Virus record (IMG/VR): IMGVR_UViG_3300030085_004590
Span: 1 to 64,000 of that record
Source of the DNA: a virus
DNA: 64,000 bases
Direction: 5' to 3' (one strand)
How positions within the stretch are numbered: the stretch's first letter is position 1; every line of letters begins with the position of its first letter. Position numbers and translations under genes: made by a program. A model generated the notes under the pieces. It was not told the DNA's origin. It was given only the letters and a program-made list of their open reading frames with translations, and searched no databases. This document shows positions 1 to 64,000 of the stretch, one piece after another.

Positions 1-84
1 GTAGATATCTTGAATGGTGAGTTTGATTACGAGATTATCGGATATCAATCACAACCAACAATTAAAGCACCTTTAAGCAATTAA
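1..84 (+). CDS. C-terminal end of an unidentified protein (partial)
   Basis: An open frame enters from the left edge in frame 1 and ends at TAA 82-84, giving the last 27 residues of a protein that ends ...KAPLSN. The next gene starts two bases later, so this is most likely the 3' end of the gene preceding the PspC-like gene in the same operon. The fragment is too short to identify. Confidence 0.6.
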   Translation, partial: VDILNGEFDYEIIGYQSQPTIKAPLSN

Positions 85-86
85 TT

Positions 87-269
87 ATGAAAAGATTTTA
101 TAGAAGCAAAACAGACAGAAGATTGGCTGGTATTTGTGGTGGATTGGGAGAATATACAGATTCAGACCCTGTCCTTTGGAGATTATTATTTATAATATTA
201 TTCTTCTTACCAACAATGCCAATTTTCTTTTTATATATTTTTACAACCCTAATAACAAAAACAAAATGA
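87..269 (+). CDS. PspC-domain small membrane protein
   Basis: A 60-residue protein that is essentially one PspC domain. The N-terminal part carries the family pattern of basic residues followed by LAGICGGLGEY and a D-P-x-x-x-R segment, then one long hydrophobic helix (about residues 32-56). PspC proteins are inner-membrane partners in the phage-shock (membrane stress) response. A phage copy could protect membrane integrity during infection, but that is inference. It overlaps the start of metK by four bases (ATGA at 266-269), so the two are probably translated together. Confidence 0.75.
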   Translation: MKRFYRSKTDRRLAGICGGLGEYTDSDPVLWRLLFIILFFLPTMPIFFLYIFTTLITKTK

Positions 270-1225
270 TTAGAACAGCAGAATGTGTATCACCGATGCA
301 CCCAGATAAGATGTGTGATAGGATATCAGATACCCTATTAGATTTTCACTTAAATCAAGACCCAAACTCAAGATGTGCAATAGAAGTTTGTGGTGGTAAT
401 GGAAAAGTTTTCGTTACTGGTGAAGTAACCTCAACCGCAAAGGTAACAGAAGATGATATAAAAAATATAGTTTATATTGTATCAGGTGTAGAAGATGTTA
501 TAATACATCTAAATCAACAATCATCAGAGATTGCTCAAGGAGTTGATACTGGTGGAGCAGGAGACCAAGGAATTATGATTGGTTATGCTTGTAGAGATAA
601 TGAACAATTCTTACCTCAAGAATATTATTTATCAAGAGAACTAAATAAGTTCGTATTTGATAAGTATCCTTACGATGGTAAGACACAAGTAACAATGAAT
701 GGTAACTCACTAAGAGTTGTATGTTCATTTCAGAATGCACCAGCAGGTGAATTAGAAAAATTAGTAATGCAGTACTTTGAAGATTTTCCTCAGTATCATA
801 TTGAGGCTTTACATTGTAATCCTGCAGGTGATTGGAACATTGGTGGATTCACTGCCGATGCTGGGTTGACTGGTAGAAAAATAGCAGTTGATAATTATGG
901 CCCAAGAGTTCCACTTGGTGGTGGAGCATTTAGTGGTAAAGATTGTACTAAGGTTGATAGAAGTGCAGCTTATATGGCAAGAAGAATTGCAGTAGATATC
1001 TTAGAAGAAAGACCAGAGGTAAATGAAGTGATGGTTCAACTTGCATATGCAATTGGATATGACCAACCCCTTCAAGCAACTGCTATAGTTGATGGAGAAC
1101 ACGAATTTATCAAAGGATATGATTTATCACCAAAAGGTATTATAGATTTCTTAGAATTAAGAAAACCGATATTTAGTAATACAGCACAATTTGGACACAT
1201 GGGTGCAAATTTTTCTTGGAAATAA
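266..1225 (+). CDS. metK: S-adenosylmethionine synthetase (methionine adenosyltransferase)
   Basis: A 319-residue MetK homologue that makes S-adenosylmethionine from methionine and ATP. Family signatures are HPDKMCDRISD near the N-terminus, the GAGDQGIMIGYAC ATP-site motif, DAGLTGRKIAVD, and GGGAFSGKDCTKVDRSAAY in the C-terminal third. The open frame extends upstream to 134, but the conserved protein begins at the ATG at 266, which overlaps the preceding stop codon. It is shorter than cellular enzymes (about 380 residues), mainly through shortened loops and C-terminus, while the catalytic motifs remain. It would supply cofactor for the methyltransferases and the radical SAM enzyme encoded further along the window. 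Confidence 0.93.
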   Translation: MIRTAECVSPMHPDKMCDRISDTLLDFHLNQDPNSRCAIEVCGGNGKVFVTGEVTSTAKVTEDDIKNIVYIVSGVEDVIIHLNQQSSEIAQGVDTGGAGDQGIMIGYACRDNEQFLPQEYYLSRELNKFVFDKYPYDGKTQVTMNGNSLRVVCSFQNAPAGELEKLVMQYFEDFPQYHIEALHCNPAGDWNIGGFTADAGLTGRKIAVDNYGPRVPLGGGAFSGKDCTKVDRSAAYMARRIAVDILEERPEVNEVMVQLAYAIGYDQPLQATAIVDGEHEFIKGYDLSPKGIIDFLELRKPIFSNTAQFGHMGANFSWK

Positions 1226-1257
1226 TTTGGAATTGTAAAAAAAAATTTGTATCTTTG
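1226..1257 (+). promoter_or_regulatory. Bacteroidota-type promoter upstream of the 1274 gene
   Basis: TTTG at 1226-1229, exactly 20 bases, then TATCTTTG at 1250-1257. This matches the known Bacteroidota sigma-A pattern (TTTG near -33 and TAnnTTTG near -7), not a proteobacterial -35/-10. It lies 16 bases before the ATG at 1274. It is the clearest host indicator in the window. Confidence 0.7.
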
Positions 1258-1273
1258 TATAAGATAATATAAA

Positions 1274-1756
1274 ATGGCAAAAAAATATAAAGTTATATTA
1301 GTTAGTGGTGGATTTGACCCTGTTCATAAAGGCCACATAGAATGTATCCAAAACGCTAAGAAGTTAGCAGATAAAGTTTGGATAGGACTTAACAATGATG
1401 ATTGGTTAAGGAGAAAAAAAGGTAAACCATTTATGAAAGAAGGTGAAAGAAAATTCATTATGGAAAACCTTAAAGATGTAGATTGGACATATGTAATGTA
1501 CCCAAAAATTCATAACGATGATACTGCCTGTGATTTTATTGATGCAGCAAGAAAACATTATATACAAGAATTTGGAGAATGGGAAAATGGTGTAGTTGCA
1601 TTTGGTAATGGTGGAGATAGAAAACCAGGTGGAGTTCCATCAACAGAAGAAGATGTTTGTAGTACTCTTGGTATCGATATGGTTTGGGGATTAGGAGAAA
1701 AAGTTCAATCATCATCTTGGTTATTAGAAAAATTTTCAAATAAGGAGTTAAAATGA
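1274..1756 (+). CDS. Cytidylyl/adenylyltransferase-like protein (RfaE2/TagD type)
   Basis: A 160-residue protein of the HxGH nucleotidyltransferase superfamily. The nucleotide-binding signature GGFDPVHKGH is at residues 12-21. A GNGGDR segment near residue 112 and the serine-rich QSSSWLL near the C-terminus correspond to the later nucleotide-binding elements (the ISSTxxR position). Relatives couple CMP or AMP to sugar or polyol phosphates, for example in heptose or glycerol phosphate activation. The substrate cannot be told from sequence. It follows its own promoter and overlaps the next gene by ATGA at 1753-1756. Confidence 0.8.
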   Translation: MAKKYKVILVSGGFDPVHKGHIECIQNAKKLADKVWIGLNNDDWLRRKKGKPFMKEGERKFIMENLKDVDWTYVMYPKIHNDDTACDFIDAARKHYIQEFGEWENGVVAFGNGGDRKPGGVPSTEEDVCSTLGIDMVWGLGEKVQSSSWLLEKFSNKELK

Positions 1757-1977
1757 ACATAAACGAATTAGTAGAACAATATCCAAACGATATGGAACTT
1801 GGTTCTAAGGTTAGAGAAATGTATTGGAAAGAAAGAGAAGTATCCGATATGTTAAAAGAAAAAATGAAAGATGCAAAAATATATGAATCACCAGATGGGG
1901 GTAATACAATTTATGAAAGACCTTGGGGTAGTGATTTATCTGAAAGAAAACTTATAAACAAAAATGAGATTAATTAA
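1753..1977 (+). CDS. Hypothetical 74-residue protein
   Basis: A small, charged, soluble protein with no family I recognise. It is predicted mostly helical in its first half and has no membrane segment. It sits between the nucleotidyltransferase and the deformylase with overlaps on both sides (ATGA at 1753-1756; next start at 1964), which supports it as a real translated gene. Confidence 0.6.
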   Translation: MNINELVEQYPNDMELGSKVREMYWKEREVSDMLKEKMKDAKIYESPDGGNTIYERPWGSDLSERKLINKNEIN

Positions 1978-2581
1978 AGAACCTAATAAACTTAAATCAA
2001 TTGTAGAACCATCTACTTTCACTAAAGAAGAAATCGATGAAATATCAGTAATACTTCTTCAAGAATTAAAAAAACATGGTGGAATTGGATTATCTGCAAA
2101 TCAAATAGGAATAGATAAAAGAGCATGTGTAATCAATGTAAAAGAACCTTTGGTATTAATCAATCCAAAAGTTGTTGAAGTATCAGAAGATACTGTTGCG
2201 TATGTAGAACAATGTTTATCGATTCCAAAATCAATGCGTAAACCTGTTAAAACTGTAAGACATAAAACATTTACAATAGAATGTGATAATTTAGGTAAAG
2301 TTATATTTTCACCAGATTCCGAAAAAGGAACTTGGGAAACCTCAGAAGAATTCTTTTCAGATGAGGGGTTATTAGAATGTGTTGTAGCACAACACGAGAT
2401 TGACCATCTTGATGGAAAGTTAATAACAGATGTAGATAGAAGATATACTGAAACTATAATTAGAACAAAAAAGTATGGTAGAAACGAAAGAGTAATGATA
2501 AAATTACCAAATGGAGAAACCGAATTTATGAAATACAAAAAGGCACAACCGTTATTAGAACAAGGTGCCGAAATACTTTAA
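1964..2581 (+). CDS. def: Peptide deformylase
   Basis: A 205-residue peptide deformylase that removes the formyl group from nascent proteins. All three metal-site motifs are visible: GIGLSANQ (residues 40-47), EQCLS (82-86, with the metal Cys84) and HEIDH (144-148). Motif II is EQCLS in place of the usual EGCLS. An insertion of roughly 20 residues lies between motifs II and III. Phage deformylases are well known in marine T4-like phages. The start at 1964 overlaps the previous gene by 14 bases. Confidence 0.92.
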   Translation: MRLIKEPNKLKSIVEPSTFTKEEIDEISVILLQELKKHGGIGLSANQIGIDKRACVINVKEPLVLINPKVVEVSEDTVAYVEQCLSIPKSMRKPVKTVRHKTFTIECDNLGKVIFSPDSEKGTWETSEEFFSDEGLLECVVAQHEIDHLDGKLITDVDRRYTETIIRTKKYGRNERVMIKLPNGETEFMKYKKAQPLLEQGAEIL

Positions 2582-2594
2582 TGTTTACGAAAAG

Positions 2595-2864
2595 ATGGGA
2601 AAACTTATATTTAGATATACAGAAGATTATTTTAAAAAATTCAATAGAGAGGCCAACAAAATATCATTAGAAGTACCTGATGATATGGATATCAATGAAT
2701 ACAAACTTGTTTGTGTTAGATTGGCTTCGGCACTAGGTTATTCAAATAAATCAATTAATAAAGCCTTTGGAGATTTGATTTTCGGAGATGAAGATAAAGA
2801 AGGGCTTAAAGAATTATTAGATGAAATTAACACCCAAAAAAATGCTAGGGAACTTACACAGTAA
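2595..2864 (+). CDS. Hypothetical 89-residue protein
   Basis: A small acidic protein without a recognisable family. I place the start at the internal ATG 2595. An in-frame ATG at 2565 would add ten residues but lies inside the deformylase coding sequence. The 3' end overlaps the next gene's start. No membrane segment is seen. Confidence 0.6.
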   Translation: MGKLIFRYTEDYFKKFNREANKISLEVPDDMDINEYKLVCVRLASALGYSNKSINKAFGDLIFGDEDKEGLKELLDEINTQKNARELTQ

Positions 2865-3108
2865 ATTACTTACTCAAACATTAGTAACTCAGAGTATTAT
2901 GGATTTACTTGTAGAAAAAAATCTTTTCACAAAAGAAGAGATACAAGAAAAAATAGATTACAACATTGAACTATGGGAAGAGTTAGTAATGGAAAACAAG
3001 AAATTACTACAACTAACCAACGATGTTTTAGAAAGACTACCTGATGATGAACCATCAGAAGAAGAAGTTTTTGGGACACACTACTATGGTCCAATAGGAG
3101 AATGCTAA
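2821..3108 (+). CDS. Hypothetical 95-residue helical protein
   Basis: A helical, glutamate- and leucine-rich protein with a probable coiled coil at about residues 35-70, ending in an acidic tail and a HYYGPIGEC terminus. The family is unknown to me. The 5' end overlaps the preceding gene by 44 bases; a second in-frame ATG at 2842 would reduce the overlap to 23 bases and is equally plausible. Confidence 0.6.
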   Translation: MKLTPKKMLGNLHSKLLTQTLVTQSIMDLLVEKNLFTKEEIQEKIDYNIELWEELVMENKKLLQLTNDVLERLPDDEPSEEEVFGTHYYGPIGEC

Positions 3109-3124
3109 AAAAACTCCTAAAAAA

Positions 3125-3156
3125 TTTGGATATATCGAAAATTTTTCGTATATTTA
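3125..3156 (+). promoter_or_regulatory. Promoter upstream of the transglycosylase gene
   Basis: TTTG at 3125-3128, exactly 20 bases, then TATATTTA at 3149-3156, followed by CATAG. The spacing is identical to the promoter at 1226. The -7 element is the TATATTTA form seen throughout the window. It is followed by an AAAAGGAG ribosome-binding site before the ATG at 3184. Confidence 0.6.
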
Positions 3157-3183
3157 CATAGTAAATCAAAAGGAGTAATCCCT

Positions 3184-3771
3184 ATGAGAAAACAAATATT
3201 AACGGTAATCATCTCGATGTTTACCACTTTAGGATTAGTTGGTTTTACAACTAATTATATACTACCAAAAGTTCAACCAGTAGTAGAAGTTTTAGAAACT
3301 AAACCAGTTGAACTGATTGAAATTGAAATAGAACCTATTGAAATAGAAATAAATCAACACGATATGTTTTTAGATGCAATAGGACACCGAGAATCATCAA
3401 ATAGATACGATGTAGTGAATGGTTGGGGATATATGGGAAAGTATCAGTTTGGTAAAAGAACTCTTAAATCACTCGGATATGATGTATCAAAAAAAGAGTT
3501 CCTTAATTCACCTTATTTACAAGAACAGGCAATGTTAGATTTACTTAATCACAATAAAAAAATACTTCAAAAGTATATTGATTATTGGGATGGTAAAACT
3601 ATTAATGGTAGAACAATTACCGAAAGTGGAATACTTGCAGCTGCTCATTTGGCTGGACCTGGTAATGTTAAAAGATTCTTAAAAAAAGGTGAGGACTTTA
3701 AAGATGGTAATGGAACAAAACTTACCTCGTATCTAATACAATTTAGTGGATACGAATTAAACTTAGATTAA
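3184..3771 (+). CDS. Lytic transglycosylase-like, membrane-anchored or exported
   Basis: A 195-residue protein. An N-terminal hydrophobic segment (about residues 5-27) is an anchor or signal, followed by a Glu/Ile/Pro-rich linker. The C-terminal domain looks like a soluble lytic transglycosylase: catalytic-type Glu70 in GHRESSNRYD, then GYMGKYQFGKRTL (about 81-93) and a later AAAHLAGPGNV segment. Such enzymes cleave peptidoglycan between MurNAc and GlcNAc. Here it may serve lysis or cell-wall penetration. It has its own promoter and a strong AAAAGGAG Shine-Dalgarno. The next gene follows one base after its stop. Confidence 0.78.
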   Translation: MRKQILTVIISMFTTLGLVGFTTNYILPKVQPVVEVLETKPVELIEIEIEPIEIEINQHDMFLDAIGHRESSNRYDVVNGWGYMGKYQFGKRTLKSLGYDVSKKEFLNSPYLQEQAMLDLLNHNKKILQKYIDYWDGKTINGRTITESGILAAAHLAGPGNVKRFLKKGEDFKDGNGTKLTSYLIQFSGYELNLD

Positions 3772-3772
3772 T

Positions 3773-4048
3773 ATGTGGGAAATTTTTACAACCTATAATA
3801 TCATTATAGGAGTTTCAGTAATACTGAATATTATTTTATTAATTGGTGTTAGAAACCTTTTAAGACAGAACGAACAACTTGAAGATAGATTAGTTGATAT
3901 CGTTGATACTACAAGAATAAAAGTATCAGATGCACTCAGTAATATGAGAAAATTAGATAACAGAGAAGTTTTCGAAAAGGATGATGAAGTTGGGGTTACT
4001 TTTGAGGAGATGAAAAAAATAGTAGAGGACCTCGATAACGAATTATAA
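3773..4048 (+). CDS. Small membrane protein with coiled coil
   Basis: A 91-residue protein with one N-terminal transmembrane helix (about residues 8-28), then a charged heptad-like helix starting RQNEQLEDRL and an acidic tail. The build (N-out anchor plus coiled coil) is reminiscent of spanin or lysis accessory proteins, and the gene directly follows the transglycosylase. There is no family signature, so a lysis role is only a guess from position. Confidence 0.6.
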   Translation: MWEIFTTYNIIIGVSVILNIILLIGVRNLLRQNEQLEDRLVDIVDTTRIKVSDALSNMRKLDNREVFEKDDEVGVTFEEMKKIVEDLDNEL

Positions 4049-4049
4049 T

Positions 4050-4817
4050 ATGCCAAGAAAAAGAAGAAAAAAATCAAAAGTGTATTTCGGTACACCTGCT
4101 CAAGAAGCAATTATCGAATACAACAAATGTAAAGACCCAAAGAAGAGGTCTAAAATTTACGAAGAAAGAATTAAATATCCATTCGAAAAACTAGCAGAGA
4201 ATGTTTTAAATACATTTAAGTTTACTTATTTTGATGTACCCAAGAGAGATGTACAAACTGAAGTAGTATCTGTAATGGTAGAAAAAATGCATATGTTTAA
4301 AGAGGGTAAGGGTAGAGCGTTCTCTTACTTTACTATCATTGCAAAGAACCATTTGATTTTAAAAAACAATGGTAACTACAAAAGATGGAAACAAAATTCA
4401 TTACTTTCAGATATGCCACAAACATGGAATCCGGAGAATGATTTTTATAAAGACCAATTAGATAATGAGTATTCTGAATTTAAAAAAATGATGTTAGCAT
4501 ATTGGGATAAAAATTTAAATTCAGTATTTAATAAAAAGAGAGATTTACAAATTGCAGATTCTATCTTAGAATTATTTAGAAGAAGTGAACACATAGAAAA
4601 TTTTAACAAAAAACATTTATACCTTTTGATAAGGGAAATGACGGATTGTAAAACACATTATATTACCAAAGTTGTAAATGTAATGAAACAACATCAGAAA
4701 AAACTTCTAAATGATTTTCTTGAACATGGTGAACCACTAGATAGTAGAACCAGTCCATTTTGGAAACAAGAAGAACCTGAAGATGAGAATCCATATTTAG
4801 ATAATGATTATTTATGA
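4050..4817 (+). CDS. 55: T4 gp55-like late sigma factor
   Basis: A 255-residue protein resembling T4 gp55, the RNA polymerase sigma subunit for late genes. The core pattern is visible: an A-I-x-E-Y start helix, KYPFEKLAENVLNTFKF, a helix ending in F-K-x-G-K-G-R, AFSYFTIIAKNHL, then a basic K-x-x-x-W-K-Q segment. It has a basic N-terminus (PRKRRKK) and an acidic C-terminal tail like those used in T4 for clamp contact. It is longer than T4 gp55 (185 residues) through a central helical insertion. It is the natural candidate to recognise the TATATTTA motif found before the tail genes. It overlaps the next gene by ATGA at 4814-4817. Confidence 0.75.
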   Translation: MPRKRRKKSKVYFGTPAQEAIIEYNKCKDPKKRSKIYEERIKYPFEKLAENVLNTFKFTYFDVPKRDVQTEVVSVMVEKMHMFKEGKGRAFSYFTIIAKNHLILKNNGNYKRWKQNSLLSDMPQTWNPENDFYKDQLDNEYSEFKKMMLAYWDKNLNSVFNKKRDLQIADSILELFRRSEHIENFNKKHLYLLIREMTDCKTHYITKVVNVMKQHQKKLLNDFLEHGEPLDSRTSPFWKQEEPEDENPYLDNDYL

Positions 4818-6526
4818 AATATGTTTTAGGAATAAGTTGTGGTTACCACGATAGTGCAGCTGCACTTATAAAAGATGGAAAAGTTTTAGGTGCATGTGAG
4901 GAAGAAAGATTTACTGGTATAAAACATGATTCTAGTTTTCCCAAAAACACAATTGAGTGGTTAATGGAAACTTACAATGTAACATCTGATAATCTTCATG
5001 CAATATGTTATTACGAAAAACCCAAAGAAAAATTAAATAGAATACAATTAAGTTTAGAAAAGAAACCAAAAAAATGGTATGATATTTTTTACAACACTAA
5101 AAAATCTATTTTAAAAAGAAATCAAAAATCTTACGAAGAGATACAAAATGAAATAAAAAAATTATGTGGTAAAAACACATTGATTCATTATGTAGACCAT
5201 CACCAATCTCATTTAGCATATTCATATTATACTTCACCATTTCATCATTCAGCAATTCTTTCAGTAGATGGTGTTGGTGAATGGGAAACAACTTGTCTAG
5301 CATTAGGAAGTAAAAACAACATAAATAAAATGGGAAGTATAAACTTTCCAAATTCATTGGGAATGTTATATTCTACTTTCACTGCATTCCTTGGATTCAA
5401 ACCAAACGAAGGTGAGTATAAAGTGATGGGATTAGCTCCATATGGAAATTCAAAAAAATATAAAGAAAAATTTGATAAGTTAATTAAAAAAGGAAAAAAT
5501 GGTACTTTTGAAATTGATATGCAATATTTTACTTACGAGTATGACGATAAAAGTATGTTTAACGAAAAACTTGGACAACTATTTGAAATACCAAATAGAT
5601 TACCAGAAGAAGAATTAACTCAAGACCACAAAGATATAGCAGCAGGTTTACAATCGTTATATGAAGAATTATTTTTTGATTTACTCAATGTATTATATGA
5701 ACAATCACAATCAGATAGTTTATGTTTAAGTGGTGGATGTGCATACAATGGAACTGCTAATGGAAAAATATTACAAAGAACTAAATTTAAAAAACTTTAT
5801 ATACCCCCTGCTCCATCTGATGCTGGTTCTGCAATTGGATGTGCTTTAGATTATCATTATAGAACTTCTGAAATCAGAGTTTTAAACAACAACCCATTCT
5901 TAGGACCAGGTTATGGAAAACAAGATATTCTTAATGCAATGGAAAAATATAAAGATAAGATTTGGATTGAAACAAAACTTAAAGAACAAATCGTGGATGT
6001 TATTGCAAAAGAAATTAAAGATGGTAATGTAATTGGTTGGTTTGAAGGTAGAATAGAATTTGGAGCAAGAGCATTGGGTAATCGTTCTATTCTTGCAAAC
6101 CCAAGAGACCCTCAAATGAAATCTCGATTAAACAGAGTTATAAAAAAGAGAGAAGGTTTCAGACCTTTTGCACCAATGGTAAAAGAAGAACTTTCAAAAG
6201 CATATTTTTACTACAATGACACCGTTCCATATATGAACCAAGTTGTTAAAGTAAAAGAAGAACATGGATTCTTCTTACCATCAATTACTCATGTAGATAA
6301 CTCAGCAAGAATACAGACGGTGAATAAAAACCAACATAGATACATTTATGAACTACTTGACAAACTTCATCAAATAAATGGATATCCTATTGTAATTAAT
6401 ACTTCTTTTAACCTCAAAGACCAAACAATGGTACTTACACCAGAAGATGCAATTAGAACATTTTTAGATTGTGAAATGGATATACTTGTACTCCATAATC
6501 ATATTATAAAAAAGAAAATTCTTTAA
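4814..6526 (+). CDS. NodU/CmcH-type carbamoyltransferase
   Basis: A 570-residue protein of full family length. The N-terminal Kae1-like domain shows GISCGYHDSAAALIKDG and CEEERFTGIKHDSSFP; DHHQSHLAYS is the conserved metal/ATP-site histidine cluster. The C-terminal domain shows GWFEGRIEFGARALGNRSIL followed by NPRDP, and REGFRPFAPMV. These enzymes transfer carbamoyl from carbamoyl phosphate through carbamoyl-adenylate to hydroxyl groups of sugars, Nod factors or antibiotics. Here it likely decorates a glycan, although its target is unknown. It is translationally coupled to the sigma factor gene, and the stop at 6524-6526 is followed by a 470-base regulatory stretch. Confidence 0.9.
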   Translation: MKYVLGISCGYHDSAAALIKDGKVLGACEEERFTGIKHDSSFPKNTIEWLMETYNVTSDNLHAICYYEKPKEKLNRIQLSLEKKPKKWYDIFYNTKKSILKRNQKSYEEIQNEIKKLCGKNTLIHYVDHHQSHLAYSYYTSPFHHSAILSVDGVGEWETTCLALGSKNNINKMGSINFPNSLGMLYSTFTAFLGFKPNEGEYKVMGLAPYGNSKKYKEKFDKLIKKGKNGTFEIDMQYFTYEYDDKSMFNEKLGQLFEIPNRLPEEELTQDHKDIAAGLQSLYEELFFDLLNVLYEQSQSDSLCLSGGCAYNGTANGKILQRTKFKKLYIPPAPSDAGSAIGCALDYHYRTSEIRVLNNNPFLGPGYGKQDILNAMEKYKDKIWIETKLKEQIVDVIAKEIKDGNVIGWFEGRIEFGARALGNRSILANPRDPQMKSRLNRVIKKREGFRPFAPMVKEELSKAYFYYNDTVPYMNQVVKVKEEHGFFLPSITHVDNSARIQTVNKNQHRYIYELLDKLHQINGYPIVINTSFNLKDQTMVLTPEDAIRTFLDCEMDILVLHNHIIKKKIL

Positions 6527-6565
6527 CCTTCCCATAATATTTACTTAACAATTTCTTAACATAGG

Positions 6566-6573
6566 TATATTTA
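6566..6573 (+). promoter_or_regulatory. Late-promoter-like TATATTTA element
   Basis: TATATTTA followed by TAC, 17 bases upstream of the ATG at 6590. It matches the repeated element described in the findings. No TTTG lies at the matching upstream spacing. Confidence 0.5.
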
Positions 6574-6589
6574 TACTAAAGGAGGATTT

Positions 6590-6697
6590 ATGATACAAAA
6601 ACACGATATGTATGATGAGGTTCCAAAAATCTTAAGGATTATCGGTCTCCTATTTATAGTATTTGCAATTAGTATAGGTAATATACTCGGAATCTAA
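6590..6697 (+). CDS. 35-residue single-span membrane protein
   Basis: Begins MIQKHDMYDEV and ends in a hydrophobic helix of about 20 residues (I-I-G-L-L-F-I-V-F-A...). A near-perfect AAAGGAGG Shine-Dalgarno lies just upstream, with a late-type promoter element ahead of it. Both support translation. After the TAA a different frame stays open to 6794 (see the next entry), so the product may be longer if a frameshift occurs. Confidence 0.6.
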   Translation: MIQKHDMYDEVPKILRIIGLLFIVFAISIGNILGI

Positions 6698-6794
6698 AGG
6701 ACAATCTCGTTATACTTATGAACAGATAGAGTTCGAACAAATGAAAGCTCGTATTAGAGACTTAGAAAATAAACTGGCAAGTTATATGCCCTAA
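6678..6794 (+). other. Open frame continuing the 6590 gene after a +1 shift
   Basis: Directly overlapping the end of the 35-residue membrane protein, the +1 frame is open from 6678 to TAA 6792-6794. It encodes a helix-like, charged sequence (QIEFEQMKARIRDLENKL). It has no convincing start of its own (the only ATG is at 6741, leaving 17 residues). Read together with the upstream gene it would give a membrane helix plus coiled coil of about 65-70 residues, similar in build to the 3773 protein. This could be a programmed frameshift, a genuine frameshift mutation or an assembly error. Confidence 0.35.
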
Positions 6795-6823
6795 TCGTAA
6801 TTCAAAGTGATTAGAACAGTTTC

Positions 6824-6850
6824 AACCCCTCACATTAGAGGGGTTTTTTT
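6824..6850 (+). terminator. Rho-independent terminator
   Basis: Stem AACCCCTC (6824-6831) pairs with GAGGGGTT (6838-6845) around a six-base loop, followed by a run of T to 6850. It closes the transcript containing the carbamoyltransferase and the 35-residue protein. Confidence 0.85.
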
Positions 6851-6879
6851 ATTGACACCCATTATTGTTCACCCATTGG

Positions 6880-6907
6880 GTGTGAAAATTAAAATCACAC
6901 TTTTTTT
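6880..6907 (+). terminator. Second terminator-like hairpin, with competing stem
   Basis: GTGTGA (6880-6885) pairs with TCACAC (6895-6900), followed by seven T. The 5' arm overlaps the palindrome CACCCA-T-TGGGTG (6870-6882), and ACACCCA at 6855-6861 can also pair with TGGGTGT at 6877-6883. The hairpins are mutually exclusive, as in an attenuator. From 6908 to 6996 I see no gene, only an AT-rich leader with a small GGAC-AA-GTCC hairpin. Confidence 0.45.
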
Positions 6908-6996
6908 ATCGTATATATTATAGTTATTGCTGGACAAGTCCGTTGTTTTGGAATATGAAAAAGTTATTTTTCTTAATTTAAACAAAGGAGAACTAT

Positions 6997-7227
6997 ATGG
7001 ATTTTTTAAAGAAAATTGGCTCTTGGGCTGATGAACTAACAAAAATCGGTATTAGTATCGTTGCCTTAGGAGTTGTACTTGAAGTATTATTCAAAGGTGC
7101 AAACATCCCATTCTGGCCAGAAGTATCAGTAGTTGATAACATCATGGGCATTTTAGGAAGTTTGAGTGCTGAAGGTCTATTAGGACTAGTTGGTGCTTTC
7201 GTACTTTACCATATAATTAAGAAGTAA
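6997..7227 (+). CDS. 76-residue two-span hydrophobic protein (holin-like candidate)
   Basis: An amphipathic start (MDFLKKIGSWADELTKIG), then two hydrophobic helices (about residues 18-34 and 57-73) separated by a short P-F-W-P-E loop, ending in lysines. It has an excellent AAAGGAG Shine-Dalgarno and is isolated between terminators upstream and downstream, so it is a single-gene transcript that may be made in quantity. Size and topology fit a class II holin, but no family motif proves it. It could also be a small membrane or virion protein of unknown role. Confidence 0.7.
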   Translation: MDFLKKIGSWADELTKIGISIVALGVVLEVLFKGANIPFWPEVSVVDNIMGILGSLSAEGLLGLVGAFVLYHIIKK

Positions 7228-7262
7228 GAATTACTTGTTAATTTCAGAACGCGTTAAGAACT

Positions 7263-7289
7263 AAAACCTCTCTTCGGAGAGGTTTTTTT
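7263..7289 (+). terminator. Rho-independent terminator
   Basis: CCTCTC (7267-7272), tetraloop TTCG (7273-7276), GAGAGG (7277-7282), then seven T; flanking AAA/TTT extends the stem. It ends the transcript of the 76-residue membrane protein and separates it from the tail module. Confidence 0.92.
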
Positions 7290-7295
7290 GTTTAC

Positions 7296-7303
7296 TATAT
7301 TTA
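7296..7303 (+). promoter_or_regulatory. Late-promoter-like element heading the tail module
   Basis: TATATTTA followed by TATAC, immediately downstream of the terminator and 24 bases before the ATG at 7328. It is placed to drive the baseplate genes that follow. Confidence 0.6.
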
Positions 7304-7327
7304 TATACAAGAAAATATGGTATAATC

Positions 7328-7744
7328 ATGAGTACAAATTTTGAATTATTTCCTGGCAAAAACCTAAGTGGATTGTTTGAAGATATCTACGAAAATCAAA
7401 AAAACAAGAAACAAAGGATATCAGAACTAATTGCTGAAATGAAAAAAGTAATTAGACATTCTGGTGATATGGCAGTGATTGGTCCAATCATAAAAGATTT
7501 AGTTGATACTTCAGTAAGAAACGATGAATCACTAATTAAGATGGCAGCAATTGCACAAAGAATGATTGCATCAAAAGATAAATCAGAGGGAGATACTGGT
7601 TTCCTTACTGATAAAGAGAAAGAACAACTACTACAACAATTAGAAGATACAGTTTACGAAGTAGAAAACGAAAAAACAAAGGTTGATGATTTAACTAATG
7701 AGGTTGAAGAATTAAAACAAAAAGTAAATACAGAAAATGCCTAG
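7328..7744 (+). CDS. Coiled-coil protein at the start of the tail module
   Basis: A 138-residue helical protein; residues about 95-135 form a clear heptad coiled coil (glutamate-, lysine- and valine-rich). There is no enzymatic motif. First gene after the late-type promoter and overlapping the OB-fold hub gene by eight bases, so probably a tail or baseplate assembly component. That role is inferred from position only. Confidence 0.65.
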   Translation: MSTNFELFPGKNLSGLFEDIYENQKNKKQRISELIAEMKKVIRHSGDMAVIGPIIKDLVDTSVRNDESLIKMAAIAQRMIASKDKSEGDTGFLTDKEKEQLLQQLEDTVYEVENEKTKVDDLTNEVEELKQKVNTENA

Positions 7745-9029
7745 ACAGACCCAAGCAGCATTATCGGCACAAAATGCAAGAAACAACTCTACTCAAGTAA
7801 CCACGACTTTTAGTGGTATTGTTTTGGATGTGGTATATAATGAATCACATCCTAAAGTAACTGAAATCACAACTGAACTACCAGAAGGTGTTGATAAAAG
7901 AAGAGTAGATTATTTATACTACGCACAAATCCGAAGAAAAGATGATGTTTCAAATGCAGTAAATGATGGTCAATGGTATCCACCACATAGTTATACAGAT
8001 TTAGATTTACCAGTCAGAGGAGAAACGGTAACCTTACAAGAGGTAGAAGGAAGATTGTGTTATAAAAGAATTGCATCATTTGATTTAAACTTAGGAAACT
8101 TTGACCCCAATGCATTAATCGCTAATAATCCAGTCCTTGCCACTAAAGAAGAAAATAAAGCACAGAAGTATGCTGAAGTTGCTTCAACTGGTACACCTGT
8201 CTCATCTGTTGCAGGTTCAGATGAAGGACAAAAACAAAATGATTTTATACAACCTCAACAAATAAATCCATTGAGAGTTTTTGAAGGTGATAAGATTATA
8301 CAATCAAGATTTGGTCAATCAATAAGGTTTAGTGGACACTTTGATGGTACAGAAGATTTTTCACCAACAATTATTATCAGAAACAGACAAGGAAATCAAC
8401 AAACAAATGATTTAGATGAAAAAACACCAACAACCGAAAACTTCCAAGATGATGGTTCGATAATAGCATTAAGTAGTAATGAACAAAAATTACCATACAC
8501 TCAAGATTTTTTAGTAAGTCAAATTAATGCATTTGGTGCAGGCTACTCTACTCAAGGGGAATTTACAGAAAACACCTATCCATCAGAATTTATAGGTGAT
8601 AACTTATTAATAAAAAGTGATAGAATTATTTTATCTGCACAAACCAATGAAATGATATTTTTATCAAAAGGTAATTATGGATTTATATCTGATGGTTTAT
8701 TTTCTATCGATAATGTTGGTGCAGAAGGAAAGGGTGGTGCACTTTTAGATTTTGGTGGGGATGTGGTTGTAAAGAGTAATGGTAATGATATTAAACTACT
8801 AGGAGATGATGGTGGATTAATTTATGTTAACACATTAAATCAAGATGAACCAATTGTAAAAGGTAATACATTATTAGACCTTTTAACAGAACTTATAAAT
8901 CTAATAAACCAACAAGTATTTTCAACACCAGCAGGACCAACGGCTCTTGGACCAAATAACAGAACCGATTTTGAAGCGTTACGAGATAGGTTAGATGCTT
9001 TCTTATCTGAAAAAAACTTTACGGAGTAA
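7737..9029 (+). CDS. gp5-like baseplate hub protein with N-terminal OB fold
   Basis: A 430-residue protein. Residues about 20-115 have the build of the OB-fold domain of T4 gp5 and related spike proteins: a beta-strand start TTFSGIVLDVVYNE, a Y-Y-A-Q-I-R-R strand, a Pro/Tyr-rich loop, then GETVTLQEVEGRLCYKRI. The rest is beta-rich and Gly/Asn/Asp-rich, plausible for a spike or hub extension. No lysozyme domain like that of T4 gp5 is present; a hydrolase is encoded by the next gene. Likely a central baseplate hub component. Confidence 0.7.
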   Translation: MPRQTQAALSAQNARNNSTQVTTTFSGIVLDVVYNESHPKVTEITTELPEGVDKRRVDYLYYAQIRRKDDVSNAVNDGQWYPPHSYTDLDLPVRGETVTLQEVEGRLCYKRIASFDLNLGNFDPNALIANNPVLATKEENKAQKYAEVASTGTPVSSVAGSDEGQKQNDFIQPQQINPLRVFEGDKIIQSRFGQSIRFSGHFDGTEDFSPTIIIRNRQGNQQTNDLDEKTPTTENFQDDGSIIALSSNEQKLPYTQDFLVSQINAFGAGYSTQGEFTENTYPSEFIGDNLLIKSDRIILSAQTNEMIFLSKGNYGFISDGLFSIDNVGAEGKGGALLDFGGDVVVKSNGNDIKLLGDDGGLIYVNTLNQDEPIVKGNTLLDLLTELINLINQQVFSTPAGPTALGPNNRTDFEALRDRLDAFLSEKNFTE

Positions 9030-9032
9030 ACA

Positions 9033-10442
9033 ATGTCTTTTCAAGTATTCAAAACAAATATGAGTTTATGGATGCAATCACCAGATAAACTTGCAACTGG
9101 TAATGCAGAATCGTATGAGGATTTTGCAACAAAGTTAACTGAAGAATATGATTTAGCAGCTAAAAGTGGATTTCAAACAATCAACTTAGTAAAAATAAGT
9201 AAAGGTAATACTGAATTAATGAAATCATTAATTATTGTTGCCTGTCTTAAATCATTATCAGTACAAAGTGGTAGACATACATTTGTAGATGATATTGGAA
9301 AAGCAGTGGTAGGATATTGGACTGGTGCACAATTACAATCTGGTTTACCACCACTTATTCCTGCAATTGGTGCAATAAGAAATATTTCTACTATATATGC
9401 ATTCTGTACATCACCAGGAACTTGGAGTCCATTTGGACCAACAGACCCAACTGATGATAGTGAAACATTTTTAGATATTTTAATTAGTTCAATGCAAATT
9501 CATCTTACAACATTACAATTTATTTATTTTACATTATCAATATATCCAGGCCCTGCAGTACCACCTGCTCCTGGTATCTTACCTGCGGTGAGTTATTTCA
9601 TACCACCATCAACACCAACACCACCTAATTTAGTACAAGTGGTTCAAGAAATAATAGAAAAACAAGTAGATGATAATTCTGATAATTTAACAGAACAAGA
9701 AAAAGAACAAATTAAAGAAGAAAAGGCTCAAGCAGATAATATCATCAATGATACAACTCAAACACCACAAGGTAAACAAGTTGCTCAAGAATTTTCTAGT
9801 AGAGCAACACAAATGTTATCAGTAGGTAAACATGATTCAACACCTGTATATTTTTCAGAAGAGGAACTAAAAGTTATTGATGAATTACAAGAGGATGATT
9901 TTAAGTGTGAAGCAGGTGCAAGGATTATAGAGGCAGCAAGAAAAGATATTGGTATTTGTGAATTTAATAATAAAAACTATGGAGGATTCGGACCAGGTGA
10001 ACAAAGAAATGAATCAGGTAGAATTGATGAAATGGTTGCAAGTACTGGTTTAGATAATGAAGGACAAGTAAGAAAGACAGGTAGTGGATTCTTTTGGTGT
10101 GCAGCAGCAACAACCCAATGGTGGAAAGAAGCAGGAATTGAATTACCACCTACATTAAGAGCATTATGTAATGGTTGGTTAGCATGGTCAAAAGAAAAAG
10201 GATATTTTTCAAACATACCAAAACAAGGAGCAGCAATATTATATAGAGGAAGTAGAAAACCAGGTGCAGTTCATATTGGTGTAGTAGAAAGTATTGTACC
10301 TGGAGTGGGTGTAAATACTATTGAAGGAAACACTGGTGGAGGAGCAGCATTTGCTGATAATGGTGGTGGGTGTTATCGTAAGTTAGCAAAGTGGAGTAAG
10401 GGTAATATTATTGGTTTTGTAAACCCACCTGATTGTCTATAA
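9033..10442 (+). CDS. Tail-associated protein with C-terminal CHAP-like peptidoglycan hydrolase domain
   Basis: A 469-residue protein. The N-terminal 280 residues are structural-looking, with hydrophobic helices and a proline-rich stretch (about 170-205), then a glutamate-rich linker. The C-terminal part (about 290-469) looks like a CHAP/NlpC-P60 amidase: Cys356 in FFWCAAATTQW, His414 in AVHIGVVE, then NTIEGNTGGG as the third catalytic-site strand. It would cut peptide links in the cell wall during DNA injection. Its position next to the OB-fold hub protein fits a separate subunit replacing the lysozyme domain of T4 gp5. Confidence 0.75.
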   Translation: MSFQVFKTNMSLWMQSPDKLATGNAESYEDFATKLTEEYDLAAKSGFQTINLVKISKGNTELMKSLIIVACLKSLSVQSGRHTFVDDIGKAVVGYWTGAQLQSGLPPLIPAIGAIRNISTIYAFCTSPGTWSPFGPTDPTDDSETFLDILISSMQIHLTTLQFIYFTLSIYPGPAVPPAPGILPAVSYFIPPSTPTPPNLVQVVQEIIEKQVDDNSDNLTEQEKEQIKEEKAQADNIINDTTQTPQGKQVAQEFSSRATQMLSVGKHDSTPVYFSEEELKVIDELQEDDFKCEAGARIIEAARKDIGICEFNNKNYGGFGPGEQRNESGRIDEMVASTGLDNEGQVRKTGSGFFWCAAATTQWWKEAGIELPPTLRALCNGWLAWSKEKGYFSNIPKQGAAILYRGSRKPGAVHIGVVESIVPGVGVNTIEGNTGGGAAFADNGGGCYRKLAKWSKGNIIGFVNPPDCL

Positions 10443-10460
10443 CCATAAAATAGATAATAA

Positions 10461-10468
10461 TATATTTA
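10461..10468 (+). promoter_or_regulatory. Late-promoter-like TATATTTA element
   Basis: TATATTTA followed by TATTA, 25 bases upstream of the ATG at 10494, with an AAGGAAAA ribosome-binding region between. It heads the wedge gene cluster. Confidence 0.6.
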
Positions 10469-10493
10469 TATTAGTAAGGAAAATTAAACAATT

Positions 10494-11048
10494 ATGAATT
10501 CAAAACAATTAGTTAAAGTAATTAAAACATTAGTAGAAGCAGAAGTGGCAAAGAAACACGAACAGTTTCTTACCAAAACTTTTCCTAAAATATTAAAGGA
10601 ATTGAATTCTACTAAAACACAAACTACTGAAGTTGTTGAAGCAACAAACGAGGTAGACCCTTTCGTACAAGCAGAACTTGCTTTACAAGAAGAGAGAACA
10701 CAGCCTAAAAAACAATTCACTAAGAATGAAGCGATTAATGAGGCTTTAAATAATACAACACCATTTACATCTGCCCAAAGAAAGGGTGGAGTTGAACAAA
10801 CATCGGTATTAGATAAATTTCAACAACAACCTGTAAATGAGAACATGAATAAAACAGTTACATTTAACCAACAAGGTGCTGGTGCAGGATTACAAGGTAT
10901 GAGAGCAAGTATGGCAGCACAAATGGGATATGGTGATATAAAGACAGGACCAAGTAAAACTGGTCTTGGAGTACAGACAGGATTACCTGGTTTAGATAGA
11001 ATTTTAAACAGAGATAATTCTGCATTAGTTAAAAAATTTAAAAGATAA
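10494..11048 (+). CDS. Hypothetical structural-module protein, 184 residues
   Basis: Helical N-terminus (residues 1-40), a Thr/Gln/Asn-rich middle, and a Gly/Met-rich C-terminal half ending in a basic tail. No recognised domain. Its place directly before the gp25-like gene, behind a late-type promoter, suggests a virion or assembly role. Confidence 0.6.
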   Translation: MNSKQLVKVIKTLVEAEVAKKHEQFLTKTFPKILKELNSTKTQTTEVVEATNEVDPFVQAELALQEERTQPKKQFTKNEAINEALNNTTPFTSAQRKGGVEQTSVLDKFQQQPVNENMNKTVTFNQQGAGAGLQGMRASMAAQMGYGDIKTGPSKTGLGVQTGLPGLDRILNRDNSALVKKFKR

Positions 11049-11062
11049 GATAGGAGAAGATT

Positions 11063-11494
11063 GTGGCGTATATTCTTGATAAAAAAGTAGTAACTGATAC
11101 TGAAGAATTTTCTAATCAGGCATATGGTATTACTTTACCCGTTCAACGAGGGAACAATGGTTTCTTTGCATCGGCGTTTACATCCTTTGAACAAGCAAAA
11201 AGTAATTTAAAAAATTTACTTTTAACAAGAAAAGGAGAAAGAATATTTCAACCAAACTTTGGTTCTGGTATACACGAACTTTTGTTTGAACAAGCTACAG
11301 ATGACCTTGAAGGAAGATTACAAGAAAATATAACAGATAGTGTAAACTTTTGGTTACCATATATAAACATAGATACCATCGAAGTAAATATGACAGATGA
11401 GATGAAAGATAGATATACTGCAGAAATGAAAATACAATTTACTGTTGGTAATGTATATGAACCACAAGAAATAACATTTTTGGTTGAGGGGTAA
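11063..11494 (+). CDS. 25: gp25-like baseplate wedge protein
   Basis: A 143-residue protein of the gp25/GpW (baseplate wedge) family. Typical features are SNLKNLLLTRKGERIFQPNFGSGI, where a short helix is followed by the family's (R/K)-x-G-E-R-x-x-x-P-x-x-G-x-x-L pattern, and a C-terminal beta segment. In T4, gp25 joins the wedge to the sheath ring. Start codon is GTG (11063), preceded by TAGGAGA. It is followed within nine bases by the gp6-like gene, the same order as in many T4-like phages. Confidence 0.88.
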   Translation: MAYILDKKVVTDTEEFSNQAYGITLPVQRGNNGFFASAFTSFEQAKSNLKNLLLTRKGERIFQPNFGSGIHELLFEQATDDLEGRLQENITDSVNFWLPYINIDTIEVNMTDEMKDRYTAEMKIQFTVGNVYEPQEITFLVEG

Positions 11495-11502
11495 AATAAG
11501 AT

Positions 11503-13527
11503 ATGGCATTAAATAGTATAAAAAGAAAACCAAACGCTGGAAGAGATATTAAGTATCTTAATAAAGATTTTGAAAACTTTAGACAAAATCTAATTCAGTA
11601 TGCAAAAACTTATTTTCCAACGAGTTATTCTGATTTCAATGAATCATCACCAGGTATGATGTTTATCGAAATGGCATCTTATATTGGAGATGTACTTTCA
11701 TATTATACAGATGATACACTTAAAGAATCGTTAATAACAACTGCAGAAGATAGAGAAAATGTAATTGCACTTGCAGAGTATCTTGGATATAAACCAAAAG
11801 TAACTTCACCTTCCATTGTAAAATTGAGTGTATATCAAACAGTACCATCAATTGGTAAAGGAACAACAGATGTTAGACCTGATGATAGATATTACTTAAG
11901 AATTAAACAAGGTATGAATGTTAGAGGAACTTCTGAAGGACAATTATTTAGAACAACTGAATTACTTGATTTCTCAGTAGAAGATGAAAGAGAAATTTCA
12001 ATTTATCAAACTGATAGTGATGGAGAACCAACACTATACTTAATTAAAAAATTCGTTAATGCAATATCTGGTGAACTAAAAAGTATTACAAAAGATTTTG
12101 GTTCAACACCACAACAATTTGCAAAAGTACCATTGATTGAAAAAAATGTAATTGATATAGTAGATGTAAGAGATGGTAATAGTAATAAGTGGTACCATGT
12201 TCCTTATCTAGCACAAGAAATGGTATTTACAGATTACGCAACTGGTGAAGCAACTGATAAGAATCTTGCACAATTTAAAGATAGTGTACCAAGTGTTCTA
12301 AAAACTCTTAAAACTACAAGAAGGTTTACCACAAAAGTAAATGCAGATAATACAACAACTCTTGTATTTGGTGCAGGTAACTCTACCTCATCTGATGAAC
12401 AATTAGTACCATCATTTAAAAATGTTGGATTAGGATTAAAATCATCAGTAGATAAACTAGGTGCATCTTTTGACCCAGCAAACTTTTTAAAAACAACTTC
12501 TTATGGACAAGCACCAACTGGTACTTTTACAATTGATTACATTGTAGGTGGTGGTGTAGAATCAAATATAGGTGTTGGTGAATTAGTACAAATTGATAAA
12601 ATTGAATTTGAAGATGATAGAGAAACATTCAACACAGCAGCAGAAAGAAGAATATTACAACAATCTAAAAACTCAGTAGCATGTGATAACGAACAACCAG
12701 GTACTGGTGGTAAAGGTGCAGATACAACAGATGAGATAAGACAAAATGCACTTGCTAATTTCGGTTCACAGAATAGAGCGGTAACAAGAAAAGATTATCA
12801 AGTAAGAGCATTATCACTACCAGCAAAATATGGTGGTGTTGCAAAAGCATTTTGTGCACCTGATGGAGAGTTAGATAATAATTCACCTTCATCAATTTTA
12901 ACTGATAAAGATTCATTAGAAGAATTTGTTGGTTTAGTTCAAGAATTAGCAAACGAAAAAACATCAGAGAAAGAAATTAAAGATAAAGTTGTTAGATATT
13001 TAGGTGCTAAAAAGAAAAATGTAAACGAAAAGAATAATCCATTTGCAATTAACTTGTACATATTGGGTTATAATTCAGATAAAAAACTTTCAACTTTAAA
13101 TCAAGCAGTAAAAGAAAATCTAAAAACTTATTTAAGTGAATATAGATTACTTACTGATGGTGTTAACATATTAAATGGTTTTATTATTAACATTGGTGTT
13201 GATTATGAAATAAAAGTATATAGTGGGTACAATAAAAGACAAGTACTTACACGAGTTCAAGCAGAACTTGAAAACTATTTTAATATTGATAATTGGACAT
13301 TTAATATGCCAATAAACATTTCAGAAGTTGAATTATTAATAGCAGGAGTCGAGGGAGTACAATCGGTACCTAAATGTGAAATAACAAATAAGTGTTTAGG
13401 TAATTACTCACAAAACTCTTACAATATAACAGATGCAACTAAAGGTAAGATAGTTTATCCATCTTTAGACCCATCTGTATTTGAGGTGAAATTTCCAAAT
13501 AAAGATATAAGAGGGAGAGTAGTATAA
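11503..13527 (+). CDS. 6: gp6-like baseplate wedge protein (baseplate J family)
   Basis: A 674-residue protein resembling T4 gp6/baseplate J proteins. N-terminal signature: DFENFRQNLIQYAKTYFP, then SPGMMFIEMASYIGDVLSYYTDDTLKES. Mid-region: TDEIRQNALANFGSQNRAVTRKDYQ, a hallmark of the baseplate J core. The C-terminal part has the expected VNILNGFIINIGVDYEIKV strand. In T4, gp6 dimers form the inner iris ring that opens on sheath contraction. The stop overlaps the next start by one base. Confidence 0.88.
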   Translation: MALNSIKRKPNAGRDIKYLNKDFENFRQNLIQYAKTYFPTSYSDFNESSPGMMFIEMASYIGDVLSYYTDDTLKESLITTAEDRENVIALAEYLGYKPKVTSPSIVKLSVYQTVPSIGKGTTDVRPDDRYYLRIKQGMNVRGTSEGQLFRTTELLDFSVEDEREISIYQTDSDGEPTLYLIKKFVNAISGELKSITKDFGSTPQQFAKVPLIEKNVIDIVDVRDGNSNKWYHVPYLAQEMVFTDYATGEATDKNLAQFKDSVPSVLKTLKTTRRFTTKVNADNTTTLVFGAGNSTSSDEQLVPSFKNVGLGLKSSVDKLGASFDPANFLKTTSYGQAPTGTFTIDYIVGGGVESNIGVGELVQIDKIEFEDDRETFNTAAERRILQQSKNSVACDNEQPGTGGKGADTTDEIRQNALANFGSQNRAVTRKDYQVRALSLPAKYGGVAKAFCAPDGELDNNSPSSILTDKDSLEEFVGLVQELANEKTSEKEIKDKVVRYLGAKKKNVNEKNNPFAINLYILGYNSDKKLSTLNQAVKENLKTYLSEYRLLTDGVNILNGFIINIGVDYEIKVYSGYNKRQVLTRVQAELENYFNIDNWTFNMPINISEVELLIAGVEGVQSVPKCEITNKCLGNYSQNSYNITDATKGKIVYPSLDPSVFEVKFPNKDIRGRVV

Positions 13528-14585
13528 TGTATTATTTTGTAACAGCTTCTAAGGATGCAAGTATTTACTTACAACAACCAACTCAGAATACTGGTTTGGA
13601 TGAGATACTTGAAGTGTCAAAAGTTTACTATGGTAACCTTAAAGATACTGCTCGTTCTTTAATTAAATTTGAAACAACTCCTCTTTCATCTTCTATTGCA
13701 AGTGGTGAAGTTACCATGAGTAACGCAGAATTAATCCTAAGAGAATGTGAATCAAATGAAATCCCAAATGAATATTCAATATATGCATATCCTGTCTCAC
13801 AATCATGGGATATGGGAATAGGAACACGATTTGATGAAATATCAACTGATGGTTGTTCTTGGGAAAATAGAAAAACTTCAACAAAGTGGTTAATCGGTTC
13901 AGCATCATTAGAAAGCTCTGGTTCATTTAATGGTAAAGGTGGTATGTGGTTTACTGGTTCATATGTAACACAATCATTTAGTTATGAATCAGCAGATATA
14001 GTGATGGATGTAACTACAACAATGAATACTTGGATTAGTGGAAGTTTACCAAACGAAGGTTTTATACTAAAACATGATTCCGATAAAGAGAATGATACAA
14101 TTGATTATGGTCAACTTAAATTCTTTTCAAAAGAAACAAATACTATTTACCAACCAAAAATAAGAATTGGTTGGGATGATTCTACTTTTGTGACTGGTTC
14201 TTTAACTGCACTAACGGCAGATGATATAAATGTAACATTTAAAAGATTAAAGACTAGATACAAACTTGGAAGCAAACCTGAAATCAGAGTTTTTGCAAGA
14301 GAGAAATATCCTCTTAAAACTTACACCAACCAATATTCTTATACTGATGTTTATTATTTACCAACTTCAAGTTATTATCAAATAAAAGATGTAGTAACTG
14401 AAGAGGTAGTAGTACCATTTGGTGATTATACAAAATTATCTTGTGATTCAAATGGAAATTACTTTAAACTTAATTTAACAAATTGGGAATACAATAGAGA
14501 TTATTATATTGAAATAAAAATAGATAGAGATGGTGTAATCGAATACTTTGCAGATAAGGATTTGACTTTCACAGTAGAGAAGTAG
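13527..14585 (+). CDS. Baseplate/tail structural protein with DNRLRE-like domain
   Basis: A 352-residue beta-rich protein. The start ASKDASIYLQQPTQNTGLDE resembles DNRLRE/CBM-like adhesion domains, which begin with a D-A-x-I-x-x-x-x-P-x-x-N-x-G pattern. It contains many aromatic and Ser/Thr residues and repeated G-S segments. It is part of the wedge cluster, touching its neighbours at both ends (13527 and 14587). It may be a wedge-attached fibre or tail decoration protein; the exact T4 counterpart is unclear. Confidence 0.6.
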   Translation: MYYFVTASKDASIYLQQPTQNTGLDEILEVSKVYYGNLKDTARSLIKFETTPLSSSIASGEVTMSNAELILRECESNEIPNEYSIYAYPVSQSWDMGIGTRFDEISTDGCSWENRKTSTKWLIGSASLESSGSFNGKGGMWFTGSYVTQSFSYESADIVMDVTTTMNTWISGSLPNEGFILKHDSDKENDTIDYGQLKFFSKETNTIYQPKIRIGWDDSTFVTGSLTALTADDINVTFKRLKTRYKLGSKPEIRVFAREKYPLKTYTNQYSYTDVYYLPTSSYYQIKDVVTEEVVVPFGDYTKLSCDSNGNYFKLNLTNWEYNRDYYIEIKIDRDGVIEYFADKDLTFTVEK

Positions 14586-14586
14586 T

Positions 14587-15777
14587 ATGGCACTAACTGA
14601 TAAATTTAGAATTAATGAACTTGTATCAAAGGGTTCAAAAGCTGATAGAAGAGATTCTAAAGGAAGAATAGTTGTGCAAAGAAAAGATGGTAAAGAAGTA
14701 AGACCAACTTTGAGTAAAGAAGTAAAACCATTTGGTGAAGAGGTTATCAAAGCAAAGAACAAAGACCCAAGATTTAAATCAGAACTTAATGAAGTAGATA
14801 TTACACCAAATGAAGAACAAACTTCATTTAGTGGTGAATCAAGTGGTTATGTAGAAAAACCAAAATACAATGAAGAAGAATTAGTAAAGGCTGTTGATGT
14901 TAAGGTTGATGAACTTATAAAAGAAAAAAGACCTAAACGAGGACCGTATATTCTTAAATCGAAATACGATGATTTAAGAAAAAAATATGAAGATGCCTTA
15001 GAACAAATTGCTGATTTAAGGAGACAATTAAATGAAGCACTTGCAGAAATCCAAAGATTACAAGGTGTTATACAACAATTAGAAGTAGAAGTTGATTCAG
15101 CAAAACTACAACAGGCAGCAGCAGAGAACGAATTACAAGCTGCAAATGATAGATATACAACTTTACTTGGTGATTTCCAACAAGCAATTATAAAAGGTAC
15201 GAAAGAAGCAATTGAAAGAGTTTCGTTAGAAGCACAAGTAAGAGGTTTACAAGCACAGAAAGAAACTCTTATTAGATTAGAAGAACAAGAAGAGGCAGCA
15301 CAAGAAGAAACAGCAATAAGAGCAAACTTAAGTGGACCTGATAATTCATACGAACAAAAAGGAGATAGTGGTTACAAAGTACCTGAACCACATGATGACC
15401 CATCATTATTTGAAGATAGACAGATACACTTTAGAAGTAACAGAAAAAGTTCAGGTTGGTCTGGTATGGATTCACTTGAATTATATAACTTTAGTGAAGA
15501 AGATGAAGCAAACTGGTCAATCCAAGTTAAAGCAGGAGTGGGTGGACATGGTACTCCATGGTTAGGATTCTCACAAAGTAGTGGTACAATACCACCAAGA
15601 AGTGGAGAAACACCTGGTATGGTAGAAATTGATGCTAAGAAAATTAGAAATGTAAACTCACCTAAAGGAAGAAGAAAAGAATTTACAGATGATATTACAC
15701 TAACTATTGGTTCAGATACTTATAGTTTAAAAGGTATATTCTATCGAAAACTTAGAGATGGAGGAAATGGTAACTAA
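14587..15777 (+). CDS. Coiled-coil tail/baseplate protein
   Basis: A 396-residue protein. The N-terminus is basic and charged; residues about 105-235 form a long, strongly predicted coiled coil (regular heptads, Q/E/A/L-rich); the last 130 residues are a Gly/Ser-rich beta domain with GSDTYSLKGIFYRK at the end. The layout (coiled-coil stalk plus globular end) suits a baseplate connector or short fibre. No family name is supported. Confidence 0.6.
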   Translation: MALTDKFRINELVSKGSKADRRDSKGRIVVQRKDGKEVRPTLSKEVKPFGEEVIKAKNKDPRFKSELNEVDITPNEEQTSFSGESSGYVEKPKYNEEELVKAVDVKVDELIKEKRPKRGPYILKSKYDDLRKKYEDALEQIADLRRQLNEALAEIQRLQGVIQQLEVEVDSAKLQQAAAENELQAANDRYTTLLGDFQQAIIKGTKEAIERVSLEAQVRGLQAQKETLIRLEEQEEAAQEETAIRANLSGPDNSYEQKGDSGYKVPEPHDDPSLFEDRQIHFRSNRKSSGWSGMDSLELYNFSEEDEANWSIQVKAGVGGHGTPWLGFSQSSGTIPPRSGETPGMVEIDAKKIRNVNSPKGRRKEFTDDITLTIGSDTYSLKGIFYRKLRDGGNGN

Positions 15778-17570
15778 TGGCAATACAAGATTTTAAAGAA
15801 ATAGAGGAAAGAAAAGGATATCTTGTTGAAAAAGAAGATAGAAAGATATTTCAAAAAGAAATATCAAAGGCCAACTTTGGTCTTGGATGTGCCGATATGA
15901 TTGAATTTATCCTTTACGATGTAAGTGATAATCAATTACCACAAGGAGATGATGGAAAATTAGTTCGTTATATTCATCTTGATGATGCAAATATTTCAAA
16001 ATACTTTACAATATCGGATAATATAGTTACTAAAAAGAAAGGTGATGTACCAGAATTTATAGTAGATATAGAAACTCTTATTAGAGAGGCAGGATATAAT
16101 AATGGTATTTTTAAAACTCAAGTAACTCTTTTAAACAGAAGATTAGGAAATGAAGTAGGGGATACTGATAAACTTTGGATACATGAAATCTCACCATCAA
16201 GAACAGAGATTAGAGTTTTACCTATTAGAGCAAAAGAAAAGAATGAAGATTTAGAAAAAAGATATGGGGTTTTTACAAATGGTGATACTTTTAGAGATGA
16301 TGTAATTTATTACATTGAAAAATTTGTTGAAAGTATTGATTTACCAAAAATTATTTCTACATTTTTAATGTCAAAAGGAACTGAAGAAGATGGTAAAAAA
16401 TATATCAACAAAATTAAAACAGAATTTAAGATTGAAAGTTTTGATATCTTTATGTATCAGGTTGAACGAAAGTTTATCGAATCTATGCAATATTATGCAA
16501 GAAAAAGAGTTTGGAATATAAACGATGTAAATTATGGTAAACCATCTGAAGAACAAGATTGTATTGAATTATCAATTAAAAAATTACAACAAGATGCAAT
16601 CACTGCATTAATTAATTCAATCGATTTTAATTTACCAAAAAGAAATATTCAAGAAAATAGTGTTTTAACTAAAGAAGAACAAATAACTTTAGATAAGGTA
16701 AAACAAATTTTAAAATCAAGAACATCAGATAACATTTACGATAGTACAGTTATCGAATCTGAAGTACTTGGTTGTACAGACCCAAAGGCTTCAAATTATA
16801 ACGAACTAGCAACAACTAATGATGGTAGTTGTCAGTACAATGAAAGAATTGAAGTATTAGGATGTACAAATCCTAAAGCAAAAAATTATAATCCAAAGGC
16901 AACTAAAGATGATGGTAGTTGTGAATATGAAATGAATACCGAAACAACAAAATATTATGTTTGGTCTGCTAATGCATCATTTCAATACAGAGATAGTAGT
17001 GATATTTTAAAAACACAAAATGGTTTTGAATATGATAGTTTTTCAATAACTCAGATAAAAGGTTCGTTTAAAGTTTTGACTGGTGATGTAAGAAGGGTAC
17101 CAAAATTGAGACCTACCGCAGATACGAGAACATATCTTATTAAGAACGATAGACACAGACCAAGATATTTTAATGAAGATTTGGGTGGATATAGTAATAA
17201 TGTATATTTCAACGAACAAACCTCACAGAGCTTAAATGTATCATATGTTGATGCAAGTGGTACAACACAACAATCAAGTTATATGCAGCCAGGAGAAACT
17301 ACAACTATTTGTGCAAGAAAAGGAAGTGTAAGTGCACCAGATGGTGTAAGTGTAATAGAACGAGGTACTTGTGGATTGGCTGATTTTCAAACAGTTGGAA
17401 ACACAGGTCAAGGTTCACCAGGAGCAGTAGGAGGAGGTAGTTCTGGTGGAGGATTTGGAGGAGGACCAATAACTGGTCCAGGTTTTGGAGGAAATAGTTT
17501 TAATGATATACCAACACCAGGTTCATCAGAAGTAGTTCTAGGACCACAAACAACTTATAATATAAAATAA
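15777..17570 (+). CDS. Tail/baseplate protein with two GCTDP-type repeats
   Basis: A 597-residue protein. Residues about 1-320 are mixed alpha/beta and structural. Two tandem repeats of about 30 residues begin at residues 332 and 362, each with the pattern G-C-T-x-P-K-A-x-N-Y-N and D-G-S-C-x-Y. This cysteine-paired motif is common in secreted Bacteroidota proteins. The C-terminal third has a fibre-like domain and then a glycine-rich stretch (about 545-575). Flanking genes overlap by one base on each side, so it belongs to the tail cluster. Exact role unknown. Confidence 0.65.
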   Translation: MAIQDFKEIEERKGYLVEKEDRKIFQKEISKANFGLGCADMIEFILYDVSDNQLPQGDDGKLVRYIHLDDANISKYFTISDNIVTKKKGDVPEFIVDIETLIREAGYNNGIFKTQVTLLNRRLGNEVGDTDKLWIHEISPSRTEIRVLPIRAKEKNEDLEKRYGVFTNGDTFRDDVIYYIEKFVESIDLPKIISTFLMSKGTEEDGKKYINKIKTEFKIESFDIFMYQVERKFIESMQYYARKRVWNINDVNYGKPSEEQDCIELSIKKLQQDAITALINSIDFNLPKRNIQENSVLTKEEQITLDKVKQILKSRTSDNIYDSTVIESEVLGCTDPKASNYNELATTNDGSCQYNERIEVLGCTNPKAKNYNPKATKDDGSCEYEMNTETTKYYVWSANASFQYRDSSDILKTQNGFEYDSFSITQIKGSFKVLTGDVRRVPKLRPTADTRTYLIKNDRHRPRYFNEDLGGYSNNVYFNEQTSQSLNVSYVDASGTTQQSSYMQPGETTTICARKGSVSAPDGVSVIERGTCGLADFQTVGNTGQGSPGAVGGGSSGGGFGGGPITGPGFGGNSFNDIPTPGSSEVVLGPQTTYNIK

Positions 17571-20500
17571 TGCCACACAGTAATAAACAACATATGGCCC
17601 CACAATTAGATGGAAAAAGACGAGGACAGATTGTCAACGATGGTAGTATTGTTGCAGGTGTTGAGGTTGTTGGTAAATGGGAATGGAATGGTAAGAGATG
17701 GGTTGATATTACACCTCAACCAAAACAAAGTTTATACACACGAGATATGGGCCCAGCAATTGAAGTGGGTGATGGTGGTAATTTAGCGTTTGTACAACAA
17801 TCGGATTCAGTATCTGGTGGTAGAGCAACAAATCCAACTACCCTTATTGATAATGTACCTGTTTTTGACTTAGGACCAGGTGTAAGTGTTCCTGCTGTTG
17901 GTGGAATAGAATTTATACCAGGTGAAGGAGTACCACAAGCACCAGGTTTACAATCCATTGTTAGGGGTTGTATGGATAAAAAAGCAATTAATTATAATCC
18001 AAATGCAACTGTTGCAGATAATACAAGTTGTATTTATACTACTGTTGATACCGGCCCTTTATCAGAAACACCAAATCTTACAGTTGTAGTTAAAGCAAAT
18101 AGAGATTCTCAGATATTAATTGATGGTAAAGATTCACAAAAAAGGACATCAAGTACTTTTGTTTATACTGCAAAAGAATTATTAAGTGGTAAAACTTTTA
18201 AAGTTCAAAGTGGTGAGAATTATAAATCAAAAGATACATATAAAGTTGCGGCGGTTAAGAAATTTTTTGAAAAACAAATTAAACCAATTCCTTTTGTAGA
18301 TGATAATCTTAGTATTTCTATTGATGAAAATGAAAGAGGTGTATTAAATGAAACAAAAAACTTTGGTAATATACTTTTCCCTTACTATGAATTTCAAATC
18401 TTAAAAAATGGCAAACCATTTAGAACATTTGGTAGTGATTATAAAAATTTATTACAAAACCAAATAGTAACACTTGATTTTAATTTAGAATCAGATGTGG
18501 TTAGAGTAGACCCAAAACCCGTTGGTACAAAAGTATTTATTACATCTAATGTTTCATCAAATGATATAATAAGATATAGAACATCAACTGGTCAAACTAA
18601 TTTACTATTAACAGATGATGAGGTTGAGTTAACTTTAAAAAGAAATGCAGATAGTACTCCATTGTACATTGAATTCTTTGGTGTTGGAATTGATGAAACT
18701 ACCCATACGGTAACTTATAGTTTTGATACTCCAAACAAAAGGGCAACTGAAAAGATAAACACTATTGATTATAAACTTGAATTACAAGAAGGTACAACTA
18801 ACATTACAGTTGATGCAGTAAAAGTACCGAAAGAAAAACCAATAGATATTCCTTTATTAAATGTATCTTCAAATAAATTTAAATACAATATAAACACCAA
18901 AGAATCTTTAAAGATAGAATATAATACTGTAAACGCAGATAGGATAGAATATTCATTAGGTAAAACTAAAAGAGAAGAAAAATCAAGTGGTACGATTGTT
19001 TTATCAGAAAAAGATTTCTTAAATGGAGTTGGTACATATACTCTTTATATTCAAGCAAGAAATAAAATTGGTGGAAGTGATGTAGAGAAAATAACTATTG
19101 TTGTTGAGAGTAGAGAATTCATACCAGGACCAGATATTACAAATATAAACTATCCACAAAATATTCAAGGTGCAGATTTCAAAGAATTTAATGTACCATT
19201 CGATATTAGTTGGCAATCTATTAATACTGATTACATTAGAATTTATGCTGGAAAATACAATCCACAAGCAGAAAAAGATTTCTTCTTAGGACAGTTCGGA
19301 AAATCCGGTAAAGCAACATTTACAGTTGAAGATGTATTAAGAGTAGCAAGGAGACAATTTGATGAGGATGATAATATTCTACAATTCCAATTATTCTTAA
19401 TACCTTTTAACGCACAAGGAGATTCACTTACATCTGGTAAAGTAGAAAAAATTAACATATCATTTGATAAAGGTGATTTAACTTTAAGAAGAGGAAATGT
19501 TATCGGTGATATTAGAAAAGCATTTGAATATTGTTTTGATTATTCTCAATTTGATGAACATACATCACCTTTACTTACTCATTATCTACATTTAGGTGAC
19601 GGAGAAAATAAATTAATATCAACTTATGGTATTGATGATGAAACATTTTCTGAATATACAATTGTTGATGAAACAAATGAAAGAAAAAAGATAAAAGAAG
19701 AAAAAACAATTGTTTTAAAATTATATGAACCATTAGAAGGTGGTATAGATGTAAATGATAAAATATGGATTTCTAAGATTCAATCTATACCTTTAATAGA
19801 CCAAATTACTATCCTTGATGATGTATCATCTGATTGTATTCCTTTAACACCAAATCTAAGTTTAGAACTTAACGATGATATAGGATATCAGATTTACGAT
19901 GATTTAATAGCAAGTGGTTCAACTTCTTCAGAAGCAGTAATACAAGAATTTGTTTCAGGTAGTGGATTTTCATTAGATACACTTGAATTAGAATATACTT
20001 CAGGTAGTGGATACCAGTGGGGTAATTTTGTAAAATATTCATCTGCAAAAGAGAGAGTTGCAAACTTCTATTACAAAATGAAGTTGTTAGAATCATATAG
20101 AAGTAAACATGAGTTACTAGCAACTGCAACTGGTTCTGCAGGTTCAGTTTCAAGTCAAAACGAACAAAGAAGAGTACTTGGAAAGATGTCAGAAATCAAA
20201 CAAAATTTTGATGCATTTGAAAAACACCTTTATACAGTTAGTGGTTCGTTACAATATCCTAAGAGTGGAACAAGTAATATTAAGTTAACAGATACTGGTA
20301 GTATTCTTAACCCAACTGGTTCTGAAGCAACAAATTGGTATAACACAATTTATGCTACAGCATCTGCATACGATAGAGATAATCCTCAAAGGTTAGTAAA
20401 TAATTTACCTGCACACATTCAAGATGATGCTAAAGGACAAGAATTTATTTTATTCTTTGATATGGTTGGTCAACACTTTGATATTCTGTATCATTATATA

Positions 20501-22981
20501 AAAAGATTATCTAAATCAAAGAAAACTGAAAATAAATTTAAAGATGGAATTATAAGTGATTTAATGTATGAAATGTTAAGTTCACTTGGTTGGGATGCTG
20601 ATTTAGGAATATCATCTGAAACTCTTTGGGAATATGCATTTGGTGAACACTCAGATGGTACTCAAGTTTCTACAATGTCAGGTAAAGATAGACAACAAGA
20701 AACATGGAGAAGAATTTTAAATAACCTACCTTATCTATATAAACATAAAGGTACTAAGAGAGCAATTCATGCAGCATTATCTATTTATGGAATTCCAAAT
20801 TCTATGTTAACAATAATGGAGTTTGGTGGACCAAAAGATAACACTACTTCAAGATTAGTTAAATATAGTTATGATGATACAACATCTGCATTAAATATTT
20901 CTGGTTCTCAACAACTTATTATACCATGGAAACCAACTGATGGTAATTATCCTCAATCAGTAGAATTAAGAGTAGAAACTAATACAAAACAATCTCAAAC
21001 ATTAGTTTCAAGTAGTGGTTGGAGTTTAGATTTAAATTACATATCAGGCTCTTCAGCAAAATTACAATTAAATGTATTATCTGGTTCAACATATTATTCT
21101 GAATCGACTGAAACATTCCCATACTTTAATCAAGATTATACTCAGATTGTTGTAAATAGAACATCTGGCTCATCTTCAACATTTGAATTTTTTGCTAAAG
21201 AAGGATTTCAAGAAAGAATTAGAAATCAAGTAAGTGCATCATTTACGATTGGTAATAACAATGGTTGGAGAGATGGTTCAGAATTATTAATTGGTGGTAT
21301 GGGTATTAGTGGTAGTTCGTTTACTGGTTCAGTAGATGAAATTAGATTATGGAACACCCCACTATCTCAATCAAGAATTGATAATCACGCATTAAATGGT
21401 GATGCAATTGATGGTAATCATTCTTCATCCTCAACAGAAGATTTATTATTAAGAGTAGATTTTGAAAATCCAAGAAACCTAACATCGACTGGTAGTGATT
21501 GGAGAAATACATATGTATCACAATCAATGGTATCTGATGGATTGACATCTTTATCTGGTTCATTAGAAAGTGTTTCACCGATTACAACTTACGCTAACTT
21601 TATTACTGCATCTAACTTCCCATCAGCATCGTATCCATATGGATTTACATTCTATGATAGAAGAAATACATCAAATGTACCAAGCGTAGGATTATCAGTT
21701 GGGGATAAAATAAGATTTGAAGAACAAACATTAACTTCTAACTTATCATATAGAAGTAGAGGAACTAAAAAATCGTTTGACCAATCACCACTTGATTCAG
21801 ATAAATTAGGATTATTCTTCTCACCGGCAAAAGAATTGAATCTTGATATTGTAAAAACTATTGGTGATTTTAGTATTGATGATTTAATTGGAGACCCAAG
21901 TGATTATTATGAAGATGGATATACATCTTTAGATAGATTCAGAAACTACTATTTTAGTAGATATAATGTAGATTTCCACGAGTATATTCAGTTGGTAAGG
22001 TATATTGATAAATCTTTATTTAAACTCTTGGAAACACTTGTTCCTGCAAGAGCTAAGGTAACTACTGGTTTATTAATTGAACCACATATGTTGGAAAGAA
22101 GTAAGATTAAAAGAAGTAAACCAACAGGTTCAAATGACCAATATGAAACTTCAATTGGTATTCAAGATGAGATGATTGTTACATCTTCGAAAGATGATTA
22201 CACTGCTGAACTTGATACAACAAATATTACAATATTATCTGGTTCAAAACATTTTCATGAAGGTGAAATATTAGAAGCAGTAAGTAGTAGTTTAGTTGGT
22301 ACAAAAGATAATTACCAAAGTATAATATCCGCATCAGATAATTTTATCACTACTGGTGATATTACAAGAAACTCTGGTTCAGATATGGCAGGATTTGATA
22401 TTAGAATTGAAGCAGTAATATCTCAATCGGTACAAGGAGAATATGATTCAACTGCTTATCAACAAATTGGAATGGACCCTAACTCACTTACAATTGCTGG
22501 ATTTGGGTTATATGGTAGTGGTTCAAATGCAATTATCACAAAATTAGATAAAGATAATAATTTTGTTAGAGAAAGAAGTAAAGTATTTTTAATAAAAGAA
22601 TCATATACAGTTGATGTACCACAAAATATAAACTCAAATGATTCATCTTTAGGTACAGAATTGGTATCACAAACACGATACAGACACTTTATTAATATTT
22701 TACCTTTTACTGGTTCAAATGGTTCTGAATCAACAGACCCAACTGTTACTGGTAATGTTGTTGAAGTAAAACCTTTAAATGGTGCATTTGCATCTCATTA
22801 CATAAATACTGGTGATTTAACAACAGGTTTAGAAAACTCATATTTTAATGGTTCAAAACAAACTGCAGCAACTACCTTAGATGGTAGTTCTCCTATTCAA
22901 ACATTCACTACTAATCCAAATACTCTTAAAGTAAATGATGGTGGTAGAGGAAGTGGAGAACCAATTTTAGAAGTAGAATAA
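17570..22981 (+). CDS. Giant multidomain baseplate/tail protein (tail protein I-like and LamG-like parts)
   Basis: 1803 residues. In order: a short N-terminal domain; one GCMDKKAINYNPNAT repeat (about 133-155) like those in the previous protein; several Ig-like beta domains (about 160-640); a mixed region; a helical segment at about 954-1090 containing YLYKHKGTKRAIHAALSIYG, which resembles the (H/R)-K-G-T-x-x-A-I-x-x-A-L signature of phage tail protein I (P2 gpI); a LamG/ConA-like domain at about 1131-1284 ending SVDEIRLWNTPLS; then Gly/Ser-rich fibre-like sequence. It is in the position where T4-like phages carry gp7/gp8 wedge genes and probably combines wedge and adhesin functions. Confidence 0.65.
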   Translation: MPHSNKQHMAPQLDGKRRGQIVNDGSIVAGVEVVGKWEWNGKRWVDITPQPKQSLYTRDMGPAIEVGDGGNLAFVQQSDSVSGGRATNPTTLIDNVPVFDLGPGVSVPAVGGIEFIPGEGVPQAPGLQSIVRGCMDKKAINYNPNATVADNTSCIYTTVDTGPLSETPNLTVVVKANRDSQILIDGKDSQKRTSSTFVYTAKELLSGKTFKVQSGENYKSKDTYKVAAVKKFFEKQIKPIPFVDDNLSISIDENERGVLNETKNFGNILFPYYEFQILKNGKPFRTFGSDYKNLLQNQIVTLDFNLESDVVRVDPKPVGTKVFITSNVSSNDIIRYRTSTGQTNLLLTDDEVELTLKRNADSTPLYIEFFGVGIDETTHTVTYSFDTPNKRATEKINTIDYKLELQEGTTNITVDAVKVPKEKPIDIPLLNVSSNKFKYNINTKESLKIEYNTVNADRIEYSLGKTKREEKSSGTIVLSEKDFLNGVGTYTLYIQARNKIGGSDVEKITIVVESREFIPGPDITNINYPQNIQGADFKEFNVPFDISWQSINTDYIRIYAGKYNPQAEKDFFLGQFGKSGKATFTVEDVLRVARRQFDEDDNILQFQLFLIPFNAQGDSLTSGKVEKINISFDKGDLTLRRGNVIGDIRKAFEYCFDYSQFDEHTSPLLTHYLHLGDGENKLISTYGIDDETFSEYTIVDETNERKKIKEEKTIVLKLYEPLEGGIDVNDKIWISKIQSIPLIDQITILDDVSSDCIPLTPNLSLELNDDIGYQIYDDLIASGSTSSEAVIQEFVSGSGFSLDTLELEYTSGSGYQWGNFVKYSSAKERVANFYYKMKLLESYRSKHELLATATGSAGSVSSQNEQRRVLGKMSEIKQNFDAFEKHLYTVSGSLQYPKSGTSNIKLTDTGSILNPTGSEATNWYNTIYATASAYDRDNPQRLVNNLPAHIQDDAKGQEFILFFDMVGQHFDILYHYIKRLSKSKKTENKFKDGIISDLMYEMLSSLGWDADLGISSETLWEYAFGEHSDGTQVSTMSGKDRQQETWRRILNNLPYLYKHKGTKRAIHAALSIYGIPNSMLTIMEFGGPKDNTTSRLVKYSYDDTTSALNISGSQQLIIPWKPTDGNYPQSVELRVETNTKQSQTLVSSSGWSLDLNYISGSSAKLQLNVLSGSTYYSESTETFPYFNQDYTQIVVNRTSGSSSTFEFFAKEGFQERIRNQVSASFTIGNNNGWRDGSELLIGGMGISGSSFTGSVDEIRLWNTPLSQSRIDNHALNGDAIDGNHSSSSTEDLLLRVDFENPRNLTSTGSDWRNTYVSQSMVSDGLTSLSGSLESVSPITTYANFITASNFPSASYPYGFTFYDRRNTSNVPSVGLSVGDKIRFEEQTLTSNLSYRSRGTKKSFDQSPLDSDKLGLFFSPAKELNLDIVKTIGDFSIDDLIGDPSDYYEDGYTSLDRFRNYYFSRYNVDFHEYIQLVRYIDKSLFKLLETLVPARAKVTTGLLIEPHMLERSKIKRSKPTGSNDQYETSIGIQDEMIVTSSKDDYTAELDTTNITILSGSKHFHEGEILEAVSSSLVGTKDNYQSIISASDNFITTGDITRNSGSDMAGFDIRIEAVISQSVQGEYDSTAYQQIGMDPNSLTIAGFGLYGSGSNAIITKLDKDNNFVRERSKVFLIKESYTVDVPQNINSNDSSLGTELVSQTRYRHFINILPFTGSNGSESTDPTVTGNVVEVKPLNGAFASHYINTGDLTTGLENSYFNGSKQTAATTLDGSSPIQTFTTNPNTLKVNDGGRGSGEPILEVE

Positions 22982-23009
22982 GAAATAATTATTGAATTTT
23001 AAAAATAGT

Positions 23010-23017
23010 TATATTTA
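23010..23017 (+). promoter_or_regulatory. Late-promoter-like TATATTTA element
   Basis: TATATTTA followed by TATAT, 29 bases before the ATG at 23047 in the only gap of the distal tail cluster. Confidence 0.6.
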
Positions 23018-23046
23018 TATATTGTAACATAATAGGGAAAAAAACT

Positions 23047-23670
23047 ATGGCATATTTAGATAATACAGAAATTACAGTAGATGCAATTCTTACTAAAAAA
23101 GGTAGAGAAAAACTTGCATCGGGTGAAGGTCTTAATATCACCAAGTTCGCTTTAGGTGATGATGAGATTGATTACACATTATATGAACCAGCACATCCAA
23201 AAGGTTCAGCATACTATGATGCAGCAATTAAAGCAATACCAGTAACTGAGGCATCACCAGACGAAACACAAACTTTAAGATATAAATTAGTTACTCTTCC
23301 AAAGGGTACTACAAAGATTCCAAAGGTAGAATTTGGTGTTCCATCTATTTCTGTAAACCAAAATAGTGGTCAAGTTTCCCTTACACCAACTACATCACCA
23401 AGTGGAAATACACAAAGTGGATATACAGTAGTTTTATCAAATAAAAACGCTGGTAGTATTGTTGGTGCAGGATTATCGGGTGTTGCAAGTTCAGTTCCAA
23501 CATTCTTAGGAGATGAAATAACTGCAACAGCAGCAATAGAGACAGGATTAACATTTACATTTATACCTAATCCAAACATAACTGCTACAATTGCAACAAC
23601 GATTACAGTATATGGTAATGAGACGGGTGGTTCACAAACTATACCAGTAACGATAACTTATGTATCATAA
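23047..23670 (+). CDS. Tail structural protein
   Basis: 207 residues. The N-terminal domain (about 1-95) reads ILTKKGREKLASGEGLNITKF with ALGDDEIDY, a pattern I associate with tail-end proteins of large phages. The C-terminal part (about 100-207) is a Thr/Ser/Val-rich Ig-like beta domain. It has its own late-type promoter, so it is probably a virion protein made in quantity. Exact position in the particle unknown. Confidence 0.6.
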   Translation: MAYLDNTEITVDAILTKKGREKLASGEGLNITKFALGDDEIDYTLYEPAHPKGSAYYDAAIKAIPVTEASPDETQTLRYKLVTLPKGTTKIPKVEFGVPSISVNQNSGQVSLTPTTSPSGNTQSGYTVVLSNKNAGSIVGAGLSGVASSVPTFLGDEITATAAIETGLTFTFIPNPNITATIATTITVYGNETGGSQTIPVTITYVS

Positions 23671-23690
23671 ATTAAAGAGGAAATAATAAA

Positions 23691-24917
23691 ATGGCACAAA
23701 TAACAGGACAAGCAGGAGTAAACTTAACACAAGAGTTGGCAAATTATTTAGATGCCAGTGGTGGTAATTTAACTTCAGAACAATTATCAACAATTATCAA
23801 TCAATATCTTTCAGGTGGTGATAAACTTGGTGCTAGTGGTGGTTCAATCTCAAATGGTATCTATAAAAGATTCGGAGAGTTTGACCAAGTAAATGGTAAA
23901 ATACAAGTTGTTACTACTGGTCTTTGGAGTGGAGATACTGGTTCATTAACTTCATTCTTTACTTCATCTGTACAAGAAGCAGCAGCAAGTTCAAACTACT
24001 ATGTAAATGTTTATGATACTGCTGCAAGTGCATCAGTACAATTTGCAGTTGCATATGGACATAAATTCGGAAGTGGTTCAGTATCACTTGCAAATAATGA
24101 TGATTCTAAATTAGCAACAAAAGCAACTTATGCACAATATCGTTCAATACTTTTAGACCAAGATGATACAAAATTCTCAGTTCCTAATAGTTCAGGTTCA
24201 ACTCAAGAAATAGATGATATTTTTATTATTAACCTAGCAAGAGCAAGATATAAAGAAAAAATGGATGCTGGAAACTGGTCACTTAAATTAAGTGGTTCAA
24301 ATGGTATTTCAACATTCATCGATGATAGTGGTAAGAAATTTTCAGATACAGTTGGAAAAGCAGGTAGAGTATTTGATGTAGTATCTGGTTCACTTAACCT
24401 AGGTTCAGAAAACGAAGCAACAATTGTAGCAAAATATTCAAGTGGTTCACTTGCACAAGGACAAGGGTTTGGTAAATTTTATCCAGACCAAGGTATTATT
24501 GTTCTTAATCCTAACGCAATTACAGCATCTATCGGAGCATCAATCGATAAAGATTCAGCAAGAGGAGCTGGAATTGAGTATGGTGTAGCTGCAGAAGAAA
24601 AAACTCACTTCTGGTTATTTAATGCAGTTGAAGGTGGTGGAGATTTCGAAGCAAGAAGAACAGAAAATGTTTCTACATCACACTACTTTGTAAGAGCAAC
24701 AAACAGAGAATTTAACTTCTCTAACAACCCAACATTCGTAAGTGGTTCAGATAATTCATTTGCTGAATCATCATTTGAAAGAGACCCTAAAACTTTCATT
24801 ACAACTGTTGGTTTATATAGTGATTCAAACGAATTGTTAGCAGTAGCTAAAACATCACAACCAATTGCTAAATCATTTGATAAAGAAGTATTAATCAAAG
24901 TAAAACTTGATTTCTAA
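23691..24917 (+). CDS. Tail structural protein (shares C-terminal domain with next gene)
   Basis: 408 residues, Ser/Gly/Ala-rich, no transmembrane segment. The last 85 residues (ATNREFNFSNNPTFVSGSD to the end, with FITTVGLYSDSNELLAVAK) match the end of the next protein (EFNYSQNP, YITTIGLYDKDGDMVAVAK). The shared end domain suggests both dock to the same partner. Preceded by AAAGAGGAAA and followed by a strong terminator, implying a defined transcript with the 23047 gene. Confidence 0.65.
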   Translation: MAQITGQAGVNLTQELANYLDASGGNLTSEQLSTIINQYLSGGDKLGASGGSISNGIYKRFGEFDQVNGKIQVVTTGLWSGDTGSLTSFFTSSVQEAAASSNYYVNVYDTAASASVQFAVAYGHKFGSGSVSLANNDDSKLATKATYAQYRSILLDQDDTKFSVPNSSGSTQEIDDIFIINLARARYKEKMDAGNWSLKLSGSNGISTFIDDSGKKFSDTVGKAGRVFDVVSGSLNLGSENEATIVAKYSSGSLAQGQGFGKFYPDQGIIVLNPNAITASIGASIDKDSARGAGIEYGVAAEEKTHFWLFNAVEGGGDFEARRTENVSTSHYFVRATNREFNFSNNPTFVSGSDNSFAESSFERDPKTFITTVGLYSDSNELLAVAKTSQPIAKSFDKEVLIKVKLDF

Positions 24918-24945
24918 ACCGTAGGCACACATTTTCAAACATAAC

Positions 24946-24971
24946 AAACCCCATCGTGAATGGGGTTTTTT
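24946..24971 (+). terminator. Rho-independent terminator
   Basis: AAACCCCAT (24946-24954) pairs with ATGGGGTTT (24960-24968) around CGTGA, followed by T residues to 24971. It ends the 23047-24917 transcript just before a new promoter element. Confidence 0.9.
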
Positions 24972-24978
24972 ATTTCAA

Positions 24979-24986
24979 TATATTTA
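24979..24986 (+). promoter_or_regulatory. Late-promoter-like TATATTTA element
   Basis: TATATTTA followed by TATAG, eight bases after the terminator and 20 bases before the ATG at 25007, with GAGGAA between. This terminator-promoter arrangement repeats the one at 7263-7303. Confidence 0.65.
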
Positions 24987-25006
24987 TATAGAGGAATATT
25001 AGCAAT

Positions 25007-26146
25007 ATGTTAAAGGTAATACCAAAATCAAGTATAAATCTTAGAACATTTAAAGTTCATAAGAAATTTACACAAACTTACGCAACTAATCCAGCATATA
25101 TTGGAGAAGCAAGTAGTGGAAGTTCGTATGAATCTTCATCTGCAGCAACAACAAATAATATTGCTCATCATCCATTATACGCATCAATTAAATCAAGATA
25201 TTACAAAAACGATGGTAATATAATTACTACATATGGTGAATACGATGATTTAGGTACTATTGCAAACGAAAGAGTTCTTGATAATAAAATAACAGTAATA
25301 TCTGTACCACAATCTAAAAAAGGATTAGGAATTAAACCAGGTAGTGTCTTACTAACAGATTTAGCAACTGATACAACTTATAGAGATAATGAAGTTGGTA
25401 GTATTGCAACTCAAACACCACAATATACAATTACATCATTAGATTTTCAAACTGGTGAAATAATTCTTGTAGATGCAGATGGTGAAGATTTTACAGGTAC
25501 ATTATCATCGTATGACCCAAGTACAGGTCTAAGTACTTTGACATTTGGTAGTGATACTGATATTGTAAATATTACATTACTTGATTTAAGTAGTGGAGTT
25601 TTAAAAACAGCAGCACCACTTGATTTTGATGGACTTAGTATTGATGAGGCAAGATATGGAAATATATTTTATTCTGATGGTATAATTGTAATAGAAGAAA
25701 GTGCAGAATTAGTTTCTTATAGTTTAGAATATCGTTCAACTGAAACAATAACAGAACAAGAAATTTTACTTACTGCAAAGGCAGGAGAATTTAACTATTC
25801 ACAAAACCCATCGGCAATTGAAGCACAACTAAGTGGTTCATACGATTTCACAACTACAGCAATACCTAATGTTTCTCCAGCAAGAACAAGAACAATAAAA
25901 GAATATAAAGATATCAAACGAAGAGAGTTCTATTCTGGTTCCTATTTATCATCTGTAAGTGGTAGTTGGGAAGATTATTTTACAAGTGCATCGATAGACC
26001 CAACGGGTTCATATATTTCAACATATATTACTACAATCGGTCTTTACGATAAAGATGGAGATATGGTTGCAGTGGCAAAATTACCTAAACCAGTTAAGAA
26101 TTTACCAGATTACGATGTTAACTTCCTAGTTCGTTTTGATGTATAA
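25007..26146 (+). CDS. Tail structural protein (paralogous C-terminal domain)
   Basis: 379 residues, Ser/Thr/Tyr-rich and beta-dominated. The C-terminal region (about 260-379) is related to the end of the 23691 product: EFNYSQNP, a G-S-Y segment, YITTIGLYDKDGDMVAVAKLPKPV, and a last strand ending RFDV. It has its own promoter element. Likely a virion protein of the tail or neck; not further assignable. Confidence 0.65.
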   Translation: MLKVIPKSSINLRTFKVHKKFTQTYATNPAYIGEASSGSSYESSSAATTNNIAHHPLYASIKSRYYKNDGNIITTYGEYDDLGTIANERVLDNKITVISVPQSKKGLGIKPGSVLLTDLATDTTYRDNEVGSIATQTPQYTITSLDFQTGEIILVDADGEDFTGTLSSYDPSTGLSTLTFGSDTDIVNITLLDLSSGVLKTAAPLDFDGLSIDEARYGNIFYSDGIIVIEESAELVSYSLEYRSTETITEQEILLTAKAGEFNYSQNPSAIEAQLSGSYDFTTTAIPNVSPARTRTIKEYKDIKRREFYSGSYLSSVSGSWEDYFTSASIDPTGSYISTYITTIGLYDKDGDMVAVAKLPKPVKNLPDYDVNFLVRFDV

Positions 26147-26149
26147 TCG

Positions 26150-26157
26150 TATATTTA
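26150..26157 (+). promoter_or_regulatory. Late-promoter-like TATATTTA element
   Basis: TATATTTA followed by TAGTA, three bases after the stop codon of the preceding gene and 45 bases before the ATG at 26203. Confidence 0.5.
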
Positions 26158-26202
26158 TAGTAAGAAGTTACAAATTATTAACTTAATATAAGGAATAAAA
26201 TT

Positions 26203-26403
26203 ATGGCAGTAAAATACAACATTATAGATATCGAAGGAAATATTACTCATGAGGGTATTTCTATTGATGAAGTAAATGAAATTTTAGAAGGTGCAGAAAT
26301 CAACGCATACTGGAACGATGAAGGCTTATTAGAAAGATTCAAAGAAGAAGGTAATGTTGGAGCACATATTATTGAAACAATCGAAGAAGAAATAGAAGAG
26401 TAG
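26203..26403 (+). CDS. Small acidic hypothetical protein, 66 residues
   Basis: Very acidic (many Glu/Asp; ends ETIEEEIEE), no membrane segment, no recognised domain. A TATATTTA element and AAGGAATAAA precede it. The high acidity could suggest a nucleic-acid-mimic or regulator, but nothing specific supports that. Confidence 0.6.
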   Translation: MAVKYNIIDIEGNITHEGISIDEVNEILEGAEINAYWNDEGLLERFKEEGNVGAHIIETIEEEIEE

Positions 26404-26407
26404 TAAT

Positions 26408-26590
26408 ATGGCATCAATCGAAGAACTTTACAATAAATCAGAGTTTTCTAAATTAGGTAATTCTAATAAAGATAAGACTCCTCTTATATCGGCTGATTCT
26501 GATAAATTATCAGTTGATGAAAAAGCTTTAGAAAAAGCAAGAGGTGGTAAATTAAATCAAAAAAAATATTCTGATAGCGTTTCTTACTAA
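26408..26590 (+). CDS. Small charged hypothetical protein, 60 residues
   Basis: Hydrophilic, Lys/Ser/Asp-rich, probably disordered; ends in SDSVSY. Four bases after the previous stop codon, so co-transcribed. No family recognised. Confidence 0.55.
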   Translation: MASIEELYNKSEFSKLGNSNKDKTPLISADSDKLSVDEKALEKARGGKLNQKKYSDSVSY

Positions 26591-26617
26591 TTAAGGTAAG
26601 AAAATAAAATCATTAAT

Positions 26618-27199
26618 TTGAGTTTACTTATAAACCATTATTCTAAATGGGCATTTGTTCATATACCAAAGACTGGTGGAACTTCAATCACAAAAATCTT
26701 ATTAGAGGATACTAATACTGAAGAAGTATCGGTGCATGATTCTCTTAGAATGTTAGATTGTGATGGTAGTTATTTTATTTTTACAATAGTTAGAAATCCA
26801 TTTACCAGAATTTGTAGTGCATTTGAGGACGAATACCGAAAAGGAAATACAGAACATGATTTTGGTTCATATTTAAATAATATAGACCCAACAAATGTTT
26901 GGACATTCCCCCAAAGTTATTTTATTAACGCGGGACAAACTAAAGATAAAAAAATTTCACACATAGCAAGATTTGAGAACTACGAAGAAGATTGTAATGA
27001 AATTTTAGAAAAATTAAATTATTCAAAAACAATTCCGCATCTTAACCGAAATCCAATTTACGATAGACATCCAAATTTAAATCAAGAAGAATATTACTCA
27101 AAAGTATATTTTACAGAAGATTGGATGATTGATTGGGTTCGAGAAAGGTACAAAGATGATTTTAAGATTTTTAACTATGGGATGGACTTACCAAGGTAG
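26618..27199 (+). CDS. Sulfotransferase-family protein
   Basis: A 193-residue protein of the PAPS-dependent sulfotransferase superfamily (heparan/chondroitin 2-O type). The 5'-phosphosulfate loop FVHIPKTGGTSI is at about residues 13-24 and the 3'-phosphate site VRNPFTRICSAF at 58-69. Near family minimum length. It would transfer sulfate to a glycan hydroxyl. It starts with TTG (26618), with AAGGTAAG upstream; no in-frame ATG precedes the P-loop. Its 3' end overlaps the GIY-YIG gene. Confidence 0.8.
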   Translation: MSLLINHYSKWAFVHIPKTGGTSITKILLEDTNTEEVSVHDSLRMLDCDGSYFIFTIVRNPFTRICSAFEDEYRKGNTEHDFGSYLNNIDPTNVWTFPQSYFINAGQTKDKKISHIARFENYEEDCNEILEKLNYSKTIPHLNRNPIYDRHPNLNQEEYYSKVYFTEDWMIDWVRERYKDDFKIFNYGMDLPR

Positions 27200-27620
27200 A
27201 CCAATAACAGAAATTTCTGATATGCCCGAGGGGACTATCGGATTTATATACAAAATTACAAATCACCAAACAGGTGAATACTATATAGGAAAAAAATCCT
27301 TATATGCAAAAAGAACCTTACCACCATTAAAAGGTTATAAAAGAAAAAGAAAAGTAATTAAAGAATCTAAATGGAAAGAGTATCGTTCTTCTAATACTAA
27401 AGTACAATTGTGGTTTCACGAAAATGAAGCAGCAAAATTAGTAAATGACCAAGATAAAATCAATGATTCATTGGAAACAAAAATACTAAGATTTTGTAGT
27501 ACACCTAAATCATTAACCTATTATGAGGTAGAAGAACTATTTCAACATAGAGTTTTATCTGATGAATTATCCCTTAATGATAATATATTAGGAAAGTTTT
27601 TTAGAAAAGATTTACAATGA
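27177..27620 (+). CDS. GIY-YIG endonuclease-like protein
   Basis: 147 residues with an N-terminal GIY-YIG domain: GFIYKITN (about 22-29) and YYIGKKS (about 35-41), followed by a basic KGYKRKRKVIKESKW segment. Such nucleases are often homing or repair endonucleases in T4-like phages. In-frame ATGs at 27129 and 27156 (the latter with GAGAAAGG upstream) lie inside the preceding gene; I chose 27177 because MGWTYQGRPI looks like the natural start. It is lodged between, and overlaps, two sulfotransferase-like genes. Confidence 0.78.
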   Translation: MGWTYQGRPITEISDMPEGTIGFIYKITNHQTGEYYIGKKSLYAKRTLPPLKGYKRKRKVIKESKWKEYRSSNTKVQLWFHENEAAKLVNDQDKINDSLETKILRFCSTPKSLTYYEVEELFQHRVLSDELSLNDNILGKFFRKDLQ

Positions 27621-28156
27621 AAATACTAGTCATAAGTGCGATTAGATGTGGTGGTTTATATTTTACCGAACAAATTGCATCTAATTATAGATTATCATTA
27701 TTTCATGAACCAACTGCAGAAATTCTTGAAGAAACCTTGAAGGATAATAATTGTATAGTAAAACTTTTTGTTTCTAATCCATGGATGAAACCCAAAGAAC
27801 TCAGAGAGTATGCTGAAAATTTTGATAAGATTTTTATTTTAGATAGGAGAAATAAAGAAGAACAATTAAGGGCAACTTTTTATATGTATGAATATTCACA
27901 TGATATGTTAGTTGAGTATTATTGGGAAGATTCGATGTTTGATAAAGAAAATCCTAAAAACGATAAACAGTATTATATTGATTGGTTAAATAGAATGACT
28001 AAACGATTAGAGTTCATTTCAGAGGTTTTAAAGGAAGATATTATATATTATGAAGATTTATACTATCAAACAGATAAAGTTGATTTAAAGGGTTTAAAAT
28101 TCGTACCAGATTTAAAAAAGAAATTAAGAAAAAAAAGTGAAAAAAAACTTGTATAA
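27617..28156 (+). CDS. Diverged sulfotransferase-like protein
   Basis: 179 residues. The start MKILVISAIRCGGLYFTEQI resembles the P-loop-like opening of Stf0-type sulfotransferases (S-x-x-R-C-G-x-x-x-F/L-x-x-x-L), and KIFILDRRNKEEQLRATFYMYE resembles their 3'-phosphate segment (L-x-R-x-x-x-x-x-Q). The rest is helical and charged. This call is tentative; it may be inactive. The start overlaps the endonuclease stop by ATGA (27617-27620). Confidence 0.5.
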   Translation: MKILVISAIRCGGLYFTEQIASNYRLSLFHEPTAEILEETLKDNNCIVKLFVSNPWMKPKELREYAENFDKIFILDRRNKEEQLRATFYMYEYSHDMLVEYYWEDSMFDKENPKNDKQYYIDWLNRMTKRLEFISEVLKEDIIYYEDLYYQTDKVDLKGLKFVPDLKKKLRKKSEKKLV

Positions 28157-28178
28157 TTGAAATATTTTTTGTATATTT
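28147..28178 (+). promoter_or_regulatory. Promoter upstream of the primase gene
   Basis: CTTG at 28147-28150, exactly 20 bases, then TATATTTA at 28171-28178 followed by CATAG. The extended TATATTTACATAG and the 20-base spacing are the same as at 3125-3156, so both may belong to a class distinct from the TATATTTATAT elements of the tail genes. Confidence 0.6.
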
Positions 28179-28199
28179 ACATAGTTTTATTGGTAAATT

Positions 28200-29144
28200 A
28201 TGCTTTCACAACACGATAAACAACAGGTTATAACAATATTAGATGAGGTGTTGGGCGTTGGTACATCATTAAAAAATGATGAACAAGCTCATTATTGTCC
28301 TTTCTGTCATCACCACAAGAAAAAGTTACAAATTAACTTAAAAACTCAATATTGGCATTGTTGGGTTTGTGATGCGAAAGGTAGAAAGATACAAAGGTTG
28401 TTAAAACGACTTCATGTAGATTCTCGTAAATTAAAGAAAATATACGAAATCTATGGTGATGATTATATTGTTTATAGTAAGGATACCGAAGATGAAAAGG
28501 TAGAGTTAAGGTTACCTAATGAGTTCCAATCATTATTGAAAAAACCAAAGGGTAAATTTAACCCATTATATAAAAAGGCCTTACAATATGCGGAAGAAAG
28601 GGGTATCACTAAAGATGATATTAGACGATATAATATCGGTTATTGTGATTCTGGTCATTATGCCAATAGGATTATTATCCCTTCTTACGATTCTGATAAC
28701 AGACTCAATTACTTCATCGCGAGGTCTGTATTTGCTGAGGAAAAATTTAAATATAAAAATCCGCCAGTTTCGAAAAATGTTATCATCTTCGAAAACCAAA
28801 TAAATTGGAATGAACCAATTACTTTAGTAGAAGGTGTTTTTGATGCACTTGCAGTAAAACGAAATGCAATTCCTATATTGGGTAAATTCGTTCCTAAAAA
28901 ATTAAATGATGCCATATTTAAAAATGAAGTTAAGGGTATTAATATTTTGTTAGATGAAGATGCCCAACAACAAGCGTTACAATACACTATGCAATTTACC
29001 AATCAAGGTATCTCAACAAAAAATATTGTACCATCAGATAAAGATGCATCTGATATGGGATTTTCTGAAGTTAATTCAAAACTTAAAGAATCAACTAAAA
29101 CAGATTTTAGTGATATAATTTCTCAAAAGTTAAAAGGATTATGA
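28200..29144 (+). CDS. DNA primase (zinc-finger plus Toprim)
   Basis: 314 residues. N-terminal zinc ribbon: Cys33-x2-Cys36 and Cys54-x2-Cys57 (HYCPFC ... WHCWVC). The middle region has NPLYKKALQYAEERGITKDDIRRYNIGY, as in DnaG catalytic cores. Toprim motifs: LVEGVFDALAV (about 207) and ILLDEDA (about 250). It synthesises RNA primers for lagging-strand replication, the role of gp61 in T4, but its architecture is closer to a compact DnaG. Its promoter is of the TTG-N20-TATATTTA class. It overlaps the next gene by ATGA at 29141-29144. Confidence 0.85.
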   Translation: MLSQHDKQQVITILDEVLGVGTSLKNDEQAHYCPFCHHHKKKLQINLKTQYWHCWVCDAKGRKIQRLLKRLHVDSRKLKKIYEIYGDDYIVYSKDTEDEKVELRLPNEFQSLLKKPKGKFNPLYKKALQYAEERGITKDDIRRYNIGYCDSGHYANRIIIPSYDSDNRLNYFIARSVFAEEKFKYKNPPVSKNVIIFENQINWNEPITLVEGVFDALAVKRNAIPILGKFVPKKLNDAIFKNEVKGINILLDEDAQQQALQYTMQFTNQGISTKNIVPSDKDASDMGFSEVNSKLKESTKTDFSDIISQKLKGL

Positions 29145-30286
29145 TTCATGTAATACCACATCATATTGGAAAGGGTTCATACGCTGCATGGTATGGTTGT
29201 ATTGATTGGAGTTTATGTAAAGATTTAACAATACATAAATTTGATACAAAGTATAAAATTGAAAATAAATCGATTGTGGAAGATATGCCACCAAATGATG
29301 ATTATTTTAATATTTTAGAAAATCATATTCAAGAAATAAATCCAAATATGAATGATTGGATTATTTGTGATTTCCAATATGTAAATTATTCAGAACCTGG
29401 TTTTGAAAAAGATATAGTAAAATTATCAAAAAAATATAAAGTAAAATTAGTTTTTATTGATGATGATAATTATCAACCATATACTGATACAGAACATTAT
29501 ACATTTCATTCAAATAAATTCAATTACGAAAATACTACCGAAGTATTTAATTACTATCGATATAGAATTGCAAAAACTAATTGGTATGATAACCTGTACA
29601 AAACACTTTATCCTTTTGTAAAACAAAGGAGACCAAAAAAGATTAATTTTTTTGTTGGGGTAGATAAATTAGAAAGATTGGAAATATACAAGTACATTCA
29701 CAATATTGGTTTAGATAAAGAATCTCATCTAGCATATAGTGGATTCAGTAAAGATTATAGTGATGATAAACTTTCTGATTCGTTATTGGAATGGAGAAAC
29801 AAAAATGTTCCAAAAGTATTGGATACAACTGTTGAAGAAAGTCAAATAGGACAAGTTAATCCAGACTTACCACCTCTTGCATATTGTTTGACAAGTTATG
29901 TTTCTTGTATCATGGAAACTAAAATAATTGTAGATACACATAAATCAGAATTACATTTGAGTGAAAAAAGTTGGAACCCATTTTGTTCTTTTAACATACC
30001 TTTAATACTTGGTTCATATGGAATAAAAAAATATTTAAAAAGATGTGGTTATTGGTTGGCCGATGATTTATTTGATACAAGTGAAAAAGAATCTTTTCGT
30101 GAAATACTTGACCAATATAAATCTAATTTAGATATAATCAACAATATGAGTAATCAAGATTTAAGAGATTATTACATTGGAAATTGGAGTAGATTAGAAC
30201 ACAATTTCTTTAAAATGCAACAACAACAATTTACATTTAATCAAGAAAAATATAAACAACCAAATTTTAACAAAGAGTTACTATAA
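29141..30286 (+). CDS. Glycosyltransferase-like protein of a repeated unknown family (copy 1)
   Basis: 381 residues. The most diverged of four window proteins that share a C-terminal segment: HLSEKSWNPFCSFNIPLILG followed by KKYLKRCGYW and an acidic D-E stretch. The S/T-E-K-x-x-x-x-x-x-x-x-x-P-x-x-x-G arrangement resembles the nucleotide-sugar end of GT10-type fucosyltransferases, but the family is not one I can name. It sits between primase and recombination genes, not in the main glycan island. Confidence 0.5.
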   Translation: MIHVIPHHIGKGSYAAWYGCIDWSLCKDLTIHKFDTKYKIENKSIVEDMPPNDDYFNILENHIQEINPNMNDWIICDFQYVNYSEPGFEKDIVKLSKKYKVKLVFIDDDNYQPYTDTEHYTFHSNKFNYENTTEVFNYYRYRIAKTNWYDNLYKTLYPFVKQRRPKKINFFVGVDKLERLEIYKYIHNIGLDKESHLAYSGFSKDYSDDKLSDSLLEWRNKNVPKVLDTTVEESQIGQVNPDLPPLAYCLTSYVSCIMETKIIVDTHKSELHLSEKSWNPFCSFNIPLILGSYGIKKYLKRCGYWLADDLFDTSEKESFREILDQYKSNLDIINNMSNQDLRDYYIGNWSRLEHNFFKMQQQQFTFNQEKYKQPNFNKELL

Positions 30287-30290
30287 AACT

Positions 30291-33200
30291 ATGATAATTA
30301 ATAAAGTTTATCACTTGGCAGATTTACATATTCGTAATCTCCAAAGACACAAAGAATACAGAGGAGTATTCAAAAAATTCTTAAAACAAGTAAAAGAAGA
30401 TAAAATTGAAGATTCGATGATTTATCTTGCGGGGGATATTGCTCACGCCAAAACAGAGATGTCACCAGAGTTGGTAAAAGAAATCTCATGGTTCTTAACA
30501 GAATGTGCCAAGTTAAGAGAAACTATACTTATAACTGGTAACCATGATTGTAACTTAAACAACTCACACAGATTAGATGTTCTTACACCTATTATCGATA
30601 ATCTTCAAAACCCTCGTATTCACTACTTGCGTGATACTGGCGTGTATAATATACATAATCTTACTTTTGTTGTGTATTCCATCATGGATAACAAAGAGAA
30701 TTGGCCGAAAGGCAAAGATGTAGAGGGTGATAATAAAATCGTTTTATTTCATGGACCAGTAAACAAAGCACAAACTGATATTGGATATACAGTTTCATCA
30801 AACTCATTCAAAGTAGATATGTTTGATGGATTTGATATGGCAATGTTAGGTGATATTCACAAAAGACAAACATTTGGCGAAGGATATGAGTGGGTTGCCT
30901 ACGCAGGTTCAATGATTCAACAGAATCATGGAGAACTACTCGAAAATCATGGTTACTTATTGTGGGATATACCCACTCGAACCTTCACCGAACATCACAT
31001 TCATAATGAATATGGATTCTTAACAGTTGATGTTGTTAATGGAAAAATACCACAATGGGTTTACGATGAAGTTGGTACTAAACTTCCAAAGTATCCAAGA
31101 TTAAGATTGAGGTTTACAAAAACCGAAGCAAGTGATATGAAGAAAAAAATAACTGAATTAAAAAAGTTATTTAAAGTTGCTGAAGTTACTGTAACAAGAA
31201 CCGATACAATAGGACAACTTAAAACAAATCAAAAAGTAAACAAAAACATCGTTGGTGATGTTAAAAACGAAACTTTTCAAAACCAACTGATTAGAGATTA
31301 CTTGGAAAGACAATACCTACTAGAAGATTCAGAGTTAGATAAGATTGCAGAAATCAATTCAGAACTAAACTCACAAATAGATGATTCAGAAATAGCAGAA
31401 AACATTTTATGGACACCAAAGGAGTTTGAGTTTTCTAATATGTTTTCATATGGAGAAAATAACTTAGTTCGTTTTGAAAAGGCACAAGGTATTATGGGAA
31501 TCTTTGCTCCTAATGCAAGTGGTAAATCATCTCTTTTTGATGCACTATCATTTTGTATTTACGATAAAACTTCTCGTACCGCATCTTCAAAGAATATTCT
31601 TAATAATCGTAAAGATAACTTTTATTGTAAGTTTAACTTTGAAATCAATGGAGTGGATTATTACATCGAAAGACGTGCTAAATGGACAAGAAAGGGTACA
31701 AACCTAAAAGTAGATGTAAACTTCTGGAGAGAGGATGCTGGCGTGGTAGAATCACTTAATGGTGAACAAAGAAGAGAAACTAATAAAAACATTGAAAAGT
31801 ATCTTGGTAAGTTTGAAGATTTTGTATTAACTACATTATCACTACAAGGAAACAACGCACTCTTTATTGATAAATCACAATCGGAAAGAAAAGAAATACT
31901 CTCACAATTTATTGGAGTAGATATCTTTGATAAATTATATCAAAAGGCTGCAGATGAGAATCGAGATAATGCAACACTTATCAGAAAATTCAAGTCCGAT
32001 GATTTTACTCAAAAACTAGCTGACATCGACATTGATTTAAAATCTGATAAAAACGAATATAAACTTTTAGAGATGTCCCAAAAGGCATTAAAAGAGGAAG
32101 AAGAACTTTTGAATAAAAAGATTATATCTCTCAATGAAAAAATAGTAAAGTTAAATGCCGATAGTGGAGTATCGATTCAAGAGTTGGAAAAGAGATTGGG
32201 CATCCTCGAAAAGAAAAAAGAAGATATAAAAAAACAAAAGGAATCTATTCAAAATAGAATCACTCATAGAGAAGAATTACAAATTGAATTAGATGAAATA
32301 TTAGATAAGTTTGATGAAGAAGATTTAGAAGAGGGAATTACTAAACTAAAATTATCAAAAAGAAAATTAGAACAAATTGATTTAGAGATTGAAAAAATCA
32401 ATATCAAAAAAGATTCTTTATTTGAAAGGAAAGAACATTTGGATTCACACAAGTATAATGAAGAATGTGATATTTGTATGGAAAACTCAAAGTCAATTTT
32501 AGATACGAAAGTAAAAGTAGAAAATGAAATAAAAGATAATAAAGAAAGTTTACAAGAGTTTGAAAAACAAAAACTAGATTTAAATATTGAAATAGATTCT
32601 CTTAAGGGATATGAAAAGGAATGGAGTAATTTTCAAGAAGCACAAGAAAAGGAAGATAAGATTGATAGAGAAATATCTCAACTTATTAACAAGTTATCAA
32701 CAACAGAAACAGAAGAAATTCGTTTAGATACACAAGTTGCACAACAAGAACAACTTATTAAGGAGTATTACAAGAACGAAAAACAGATTAATAAGAACAA
32801 AGAAATAAGAGATGAGATTGGAGGAGTAAGAGAAAAACAAACTTCAGTTAAGGATGAATTGAAAACAATAAATTCAGATGTTCTTAAATTAAATGGTAAA
32901 ATATCTGCACTTCAAAATCAAAAAGAAACAATAGAAGATAGAATACAAGAAGTTAAAGATTTAGAAGAACAATCTAAGTTATTTGATTTCTATCTAAATG
33001 CATTATCAAAGGATGGTGTATCTTATGAACTGATTGAAAAGGCATTACCAATGATTGAAGGTGAGGTAAACAATATCCTTGCACAAATAGTAGAGTTTGG
33101 AATGCAGTTAGAGATTGATGGTAAAAACATCAATGCATATCTTGTATATGGAGACCAAAGATGGAGTTTGGAAATGTGTAGTGGTATGGAAAGGTTTATT

Positions 33201-33449
33201 AGTGGTTTAGCAATTAGAGTTGCTCTAATCAATGTATGTAACCTACCAAGACCTAATTTCCTTGTAATAGATGAAGGATTCGGTACATTAGATAGTGAAA
33301 ACCTACAATCTCTATTTATGTTGTTTACATACCTAAAAACTCAGTTTGATTTCGTAATGGTAATATCACATATCGATTCAATGAGAGATGTTGTAGATGG
33401 TCTTATAGAGATTAAAAAAGAAAAAGGATTTTCCCAAGTAAAATTTTAA
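30291..33449 (+). CDS. Fused Mre11-Rad50 / SbcD-SbcC (T4 gp47-gp46) recombination nuclease
   Basis: 1052 residues in one unbroken frame. The N-terminal Mre11-type phosphoesterase has ADLHIRN (about 10-16), AGDIAH (about 46), TGNHD (about 83), HGP (about 154) and GDIHKR (about 187). The C-terminal Rad50-type ATPase has Walker A FAPNASGKSS (about 405-414), two long coiled-coil arms, a zinc hook Cys726-D-I-Cys729, signature CSGMERFISG (about 963) and Walker B FLVIDEGFGTLDS (about 989). In T4 these are separate genes 47 and 46 that resect DNA ends for recombination-dependent replication. Fusion would fix the stoichiometry at 1:1. Confidence 0.92.
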   Translation: MIINKVYHLADLHIRNLQRHKEYRGVFKKFLKQVKEDKIEDSMIYLAGDIAHAKTEMSPELVKEISWFLTECAKLRETILITGNHDCNLNNSHRLDVLTPIIDNLQNPRIHYLRDTGVYNIHNLTFVVYSIMDNKENWPKGKDVEGDNKIVLFHGPVNKAQTDIGYTVSSNSFKVDMFDGFDMAMLGDIHKRQTFGEGYEWVAYAGSMIQQNHGELLENHGYLLWDIPTRTFTEHHIHNEYGFLTVDVVNGKIPQWVYDEVGTKLPKYPRLRLRFTKTEASDMKKKITELKKLFKVAEVTVTRTDTIGQLKTNQKVNKNIVGDVKNETFQNQLIRDYLERQYLLEDSELDKIAEINSELNSQIDDSEIAENILWTPKEFEFSNMFSYGENNLVRFEKAQGIMGIFAPNASGKSSLFDALSFCIYDKTSRTASSKNILNNRKDNFYCKFNFEINGVDYYIERRAKWTRKGTNLKVDVNFWREDAGVVESLNGEQRRETNKNIEKYLGKFEDFVLTTLSLQGNNALFIDKSQSERKEILSQFIGVDIFDKLYQKAADENRDNATLIRKFKSDDFTQKLADIDIDLKSDKNEYKLLEMSQKALKEEEELLNKKIISLNEKIVKLNADSGVSIQELEKRLGILEKKKEDIKKQKESIQNRITHREELQIELDEILDKFDEEDLEEGITKLKLSKRKLEQIDLEIEKINIKKDSLFERKEHLDSHKYNEECDICMENSKSILDTKVKVENEIKDNKESLQEFEKQKLDLNIEIDSLKGYEKEWSNFQEAQEKEDKIDREISQLINKLSTTETEEIRLDTQVAQQEQLIKEYYKNEKQINKNKEIRDEIGGVREKQTSVKDELKTINSDVLKLNGKISALQNQKETIEDRIQEVKDLEEQSKLFDFYLNALSKDGVSYELIEKALPMIEGEVNNILAQIVEFGMQLEIDGKNINAYLVYGDQRWSLEMCSGMERFISGLAIRVALINVCNLPRPNFLVIDEGFGTLDSENLQSLFMLFTYLKTQFDFVMVISHIDSMRDVVDGLIEIKKEKGFSQVKF

Positions 33450-33450
33450 T

Positions 33451-34332
33451 ATGAGAATAGTAGTAACAGGTGGTTTAGGATTTATTGGTTCATCATTCGT
33501 GGATTTGTGTGTTAGTAAAGGTATTGAAGTTTTAGTTATTGATAAAATGACATACGCATCAAACGAGGATTGGTTACCAATTGATACTGAATTATTAGTA
33601 AGTGATATATGTGATGTAACTGAAGAAGATTTAGGTGAATATGATTACCTTGTAAACTTTGCAGCAGAATCTCATGTAGATAGAAGTATCAAAGATGGGT
33701 TACCATTTGTAAAATCAAACATACAAGGAACATATAATCTTTTAGAACTTGCAAGAAAAAATCCTAAATTAAAAAAGTTTGTACAAATCAGTACCGATGA
33801 AGTTTATGGTGATTTAGAATTTCTATTTGTTGATGAAGTAGATGAAACTCACGAATTAAAACCATCATCTTATTATTCATCAACCAAAGCATCCGCAGAT
33901 TTAATTGTACAAAGTTGTGGACACACTTATGGTCTACCTTATCTTATAACAAGAACTTGTAACAACTTTGGAATCAGGCAACATAGTGAAAAATTTATTC
34001 CTACGATTATTGATTGTATAAAAAACAAAAAAGAAATACCAATGTATGGAGATGGAAAACAAGTTAGAGAATGGATTTGGGTAGAAGATAATGTTAGACA
34101 GGTATTGAGGTATATGTTAGATACAGATGAAGGAATCCGAAATATCGGTTCTAAGGAACGATTAACTAATAAACATATAATCCAACAAGTAGGAGAAATT
34201 CTTAATATAGAACCTCTTATAACATCAGTAGAGGATAGATTAGGACATGATAGAAGATATGGATTAAAAACAAACTACAAAGAAACACCAATAACTAAAA
34301 CTTTATTTGAATATGTTAGTGAAATTAAATGA
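33451..34332 (+). CDS. rfbB: dTDP-glucose 4,6-dehydratase-like protein
   Basis: 293 residues of the extended short-chain dehydrogenase family. NAD site VTGGLGFIGSSFVD at the N-terminus, FAAESHVDRSI, ISTDEVYGDL with the dehydratase-specific D-E pair, and catalytic YYSSTK. It converts dTDP-glucose to dTDP-4-keto-6-deoxyglucose. Slightly shorter than bacterial RmlB (about 350). It is followed at once by an RmlC-like gene, as in deoxysugar operons. Confidence 0.88.
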   Translation: MRIVVTGGLGFIGSSFVDLCVSKGIEVLVIDKMTYASNEDWLPIDTELLVSDICDVTEEDLGEYDYLVNFAAESHVDRSIKDGLPFVKSNIQGTYNLLELARKNPKLKKFVQISTDEVYGDLEFLFVDEVDETHELKPSSYYSSTKASADLIVQSCGHTYGLPYLITRTCNNFGIRQHSEKFIPTIIDCIKNKKEIPMYGDGKQVREWIWVEDNVRQVLRYMLDTDEGIRNIGSKERLTNKHIIQQVGEILNIEPLITSVEDRLGHDRRYGLKTNYKETPITKTLFEYVSEIK

Positions 34333-34759
34333 ATTCCAAGATGATAGGGGTTCTCTTACTTGTATAGATACAAAAAAATGGGACCAAGTTAATATAAGTA
34401 AAAATTTAAAAGAATTTACTTTTCGAGGAATGCACTATCAAAACAATCCTAGGCAAGAAAAACAAATAATTGTAACCAAAGGAAAGATAATTGATTTTAT
34501 TTATAATTTAAAAACTAAAACATTAGAAGCGTATTATTTAAATGAAGGTGAATGTGTTTGGGTAAATAAATATTCTGCACATGGATTCCTAACATTAGAA
34601 GATGATACAACAGTAACTTATTTAGTAAAAGGAAAATACAACCCTAAAGAAGAAAAATCCATTGTTTGGAAAGATATCCCTCATTTAAAAACAATAATAT
34701 TATCTCAATGCAAAGATAAAGATTTAATAATATCTAAAAAAGATAGTGAGGGAAAGTGA
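34313..34759 (+). CDS. rfbC: RmlC-like dTDP-sugar 3,5-epimerase
   Basis: 148 residues counted from the second in-frame ATG (34313; an ATG at 34307 adds two). Cupin fold signatures are DRGSLTCID, FRGMHYQ, then GKIIDFIYNLK, and NKYSAHGFLTLED with the catalytic-region histidine. It epimerises the 4-keto-6-deoxy sugar made by the preceding enzyme. Shorter than canonical RmlC (about 180), so it may be a 3- or 5-epimerase only. Overlaps the preceding gene by about 20 bases. Confidence 0.82.
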   Translation: MLVKLNEFQDDRGSLTCIDTKKWDQVNISKNLKEFTFRGMHYQNNPRQEKQIIVTKGKIIDFIYNLKTKTLEAYYLNEGECVWVNKYSAHGFLTLEDDTTVTYLVKGKYNPKEEKSIVWKDIPHLKTIILSQCKDKDLIISKKDSEGK

Positions 34760-35394
34760 AAAAAGTTTTCTTAAATAAAAATTTATTAGAAGGTACTTTA
34801 CCTATCTACTACAAAGATGGTCAAAATGGTGGTGGTATAATGTGGGTAGATGAGATGAAAGATTATACTTTTCCAAAAATGAATAAAGTTATGGAAATGT
34901 GTAGTGGACCAGGATTTATGGGCTTTTACTTACATAACAAATATAAAACAGAAAAATTAATTCTTGTAGATATTCACAAACCCCTCGAAGAATCAATCAA
35001 TAAAACTAATAAAGAAAATAATTTAAATGCTGAATTTTATCTAAGTGATGCATTTGAACAATATGATGGTGATAAAGTAGATTTTATAGTTTCAAATCCA
35101 CCTCACATAACTTCAGAAAAAGATTTACAAGTATTTTACGATTCAGATAATAATATTGATTCTGATAAAAAAAGAATATTATTTGATAAAGATTTTGAAT
35201 TTCACAAAAAGTTTCTTGGTAAATTAGATAATTATCTTACAAGTGGTGGTTATTTATTTTTACTTGAAAATTCAAATTCAATACCAGTCAGTAAGATATT
35301 AGAATTAAACTCAAAACTTGTACTTAAGGAAATCATTCATCACAAAAGTTTTCCTAATGTTTACTCCGCACTATTTCAATTACTTAACTCGTAA
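34756..35394 (+). CDS. SAM-dependent methyltransferase with NPPH motif
   Basis: 212 residues. Motif I MEMCSGPGFMG (about 46-56), acidic motif LVDIH, and VSNPPH (about 112-117), the N-P-P-x signature of N-methylating enzymes such as PrmC/HemK and some N6-adenine enzymes. It could methylate protein glutamine, nucleic acid or an amino-sugar. The start is GTG (34756) overlapping the previous stop as GTGA. Its last 15 bases overlap, tail to tail, the minus-strand gene that follows. Confidence 0.78.
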   Translation: MKKVFLNKNLLEGTLPIYYKDGQNGGGIMWVDEMKDYTFPKMNKVMEMCSGPGFMGFYLHNKYKTEKLILVDIHKPLEESINKTNKENNLNAEFYLSDAFEQYDGDKVDFIVSNPPHITSEKDLQVFYDSDNNIDSDKKRILFDKDFEFHKKFLGKLDNYLTSGGYLFLLENSNSIPVSKILELNSKLVLKEIIHHKSFPNVYSALFQLLNS

Positions 35395-35538
35395 AACATT
35401 AGTTGGTTTGGGTTTGTTAATTTTTTGTTTAATTAACCTTTCTATCAATCCACTTTTGGTATATCCATACTCACAGCAGTAATCATGCAATTCCCTATAT
35501 AATTCTCTTTTAATTTGTATTGTAGTATATTTTCCCAT
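35380..35538 (-). CDS. Ribbon-helix-helix DNA-binding protein
   Basis: A 52-residue protein read right to left from ATG at 35538 to TAA at 35380. It has the Arc/CopG layout: a beta strand KYTTIQIKREL, a helix RELYRELHDYCCEYG, then a turn and helix TKSGLIERLIKQKI, with a short basic tail. Such proteins dimerise and bind DNA with the strand. It is the only minus-strand gene I can support in the window, sits in a gap with no + strand gene, and has a perfect inverted repeat just upstream. Likely a repressor, possibly of itself and of the fibre genes. Confidence 0.75.
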   Translation of the reverse strand: MGKYTTIQIKRELYRELHDYCCEYGYTKSGLIERLIKQKINKPKPTNVLRVK

Positions 35539-35540
35539 AA

Positions 35541-35558
35541 TATATAGATTTCTATATA
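35541..35558. promoter_or_regulatory. Candidate operator: perfect inverted repeat
   Basis: TATATAGA (35541-35548), TT, TCTATATA (35551-35558): eight-base arms and a two-base spacer, only two bases upstream of the minus-strand start codon. Size and symmetry fit a ribbon-helix-helix dimer site. AT-rich sequence makes chance palindromes more likely, but the exact arms and position are notable. Confidence 0.5.
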
Positions 35559-35584
35559 ATATATATTTAATTATTATTTTTGAA

Positions 35585-35592
35585 GATATTTA
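35585..35592 (+). promoter_or_regulatory. Late-promoter-like element before the tail fibre gene
   Basis: GATATTTA followed by TATCA, 18 bases before the ATG at 35611. One mismatch from the common octamer, with the same 3' extension. Confidence 0.5.
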
Positions 35593-35610
35593 TATCATAT
35601 AGGTAAATTT

Positions 35611-38600
35611 ATGGCAATTATAAAATCATTCGCACCGTTTCAGAATTTAACGAACTTCGAAGTGTTCGAAGTAGATAATTCGCCTAATTCTGAGTATTTT
35701 AGAATTACAGAACTAAACGAAACTCTTACTGGTGGTAAAAATGCATTTTTAATTGAAGGTTCAGAACATCTTAAAGAAACAACTGAAGTAAAAATTGAAA
35801 TACTTGATGTTGAAGGAAATCCTATTTATTTTGAACCAGGTAAGGGTACACCAGATTACTACGAAGGAAACTCTACTTTAGTTTCAATGCATGTTTATGA
35901 TGATACACCAATTGGTATCGGTAAAATTACTATACTTGGTGAACTAAAAACATTTGTTGGTGAAGATACAATAACAGATGTTCCTTTAGATTGGCAAGGT
36001 ATTTACAATGTTAAGTGGGAAAGAGATATTCAAATTAATAAAACTCTTGCAAACGAAACTATTGTAAGATTTTATAAAAGACCAATAATTAATATATCTG
36101 AAATTGTAAAACCAATTTTTAATAAAACAATAAACGATTCAGAGGCTACAGGTAGTATCAATGGATTTCCTTTACAACCATCGGCAGGTCAAAGACTATC
36201 AGAATGGAGAGCAGGTACAAATTATTTATTACAAAGAACTTCTGGTACATGGGATGTTGATGTTGATGGTAATAGAATAACAATTACATCTGGTTCAAGT
36301 ACTAATATTGTACATAGTGGAGATATTTTAGAAGTTCTAAGTGATACTGATTTAATAATTGATTCACCTTATGTTGATTCCAATGGTGATGTTACAAATT
36401 TTTCAAATTTTACTGGTTCTGTTGCATACCAAGATATACAAAATGAAACAATAGGAGAAACTTCTATAACAGGTTCTTTTGCAAAAATTGATATCACCCA
36501 ACTAAAAACATTTGTTGGTGATGTTGCAAGAGTAAAGATATTTAGAAAATCAAGAAACGCAGTTGGTGATTTTGCGTTTGTACAAGAAGCAAAATTAGAA
36601 TCACAAGAATTATTAAGAGATGTAACAACTGCAGCAAATACAGAAGTATTCTTCGGTAAGTTTACAGATGATGTACTTTCAAATTATTGGATTAGTTCAT
36701 CTAATGACCACCCAATTACAACAGATTCATCCCAATTATCAAGAGCAGCACATATTGATTATAATAATAGTGCAGGTGGTACTCAACAACTAATTACATC
36801 TCAGTCCATAACTATATCTAAAGATGTAGAATATACTTTAAAATTTAAAACTCTTGTAAGTGGTTCGGTTGATACTGATAAAAGTATTAGAGCATTTTTA
36901 AGTTCTTCTGATTTTACACAAGATTTCTTAACTGTAAGTGGTTCAAGTATATTTCAATCTAAACAAGATATAGAACAAAATATTATTGCTGAAAATAGTG
37001 GAAGTGCAAAATTAGTACTTGAAGTTACTGGTGATGATTGGTATATATCAAATGTTTCTCTTAGAAACGCACAAGATACTTCATTCTCACCAGATGAATT
37101 TACAATCATACAAGATATACCAAGAAAAACTGCAACTGAAACATTTGATTTTAGATTTGAGTTTTATGATGTCAATAATAACTTCATACCTGTAAATGTA
37201 ACTGCAACAAAAGAATTTGATGGTGGTAATGATTTCCCAACAAGTGGTAAATTATTTACTTTTGAATCAGATAGAAATGCATTCAGATTTTCAAGTGGTT
37301 CAATTGGTAATCCACCATTTCAACAAATACAATTTAAAACATCACAAAATAATCTCACAGGTTCAGTAACTTATGCATCTGCAGCATTTGATGTGGATGG
37401 AACTTATATAGACCCAAGTTCATATACTGGAACTTATCCAGGTACACTTACAAGTGTAACACCTGCGGGTTCAATTATAACAATAGCAAACTTTAGTGGT
37501 AGTGATAATACAGTTACAGTTGGTTCAATTGTTTATACCGCATCTTTGGATTCTTTGCAAGAATTTGAAACTATATTTAGATTAGAAGATGGAGATAATG
37601 CACCACAATTAGTAGTAACATCTGATGCAAACCAATTTATTTATGAACCAACAACTCTTTCACCAAAACCAAGTTCTCAATCTATAACTGTTAGGGCACA
37701 AAGAAAAAACTTGGCATCTTTAGTTACACCAATTACAATCAATAGTGGTAGTAACAAACCTGGCCTAACATATGTTGATACTTCAAATGGAATTGATACC
37801 TACACAATTTCAGCAACAGCATTTTCTGAATCCTTTGCATCAAATGATTTTGATTCAGTAACTTATCAATTCACAGGTTCAGATGTTTTTGGAAACGAAC
37901 AATCAGATGAAATTACATTATCGAAAGTAATTAACTTTGATGCGGTTTCTATCATTCTAACAAATGAAGCAACTTCGTTTCAAGCAAAATCAACTGGTGA
38001 AATATTAGGTGGATTGGTTCCATCAAGTGGTTCAGTACAGATGTTTATTGGAAAAAATCAAATTTCACATGATGATGAAAGTGGTGGTAGAAATAAAAAT
38101 ACATTTAATATTACATCTTCAGTTGGTGATAATGTAACTCCGACAGATACAACCCCAAATACTGCTGATTATTCTATATCAGCATTTGAAACTGCAAAAG
38201 ATAGTGGTTCATTAACATTAACAATAGATTATCTTGCAGGTGATAATACTACAACTCAATCATTTGAAAAAGTTGTATCATATACAAAAGCGAAAAAAGC
38301 AGTACCAACTGTTTTAACAAAAGTATCACCTTCAACACAAACGATTAATTCGAGTTCATTAGGATATGAAACTCCACAAACAATGGAAGTAGTTATTCAA
38401 GAGGGTGGAGATGAATATACATTTGATGGAAGTTTATCTGGTGGTGGTGATTCAAATGCACAGAAATTTAATATTACAGGTTTATTTGTAGATTCTGGTT
38501 CAATCAGTAATTCAAATGAAATTTTAACATTCGGTTCACTAACATCATCTTTTAATAGTATGATTGGTTCCGCCTCATTAGCATATGTAGATTCTGAAGG

Positions 38601-41600
38601 AACATATGTGACTGGTAAAAAAGTAAGATTCGATTTATCAGTTTCTAAGATTGGTGTTGATGGTGTAAATGGTGCAAGTGGTTCAAATGCAAGAGCAGTA
38701 TCTCTTTCATCAGATAAATACGCAATAGTATATGATGGTGATGGTAATCTACATCCATCAAATCAAAACTTTACACTTAGTGGTTCCGCACAAAACTTTA
38801 ACACACCTGAATTCCAATTCTTAAGTGGTGGAGCAGTAATACACGATTTCGCAACTACTTCTGAAGTTGTAATATCATCTTCTGGTTATCCATCCGCTGG
38901 AACTTCAATTATTTATGAAGTAAGAACAAGAGAACAAGGTGGTTCTTATGAAGGTGTGTTTGATAATATAGATGTGTTTGCAGTTCAATCGGGTTCGGAT
39001 GCATTTACAGTATTTTTGACTAATGAAGCTCATGTATTCTCTGCAACATCAGAATCAACAGTAACAAGTGATTTAGAAGGTGGTTCTTTTGAAGTAAGAT
39101 TTTTTAGAGGAGCAGAACAATACAATTTTGGTACATCTGGTAAATCATATGGTGTGTCTGCAACATCATCGAGTATTGAACTAGCACAATCAACAAATAG
39201 TAATCAAAGAAAATTTACTCCAACATCTATAAGTGGAGATAGTGGTAGTGCATCAATTACAATTACAGATAATAATACATCTCAAACATTTGATAAACAA
39301 TATTCATTTACATTATCAAAAGAAGGATTAGTTGGTGAAAGAGGTGCAGATGGTGCAAATGGAGCAAGTGGTTCTAACGCAAAAGCAGTATCACTATCAT
39401 CTACAAAATATGCAGTTGTTTATGATGGTGACGGAAATTTATTTCCAGCAAATCAAAATTTTAATCTATCAGGTTCTGCTCAAAACTTTTCTAATCCAGA
39501 ATTTCAATTTTTAAGTGGTAGTGATGTTCTACATGATTTTGCTTCAACATCTGAAGTAACTATTTCAAGTTCAGGCTATCCTCTTGCAGGGGGTTCCACT
39601 TTGTATGAAGTACGAGTAAGAGAAAATGGTGGTACATATGATGGAGTATTTGATAATATTGATGTATTCGGAGTACAATCTGGTTCAGCTGCATTTACAA
39701 CTTTCTTAACAAATGAAGCTCATGTATTTTCAGCACAATCAACTGGTGAGGTAACTTCAACATTTTCAGATGGTAATTTTGAAACAAGATTTTTTAGAGG
39801 TTCAACACAATTTACTTATGATGGTTCTTCACCATATGCTGATAATTCATATAGGTTAGCAAATGTTACTGAAACAAACATTACTTCATCTCAATCTACA
39901 AATAGTAATCAAAGATTATTTACAATTACTGGTATAAACTCAGGTTCGGATAATGGAACAATTACACTTGATTTAATAGATAACAATACAGGTACAACTT
40001 TTGAAAAAACTTATACATTTAGTAAATCTAAAAAAGGTGTACCAGTAACTACATTATCAGCTTCACCACAAGCACAATCAGTAACAAGTGGTTCAGGTGG
40101 TATAGGAACTCCAACTAATGTAACTATTGTAGCAAACGAAGGTGGTAGTGATTACACATACACAACTGGTACAGTAACTGCAAATAAATTTAAAATTACT
40201 GGTGTAACAAATGGTACTAATAATAATGATGGAACAATTACACCAGATACACCAACTAATTCAACGGCAGTTGAAGGTGGTGTTACTGCAAGTTATACAA
40301 ATTCAGAAGGAACAGAATTTACAGGCAAAACAATCCCATTTAGTGTTGGTGTTACTGGTTTAGGTGATGTTGGTCCGGCTGGTTCAGCAGGAACAGATGC
40401 ACTAGCGATTAAATTAACTGCATCACAATATGTTGTGTTATATGATGGTGCTGGAAGTAAAACAGCTGTAGCAATTATTTTGACCGGTACTGCTCAGAAT
40501 TTTACATCACCTGAATATAGATTTTTAGAGAATGGTGTAGAAAGACAAACTTGGGGTTCAACAAATACATACACGATACCAGATTCACAAGAAGCAGCTG
40601 CAAACTCAGCAGACCTTTGGAAAGTTGAAGTAAGAGAAGGTTCAAGTGGTACTTATGATGCATTTGATGAAACAAACATCTATGGTGTACAAGATGGTAC
40701 TGATGGTACTCCTGGTGCTGATGCATATACTGTTCTTTTAACAAATGAAGCTCATACACTTCCAACTACAAATGCTGGTACCGTAACTTATACTGGTTCA
40801 GGTACCTCTGTTATTGTTTATAAAGGTACAACTGAATTGGATGGTGTAACAAGTGGTACACCAGGTAGTGGTGAATTTAAAGTAACTGCAACCGCAACAA
40901 ATATTACTGCAGGTTCACAAACATCAACTGGTAATCCTGTCGTGTTTGCAAATGCAAGTTCAATTTCTGCAGATACCGCACAGATATCATTTAGTATTAA
41001 TATAGAAAATAGTGTAACAGTTACCAAAATACAAAGTTTCGGTAAATCAATACAAGGTGATGATGGTACTCCAGGTGCCTCAGGTAAAAGAACTGGAACT
41101 GGTATGGTTCATTACAATGCTGCATCCTCTACTCAACCAAGTAGTCCTGATGATGGTTCTACAACCTTTACATTCAGTACTGGTGTAATGAGTGGTATGA
41201 CAAGTGGTTGGCAAATGGGTGCACCTACATACCAATCTGGTAACACTAACAAATATTGGTATGCAACATTTACCGCAGAAGAAGATACTGCTGGTGGTGG
41301 TACTTCTACAAATTCAAATAATGATTTTGGTACAGTAACACAAGCAATTGGATTTAGTGGTTTAGTTTCCTTTACTTCTGCAAATAATGTATCAGATGGT
41401 TCTAACACATTATCATTTGGTGCTGCAGGTTCAACTTTGATTAATGGTGATAATATTTCTACTGGTCGAATTATATCAACAAACTATGTAACTGGTTCTG
41501 GTGATGGATTTACCACAACTGGTGTTGAATTCGATTTAGATAATAACAACTTTGCAGCAGAAGAATTTTTTATTAGTCAAGGAAATGCTAACTTTAGTGG

Positions 41601-42921
41601 TAGTATTGCTGGTGGTAATATTTCAATCGGTGATGGTGCTTTTACAGTTACTAATCAAGGTGTACTTAATGCTCAAAGTGCAGTAATTAGTGGTTCAATA
41701 TTTTCTGAAGGTGGAACGATTGGTGGTTTTTCAATTTTTGAAAGAGAATTATCAAATACAGATAGAACCATACAATTAATTTCAACTACTGACCCTGTCA
41801 TAAAACTACAAGATAGTTCAAACCAAGATAAAATTGTTTTAAGTACAGAATCTCAGTTAACACCAGTTGGGGGAACATTCTCTGGTGTTACTCTTGGTAT
41901 AAATGGAACAACTCAGAATAGTTATTCTAATTTAATATCACAAAATGGTAGTAGTCTTGGACATACCAATTCTACTTTATTAGTAAGTACAGGTACTGCA
42001 ACTCGTTTTCCATCTAGTGGTAATATACCTTCCGCAGCAGATGGTTTAACTTTAACCGCAGCTATTGCAATTGATGAACATAGTTCCTTAAACCCAATAG
42101 GAAAAGCAACCTATACACCGGCACCTGGTTATTATTTTACTGGTGGTAATTTAAGTATTAACTATGGTGTTAAAGTATATAAAAATGGTTCAACTTTATT
42201 ACAAACAGTTACAAAATTTCAATCAATAAATGTAGCACCAGGTAGTTATGGTTCTACTGAACTCAAAACAAGTGCTGGTTCCGAAACTTGTAACTTCTCA
42301 TTTGCAGTAGAATCAGGTGCGTATTATGAATTTAAAACCTTCGTTTCTTATGTATCTACATATGGTACATTTACAACAAGTTATTTTAATTCTCATACTC
42401 TTAGAACAACGACAAAGACACCAGAAATACAAACTTCAGGTACGAGTGCAACTTTATCAGCAGCTGGTTCAGTTTCATTCGCAGAAATAAACCAAGGTGG
42501 TCTACAAGTAATTACATCAGCAACACAACTTATTAGGTCTGATTTTAATTCACTTGATGCCTTATCAGTTACAGGTTCTATTTCTGCAACTGGTAATATT
42601 ACCGCTTTTGCTTCATCAGATGAAAGATTAAAAACAAATATACTTCCTATTGTACAACCCTTAGAAAAAATAAATAAAATTAGTGGAGTAGAATTTGATT
42701 GGGTTGAAGGATTTGAAGAGATTCATCACTTTGAAGGTCATGATGTTGGAGTAATTGCTCAACAAGTACAACCAATCTTACCTGAGATTACAAGATTAAA
42801 TAAAGTAAATGGATATTGGGGAGTAAAATATGAAAAACTTACACCACTATTAATCGAAGGAATCAAAGAACTTTCTAAAAAAGTTGAAGAACTAGAAAAC
42901 AAATTAAAAGATAAAGAATAA
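35611..42921 (+). CDS. Giant tail fibre with repeats and C-terminal S74-type chaperone
   Basis: 2436 residues. The N-terminal half is beta-rich fibre sequence. From about residue 1015 to 1820 three long repeat units occur, each starting with a short collagen-like Gly-x-y run (GVDGVNGASG, GERGADGANGASG, GDVGPAGSAG) and then S/T-x-x-Y-x-V-x-Y-D-G. The motif LTNEA recurs four times. The last 100 residues are an intramolecular chaperone (peptidase S74): SSDERLKTNILPI, GHDVGVIAQQVQPILPE, KLTPLLIEGIKEL and a final coiled coil. That domain trimerises the fibre and then cleaves itself off. Likely the main long fibre. Confidence 0.85.
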   Translation: MAIIKSFAPFQNLTNFEVFEVDNSPNSEYFRITELNETLTGGKNAFLIEGSEHLKETTEVKIEILDVEGNPIYFEPGKGTPDYYEGNSTLVSMHVYDDTPIGIGKITILGELKTFVGEDTITDVPLDWQGIYNVKWERDIQINKTLANETIVRFYKRPIINISEIVKPIFNKTINDSEATGSINGFPLQPSAGQRLSEWRAGTNYLLQRTSGTWDVDVDGNRITITSGSSTNIVHSGDILEVLSDTDLIIDSPYVDSNGDVTNFSNFTGSVAYQDIQNETIGETSITGSFAKIDITQLKTFVGDVARVKIFRKSRNAVGDFAFVQEAKLESQELLRDVTTAANTEVFFGKFTDDVLSNYWISSSNDHPITTDSSQLSRAAHIDYNNSAGGTQQLITSQSITISKDVEYTLKFKTLVSGSVDTDKSIRAFLSSSDFTQDFLTVSGSSIFQSKQDIEQNIIAENSGSAKLVLEVTGDDWYISNVSLRNAQDTSFSPDEFTIIQDIPRKTATETFDFRFEFYDVNNNFIPVNVTATKEFDGGNDFPTSGKLFTFESDRNAFRFSSGSIGNPPFQQIQFKTSQNNLTGSVTYASAAFDVDGTYIDPSSYTGTYPGTLTSVTPAGSIITIANFSGSDNTVTVGSIVYTASLDSLQEFETIFRLEDGDNAPQLVVTSDANQFIYEPTTLSPKPSSQSITVRAQRKNLASLVTPITINSGSNKPGLTYVDTSNGIDTYTISATAFSESFASNDFDSVTYQFTGSDVFGNEQSDEITLSKVINFDAVSIILTNEATSFQAKSTGEILGGLVPSSGSVQMFIGKNQISHDDESGGRNKNTFNITSSVGDNVTPTDTTPNTADYSISAFETAKDSGSLTLTIDYLAGDNTTTQSFEKVVSYTKAKKAVPTVLTKVSPSTQTINSSSLGYETPQTMEVVIQEGGDEYTFDGSLSGGGDSNAQKFNITGLFVDSGSISNSNEILTFGSLTSSFNSMIGSASLAYVDSEGTYVTGKKVRFDLSVSKIGVDGVNGASGSNARAVSLSSDKYAIVYDGDGNLHPSNQNFTLSGSAQNFNTPEFQFLSGGAVIHDFATTSEVVISSSGYPSAGTSIIYEVRTREQGGSYEGVFDNIDVFAVQSGSDAFTVFLTNEAHVFSATSESTVTSDLEGGSFEVRFFRGAEQYNFGTSGKSYGVSATSSSIELAQSTNSNQRKFTPTSISGDSGSASITITDNNTSQTFDKQYSFTLSKEGLVGERGADGANGASGSNAKAVSLSSTKYAVVYDGDGNLFPANQNFNLSGSAQNFSNPEFQFLSGSDVLHDFASTSEVTISSSGYPLAGGSTLYEVRVRENGGTYDGVFDNIDVFGVQSGSAAFTTFLTNEAHVFSAQSTGEVTSTFSDGNFETRFFRGSTQFTYDGSSPYADNSYRLANVTETNITSSQSTNSNQRLFTITGINSGSDNGTITLDLIDNNTGTTFEKTYTFSKSKKGVPVTTLSASPQAQSVTSGSGGIGTPTNVTIVANEGGSDYTYTTGTVTANKFKITGVTNGTNNNDGTITPDTPTNSTAVEGGVTASYTNSEGTEFTGKTIPFSVGVTGLGDVGPAGSAGTDALAIKLTASQYVVLYDGAGSKTAVAIILTGTAQNFTSPEYRFLENGVERQTWGSTNTYTIPDSQEAAANSADLWKVEVREGSSGTYDAFDETNIYGVQDGTDGTPGADAYTVLLTNEAHTLPTTNAGTVTYTGSGTSVIVYKGTTELDGVTSGTPGSGEFKVTATATNITAGSQTSTGNPVVFANASSISADTAQISFSINIENSVTVTKIQSFGKSIQGDDGTPGASGKRTGTGMVHYNAASSTQPSSPDDGSTTFTFSTGVMSGMTSGWQMGAPTYQSGNTNKYWYATFTAEEDTAGGGTSTNSNNDFGTVTQAIGFSGLVSFTSANNVSDGSNTLSFGAAGSTLINGDNISTGRIISTNYVTGSGDGFTTTGVEFDLDNNNFAAEEFFISQGNANFSGSIAGGNISIGDGAFTVTNQGVLNAQSAVISGSIFSEGGTIGGFSIFERELSNTDRTIQLISTTDPVIKLQDSSNQDKIVLSTESQLTPVGGTFSGVTLGINGTTQNSYSNLISQNGSSLGHTNSTLLVSTGTATRFPSSGNIPSAADGLTLTAAIAIDEHSSLNPIGKATYTPAPGYYFTGGNLSINYGVKVYKNGSTLLQTVTKFQSINVAPGSYGSTELKTSAGSETCNFSFAVESGAYYEFKTFVSYVSTYGTFTTSYFNSHTLRTTTKTPEIQTSGTSATLSAAGSVSFAEINQGGLQVITSATQLIRSDFNSLDALSVTGSISATGNITAFASSDERLKTNILPIVQPLEKINKISGVEFDWVEGFEEIHHFEGHDVGVIAQQVQPILPEITRLNKVNGYWGVKYEKLTPLLIEGIKELSKKVEELENKLKDKE
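38650..41075 (+). repeat. Long tandem-type repeats within the tail fibre gene
   Basis: Three homologous units begin at about 38653, 39331 and 40363, marked by collagen-like Gly-x-y triplets; a fourth triplet run (GDDGTPGASG) lies near 41057. Units one and two are close (LSGSAQNF, SSSGYP, VFDNIDVF shared); the third is more diverged (LTGTAQNF, TNIYGVQDG). Spacing is about 680, 1030 and 695 bases, the middle interval containing an extra interposed domain related to one preceding unit one. Confidence 0.75.
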
Positions 42922-44984
42922 TGCCACAATTACCAGCATCAGGAATAATATCAGCTTCGATGATAAATATTGCTTTGGGTAACCCAGCCGGAGATGAAAT
43001 CAGTTGGGGCGATATGGCAACAGAATATGATTTATCATCACCAAATTATGGAGATTCAGACCCAGGTCTTGGTTTAGATGAATTGTATGGAAGATATCCC
43101 GCAGCTGGCGATTTCGTATTTGATGATGCGTTTCCATCTTCAAGTGATACTGGTTGGATAATAAATAATGATGCACAAAATCAATCTACACCACAAACAA
43201 ATGAAGGTACGATTAATTCTATTACTTATAATGGAACAGTAGATTCAACTCCAACTTGGGCAAAAGTTTGGACAGGTACTACAAGAACTGCAGATATAGT
43301 AGTTACCATTCCACAAAACGACCCCCTTTCTCAACCATATAATAATTACCCAGGTACAGTATCAGGACAAGTTTCAACAACACAAAATGCCTATAACTTG
43401 GTAGAAGAAGATTTAAGTGGTGCGGATAGTATGGGTATAAATGCTCAGACAGGTGAAGTAACTTGGACTGCTGGTAATGATAATGAACGAAATTCACCAA
43501 TTACCACAACTACTTTTGCAAAATCAAGTCCCAACACAATTAATCCATCAGCAGGAGAGGCAGGAGTATTTAAAACATATTATACTGTTTTAACAAATAA
43601 TAGTAAAACAACAATCAGTGCGGGAGATAACTATATGGTAGTAGGAGTACCATCCACTGCTCAAGGAAGTGGACAATATGGTAATTATCCGGGAACAGTC
43701 AGTAAAGATTTCCCTACCACAACTCAGTATTCATCTTCATCACTTGAAATTATAGGATATTTAGGGGGAGTTGCTCCAACAATAGTTGGTGCAGCTACTT
43801 CATCAATTACATTTGATTGGGATGAAGATGGTCCTTCAAATGGAAAAAGAGTAGGAGTGGATATTACAGCAGGATATAATGTATCATCTCAACCTATGCA
43901 AATTAATGGTATAACAATGAACAGTTCTTACGGTCCGACAGGAGATGCAGTTCCAGGTTCTCCTCAATTTGATGATAGAATGGTAATTGTATCAGGTAGT
44001 ACCTCAACCGATTCTGGTTCAACTGGTATTGGGTTTCAACAATATTCTGGTAATGGAGAAACAAATGGTTCAAGTCCTCCACTAAGAATTTATATGAATG
44101 GAAGGAATACAAGTACAACAAATGCTGTTAGTAGGTCAATTTCATTTACAACACAATATGGTGGTTCTTTTATATTAAATGTATTTCAATTACCAAACAT
44201 AAGTTTTGTGTGTAATCCGACAGGAGCAGTGTTTACATTCTTAGCAGGTGGTGCTACAACTCGTACAGTTACTATCACTACTGGTCTTTCTTGGACTGCT
44301 GCTATTACAAATGGTAGTGGTGCTACATTTAGTTTTAATAGTGGATTTAGTAATACTTCTACAAGTGCAACTGGTAATGGTTCGGTAACTGTTTATACAA
44401 CATCTGCTAATAGTGGTACTGCAAAAACTGGTACTATGACAATTACACCAACTGGTTACCCAAGTTTGGCAGAAAGTTATTCATTATCACAAGCAGCAGC
44501 AACAGTAACATCTAATGCTTGGGCTAATTTGGCAGGAAGTTGGGTAGATTATTCAACAAGTACCTCAAGTATAACAATTAATCAGAACACATCTTATCCA
44601 TATGCTTGGTCGGTTAGTTATTTCCCAATAGCAATGAAAACAAATTATGTTACTACTTATGGTGCATCTTTATCAAATACTACTTATATTACAATAGGAA
44701 GTAACAGTTCAGGAGGTTCTAGTTTACTTTCAAGTATAAATAGTGTTGCTAGTAATCCAACTCTTGCTCAGTTCTATGTTAATATTGGACATACGCCAAC
44801 ACAACAATATAGTACTGGAACTACTTTTAGTACTACCGTTACTGTTACTTTCAATAGTGGTGAAGTACATTATATAACTGTTAAATTAAAAGGTAGTGGT
44901 ACTGGTGGTGGTGGTACTCCACCGGGTGGTGGTTCACCAAGTGGTCCTCCAGGTGGTCCTCCTCCAGAAGGCGGTATGGAATAA
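42921..44984 (+). CDS. Fibre-like adhesin with BACON-type domain and Gly/Pro-rich tail
   Basis: 687 residues. The N-terminus (LPASGIISASMINIALG ... LGLDELYGRYP) matches the common start of phage tail-tip proteins. The middle is Thr/Ser/Gly-rich beta sequence. Residues about 430-530 resemble a BACON/Ig domain: RTVTITTGLSW, then GNGSVTVYTTSANSG, TMTITPTGYP, ending YSLSQAA; a second such unit seems to follow. The C-terminus is a Gly/Pro-rich tail (about 655-687). BACON domains are typical of Bacteroidota and their phages. Likely a receptor-binding protein; starts on the last base of the fibre gene's stop codon. Confidence 0.65.
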   Translation: MPQLPASGIISASMINIALGNPAGDEISWGDMATEYDLSSPNYGDSDPGLGLDELYGRYPAAGDFVFDDAFPSSSDTGWIINNDAQNQSTPQTNEGTINSITYNGTVDSTPTWAKVWTGTTRTADIVVTIPQNDPLSQPYNNYPGTVSGQVSTTQNAYNLVEEDLSGADSMGINAQTGEVTWTAGNDNERNSPITTTTFAKSSPNTINPSAGEAGVFKTYYTVLTNNSKTTISAGDNYMVVGVPSTAQGSGQYGNYPGTVSKDFPTTTQYSSSSLEIIGYLGGVAPTIVGAATSSITFDWDEDGPSNGKRVGVDITAGYNVSSQPMQINGITMNSSYGPTGDAVPGSPQFDDRMVIVSGSTSTDSGSTGIGFQQYSGNGETNGSSPPLRIYMNGRNTSTTNAVSRSISFTTQYGGSFILNVFQLPNISFVCNPTGAVFTFLAGGATTRTVTITTGLSWTAAITNGSGATFSFNSGFSNTSTSATGNGSVTVYTTSANSGTAKTGTMTITPTGYPSLAESYSLSQAAATVTSNAWANLAGSWVDYSTSTSSITINQNTSYPYAWSVSYFPIAMKTNYVTTYGASLSNTTYITIGSNSSGGSSLLSSINSVASNPTLAQFYVNIGHTPTQQYSTGTTFSTTVTVTFNSGEVHYITVKLKGSGTGGGGTPPGGGSPSGPPGGPPPEGGME

Positions 44985-45017
44985 AATTAATTTTATAAAT
45001 AATAAAAAAATTAAGTT

Positions 45018-46208
45018 ATGGCAATATTTCGAGGTAAACAAAGAGATGAATTAAAAGGTTCATTAATGAATTATATTATTCATTGTAATGAAGAGATTGA
45101 TACTGATGTATTAGTAGATAAAATAAATAATTCACTTCCTTTTAAAGAACAAATAAAAACATCAGATTCATTTACATCAAGTGTCAATATATTAGTAACA
45201 ACTGGTGCAGGAAATACAATTCAAGGGGGTGCAGATATTTGGACAAACCATTTTTTAAAAACTATCTGGCCTAAATTACCAAAAAGAAAAAATTGGAGAT
45301 TGTTAATTGATTCAAAACGACCAGTTGATTTTGATTCAGAATCATTACCAAAAGGTTTAGTATTTCATTTTCATGGTGATGACCCTAATAAAACTGATGA
45401 ATGGTTAAAAGAATGTATGGGTATTTATTATCTACATTCTCATTATCATAAAAGAGAACACATTTGGAAGTATGAAAGTAAATTCAAAACAATTTTTGTA
45501 CATGCATATCCAAAAGAAATGCAAGAAGTTATAAACAAGGTACCTGAATTAAAACGATTACAATTTAATACAAAAGTTGAACCTGAATTTTACAATGATT
45601 TTTTACAATCATTTAAAAAAAGAATTTGGATAGGAAACAATCCAAGTAGTTTATTAGATGATTTTCCAAACTATACCTACACTATACCAAATTTTTACGA
45701 ATTTAAATACAATAAGAAACCATCTAAGGAGCTTTCTAAAAAAATAGGTTTTGCATCAAGGATAGAATCAAGAAAGTGTGTACATTGGATGCATGGACAC
45801 GAGGGATTTGTTTTATCATCGAGATATGATTTTGAAAATTTGAGAGATACTACTTCATATTCATTTCCAAATATAAAATTTTATCAATGGAATATGGATA
45901 TACATAATTCTTTTATGAATAAAGATTTCGATATTTTTCATGGAGCATATTTTAAAGAACCATTTGGTTATTCAATATTTCAAGCAGTGGATTATGGTAA
46001 GATTCCAATAATACACACAGATTGGGCAAAAGAAGTAGATTACAAATATAGAGCAAGTTCAAAAAATGAATTTGATAAGATGGTTAAAAAAATCCACTTT
46101 GATGATTCACGAACAAGATTTGTAGAATTTGCTAAATTAAAAACTTATATGAAAACATTTGATTACAAACAAATTTGGACAGAAAAAGTTTTAGAAAAAT
46201 TTATTTAA
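45018..46208 (+). CDS. GT-B (family 4-like) glycosyltransferase
   Basis: 396 residues. The C-terminal half has the retaining GT4 donor site: a G-A-Y-x-x-E-P-F-G-Y-S-I-F-Q-A-V-D-Y-G-K-I-P type segment (near residue 310-335), followed by a D-W segment. The N-terminal half has a GAGNTIQGGADIWTNHF acceptor-side loop as in GT4 enzymes. A start at 45066 is also possible. Transfers sugar from a nucleotide donor; donor unknown. Opens the glycan island. Confidence 0.75.
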   Translation: MAIFRGKQRDELKGSLMNYIIHCNEEIDTDVLVDKINNSLPFKEQIKTSDSFTSSVNILVTTGAGNTIQGGADIWTNHFLKTIWPKLPKRKNWRLLIDSKRPVDFDSESLPKGLVFHFHGDDPNKTDEWLKECMGIYYLHSHYHKREHIWKYESKFKTIFVHAYPKEMQEVINKVPELKRLQFNTKVEPEFYNDFLQSFKKRIWIGNNPSSLLDDFPNYTYTIPNFYEFKYNKKPSKELSKKIGFASRIESRKCVHWMHGHEGFVLSSRYDFENLRDTTSYSFPNIKFYQWNMDIHNSFMNKDFDIFHGAYFKEPFGYSIFQAVDYGKIPIIHTDWAKEVDYKYRASSKNEFDKMVKKIHFDDSRTRFVEFAKLKTYMKTFDYKQIWTEKVLEKFI

Positions 46209-46216
46209 TATATTTA
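46209..46216 (+). promoter_or_regulatory. Late-promoter-like TATATTTA element
   Basis: TATATTTA followed by TATAC; it begins on the last base of the preceding stop codon's final position plus one and lies 17 bases before the ATG at 46234. Confidence 0.6.
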
Positions 46217-46233
46217 TATACACAAAAGATAAT

Positions 46234-47010
46234 ATGTCTATTATTAACTATGTCTTAGTTAAAGAGTTTTTTACCAACAACTTCAAGATAAAAAAAGACA
46301 CAAATCAAAAAGAGTTCAAAGATTTTTCACCTGTTAAATACAGATGGACACATGGAGCTACTGATTTTCATCTTGGTGATGGTTTACTCATTTATTCAGC
46401 TATTCAGTATATGAGAGCTAAAACTTGTGTCTGTTTAGGAAGTGGTGGTGGATTCATTCCACGAATCATGTCTCAGGCAAGAATGGATTTACATGACCAA
46501 AAAATATTTGAAGGTGAAAAACTTATGGAATGGGGAGATGTAGGAACAACTATTTTAGTTGATGCATCAAATGGTGTTGGTGGACATACTGATTGGGTAG
46601 AGAAAGATTCTTTTTTTAGAACTCATTTTCCATGTAGAGTAATTTTAGATACTACTGAAAATGCATATTATAATTTTTTCGTAAAAGAAGATATTAAGAT
46701 TGATTATCTTCATATTGATGCAGGACATTCTTATGAAGATGTAAAAAAAGATTTTGAATTATATTCAAAACTATTATCACCAAATGGTATTATATCAATA
46801 CACGATACAGATGAATCTTTTGAAAAAGAACATATAATATCGGATGATATAATAGATTCATATCATCAAGAATATGCTAATGGACCAGCAAAATTTGTAA
46901 AAGAATTAAAAGAAAATAAAGAGTGGGAAGTATTTAACTTCTTTAATAATGGTATTTTAAGAGATAAACCATCTTCTACTGGTCTAACATTTATTAGAAA
47001 AAATGCATAA
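46234..47010 (+). CDS. SAM-dependent methyltransferase (class I, Methyltransf_24-like)
   Basis: 258 residues. Motif I VCLGSGGGFIPRI, then DYLHIDAGHSYEDVKKDF and LLSPNGIISIHD, the arrangement typical of sugar O-methyltransferases of the Methyltransf_24 type, where the H-I-D-x-x-H segment contributes to metal binding. Probably methylates a sugar hydroxyl. Overlaps the following glycosyltransferase by eight bases. Confidence 0.75.
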   Translation: MSIINYVLVKEFFTNNFKIKKDTNQKEFKDFSPVKYRWTHGATDFHLGDGLLIYSAIQYMRAKTCVCLGSGGGFIPRIMSQARMDLHDQKIFEGEKLMEWGDVGTTILVDASNGVGGHTDWVEKDSFFRTHFPCRVILDTTENAYYNFFVKEDIKIDYLHIDAGHSYEDVKKDFELYSKLLSPNGIISIHDTDESFEKEHIISDDIIDSYHQEYANGPAKFVKELKENKEWEVFNFFNNGILRDKPSSTGLTFIRKNA

Positions 47011-47857
47011 GATAAATTTAGTAACTGTTGTGGGACATAATATAACAATGTTACCACATATGTTAAATCATTATAAAGATATAGTAGATGAAGTATATGT
47101 AGTTGTTTATAGACAACACGAAGATGATGGTATAGTTGATAAAATAAAAAAATTAGGTATAACTCCATATAAAATTGTAACTGAACCAAAGTTTAATTGG
47201 GAAAAAGTTACTGAGTTATACAACGAAGTAAAAAAAACAAAACCAAACGAATGGTGGGTGGTTTCGGACGATGATGAATTCCATGTGTATCCTAAACCTT
47301 TACAAGAAATGATAAATGATTGTGAAGAAAATGGTTGGGAGTTTATAACAGGTGGATTCATCGATAGGATAGGAGAGGATGGTACATTTCCAAAAGTTTA
47401 TAATAAAACTAATATATGGAAAAAATTTCCTTATGGTGGATTTTTTAGATATCCACTTTCTCAAGCTTGTCCAAATAAATGTTGTGTTATGAAAGGGAGA
47501 GTAAAAGTAACACACGGACAACATTATGGTATTATTAAAGATAAGCACATTTGGGGAAAAGAAAATTTAAATCATCCTCTTCGATATCCACCGGGTAGAG
47601 GAGAAGGGTTTGTACAAGTACACCACTTTAAGTGGGATTCAACCGTTTTAGAAAGATTAAAAGAAGTTTCTGAAACAAAAAAAGAGTACACTTTTTGGGA
47701 AGAATACCAAAAAATGTATGATGCAATAAAAGATTCTGATTGGAAAATTGATATTTCAAATAAAGAATTTTTTATGGAACGATTACATCAAAATCCAAGT
47801 GAACATTGGGAATATTCAAAATGGAATCGTTTGTTAAAAAAAATTATCGCGGTTTGA
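47003..47857 (+). CDS. Glycosyltransferase family 2/92-like protein
   Basis: 284 residues. GT-A features: an N-terminal VTVVGHNITMLPHMLNHY segment, VYVVVYR strand, WWVVSDDDEFH (the metal-binding D-x-D region) and a later H-H-F-K-W-D segment. A GT92-like or DUF-type glycosyltransferase of 280-300 residues. Donor unknown. Co-directional and overlapping with the methyltransferase. Confidence 0.65.
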   Translation: MHKINLVTVVGHNITMLPHMLNHYKDIVDEVYVVVYRQHEDDGIVDKIKKLGITPYKIVTEPKFNWEKVTELYNEVKKTKPNEWWVVSDDDEFHVYPKPLQEMINDCEENGWEFITGGFIDRIGEDGTFPKVYNKTNIWKKFPYGGFFRYPLSQACPNKCCVMKGRVKVTHGQHYGIIKDKHIWGKENLNHPLRYPPGRGEGFVQVHHFKWDSTVLERLKEVSETKKEYTFWEEYQKMYDAIKDSDWKIDISNKEFFMERLHQNPSEHWEYSKWNRLLKKIIAV

Positions 47858-47866
47858 TAGTTTTTA

Positions 47867-47874
47867 TATATTTA
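47867..47874 (+). promoter_or_regulatory. Late-promoter-like TATATTTA element
   Basis: TATATTTA followed by TATAT, nine bases after the previous stop codon and 29 bases before the ATG at 47904. Confidence 0.6.
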
Positions 47875-47903
47875 TATATGTATTTAAAATTAAATTAAAA
47901 GTT

Positions 47904-48083
47904 ATGCCAGCAAAAAAAGACGAAACAGCACAAATTTTAGAAGAGAGAAAAGTAAAAGCTCTTGAAAAAATTGCTAATTCATTAGATGCACTTACTTTAT
48001 GGTTTGAAGAAATCGATAAAGAAGATTGGGGACCAAGAATCGAATGGTACCTTTCAGAGTGGTACGAAAAGAAAATCAAGTAA
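47904..48083 (+). CDS. Small hypothetical protein, 59 residues
   Basis: Starts MPAKKDETAQILEER, with an N-terminal basic helix and a Trp/acidic C-terminal half (LTLWFEEIDKEDWGP and EWYLSEWYEKKIK). No family recognised. It has its own promoter element and is seven bases before the next gene, so it appears to be a genuine gene heading this cluster. Confidence 0.65.
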   Translation: MPAKKDETAQILEERKVKALEKIANSLDALTLWFEEIDKEDWGPRIEWYLSEWYEKKIK

Positions 48084-48090
48084 ATAACTT

Positions 48091-49512
48091 ATGTCAAAAA
48101 TCGGTATCATAGTTCCGTACAGAAACCGAAGGACACACTTAAATCATTTTACTACTGCAATTAAACATCATTTTGATGATTCAAAACTTTCATATGAATT
48201 AATCATTGTTGAACAGGCAGATAAAAAATCATTCAATAGAGGTTCATTATTAAACATTGGTGTAATTAAAGCAAAAGAACTTAATTGTACTTATGTTGCA
48301 TTACACGATGTTGATATGTTACCTATTGATGTTGATTATTCTGAGGTGAGTGTTCCTACCCATCTTGCAACCAATTTTATTTCACATAAAGATAAAATGA
48401 AAAGGGTTGTATTTGATGAGTACTTCGGTGGAGTTACTTTATTTCCAATAGATGATTATTTCCATGTCAATGGATATTCAAACAAATATTGGGGATGGGG
48501 TTATGAAGATGATGATTTATTGTGGAGATGTAAAGAAAACTTTCTTGATTTTAACACAAAACAATTACCTACAAAGGCACATAGTAGTGCAGGTTTAGAG
48601 TTTAATGGTTACACTAGTCAAGTTAAAATACCAAAACCATTTAAGTTAAAAAATTATACTTTATTTTGTTCATTTAATCCAGCAGAGATAGAATGTAATG
48701 AAGGGTTTATGTTTGATGAATATAATATTTTATCAATACCAGGTATGGATACTGGTTTTACTTTTAACTCTTACAAAAGATATAAATTTGAAACTTGGAC
48801 GGCAGATAAAGAATGTATAAGTTTAAAATCAAATATCACTACACCAAAACAAACTACATTATGTGCATCAATAAACCAAGATGAACACATAATTAAATTT
48901 TATCAAGATGGTGAACTCGTAGATGAGGCAGAATATGAAGGTAGAGTACTCCATTATTTAAATGAAAAATTTATTTACCTTGGTGATTCACCATCTCTTC
49001 AATATAATCAAAGAAGGCCTTTTAGAGGTACGATTGATTATTTCGCATTATTTAATCATTCGTTAGAAGATGCACAAATAAAAGAAATTTCTGATAACAA
49101 AGGTATGGGATTAACTGAAGCATATGGTGATTATGTTGCACCACATACTTTAGAAATGTGTTATGATATGAAGAATGCAACTTATTCTGAAGTTTATGAT
49201 GTTACTCAAAGAAAAAGAACAGCAGAAGTTAAGGATTGTGGTAAGGTTCTAATAAATCAAGTAGATGATTTTATAGAAATACCCGTACCATATAGAAGAG
49301 AATCAACCTTTAAACTTTTGTATCATAAAGAAAATGGTTTTTATGAAAATAAATGGACATGGACAGAAACAAGAAAAAATCAACTTCACTTTTATAATAA
49401 AGTTTTAAAAGGAAAATCTGATTATAAAAGAGATGGTATAGATAATGTTAGATACGATTTATTATCCGATACAAAAATGGATGATTATCACTTTATATCA
49501 GTAGAACTATGA
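48091..49512 (+). CDS. GT7 galactosyltransferase-like enzyme with inserted LamG/ConA-like domain
   Basis: 473 residues. Beta-1,4-galactosyltransferase (GT7) core: VPYRNR (8-13), FNRGSLLNIG (49-57), D-V-D (73-75) and YWGWGYEDDD (133-142). A LamG/ConA-like beta domain then occupies about residues 166-375 (GLEFNGYTSQVKIP at its start, RGTIDYFALFNHSLEDAQI near its end). The GT7 C-terminal element resumes with VPYRRESTFKLLYH and DGIDNVRYDLL (from 448), equivalent to the D-G-L-N-S-L-x-Y segment of animal enzymes. The lectin-like domain thus interrupts the catalytic fold. A paralogue lies two genes on. Confidence 0.75.
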   Translation: MSKIGIIVPYRNRRTHLNHFTTAIKHHFDDSKLSYELIIVEQADKKSFNRGSLLNIGVIKAKELNCTYVALHDVDMLPIDVDYSEVSVPTHLATNFISHKDKMKRVVFDEYFGGVTLFPIDDYFHVNGYSNKYWGWGYEDDDLLWRCKENFLDFNTKQLPTKAHSSAGLEFNGYTSQVKIPKPFKLKNYTLFCSFNPAEIECNEGFMFDEYNILSIPGMDTGFTFNSYKRYKFETWTADKECISLKSNITTPKQTTLCASINQDEHIIKFYQDGELVDEAEYEGRVLHYLNEKFIYLGDSPSLQYNQRRPFRGTIDYFALFNHSLEDAQIKEISDNKGMGLTEAYGDYVAPHTLEMCYDMKNATYSEVYDVTQRKRTAEVKDCGKVLINQVDDFIEIPVPYRRESTFKLLYHKENGFYENKWTWTETRKNQLHFYNKVLKGKSDYKRDGIDNVRYDLLSDTKMDDYHFISVEL

Positions 49513-49919
49513 TGCCAATGTATAAGACAGGAATAATTGCAGGTAACTTTGATGTACTACATCCAGGTTACATTAAAATGTTTGAAGAGTGTAAATCCTA
49601 TTGTGAAAATTTTATAATACTTTTACACACCGACCCATCAATTGAAAGACCAGAAAAATTAAAACCAATACTTTCGGTAGAAGAAAGAATGGAAATGTTA
49701 TATGCAATAAAATTCATTGATTTTATTCATATTTATACTTACGAAAATGAATTGGTGAAATTGTTAGAAGGAATACGACCAGATATAAGATTTTTGGGTG
49801 ATGATTATAGGGGAAGAACTTATACAGGTTTTGAGTTAAATATTCCAATTCACTATTTAAATAGAGACCATGGTTGGTCTACAACAAAATTTAAAAATCT
49901 AATTGCAAAGACAGTATGA
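49509..49919 (+). CDS. Cytidylyltransferase-like protein (TagD type) with altered HxGH
   Basis: 136 residues, the size of glycerol-3-phosphate cytidylyltransferase. GNFDVLHPGY (12-21) is at the HxGH site but ends in Tyr21 instead of His; the later features RPDIRFLGDDYRG and WSTTKFK (the S-T-T-x-x site) are intact. It would activate a sugar- or polyol-phosphate with CTP, but the missing second histidine raises doubt about activity. Overlaps neighbours by ATGA at both ends (49509-49512 and 49916-49919). Confidence 0.78.
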   Translation: MMPMYKTGIIAGNFDVLHPGYIKMFEECKSYCENFIILLHTDPSIERPEKLKPILSVEERMEMLYAIKFIDFIHIYTYENELVKLLEGIRPDIRFLGDDYRGRTYTGFELNIPIHYLNRDHGWSTTKFKNLIAKTV

Positions 49920-51385
49920 AGATAGGTGTTTGTGTTCCTTATAGAAATAGAGAAGCTCACTTAAAAGAGTTTATACCAACTGTTAGTAAATATTTGGAAT
50001 CACAAGGAATTGATTACCACATTTATTTTGGTCATCAAGTAGATGATAAATTGTTTAATAGAGGTGCTACAAAAAATGTAGCAGCAGAGTGGGCATTCAA
50101 AGAAGGATGTGATTACATTGTTTGGCATGATATCGATATGATACCCGAAGAAGGTTGTGATTATTCTTTTCCAAAAAAACATCCCATACATATTGCAACA
50201 AATATATCTCAAATGGATTACAAACTAAAGTATGAAGAATACTTTGGTGGAGCAGTTTTATTTTCAAAAGAACAAGTAGAGGCAACAAATGGATACTCAA
50301 ATGATTATTGGGATTGGGGAATGGAAGATGATGATTTATTTTGGAGATGTGTACTTGAAGGATATGCGAATGCATCTTATATGGATTATCCTACTGAAAA
50401 ACAAAGTTACTTAAATTTCAATGGTAAAAATTCATTTATAAAAATAGATAGAGATAAAAAATTAAGAAACATTACTTCTCGTTCTCATACAGTTTCAGTT
50501 TTAGTTCGTGCATATCAACAAGAAGATAAAGTAAACATTTGGTTAGTAGGTGATGAGGATAGAAGATTTTGTGAGTATCCAATAATTCGTAGACCAGGAT
50601 ATGATTGGGGATTGAGTTATAACAATTCAAGAGCATATACGGCCCAACTTTGGGATAATCAAAGAAATCATTTATATCAATGGATAAAAAGATATGAAGG
50701 ACAATGGACATGGGTTACTTTAAGTGTTGATACTGCAAATCAAAAAATTCATTTTTATTTAAATGGTAAAGAATCAGATGCAAGACACGGTCATGGTACA
50801 CAATCCCCTTTACATTATGAGAATAGATTAAAATCCTATGGATTAGATGATTGGTACATAGGAACAACTACTTCTGCACGAAAAACTGATATTAATCGTT
50901 GGTTAAAAGGAGATATAGGAAAAGTTTGTATGTGGAATAGAGTACTATCAGAAGAAGAAATAAAAAATATTCACAAAAATGTACCAGAAAAGAATTTAGT
51001 TTTACATTATGATTTTAATTCTGATTTACAAAAAAATTCTCCTTACACCGCAGTTGATTTAAGTGGAAACGAATTACATGGTAGTATTAGAAACTGCGAA
51101 TTACACGAAGGAGAAATAAAAATACCATATACAGTTTTACCACACAGAGTACCTGGAAGATTAAAATGTTTACCACACAAAGATGAAGGATTGGTAAAAG
51201 ATGAACATGGAAACGATAAGTGGGCAAAGGGAGAAACCACTGCAAGAAACGAAAGAAGATATGTTCTTCAAATGCAACAAGGTGAATGGGATTATAAATC
51301 AGATGGTATAAAACAATTAAAATATGAATTAGTTGGAGTTGAAGAGATTACTCCCAAAGCAAAACTAATAAATGTTAAATTTTGA
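49916..51385 (+). CDS. Second GT7 galactosyltransferase-like enzyme with inserted LamG/ConA-like domain
   Basis: 489 residues, paralogous to the 48091 product. GT7 core: VPYRNR (7-12), FNRGATKN (47-54), D-I-D (72-74), YWDWGMEDDD (131-140). The LamG-like insert spans about 155-395 (YLNFNGKNSFIKID at the start; KGDIGKVCMWNRVLSEEEI and LVLHYDFN near the end; WTWVTLSVD and KIHFYLNGKESD inside). The GT7 end resumes with LPHRVPGRLKCLPHKDEG and DGIKQLKYELV (from 463). Better-preserved LamG signatures than copy 1. Likely transfers a hexose to a glycan that the LamG part may bind. Confidence 0.78.
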   Translation: MKIGVCVPYRNREAHLKEFIPTVSKYLESQGIDYHIYFGHQVDDKLFNRGATKNVAAEWAFKEGCDYIVWHDIDMIPEEGCDYSFPKKHPIHIATNISQMDYKLKYEEYFGGAVLFSKEQVEATNGYSNDYWDWGMEDDDLFWRCVLEGYANASYMDYPTEKQSYLNFNGKNSFIKIDRDKKLRNITSRSHTVSVLVRAYQQEDKVNIWLVGDEDRRFCEYPIIRRPGYDWGLSYNNSRAYTAQLWDNQRNHLYQWIKRYEGQWTWVTLSVDTANQKIHFYLNGKESDARHGHGTQSPLHYENRLKSYGLDDWYIGTTTSARKTDINRWLKGDIGKVCMWNRVLSEEEIKNIHKNVPEKNLVLHYDFNSDLQKNSPYTAVDLSGNELHGSIRNCELHEGEIKIPYTVLPHRVPGRLKCLPHKDEGLVKDEHGNDKWAKGETTARNERRYVLQMQQGEWDYKSDGIKQLKYELVGVEEITPKAKLINVKF

Positions 51386-51400
51386 TATATATTAATATAA
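51384..51400 (+). promoter_or_regulatory. Weak promoter-like AT element
   Basis: TGATATATATTAATATA lies about ten bases before the ATG at 51410. It resembles the repeated late element but departs in the central T run, so I give it little weight. Confidence 0.2.
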
Positions 51401-51409
51401 AGATATTCA

Positions 51410-52858
51410 ATGGCAGATTTAATAGCAAAACAAGAAGAGAAAAAAAGAAAAATTAACATTGATGATGATAGTCCATTTTATGTGGATATTAGAAAATCAT
51501 TAAATGACCAAGGACCTGGGTTTTGTTTAGCAAAGTGGACACAAGTTACAATGCATTTACAATTGGGTCATACTCATTCTTGTCACCACCCTAAAACACA
51601 TCAAGTTCCTTTAAGAGAATTAAAAAGAAATCCAACTGCTCTTCACAATACGATGTACAAGAAAAGAAGAAGAAAAGAGATGTTGGAAGGACAAAGACCA
51701 GATGAATGTGATTATTGTTGGAATGTAGAAGATAGTTCTAATAGATTTTCAGATAGAACTTTTAAATCTGCAGAGAACTGGTCGTATCCTTATATGGATG
51801 AAATCAAATCATTAGGTTGGAGAGATGATTATAATCCAAAGTATGTTGAAGTTTCATTTTCAAATGCATGTAATTTTAAATGTTCTTATTGTGGACCAGC
51901 ATTTTCAACAAAATGGATGGAAGAAGCTGAAAAATTTGGAGCATATCCAACAACAGATGGTTTTAATGATTTAACTTATTTAAAACAAGAAGGTAAAATG
52001 CCAATGCCAGTAACCCAAACAAATCCATATGTAGATGCGTTTTGGAGATGGTGGCCAGATTTATATAAAGATTTACACACTTTTAGAATTACTGGTGGTG
52101 AACCTTTAATGTCACAAGATACTTGGAAAGTTTTAGATTTTATTTTAGAACAAGAAAATCCAAATAGAGAATTGAATCTTGCAATAAACTCTAACTTAGG
52201 AGTACCTGATAAATTAATTGATAGATTTATAGAAAAGGTTGCGAGAATTTGTGATGAGGGAAGAGTAAAAGAATTTGTAATCTTTACTTCGGTTGATACT
52301 TGGGGTAAACAGGCAGAATATATTCGAAATGGTTTAGAGTTTAATAGATTTTGGGATAACTGTCATAAAGTTTTAGAAAAAATACCACAAGTTATATTAA
52401 CTTACATGGTAACTTACAATGCACTTTCAGTTCCAAACTATGATAAACTAATTAGAGGTGTTTATGATTTAAAAACCACTTATGGTTCGGATGATAGATA
52501 TTGGAACTCTGCAACATTCTTAGATACATCTTATTTAAGACACCCAACTCACCAAACAGTACAAGTTTTAGAACCACATTGGGCAGATAAAATTTATGCT
52601 GATGCACAATTAGTAGATTTCTTAGGAGTACCATTATTCGAAAAAGAATACATTGGATATTCGGATGTTGAAATTCAAAAATTAAAAAGAACTTTCGATT
52701 GGATGAAATCACCAGTGGCAGAAGAACAATTAAAAAAACAAAGATACAACTTTGGAAGATATTTCAGAGCACACGATGAGAGAAGAGGAACAGATTTCTG
52801 TGCTACTTTTCCAGAACTAGAAGAATTTTATAGAAAATGTTTAGAAATTAAGATATGA
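51410..52858 (+). CDS. Radical SAM enzyme (twitch/SPASM-like)
   Basis: 482 residues. The iron-sulfur motif Cys154-x3-Cys158-x2-Cys161 is in ACNFKCSYC, followed by TGGEPLM for SAM binding. The N-terminal region carries extra Cys/His (SCHHPKTH and CDYCWN), as in twitch-type radical SAM proteins with an auxiliary cluster. Substrate unknown; candidates are sugars or peptides. Its cofactor could come from the phage MetK. Overlaps the LamG-like gene by ATGA at 52855-52858. Confidence 0.85.
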   Translation: MADLIAKQEEKKRKINIDDDSPFYVDIRKSLNDQGPGFCLAKWTQVTMHLQLGHTHSCHHPKTHQVPLRELKRNPTALHNTMYKKRRRKEMLEGQRPDECDYCWNVEDSSNRFSDRTFKSAENWSYPYMDEIKSLGWRDDYNPKYVEVSFSNACNFKCSYCGPAFSTKWMEEAEKFGAYPTTDGFNDLTYLKQEGKMPMPVTQTNPYVDAFWRWWPDLYKDLHTFRITGGEPLMSQDTWKVLDFILEQENPNRELNLAINSNLGVPDKLIDRFIEKVARICDEGRVKEFVIFTSVDTWGKQAEYIRNGLEFNRFWDNCHKVLEKIPQVILTYMVTYNALSVPNYDKLIRGVYDLKTTYGSDDRYWNSATFLDTSYLRHPTHQTVQVLEPHWADKIYADAQLVDFLGVPLFEKEYIGYSDVEIQKLKRTFDWMKSPVAEEQLKKQRYNFGRYFRAHDERRGTDFCATFPELEEFYRKCLEIKI

Positions 52859-53589
52859 TTCAATTAAAAGGTGATAATGCATATTTTATCCCTCCAAAAA
52901 ATCGTTATGGGTTATGTAAAAAGGAAACCTTTGATTTAACTGAAAAGGATTTCACAGTTTGTGTACGCGTAAAAATAGATTGGGATAAAATGGAAATTGG
53001 TACTCCAACCCACGAAGGGGGTATTGTTGCAAAGAACGGTAGACATTGTGGTTTAAGTGCTTTAAAAATAAATGAAGAACAATGTTATATCAAAGCACAA
53101 TTTTGGACATGGCAAACAAGAGAAGTTGGTGTAGAATTTCACGATACATGGATTGATGTAAATCAAAATAGTGATTGGATGACAGTTGCAATGATACATG
53201 ATAAAAAGAAAAAAGTTGTAACTTGTTATGTAGATGGAAAAGTAAGTAAAATTTCATATTCAGGTGAAATAATAGATTATAGAGATTCTTGGATTTGGGT
53301 TGGGTGTAATAACTCATTAGATAGTTGTGCACCTGAACACAGAGGATTCCTTCATGGAGAAATAAATCACTTATCAATTTTTGAAACTGCATTAAAAAAT
53401 GAAGAAGTAGAAAAAACATTTGAAATAAACTCACCAGATTCAGTTGATTTCGATAAAATACCAGCAGCAATATATTGTTTTAAAGAAGAATGGCAAACTC
53501 CATATAAAATCATGGATATTACTCATAATGGTAACTCGATGATTTTATTTGATAAAAAATGGATGGCAGAAGATAATAGTTTAATTTAA
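52855..53589 (+). CDS. Stand-alone LamG/ConA-like protein
   Basis: 244 residues. One concanavalin A-like domain: KDFTVCVRVKIDW, GGIVAKNGRHCGLSA, WMTVAMIHDKKKKVVTCYVDGK and LHGEINHLSIFETALKNEEV, the usual LamG series. No signal peptide and no catalytic residues. It matches the inserts in the two GT7-like enzymes in character and lies directly after the radical SAM gene. Presumably binds a glycan or modifies a partner enzyme in trans. Confidence 0.7.
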   Translation: MIQLKGDNAYFIPPKNRYGLCKKETFDLTEKDFTVCVRVKIDWDKMEIGTPTHEGGIVAKNGRHCGLSALKINEEQCYIKAQFWTWQTREVGVEFHDTWIDVNQNSDWMTVAMIHDKKKKVVTCYVDGKVSKISYSGEIIDYRDSWIWVGCNNSLDSCAPEHRGFLHGEINHLSIFETALKNEEVEKTFEINSPDSVDFDKIPAAIYCFKEEWQTPYKIMDITHNGNSMILFDKKWMAEDNSLI

Positions 53590-53594
53590 TTTAA

Positions 53595-55001
53595 ATGAAA
53601 AAACATATTCATTTTGTATATGATTTTCTATTTCCTAATGGACATTTAGATTTTGGATACAACATCAGTACCCTAAGAGATAATTTTTTATACCAAGTAG
53701 AAAATAATACTGAAGATAGAACTTTGTTACTATCGGCACCACATATTCCAGCTGTTTTAGAAAAACAATCAGGTATGTTTGCTGATGAATTTATTTCTAC
53801 TAATACACATTGGAATAAAATGTTAGTAACAGAAATACAAAATGTTTTAGATAGAAAAAATTATAATGAAAGTTTACATCATTTTGTAGTTTGTCTTGAA
53901 TCAACAAATGCAAGTAACTTTTTTGAATACTATTCAAATCCAAATGTAGATTTTGATAATTTATTTTCACCAAAACTTCTTAGATATTTAAAAAAAAGAA
54001 GAGAATTCAAAATTTTAATGATTGATAATAGAGAAGGTGCATATCCTCATGTACCAAAATTATTTGTAAAAGTAAAAGAATGGTTAGATAGACATAACAT
54101 TAAAGATAGAAACAAATTTATTATTTCTACTTGTAATGAAAATATTAAAAAAATAAAAATTGATGATTCAAGAATTAAAGTTTTTAATAATAATTATTAT
54201 CTATATTCAGCTGGCAAATACATTAAACAATGTGAAGAAAGAAATAATCAAATTACTGAAGGACATAATGATTATGAATTTTCGTTACAACAAGAATTAA
54301 AGTTTGATATAAAAGAAAAATATTTTTTAAATTATAACAGAAACTCTGGTAGATATCATAGACCTTTTTTAGTACATAAACTTTTCTTAAATAATCTTTA
54401 TGATAAGGGATTTATTTCACTATTTCAGACAGATGATTTTGATAACCAACTAAGTAGAAACCATGCTGATGAAAAACTAAATATCTATCCAAAAACTATA
54501 AAAAAATGGAAGGAAACATTATCTCAATGGTATCCATCAATAATAGATTCTGATAAAGGTGATGAAGTTGCAATGTTTCATAATTATTTAAGTAGAAAAG
54601 ATGAATATGAAAAAAGTTATTTTTCAATTGTTTCTGAAACAAATGCTGAAACAAAATATTTATTTGTAACAGAAAAAACTTTAAAACCAATAATGAATCT
54701 ACATCCATTTTTGGTGAATGGAAATCCATATACTTTAAAACATCTTAAAAGTTTAGGATTTCAAACCTTTGGTAAATGGTGGGATGAAAGTTATGATTCT
54801 GAAGAGAATTTCGAAAAAAGGACAGAGATGTTAATAGAACAAGTAAAGTTGCTTTGTTCTAAAACAAAAGAAGAGTGGGTTGAAATTTTACAAGAAATGG
54901 AACCTTTACTCAAGTATAATCAAAGTTTACTAAAACAAAAATGGATGAGTAAACAATATGAAAAAAATTTAGTAGATATCTTAGATACTTCTTTAATTTA
55001 A
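53595..55001 (+). CDS. Glycosyltransferase-like protein of repeated unknown family (copy 2)
   Basis: 468 residues. The conserved C-terminal block is YFSIVSETN, then VTEKTLKPIMNLHPFLVNG, LKHLKSLGFQTFGKWWDESYD and a trailing helical region. The N-terminal half varies from the other copies. The T/S-E-K-x-x-K-P-I and P-F-x-x-x-G segments recall GT-B or GT10 donor sites, so a glycosyltransferase role is plausible but unproven. Between the LamG protein and an epimerase in the glycan island. Confidence 0.55.
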   Translation: MKKHIHFVYDFLFPNGHLDFGYNISTLRDNFLYQVENNTEDRTLLLSAPHIPAVLEKQSGMFADEFISTNTHWNKMLVTEIQNVLDRKNYNESLHHFVVCLESTNASNFFEYYSNPNVDFDNLFSPKLLRYLKKRREFKILMIDNREGAYPHVPKLFVKVKEWLDRHNIKDRNKFIISTCNENIKKIKIDDSRIKVFNNNYYLYSAGKYIKQCEERNNQITEGHNDYEFSLQQELKFDIKEKYFLNYNRNSGRYHRPFLVHKLFLNNLYDKGFISLFQTDDFDNQLSRNHADEKLNIYPKTIKKWKETLSQWYPSIIDSDKGDEVAMFHNYLSRKDEYEKSYFSIVSETNAETKYLFVTEKTLKPIMNLHPFLVNGNPYTLKHLKSLGFQTFGKWWDESYDSEENFEKRTEMLIEQVKLLCSKTKEEWVEILQEMEPLLKYNQSLLKQKWMSKQYEKNLVDILDTSLI

Positions 55002-55006
55002 AAGTT

Positions 55007-55972
55007 ATGAAAATATTAATTACAGGTGGTTCGGGTTACTTAGGTTCAGTTATTACAGAAAAATTACTGAATGAAAATTATCAAGTAACTATTTTAGATA
55101 ATTTGATGTATAATCAAACATCATCAATTATTTTTTCACACAATCCTAATTTTAATTTTATATATGGAGATGTTAGGGATAAAACATTACTAAAATCAAT
55201 AGTAAATGATTTTGATGTTATTATTCCTCTTGCTGCAATAGTAGGATTTCCAGCATGTGATAAAGATAAGGATTTAGCAACCGCAGTAAATTACGAGCAC
55301 GTCCGCTATATTTGTGAATTGATAAAAAATTCTGATATAAGAATAGTTTATCCAAATACAAATAGTGGATATGGGATAGGAGAGGATGGTGAGTGTACTG
55401 AAGAAAGTCCACTCAATCCAATTTCACATTATGGTGTTACCAAAGTCAAAGCAGAGAGTGAGGTTTTGAATATTGGGGGAATATCTGTAAGATTGGCAAC
55501 AGTATTTGGTTCATCACCAAGAATGAGAATGGATTTATTAGTAAATGAATTTGTATATAAGGCATTGACTGATAAGTACATAACGATATTTGAAAAAAAC
55601 TTTGTAAGAAACTACATTCACATCAGAGATGTTGCAAATGTATTTTTATTTATGATTCAAAACTACCAAGAACATAGTGGAGAGGTGTTCAATGTAGGTT
55701 TATCAGATGCTAATCTAACAAAACAACAATTAGTTGAAAAAATAAAAGATTATGTACCAGATTTTGCAATCACATATTCAGATTATTATGAGGACCCAGA
55801 TAAAAGAGATTATATAGTATCAAATAAAAAAATTGAATCAACTGGTTGGAATCCACAATATACATTGGATTCTGGTATTGAAGAATTAATTAAAACATAT
55901 ACCATTCTTATACAAGATTTAAGTTCTAAATATAGAAATGGTTTTCCATTAGGTTATGGCAAAAGGACGTAG
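55007..55972 (+). CDS. NAD-dependent sugar epimerase/dehydratase
   Basis: 321 residues, extended SDR family. NAD loop ITGGSGYLGSVI at the N-terminus; a Ser/Thr-type segment NTNSGYG; catalytic YGVTK (Tyr/Lys pair); FVRNYIHIRDVANV for substrate binding. The NAD(P) enzyme acts on a nucleotide sugar, likely a UDP/GDP/dTDP-hexose epimerase or reductase; substrate cannot be assigned. Overlaps the RmlC-like gene that follows. Confidence 0.83.
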   Translation: MKILITGGSGYLGSVITEKLLNENYQVTILDNLMYNQTSSIIFSHNPNFNFIYGDVRDKTLLKSIVNDFDVIIPLAAIVGFPACDKDKDLATAVNYEHVRYICELIKNSDIRIVYPNTNSGYGIGEDGECTEESPLNPISHYGVTKVKAESEVLNIGGISVRLATVFGSSPRMRMDLLVNEFVYKALTDKYITIFEKNFVRNYIHIRDVANVFLFMIQNYQEHSGEVFNVGLSDANLTKQQLVEKIKDYVPDFAITYSDYYEDPDKRDYIVSNKKIESTGWNPQYTLDSGIEELIKTYTILIQDLSSKYRNGFPLGYGKRT

Positions 55973-56540
55973 TATATTTTATAAAGAAAGAGATTGGGAT
56001 GATTTTCATTTCTATCATGGTTCTAAATTAAATGAAGTAAAGGTTATACAACCATCGGTTTATTATGAACAAAGAGGTTCTATATCTACAACTTATCATT
56101 CAGATTATTACGATAGAATCTTGCCTGCTGAGGAAAGGACTAAGGGATTAAAATTTAAACATGATAGATTTTCTAAATCTAAACAAAATGTACTCAGAGG
56201 ATTACACTATGATGATAAAACATGGAAGTTAGTAAGTTGTTTGCATGGTAAAATTTATTTAGTAGTTTTAGATTTAAGACCAAAACAAAAAAACTTTGGA
56301 AAATGGGAATCTTTTATACTCTCACCAGAAACAACAACACAAGTATTGATACCACCTATGTTTGCCAATGGACATTATGTCTTTGAAGATGATTCAATCT
56401 TTCATTATAAGATGGCATATCATGGTGAATACAATGATGAAAACAAACAACAAACAATAAAATGGGATGATACGAAGTATGAAATAGAATGGCCTTGTAC
56501 AAATCCTATATTATCAAAAAGAGATGCAAATGGAAATTAA
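55956..56540 (+). CDS. RmlC-like dTDP-4-keto-sugar epimerase
   Basis: 194 residues, full-length for RmlC-like cupins. RGSISTTYHS, VLRGLHYDDKTWKLVSCLHGKI, LDLRPKQKNFGKWES and PPMFANGHYVFEDDS follow the order in RmlC; the conserved His in RGLHY and the later G-H-Y-V-F segment are present. Acts on a dTDP-4-keto-6-deoxysugar. The second such enzyme in the window, with a sugar SDR upstream. Confidence 0.8.
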   Translation: MAKGRSIFYKERDWDDFHFYHGSKLNEVKVIQPSVYYEQRGSISTTYHSDYYDRILPAEERTKGLKFKHDRFSKSKQNVLRGLHYDDKTWKLVSCLHGKIYLVVLDLRPKQKNFGKWESFILSPETTTQVLIPPMFANGHYVFEDDSIFHYKMAYHGEYNDENKQQTIKWDDTKYEIEWPCTNPILSKRDANGN

Positions 56541-57168
56541 AAATTTACAAAATCACGAGGATAGATGGATAGATGGAAATTTTTCTAAGGAAGATTTAAT
56601 AGCTTTTGAAGATGATGTCATAAAACATTGGGAAAATGGAGAAATCACAGGTCCTATACATCTTTCACATGGCAATGAAGAACAATTAATCGAAATATTT
56701 AAAAAAGTAGGAGTTGAAGATTGGGTATTTTCAACTTGGAGGTCACACTATCATGCACTTTTACATGGAGTAGACCCAAAGTATTTGAAACAAAAAATTT
56801 TAGAAGGTAAATCAATAACTATCATAGATAAATCATCTAATTTTTATTCTTCTGCAATCGTAACTGGTATTTTACCAATTGCATTGGGAGTTGCAAAGGG
56901 TTTAAAAGAAAGAGGAAGTGATGAAAAGGTTTGGTGTTTCATTGGTGATATGACTTTTGAAACTGGTATCTTTTATGAAGTACACAAATACGCAAGAAAC
57001 TTTGATTTACCACTTTATTTTGTAGTAGAAGATAATGAGGTATCAACAAATACACCAACTGGTCATACTTGGAATAATATTCAAAGAGAAATACCAGAAG
57101 ATGTAATCTATTACAAGTATAAATCTAAATATCCACATTACGGTACTGGCAAATGGGTAGTATTTTAA
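56524..57168 (+). CDS. Thiamine-diphosphate enzyme, E1-alpha/transketolase N-like half
   Basis: 214 residues. The ThDP signature is IGDMTFETG followed after about 24 residues by VVEDNEVS. Earlier motifs WRSHYHALLHGVD and IVTGILPIALGVAKGL are those of pyruvate/acetoin dehydrogenase E1-alpha subunits, which are normally 320-350 residues; this one is shorter. It needs a partner half (found at 60256). The start is 56524, or the in-frame ATG 56530. Starts inside the end of the RmlC-like gene. Confidence 0.8.
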   Translation: MQMEIKNLQNHEDRWIDGNFSKEDLIAFEDDVIKHWENGEITGPIHLSHGNEEQLIEIFKKVGVEDWVFSTWRSHYHALLHGVDPKYLKQKILEGKSITIIDKSSNFYSSAIVTGILPIALGVAKGLKERGSDEKVWCFIGDMTFETGIFYEVHKYARNFDLPLYFVVEDNEVSTNTPTGHTWNNIQREIPEDVIYYKYKSKYPHYGTGKWVVF

Positions 57169-58307
57169 AATTTATATTTTTATTTGATGAAGAATATCCA
57201 TCATGGTCTTTTCGAGGACCATTTACTGATTATATTCAAAACAATTTTGAGTATAGTTTTATAGATGATATAGATAAATCAAAAAATAATATTTTAATCA
57301 TTGAAGGAACTGAATGTTTTAAAGGACCACACAGAGTTTTTAAAAAAGAACTCTATGATTTAATTAAAGAAAATAATTTAAAGGTAATTTTTGCATCAAT
57401 TGCTGACCCATGTACTTGGTCTGATAAGATTAACTTTATGAATGATATAAATTCATACGGTCTGAAAGATAAAGTTTATTATGTGGATACTTGTGTAAAT
57501 CATTCTGAAGATTACAATACTTTTTGTTATCATCATTTTTTAGAAGAACCTGGTATTCATATGAAAAAGTGGGGAGATTTTAAATTTTTTGAAGAAAATG
57601 AATTAGGATATAAAAGTGAAGATATAACACTTGAAGAATTAGATATTTTTAGAAATAAAAAGTTTTTATCATTTAATAGAACAGTTGATAAAGATAATAG
57701 AATGAGTTTATTTCACACTTATCTTGAAAATGATTTTTCAGATTCTTATTTTAGTTTTCTTAATTTTTGTGCATCAGATGGTTCAGTACCATTTTTTACA
57801 AAAAGTAAAAAATTATCAATCGATGAATATAAAAGTAAACTCCCAATTGAGTTAGATACTAAAAATAGTGGAGTTAATTTACAAAGTTTTAAAACAAGTA
57901 ATACTTTTAAAAAAGATTTATTTTTAAATTCATGTATTAACATTGTTACTGAAACATCGTTTCAATGTAATGGATTATTTTTATCAGAAAAAATAATAAA
58001 ACCAATTGTATGTTACCAACCCTTCATAGTTGTAGGACCTTATAATTACTTAAAAGAATTACGAAGTTTGGGATACAAAACTTTCTCTGATTTTTGGGAT
58101 GAAAGTTATGATGAAATAGAAAATGGTGAAGATAGATATTTTGCAATTGAAAAATTAATTTTAGAATTAAATAGTAAAAGTATTAATGAATTAAATGAAA
58201 TTTATCAAAAAACTAAAAATATATGTATATATAATAGAGAGGTATTTAATAACTTCAAGGAAGATTCCATTCCTAACATAATAAAACAAATAGAAAATGA
58301 ATGGTAA
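57153..58307 (+). CDS. Glycosyltransferase-like protein of repeated unknown family (copy 3)
   Basis: 384 residues. Shared block: INIVTETSF, LSEKIIKPIVCYQPFIVVG, LKELRSLGYKTFSDFWDESYD. The preceding FLSFNRTVDKDNRMSLFH segment corresponds to the N-R region in the other copies. It separates the two thiamine-enzyme halves, so it is probably part of the same sugar pathway. The start overlaps the E1-alpha-like gene by 16 bases. Confidence 0.55.
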   Translation: MGSILKFIFLFDEEYPSWSFRGPFTDYIQNNFEYSFIDDIDKSKNNILIIEGTECFKGPHRVFKKELYDLIKENNLKVIFASIADPCTWSDKINFMNDINSYGLKDKVYYVDTCVNHSEDYNTFCYHHFLEEPGIHMKKWGDFKFFEENELGYKSEDITLEELDIFRNKKFLSFNRTVDKDNRMSLFHTYLENDFSDSYFSFLNFCASDGSVPFFTKSKKLSIDEYKSKLPIELDTKNSGVNLQSFKTSNTFKKDLFLNSCINIVTETSFQCNGLFLSEKIIKPIVCYQPFIVVGPYNYLKELRSLGYKTFSDFWDESYDEIENGEDRYFAIEKLILELNSKSINELNEIYQKTKNICIYNREVFNNFKEDSIPNIIKQIENEW

Positions 58308-59262
58308 AAAGGTTTTAATCACAGGTGCTAATGGATTAGTAGGAAATTACACCGTACAAAAATGTATCGATAGAGGTGCATTCGTAACTGCAGTTGATAT
58401 TGTTGAACCAACAAATCAAATCGAAAAATATAAGGATGAAAATTATCAATTCATCAAAGCAGATTTAAGAGAATTTAAAAGTTGTAAAAGAGTTGTCGAA
58501 GGACAAGATATAATACTTCATATTGCAGGTGTTAAAGGTTCACCTAAAAGAGCAATGGAACAACCAGCAGATTATTTTGTACCAATGTTACAATTTAATA
58601 CCAATATGATGGAAGCAGCAAGATTAGAAGATGTAGAGTGGTATGTATATACATCGACTGTTGGTGTTTATCAACCCGCTGAGGTATTTTATGAGGATGA
58701 TGTATGGAAAACCTTCCCATCAGAAAAAGATAAGTATGCTGGATGGGCAAAGAGATTGGGTGAATTACAAGCTGAAGTATATTCAGTATCATTCGATTGG
58801 AATAAAGCATCAGTTGTAAGACCAGCAAACATTTATGGTAGACATGACAACTTCGGACCAGAATCAACAGTAATCGCTTCACTTATTAAAAGATTATTTG
58901 GTGAAAAAGAACATCCACTAATTTGTTGGGGAGATGGAACACCAATCAGAGATTTTATTTATGCTGGTGATGTTGCAGATGGAATCATAAAAGCATACGA
59001 ACAAAAATTAACACAACCAATCAATTTAGGTAGTGGTACTGGTGTTACTATTAAAGAACTTGCAGAAACTCTCGTAGAAATATACGAAGATATGTATGGA
59101 GTTAAAGTTGGTATCGAATGGGATACTACAAAACCAAATGGTGATGCAAAAAGATTAATGAGTACAGAAAGAGCAGAATCTTTCGGTATCAAACAACAAG
59201 TATCCTTAAAAGAAGGATTAAAAGAAACAATAGATTATTATTTAAATGAATTTAAAAAATGA
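58297..59262 (+). CDS. NAD-dependent sugar epimerase (GDP-fucose synthase-like)
   Basis: 321 residues, extended SDR. NAD loop ITGANGLVGNYT; YTSTVGVYQP; catalytic YAGWAK; RPANIYGRHDNFGPES; a nucleotide-sugar segment WGDGTPIRDFIYAGDVA. Closest in style to GDP-4-keto-6-deoxymannose epimerase/reductase and related enzymes. Start overlaps the previous gene by 11 bases and it overlaps the next gene by ATGA (59259-59262). Confidence 0.83.
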   Translation: MNGKKVLITGANGLVGNYTVQKCIDRGAFVTAVDIVEPTNQIEKYKDENYQFIKADLREFKSCKRVVEGQDIILHIAGVKGSPKRAMEQPADYFVPMLQFNTNMMEAARLEDVEWYVYTSTVGVYQPAEVFYEDDVWKTFPSEKDKYAGWAKRLGELQAEVYSVSFDWNKASVVRPANIYGRHDNFGPESTVIASLIKRLFGEKEHPLICWGDGTPIRDFIYAGDVADGIIKAYEQKLTQPINLGSGTGVTIKELAETLVEIYEDMYGVKVGIEWDTTKPNGDAKRLMSTERAESFGIKQQVSLKEGLKETIDYYLNEFKK

Positions 59263-60251
59263 AAAAAACAGATAAAATTTTAGTTACCGGAGCAAGTGGA
59301 TTTATAGGTTCACGATTAATCAAAATGTTATATGAATTAGGTTATGTAAACATTCGTGCAACATCATGGAGTAGAGATTTACGAAATGATTTTGAAGGCT
59401 GTGAAAACATAGAACACATAAAAGGAAACTTGCAAGATGCAGACTTTTGTGAGATAGTGTCGAAAGGATGTGATGTTATATTTCATGCAGCTGCTAATAC
59501 ATCGAACGCATTAGATACAAAATATAATCCGCTTCTCCATGTAACTCCCAATATAGAAATGAATGTAAATCTTATGGAACAATCATGGAAACATGGGGTT
59601 AAAAAGTTTATCTTTATATCATCAAATACAACTTATCCAGATTTAAAAGATGTACCTTGTACCGAAGATGTAGAAGTACAAACACCAGATATCGTACCAG
59701 TTTACAAAGCAGTAGGTTGGATGAAAAGATATTGTGAAACTCTTTGTGATTTCTTTTCAAATCAAATTCACAACCCAATGCAGTGTGTAATTATTAGACC
59801 TTCAAATGCATTTGGACCAAACGATAAGTACGATTTTGAAAAATGTCATGTTACACCTGCAAATATTAGAAAAGTTGCAGATAACCTAAATCCAATACCT
59901 GTTTGGGGAGATGGTACTGAAGTAAGAGATGTAATTCATGTTGATGATATGGTGAGTGGATTTATAACAGTTGCTGAAAAGGTTGATACATATGATATTT
60001 ACAATGTATCTTATGGTGAAGGATATACTGTTATGGAAGTACTTGATAAAATTAAAGAAATCGAAGGAAACACAAACCCAGTCGAATTCGTAAACAACAA
60101 GGCACCAATGATACCTGTCAGATTATTAGATAATCAAAAATTAAAAGATTTAGGTTGGACACCAAAATACGATTTAGAAAGTGGATTAAGAGATGCACTA
60201 TCTTGGTATAAGGAAAATAAAGACCAATTTAATCCAAATTCAAAACCTTAA
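59259..60251 (+). CDS. NAD-dependent sugar epimerase, second tandem copy
   Basis: 330 residues, extended SDR and a diverged neighbour of the preceding gene. NAD loop VTGASGFIGSRLI; FISSNTTYPD; active-site YKAVGWMKR; RPSNAFGPNDKYD; WGDGTEVRDVIHVDDMV. The paired epimerases suggest successive steps on one nucleotide sugar, such as 3,5-epimerisation and 4-reduction. Confidence 0.82.
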   Translation: MKKTDKILVTGASGFIGSRLIKMLYELGYVNIRATSWSRDLRNDFEGCENIEHIKGNLQDADFCEIVSKGCDVIFHAAANTSNALDTKYNPLLHVTPNIEMNVNLMEQSWKHGVKKFIFISSNTTYPDLKDVPCTEDVEVQTPDIVPVYKAVGWMKRYCETLCDFFSNQIHNPMQCVIIRPSNAFGPNDKYDFEKCHVTPANIRKVADNLNPIPVWGDGTEVRDVIHVDDMVSGFITVAEKVDTYDIYNVSYGEGYTVMEVLDKIKEIEGNTNPVEFVNNKAPMIPVRLLDNQKLKDLGWTPKYDLESGLRDALSWYKENKDQFNPNSKP

Positions 60252-60255
60252 TAAA

Positions 60256-60801
60256 ATGAGTGAACCAAAGTTTACACCATACTTAGATGCGTTAACAGAA
60301 GCAATGAAATTAAGTATGGAAGATGATAAAACTATATTCATCGGACAACAAATTGTTTATTATGGAAATCCAATGAGTAAAACCATTGAGGGATTACCAA
60401 AAGAAAGAATGATAGAAACACCAGTAATGGAAGAAGTTCAAATGGGTATGAGTTTAGGTCTTGCAATGTCTGGTCACAATGTGGTAAGTTTTTATCCAAG
60501 ATGGGATTTCTTAATTTGTGCAGCAAATCAATTGGTAAATCATTTAGATAAAATAAACATCATGTCAGATGGTGATTGGAATCCAAATGTAATTATAAGA
60601 GTTGGTAAAGGAAGTGATGTTCCATTAGACCCTGGTCACCAACACAAGGCAGATTATACAGAAGAATTCAAAACAATATTAAAACATACAAATGTAGTTA
60701 AACTTGATTCCCATGAAAAGATTCTACCTGCATACAAAAAAGCATTAAAAGGTGGTATTTGGGTGATGGTAGAATATCCTCAATTATATTATGAGAATTA
60801 A
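60256..60801 (+). CDS. Thiamine-diphosphate enzyme, E1-beta/transketolase pyrimidine-binding half
   Basis: 181 residues from ATG 60256 (an in-frame ATG at 60193 lies inside the previous gene). PYLDALTEAMKLSMEDDKTIFIGQQ, the glutamate in PVMEEVQMGMSLGLAMSG (equivalent to the proton-relay Glu of E1-beta), and DPGHQHKADY as in the histidine loop. It lacks the C-terminal domain of E1-beta or transketolase, which makes it about half length. Presumably pairs with the 56524 product. No lipoyl E2 gene is seen, so oxidative decarboxylation is unlikely. Confidence 0.8.
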   Translation: MSEPKFTPYLDALTEAMKLSMEDDKTIFIGQQIVYYGNPMSKTIEGLPKERMIETPVMEEVQMGMSLGLAMSGHNVVSFYPRWDFLICAANQLVNHLDKINIMSDGDWNPNVIIRVGKGSDVPLDPGHQHKADYTEEFKTILKHTNVVKLDSHEKILPAYKKALKGGIWVMVEYPQLYYEN

Positions 60802-62251
60802 AAGAGTATTTGATGTAAAAGGACCAATGGGGTTTGTACCTAATGGTATTAATTGGAATTTTACAAACATTTTTTGGAAATATAACTTTTATGTTACTCA
60901 TAAACTTATAGATGAGTTCAATGAAACATATGGACAGATTGGAGTATATGATTGTAATTTAAATTTATCAGAAGATTCAACAAAAAATTATCATATTAGT
61001 AATTTACATTACGATTCTAAAACAAAACTTGTAAACGGTAATAGAACAGAAAATTATTTCTATACTATTCATCCCTTTGGAAATATAAATGTATCAAGTG
61101 GTTCTGAACCAACTTATCATCAAGGTAGACATAGTTTCGATTTTATATCTAAAAAAGCAAAAGATTGTACAAATGCAAAAAACTTTTGGTTAGTTTATGA
61201 TTATAGTAGTGAAGGTGATATAAGACCTCACATTTTTAAGGAATTACACAAGGCATGTAAACGAAATAAAATTAACCCATCTAAAGTAATTGTAATTACT
61301 GCATCTGAAAATACATTTGATATTTATAAACAATATTTAAATAAACATCCACAAGAAAATTTATTTTATACGGCATTTTATCCTTGGTCATTATTAGGAA
61401 AAGCAAAAGATACTAATGCTATTTTAATTGAAAAGAAAAAAATTCATTTTAATAGTTTTAAAAATGAAAATTCATTAATGGAAGATAGTGAATTTGATTT
61501 ATTAACTAATAGAGAATCACACGCATTATGTTTAAATAGAAGATTAGCTGCACATAGAGTTGTAATTATTAGTTGGTTACTAGAAACTGGTTTATTTGAA
61601 AAAACAAAAACATCATTTGATTTATCGATGAGACATAATCATGATGAAATTGGATTAAATTTGGCATCTACAAGACCAGAACAAGGTGGACCATATCTTT
61701 CAAGTCAAGATAAGATTAACCAAATTCTTTCAGGTTTTAGAAAAATGAAAAAATTAGGAAAAAGTGTAGTTGATACTGAAGATATAAAAGGAGTATGGGG
61801 TTTTGCATTTGAAGATGCAAAAAATTATAAATCTACTTACTTTTCAATTGTAACCGAAACTCTATTTTATGAATTAGGTAATTATATTTCAGAAAAAACA
61901 TGGAAACCAATACAACATTTACATCCTTTTGTATTCGTAGGTAGACCTGGAATGTTAAAGTATTTACATAGTTTAGGATTTAAAACCTTTTCAGATTTTT
62001 GGGATGAAAGTTATGATACGATTGAAGATAATCCAACAAGGATGGATAAAATCTGTGAAGTTGTTTCTTTTCTTTTAAATAAATCTAAAGAAGAATGGGA
62101 TGAACTTAATAAAAAATTAAAACCAATTCTTATTCATAATAGAAACTTACTATTAACATTTCAAGAATATACTGTTGGGAATATTTATAAAAGTAAACTA
62201 GATGAATTAATTTCAAATGAACCTAATCAAAAAAATTATTACTTACTTTAA
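60791..62251 (+). CDS. Glycosyltransferase-like protein of repeated unknown family (copy 4)
   Basis: 486 residues. ALCLNRRLAAHRVV, YFSIVTETL, ISEKTWKPIQHLHPFVFVG, LKYLHSLGFKTFSDFWDESYD, and a helical tail ending in L-x-P-I-L-x-H-N-R-N-L. The longest copy, with a large unrelated-looking N-terminal region. Overlaps the E1-beta-like gene by 11 bases and the 38-residue gene at its end. Donor and acceptor unknown. Confidence 0.55.
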   Translation: MRIKRVFDVKGPMGFVPNGINWNFTNIFWKYNFYVTHKLIDEFNETYGQIGVYDCNLNLSEDSTKNYHISNLHYDSKTKLVNGNRTENYFYTIHPFGNINVSSGSEPTYHQGRHSFDFISKKAKDCTNAKNFWLVYDYSSEGDIRPHIFKELHKACKRNKINPSKVIVITASENTFDIYKQYLNKHPQENLFYTAFYPWSLLGKAKDTNAILIEKKKIHFNSFKNENSLMEDSEFDLLTNRESHALCLNRRLAAHRVVIISWLLETGLFEKTKTSFDLSMRHNHDEIGLNLASTRPEQGGPYLSSQDKINQILSGFRKMKKLGKSVVDTEDIKGVWGFAFEDAKNYKSTYFSIVTETLFYELGNYISEKTWKPIQHLHPFVFVGRPGMLKYLHSLGFKTFSDFWDESYDTIEDNPTRMDKICEVVSFLLNKSKEEWDELNKKLKPILIHNRNLLLTFQEYTVGNIYKSKLDELISNEPNQKNYYLL

Positions 62252-62333
62252 AAATAAGAAGAGAGAACGAATCTATAAAAAAAAGTTAGAAGAACTTCGT
62301 AAAAGAGACCCCTTCATCTACAAAAACCATTAA
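62217..62333 (+). CDS. 38-residue basic microprotein
   Basis: Starts MNLIKKIITYFKNKK and ends RKRDPFIYKNH. It is strongly basic and helical, with a hydrophobic-basic amphipathic face at the start. It overlaps the end of the preceding gene by 35 bases in another frame and fills an otherwise empty 125-base gap. The composition and the D-P-F-I-Y end resemble small proteins I associate with marine T4-like phages, but no function is known to me. Confidence 0.5.
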   Translation: MNLIKKIITYFKNKKRERIYKKKLEELRKRDPFIYKNH

Positions 62334-62346
62334 TTCTTATTTCTAA

Positions 62347-62354
62347 CATATTTA
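62347..62354 (+). promoter_or_regulatory. Late-promoter-like element before the last gene
   Basis: CATATTTA followed by TATAC, 24 bases before the ATG at 62379; one mismatch from the common octamer. Confidence 0.5.
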
Positions 62355-62378
62355 TATACTGATAAGGTATATTGGAAT

Positions 62379-64000
62379 ATGAACAAACTCTCACAATTTC
62401 TTGTAGAGCAAATGCTCCTAGAGGATGAAAGTCCTATTAAGAAGGTCGTAGTAGTATATGGTGGTAGGTTTCAACCTATGCACAAAGGACACTACGGTAC
62501 ATACCAACATCTTGTCAAAAAATTCGGTAGAAATAATGTTTTTATCAGTACTTCCAACAAAGTAGAAAGACCAAAATCACCTTTTAACTTCAAAGAGAAG
62601 GTGAAAATCATGACTACAATGTTCAATATACCTAAATCAAAAATAGTACAGGTAAAAAACAATTATGCTCCAACAGAAATCCTCAAAAAATACGATAAAA
62701 ACACAACCGCCTTCATAACCGTTGTTGGTGAAAAGGATGCAGGAAGATTGGGTGGAAAGTATTTCAAACCATGGAAAGGAAAAGCAGAGGTTGGTTATGA
62801 GGATGGTGGTTATGTTTATGCCGCACCATCAAGTGGTGGTGGTATAAGCGGAACTGAAACTCGTAATGGGTTATCAGTAGGGTCGGATGACCAGAAGAAG
62901 TCTTTCTTTAAATCTCGTGCATATGGAAAGTTCAATGCAACGATTTTTAAGATGATTACGGACAAACTTAATGAGGGAGTAATCGAGATTTCTAAAGAAA
63001 GGATTGAAGAATGGCTCATCAACGAAAGTTCGAAGATGAGTTCAGGTCAAGTGGATGATGGGCCAAACTTCTTTTTCCCTAACTATGATGTATATTCTCG
63101 TATCAATGTAAAAAGAGCAGCAAAGATTGGATTTGAGGTAGTAAATATGATTACTTCTAAAGAAATCGAGGATTACTATGACCATCCAAGTTATCCTGAT
63201 GGGCCAGTAAAGGCAGTTACTTATTTCCCTGCTGGTGTTTTGGGTACAACAACCGCAACAAACCAAATTGATATTTATTCATCAAAAGCGTATTCCGATT
63301 GGTACAAACATTCAACTCGTAAAGCATCAATGGTTGGTTATGAGTTAGTTAAATCACTTGCAAATAAAGAAGATTTAAAACAAGATAAAGAACAATCAGT
63401 AGAAGATGCAAAAGGAGATAAGGTTTCTCAGAAAGAATACGAAGCATCTTTAAATGAAGCAATTACATTACCAGTTGAAGTTGGTGATACAATTCTAACT
63501 GGTAGATTTAAAAACAAAAAAACAGTTGTTAAAACTATTGGTAAAGATGAACATGGAATGCCAACTATTAATGGTAGAAAAGTTGTAAACTTTAGATTAG
63601 TGAAAGAAGGATTCCAAGCAATTTTTGAAGATGATGCAGATAAATATACTCATGTAGGTGGTGGTAACTACAAACCAAAAGGAAAAGAAGATGATGAAGA
63701 TGCACCTACTTTCAATAAAGATGGAGATAGATTTGTTCAAGTAGATAAAGGTGGTGATGATAAACCACAAGATGCTAAATCAAAAATTAGTGGTAAAGAT
63801 ATGTTCAAACATTCACCAGATATTAAAAAAGAAAAAGAACCCAAAAAACAAGGATTCTTTTCTAAATTATTTGGTCTACCAAGTTCACCAGAAGAAAAGA
63901 AAAAAGTACTTACACTTAAAAGTATAGAAAATGTAGATGATAAAGAGTTTGCAAAACACATTAAGAAAAAAGTATTACCAAACCTACCAGATAAAAGTAA
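62379..64000 (+). CDS. Large protein with N-terminal nucleotidyltransferase domain (partial)
   Basis: At least 540 residues; the frame stays open to the right edge. Residues about 20-175 form a nucleotidyltransferase domain: VVVVYGGRFQPMHKGH (HKGH at 35-38), KSPFNFKEKVKIMTTMF, VVGEKDAGR, and ISGTETR as the late S-x-T-x-x-R site. Later come a region with DNSE-type acidic linkers, a short beta module VEVGDTILTGRFKNKK with INGRKVVNFRL (about 367-407), and a Lys/Asp-rich end. Similar fusions in T4-like phages sit with structural genes, so this may be a virion protein. Start at ATG 62379 follows a promoter element. Confidence 0.7.
   Translation, partial: MNKLSQFLVEQMLLEDESPIKKVVVVYGGRFQPMHKGHYGTYQHLVKKFGRNNVFISTSNKVERPKSPFNFKEKVKIMTTMFNIPKSKIVQVKNNYAPTEILKKYDKNTTAFITVVGEKDAGRLGGKYFKPWKGKAEVGYEDGGYVYAAPSSGGGISGTETRNGLSVGSDDQKKSFFKSRAYGKFNATIFKMITDKLNEGVIEISKERIEEWLINESSKMSSGQVDDGPNFFFPNYDVYSRINVKRAAKIGFEVVNMITSKEIEDYYDHPSYPDGPVKAVTYFPAGVLGTTTATNQIDIYSSKAYSDWYKHSTRKASMVGYELVKSLANKEDLKQDKEQSVEDAKGDKVSQKEYEASLNEAITLPVEVGDTILTGRFKNKKTVVKTIGKDEHGMPTINGRKVVNFRLVKEGFQAIFEDDADKYTHVGGGNYKPKGKEDDEDAPTFNKDGDRFVQVDKGGDDKPQDAKSKISGKDMFKHSPDIKKEKEPKKQGFFSKLFGLPSSPEEKKKVLTLKSIENVDDKEFAKHIKKKVLPNLPDKS

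Follow-up and report, generated by a model that had tools for sequence, protein, structure and literature searches.

Fusion gene and its domains

The window analyzed here is a stretch of 64,000 nucleotides from the IMG/VR virus record IMGVR_UViG_3300030085_004590, a 123-kb fragment from a phage with a contractile tail (myophage type) that includes terminase, portal, capsid, sheath and baseplate genes. It carries a gene of 1052 codons without internal stops (Table 1), whose product includes in the same chain an N-terminal phosphoesterase of the Mre11/SbcD type and a C-terminal ATPase of the Rad50/SbcC type, with a CxxC zinc hook inside the ATPase part. The calcineurin-like phosphoesterase domain of the Mre11/SbcD nuclease was detected by Pfam (Metallophos, PF00149, residues 5-191, E 7e-9, over the curated cut-off) and by a PHROG SbcD-like match obtained when the first 370 residues were searched alone (E 2e-28); this N-terminal part also shows a weak sequence match to Mre11 of Pyrococcus furiosus (1ii7). 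For the C-terminal part we found Pfam AAA_23 (PF13476, residues 382-617, E 3e-10, over the curated cut-off), a match to SbcC_Walker_B (residues 961-1012) that lies under the curated cut-off, a PHROG SbcC-like match (E 4e-58), and sequence matches to Rad50/SbcC chains of the PDB, down to E 3e-20. The Walker A, Q-loop, signature, Walker B, D-loop and H-loop of the bipartite ABC ATPase are all present, as well as the antiparallel coiled coil, given that long helices flank the hook in the structural model.

The product of this gene is a genuine Mre11-Rad50 fusion; the domain, PHROG and PDB matches together with the motifs bear out the first-pass annotation, which had recognized a single polypeptide of this kind with a zinc hook. 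That annotation had also described the fusion as enforcing a 1:1 complex, which is right as a stoichiometry, but the ordinary Mre11-Rad50 complex is 2:2 anyway. Given that a single Metallophos match and a single AAA_23 match were found in the 123-kb record, no second, split copy of Mre11 or Rad50 was found there.

Table 1. Coordinates in the window of the fusion gene, its parts and the neighboring primase gene
Feature	Position	Strand	Remarks
DnaG-type primase	28200..29144	+	PHROG primase, E 2e-49; upstream, conserved neighbor of the fusion
Mre11-Rad50 fusion gene	30291..33449	+	1052 aa, ATG start, stop included
Mre11/SbcD catalytic (calcineurin-like phosphoesterase) domain	30291..30968	+	residues ~1-226; PF00149, PHROG SbcD-like
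Nuclease motif V, GDIH	30849..30860	+	residues 187-190; Asp188 for the usual His
Capping-like region	30966..31268	+	residues ~226-326; from position and secondary structure of the model, boundary approximate
Predicted Rad50-binding helix-loop-helix	31269..31370	+	residues 327-360; model helices, T4 gp47 alignment
Tether	31371..31409	+	residues 361-373; 12-14 residues in 31 aligned sequences, sequence variable
Rad50 N-terminal ATPase lobe	31410..31970	+	residues 374-560; first strand 374-382, PF13476 from 382
Walker A, APNASGKS	31506..31529	+	residues 406-413; translation and alignment
Coiled-coil arms, hook between	31971..32966	+	residues ~561-892; long helices in model
Zinc hook, C726-D-I-C729	32466..32477	+	both Cys invariant in 31 relatives
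Rad50 C-terminal ATPase lobe	32967..33446	+	SGME 964-967, Walker B to DE994-995, D-loop, H1027

Sequence motifs of the nuclease and the ATPase

The invariance of the motifs was judged across 31 aligned relatives. In the nuclease half we identified D11-x-H13, GD49xxH52, GN84H85D, H154 and GD188xH190, and the residues D11, H13, D49, N84, H85, H154 and H190 are invariant. The set of metal-binding and catalytic motifs is complete except for the first His of the textbook GHxH, since motif V reads GDIH; Asp188, which pairs with the His of GHIH in the alignment with P. furiosus Mre11 1ii7, is likewise invariant. As this residue takes the place of a metal-binding His, the nuclease activity or the use of metals could differ, and an Asp at this position is a plausible metal ligand. 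The change is not limited to the fusions, because a split homologue from Vibrio phage PG07 (D12-type protein) carries GDLH.

The motifs of the Rad50 half are A406PNASGKS413, Q519, SGME at 964-967, DE994-995 at the end of Walker B, LD1001 in the D-loop, and H1027; these residues, like the two Cys of the hook, do not vary among the 31 relatives. The ABC signature is thus SGME in place of the textbook SGGE, and this motif also varies in the split phage homologues (SEGE, SNGE, SSGE). The Cys pair of the hook is kept in the T4 and SPO1 homologues too.

Architecture of the junction

In Mre11 proteins, the helix-loop-helix that binds Rad50 is located at the C-terminal end. The AlphaFold2 monomer model of the fusion protein (mean pLDDT 74.5, pTM 0.46, a value that makes the relative placement of the domains unreliable) shows helices at residues 327-341 and 346-360, in a block with a pLDDT of about 72-88, and places the first Rad50 strand at 374-382. 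The C-terminus of T4 gp47 aligns with residues 327-360, in which Tyr337 is invariant, so the real tether comprises residues 361-373. Its length is 12-14 residues throughout the 31 aligned sequences, and its mean identity to the window protein is 43%, as in the coiled coil, compared with 64% for the helix-loop-helix and 74% for both the Rad50 N-terminal lobe and the catalytic nuclease domain, the latter being among the best conserved segments. A constant length combined with a drifting sequence is the behavior of a spacer. Residues 327-360 correspond to the helix-loop-helix with which Mre11 binds the coiled-coil base of Rad50, and we predict that they dock there in this protein too.

The first-pass annotation had taken residues 300-380 as a linker that must span the geometry of the complex. 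Most of this segment is no linker, given that the end of the capping region extends to about residue 326 and is followed by the helix-loop-helix and by a tether of about 13 residues. Furthermore, in the Thermotoga maritima complex the distance from the Mre11 C-terminus to the Rad50 N-terminus is estimated at ~28 Å, which corresponds to 9-12 extended residues (PMC3175470), so the geometric puzzle disappears. The capping region, the helix-loop-helix and the short tether are all present here, with 12-14 residues in the tether against the 9-12 of the published estimate.

Conservation of the fusion in related viruses

A scan of IMG/VR yielded 80 distinct contigs with the fusion, at 53-89% identity, and in all of them the gene is unbroken (66 complete, 14 cut solely by the contig ends). 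Because the source is a metagenome-derived virus record, two genes could in principle have been merged by the assembly or the annotation through a lost stop codon or a frameshift; a fusion created by the assembly, with a missing stop codon, is what the first-pass annotation had named as the finding that would undo its proposal. Against this idea stand the 80 unbroken relatives, the steady length of the tether, and the presence of one full-length homologue in Microcystis phage Mel-JY01, whose sequence is titled as a complete genome; an artefact is thus hardly conceivable, and we rejected it. The join is conserved in dozens of related viruses, and the source is an aquatic bacterial virus.

The gene is under purifying selection: in pairwise comparisons with six relatives dN/dS over the gene is about 0.09-0.13, and dN is well under dS in the nuclease part and in the ATPase part. 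More distant relatives (L085 and L164-L171; about 1200-1250 aa, about 27% identity) likewise have the fusion in one ORF, and a return to two genes was seen in none of the relatives of the fusion. In the plasmid collection only partial matches to the Rad50 head were obtained, and no fusion. One scan of prokaryote genomes gave three matches, all of them on short MAG contigs; the primase adjoins two of them, which suggests that they are probably phage contigs mis-binned with MAGs, or else a hint of the host range. The primase-fusion pair is borne by the contigs L161 and L162, which were assigned to archaeal and bacterial MAGs and are labelled Nitrosopelagicus and Dehalococcoidia.

Two relatives show particular features. 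A 997-aa protein (L069:5001-7994) lacks about 55 residues of the capping region through a deletion that keeps the frame, corresponding approximately to residues 264-318 of the window protein, and retains both active domains and the helix-loop-helix. In a 484-kb uncultured phage (L084, LR756508.1) the fusion gene is interrupted at about 5681-6590, right after GDIHKRQ, by an insert of about 900 bases with a frame that shows zinc-finger-like Cys motifs and a weak match to a TnsA-like endonuclease (E 6e-6). This insert resembles an intron with a homing endonuclease, and an Rfam search of L084 for a known intron family gave no match.

Comparison with known systems

Fusions of Mre11 and Rad50 were described by Yoshida, Claverie and Ogata in 2011 in Mimivirus (R555), Bacillus phage 0305phi8-36, bacterial plasmids and eukaryotes, with the same domain order as here, i.e. 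Mre11 followed by Rad50 (PMC3175470). In that work, homologues of R555 were found to be abundant in the viral size fractions of aquatic samples, phage primases were found on scaffolds with these homologues, aquatic phages were inferred to carry them abundantly next to primase genes, and it was proposed that, with the helix-loop-helix and a short tether, a fused chain can still fit the normal complex (PMC3175470). Our literature search, which covered few subscription journals, found nothing further after 2011 on phage Mre11-Rad50 fusions. A Foldseek search of BFVD with the whole chain gave as best matches giant-virus proteins of fusion length named 'DNA repair exonuclease' (Tupanvirus, Harvfovirus, Yasminevirus, Catovirus; about 16-25% identity), followed by long proteins of Tenacibaculum and Listeria phages; the individual domains matched solved Mre11-Rad50/SbcCD structures. 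In view of the 2011 description and of these giant-virus matches, the architecture is not new, and the 1052-aa protein, a single chain with Mre11 ahead of Rad50, joins the R555 type.

According to its published description, R555 resembles the window protein in the N-to-C order, the helix-loop-helix with a short tether, the Asp in place of His in the GHxH motif of the nuclease, and the long coiled coil (PMC3175470); the comparison with Tupanvirus and the other giant viruses was made by structure. In contrast, R555 has 1351 aa, and the gene of the window is on a tailed-phage contig. The full-length fusion of Mel-JY01 (WWT39521.1, 1066 aa), a phage with a Microcystis host, shows 38.5% identity over the whole length and a primase upstream, and is annotated merely as 'AAA domain containing protein'. 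T4 gp47/gp46 and SPO1 gp21.3/gp21.9 share with the fusion the two domains, the Cys pair of the hook and the C-terminal helix-loop-helix of the nuclease, but they are encoded by two genes, their identity is about 15-20%, motif V is GHFH, and the ABC signature is SEGE or SNGE. The fold and the domain order of the complex are also common to E. coli SbcCD and to the archaeal and eukaryotic Mre11-Rad50 proteins, which are encoded by two genes.

For the Mre11 half and for the Rad50 heads, separate trees were built that covered two fused phage groups and nine split pairs. In both trees a well-supported branch separates the two fused groups from the nine split pairs, with E. coli SbcCD apart from the fused phage clade. 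This topology, with an unfixed root and long branches, is compatible with a single fusion event before these phages diverged.

Probable function and alternative readings

T4 gp46 and gp47 serve recombination-dependent replication and repair. The product of the gene is very probably a nuclease for DNA ends, made by a tailed phage as a fused SbcD-SbcC (gp47-gp46) chain of the R555 type, that would form an M2R2 head and process DNA ends during infection; the conserved single frame, the domains, the fixed tether length and the purifying selection are observed, and the dimer geometry, the activity and the role in infection are inferred. Two fused chains would form the usual head, in which the Mre11 parts dimerise and the Rad50 lobes engage upon ATP binding. 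The helix-loop-helix would dock at the base of the coiled coil, the 13-residue tether would reach the Rad50 N-terminal lobe without strain, and the hook would join the tips of the coiled coils. The ATP-dependent nuclease would then resect or cut DNA ends, most likely to supply recombination-dependent replication and repair with 3' single strands. A gp46/gp47-like function in DNA-end processing is the most likely one; host-DNA degradation may be possible as well, as with gp46/gp47.

Whether host-genome degradation or counter-defence is instead the main use, with the enzyme unchanged, bears on the role only. The annotation of T4 gp46/gp47 includes host-DNA degradation, and no RecA-like recombinase gene was found in the 123-kb record, which is a fragment. 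However, almost every close relative whose flank is long enough has the primase next to the fusion, and this constant pairing suggests a replication module; in SPO1, separate sbcD, sbcC and primase genes are included in one module, and in the distant group of ~1240 aa no primase homologue was detectable beside the fusion. We regard this use as possible but doubtful. It is unlikely that the limit on the tether and the invariant Asp have made a distinct enzyme that a large clade of aquatic phages has retained; if true, this could mean, for example, a cis-locked head with an altered ATP-driven opening, or a changed preference for metal or substrate.

Asp188 could also denote a degenerate nuclease half in a protein whose main role is to tether DNA in an SMC-like manner, since it replaces a metal-ligand His throughout the family. 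The invariance of the seven other residues, the high conservation of the catalytic domain, the plausibility of Asp as a metal ligand and the GDLH of the split PG07 homologue argue against this possibility, which seems quite improbable. Very little weight can be given to a later split of the chain, by proteolysis or an internal start, into two functional proteins: the tether belongs to the most weakly conserved parts, with an identity as low as that of the coiled coil, but the ATG nearest to the junction (M384) would drop the first Rad50 strand, the tether keeps its length, and a reversion to two genes was seen in none of the relatives. The preferred reading of a fused DNA-end nuclease leaves the picture of Mre11-Rad50 biology unchanged. 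It adds complete phage representatives of a fusion for which, in 2011, inference had to rely mostly on short metagenomic reads, and the observation that the tether hardly varies in length within the family. As a single chain of about 120 kDa encoded by one gene, such an Mre11-Rad50 enzyme could be handy in studies of structure and mechanism.

Other genes of the window

At 26618-27620 a sulfotransferase-family gene (PF03567) overlaps a gene for a SegE-type GIY-YIG endonuclease, and in many relatives this overlapping pair precedes the primase and the fusion. Directly downstream of the fusion (33451-35394) there are genes for a sugar-nucleotide epimerase, a dTDP-sugar epimerase-like protein and a small methyltransferase, which adjoin the fusion in some relatives only; this region looks like a variable cargo slot. 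The window also has, at 4814-6526, an auxiliary gene for modification that encodes a Nol-like carbamoyltransferase (PHROG 1601, E 2e-115).

Follow-up and report, generated by a model that had tools for sequence, protein, structure and literature searches.

We analyzed a 64,000-nucleotide stretch of viral DNA (the window), contained in a virus record of 123,353 bases in which baseplate and endolysin genes are present. Two plus-strand genes in the window, at positions 48091-49512 and 49916-51385, encode proteins of 473 aa (protein 1) and 489 aa (protein 2) that share 30% identity over their whole length. Along both chains, a GT7 core precedes a LamG domain, and the corresponding Pfam matches (GT7N, GT7C, and Laminin_G_3) all exceed their curated cut-offs. 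Both proteins contain the motifs VPYRNR, HD[VI]D, and YW.WG.EDDD in the core and P.R...H...DGI in a C-terminal element, or tail, that lies beyond the LamG domain. A sequence-only reading of this DNA had described the order as GT7 core, LamG, and C-terminal element in both proteins, and the open reading frames, motifs, and order of Pfam matches agree with it in full; the tail also contains conserved W, T, and N residues in addition to the motifs listed there. The inserted domain of protein 1 measures 236 aa, which is also the median over 108 representatives, and that of protein 2 measures 247 aa. The features of the locus are collected in Table 1.

Table 1. Features of the GT7 locus and neighboring genes (window positions)
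Feature	Positions	Strand	Evidence
Methyltransf_24 gene, conserved cassette	46234..47010	+	Pfam; 118/124 related loci
GT2-like glycosyltransferase gene, conserved cassette	47003..47857	+	Glyco_tranf_2_4; 119/124 related loci
Protein 1 (clade A), GT7 catalytic core, aa 1-158	48091..48564	+	Pfam GT7N 7.9e-18, GT7C 1.3e-15; B4GALT1/7 in PDB 1e-22
Protein 1, inserted LamG/ConA-like domain, aa 159-394	48565..49272	+	Laminin_G_3 2.1e-11 on excised piece; PAPP-A, pentraxin, and 4dqa folds
Protein 1, GT7 C-terminal element (P.RR...H...W..T..N...DGI), aa 395-473	49273..49509	+	Alignment with B4GALT7 (Drosophila) after insert removal; His at metal-ligand position 164/164
Small nucleotidyltransferase gene (136 aa, RfaE/TagD-type cytidylyl- or adenylyltransferase) between the GT7 genes	49509..49919	+	CTP_transf_like; rfaE_dom_II 1.1e-17, below cut-off
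Protein 2 (clade B), GT7 catalytic core, aa 1-156	49916..50383	+	GT7C 1.1e-19, GT7N 8.6e-17; B4GALT1 4e-28
Protein 2, inserted LamG/ConA-like domain, aa 157-403	50384..51124	+	Laminin_G_3 1.2e-10 on excised piece; 4dqa and pentraxin folds
Protein 2, GT7 C-terminal element, aa 404-489	51125..51382	+	His421, Pro409, Asn445, and Gly464 invariant; insert-excised B4GALT1 alignment reaches His421
Twitch-domain radical SAM gene, conserved cassette	51410..52858	+	NF033640 349 bits (cut-off 170); 118/124 related loci
Free LamG gene, separate LamG lineage	52855..53589	+	Laminin_G_3; tree; 48/124 related loci

The two genes belong to a five-gene cassette that occupies positions 46234-52858 of the window and keeps its order across most related loci. 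Methyltransferase, GT2-like, protein 1, protein 2, and radical SAM genes were found in 118, 119, 123, 121, and 118, respectively, of the 124 loci compared, some of which overlap, with one contig able to yield two loci. Genes of the protein 1 type (clade A) and of the protein 2 type (clade B) usually touch; in 63 of the 95 locus pairs, some of them from overlapping loci, the gap is -1 or -4 bases. The nucleotidyltransferase gene, which in the window lies between the two GT7 genes, is present in 28 of the 124 loci.

Relationship of the LamG domain to the GT7 fold

Separate profile searches of the insert and the GT7 parts, the check that the sequence-only reading had proposed, gave unmixed results. 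The excised middle pieces (236 and 247 aa) matched Laminin_G_3 at approximately 1e-11 and 1e-10 (42-45 bits, cut-off 27.6), with no match to a GT7 model. The joined flanks, in turn, matched GT7 and not LamG. When the intact proteins were searched against the PDB with phmmer, the alignment ended near residue 150. After in silico removal of the insert, protein 1 gave a single alignment to Drosophila B4GALT7 that covers query residues 3-223 and runs through the C-terminal element, and the alignment of protein 2 to human B4GALT1 extended up to the metal-ligand His.

We then used profiles of the core, insert, and tail built from approximately 108 representatives. The tail profile matched cellular GT7s directly after the core and, loci truncated at an edge aside, never found a tail paired with a core-less LamG. 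In known beta-1,4-galactosyltransferases the core and C-terminal element had been said to be contiguous, and this holds for 84 GT7 homologues (viral L127-L133 and cellular L145-L218; 41 of the 84 are in the alignment) that run across the junction with no insert. One such junction reads GLTIE-SRAGTFLSLSH, at which point the inserted family has approximately 240 residues.

Features expected of both folds are present in one chain. The core matches GT7N and GT7C, and its RxR and FNR (UDP-binding), DxD, and WG.ED motifs are invariant in all 164 full-length relatives; the metal-ligand His and DG of the C-terminal element are likewise invariant and align with B4GALT7, although they are separated from the core in sequence. 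The insert combines its Laminin_G_3 match with a jelly-roll fold (pentraxin/LamG in the PDB, E approximately 1e-9 to 1e-10). In sequence terms, a foreign domain lies between two parts of one catalytic fold, the arrangement of a nested-domain glycosyltransferase. Insert excision, the tail profile, and the contiguous GT7s all support the nesting inferred in the sequence-only reading, and we conclude that a complete LamG/ConA-like domain is almost certainly nested inside the GT7 catalytic domain of both proteins.

The alternative is that the C-terminal segment falls outside the GT7 fold, as part of LamG or as a separate appendage, so that the enzyme would be a plain core fused to LamG. It draws on the Pfam GT7C match, which stops ahead of this segment, and on the intact-protein alignments that stop at about residue 150. 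However, the tail profile matches cellular GT7s right after the core, no core-less LamG with a tail occurs outside edge-truncated loci, and the invariant tail His and DG align with both B4GALT7 and the contiguous GT7s, making this alternative highly improbable. Assignment of the tail to LamG was rejected on the pairing of the tail profile with cellular GT7 cores and not with core-less LamG. The idea that the middle region is ordinary GT7 sequence was rejected as well, because by itself this region is recognized as Laminin_G_3 and has a pentraxin/LamG-like structure.

Structures were predicted with AlphaFold2 by using alignments of window and locus proteins. The models have a mean pLDDT of 92.2 and a pTM of 0.87 for protein 1 and a mean pLDDT of 93.5 and a pTM of 0.85 for protein 2. 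After the insert, the predicted elements are a strand, a loop, a helix, and two strands, in GT7 order; the same succession is found in the B4GALT1 fold. The pTM values, secondary structure, and conservation suggest that the tail packs on the core. The superposition on B4GALT1 envisaged at the outset succeeded for the core, which aligned with B4GALT7 and B4GALT1 in Foldseek at E approximately 1e-13 and 29-38% identity over about 150 columns, with an rmsd of mostly 1.3-2.5 Å, but not for the rest, as Foldseek stopped at the insert. Whole-protein searches aligned either the core or LamG and never the full nested chain, and the viral predicted-structure library gave no full-length match (best TMq 0.39). 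The nearest folds to the insert are a putative carbohydrate-binding protein from Bacteroides (4dqa), pentraxins, and PAPP-A.

Conservation, distribution, and ancestry

In scans of viral contigs, protein 2 had 225 related stretches and protein 1 had 54. The insert is present in every one of the 164 distinct full-length relatives collected, and all ten catalytic or signature residues checked are invariant across this set. In protein 2 numbering, eight of these precede the insert (R10, R12, R49, D72, D74, W134, E137, and D138) and two follow it (H421 and G464). With the insert in 164/164 relatives and 10/10 residues invariant on both of its sides, the GT7::LamG arrangement is well beyond chance. 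Retention of the His and DG after the insert in every member argues most strongly that the tail continues to complete the active site.

The three regions evolve at different rates. Within clade A, mean pairwise identity is 0.61 for the core, 0.35 for the insert, and 0.44 for the tail; the corresponding clade B values are 0.69, 0.42, and 0.55, so the insert is the fastest-diverging region in both clades. Its length is nonetheless stable (201-247 aa), and clade B inserts retain strongly conserved stretches such as EYP..R..G...G.S.NNSR. No member of clades A or B lacking the insert was found.

The relatives fall into distinct clades, namely A (with protein 1), B (with protein 2), and a third that is less common (L027 and L079). 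The best tree from combined core and tail sequences needs one state change to account for the inserted proteins (branch support 23/66; 1-3 changes in bootstraps), and a single origin of the insertion is likely, not proven, on these sequences. Inserts of A and of B group apart, each in a supported clade (96/93 and 99/96); therefore, insert and enzyme were inherited together in both. The free LamG genes found downstream, among them that at 52855-53589, form a separate deep lineage, and with the A and B inserts in their own clades we rejected the free gene as a recent insert donor. The sequence-only reading had taken two diverged copies together with the free LamG gene as an argument for function. 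The free gene, as a member of a separate, old lineage, supports a functional role only weakly.

Several further open reading frames were observed among the related loci. The third-clade GT7::LamG protein at L079:2750-4255 has apparently lost the DxD motif (FHSPYFIP replaces HDVDMLP) as well as the tail His and, judged by these substitutions, may be catalytically dead. Another third-clade protein, at L027:1860-3338 (also in L028 and L029), has intact catalytic motifs and an insert that is too diverged for the clade A/B LamG profile and is still LamG-like in sequence. A 940-aa open reading frame with two LamG-like domains lies downstream of the GT7 pair at L099:8815-11634 and L115:8827-11646.

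A LamG nested in GT7 was not found in PHROGs, NCBIfam, the PDB, the viral predicted-structure library, or 50,697 GenBank phages, which gave no match. We found no description of the architecture in the open-access literature, where absence is not proof of novelty. It is fixed in hundreds of environmental virus sequences, in two paralogue clades, and absent from the annotated collections searched. Outside viruses, five contigs of a genome-contig collection contain the full architecture. Three of them (L140, L141, and L144) carry both GT7::LamG genes plus other phage cassette genes and may be phage contigs binned with bacteria. The remaining two, a Fibrobacter MAG (L142, 400-1881) and a related bacterium (L143, 3842-5428), have a single copy each, with 78% mutual identity. 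The L142 copy lies beside a GT2 gene; that of L143 neighbors a GT2 gene, an ABC transporter, and an LRR kinase-like gene, and its locus looks chromosomal. Among 40 genomes of that bacterial class, just 2 had close relatives. The L142 and L143 copies are a probable instance of transfer between phage and bacterial surface-glycan loci.

Insertion site and proposed function

In the alignment with human B4GALT1, the gap for the insert falls between GMSIS and RPNAVVGRCRMIRH. The lid of the human enzyme comprises residues 338-365, of which Met340 and His343 bind Mn2+ and helix 354-361 contacts the acceptor (PMC6198961). Because these Mn2+ ligands lie in the segment that directly follows the gap, the insertion point maps roughly 10 residues before the mobile lid, and with the insert placed so near, an effect on lid movement or acceptor choice is plausible.

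We propose that these proteins would act as GT7 (beta-1,4-galactosyltransferase-type) enzymes of a phage glycan cassette, each with one complete LamG/ConA-like domain inserted in its catalytic domain. The insertion site follows the strand after the EDDD helix and precedes the strand carrying the metal-ligand His, just ahead of the mobile lid, which closes over donor and acceptor. LamG, anchored at the base of this lid, would contact the acceptor glycan or the lid and thereby set acceptor choice. With two diverged enzymes, sugars would be added one after another to a single glycan of the host surface or virion. Both proteins are very probably active GT7 enzymes. The donor is probably UDP-Gal, since Tyr109 is invariant among the relatives at a position that we take to be that of the donor-specificity residue Tyr289 of bovine B4GALT1; this assignment draws on one residue and on family knowledge. 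The prediction that LamG serves as an acceptor or lid module is evenly balanced, and the full explanation, an active GT7 pair in which LamG at the lid base engages or selects the acceptor glycan, seems to us marginally favored. Processivity, which the sequence-only reading also raised, is speculative. Carbohydrate binding is not a property of all LamG or ConA-like members. Such folds also bind proteins or act only as scaffolds, and glycan binding here is putative.

Binding to protein rather than glycan is the basis of one competing explanation, in which the insert brings the enzymes together as dimers (A-B pairs or homodimers) or anchors them to a protein of the virion or of the cassette. Pentraxins and the LamG domains of PAPP-A, among the nearest solved folds, are active in protein assemblies; the free LamG gene is often near the GT7 pair; and B4GalT1 itself dimerizes close to the Trp loop and lid (PMC6198961). 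The usual contact between A and B genes points the same way, but adjacency alone would also fit two steps of one pathway. We regard this explanation as unlikely, though deserving of some weight. It is harder to maintain that LamG is a neutral passenger, a domain with close termini tolerated in a surface hairpin and having no role beyond folding. LamG-type domains are common in phage genomes, hence available for insertion, and the insert diverges faster than the core, a pattern that fits changing ligands and also a loosely constrained spacer. Yet retention in all full-length relatives and both deep paralogue clades, the stable length, the strongly conserved clade B stretches, and the lack of any insert-loss member found in clades A and B all speak against a passenger and render it distinctly improbable. 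The acceptor or lid role that we propose could also be given a more specific form, an acceptor-gated switch in which a lectin-like domain in the lid hinge is the covalent counterpart of alpha-lactalbumin on B4GALT1. This form, which spans a widespread viral GT7 lineage and two paralogues building a specific glycan on host surface or virion, is speculative, and we would not expect it to hold.

Animal B4GALT1 and B4GALT7 (CAZy GT7) share the catalytic motifs, metal-ligand His, and C-terminal element of the phage proteins, but their core and C-terminal element are contiguous, whereas the phage proteins have approximately 240 LamG residues in between. The 84 insert-free bacterial and phage GT7s (e.g., L145, L164, and L127-L133) are the closest core and tail homologues, yet lack LamG, and their plain forms are only about 220-290 aa long. 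In B4GALNT3/4, a PA14 domain precedes the catalytic domain and is not nested. These LacdiNAc synthases resemble the phage proteins in being beta-4-type enzymes with a lectin-like non-catalytic beta domain attached directly to the catalytic domain, and in B4GALNT3 that domain is required for activity (PMC11254600); they differ in having PA14 instead of LamG and in being eukaryotic Golgi enzymes. In the GPI-GalNAc transferase PGAP4, an inserted module splits the GT-A fold and has been proposed to position the catalytic site at its acceptor, but the insert is a pair of transmembrane helices and the enzyme belongs to another GT family (PMC5785973). B4GALNT3 and PGAP4 are the nearest precedents, and neither has LamG at a GT7 lid base. 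The phage proteins offer a natural experiment on how acceptor choice in an intensively studied enzyme family changes with a carbohydrate-binding-type domain at the lid base, and galactosyltransferases with an altered acceptor range could be engineered on their model.

The GT7::LamG pair also marks a conserved phage glycan cassette of methyltransferase, GT2-like, two GT7::LamG, and twitch radical SAM genes. Pelagimyophage host-recognition clusters, located in the tail-fiber neighborhood, similarly combine glycosyltransferase and radical SAM genes and have been proposed to alter the host surface; the text of that paper contains no mention of laminin or galactosyl (PMC7029224). For the cassette described here, placement of the glycan on the host envelope appears just as plausible as placement on the virion. 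An upstream structural-gene motif occurred in only 1 of the 92 loci that have an upstream open reading frame in reach and is uninformative as to whether the cassette always follows tail genes. Downstream genes in the window resemble sugar-nucleotide enzymes, with epimerase/dehydratase-like, RmlC-like, and GDP-fucose-synthase-like matches below curated cut-offs. A baseplate protein of this phage is nearest to Microcystis and Flavobacterium phages (36-42% identity). Elsewhere in the window, an 1803-aa protein, possibly a tail protein, is encoded at 17570-22981 and contains a weak LamG match at 20951-21379 (24 bits, below cut-off), and a gene for a Nol-like (NodU-type) carbamoyltransferase (PHROG 1601 at 2.4e-115) lies at 4814-6526.
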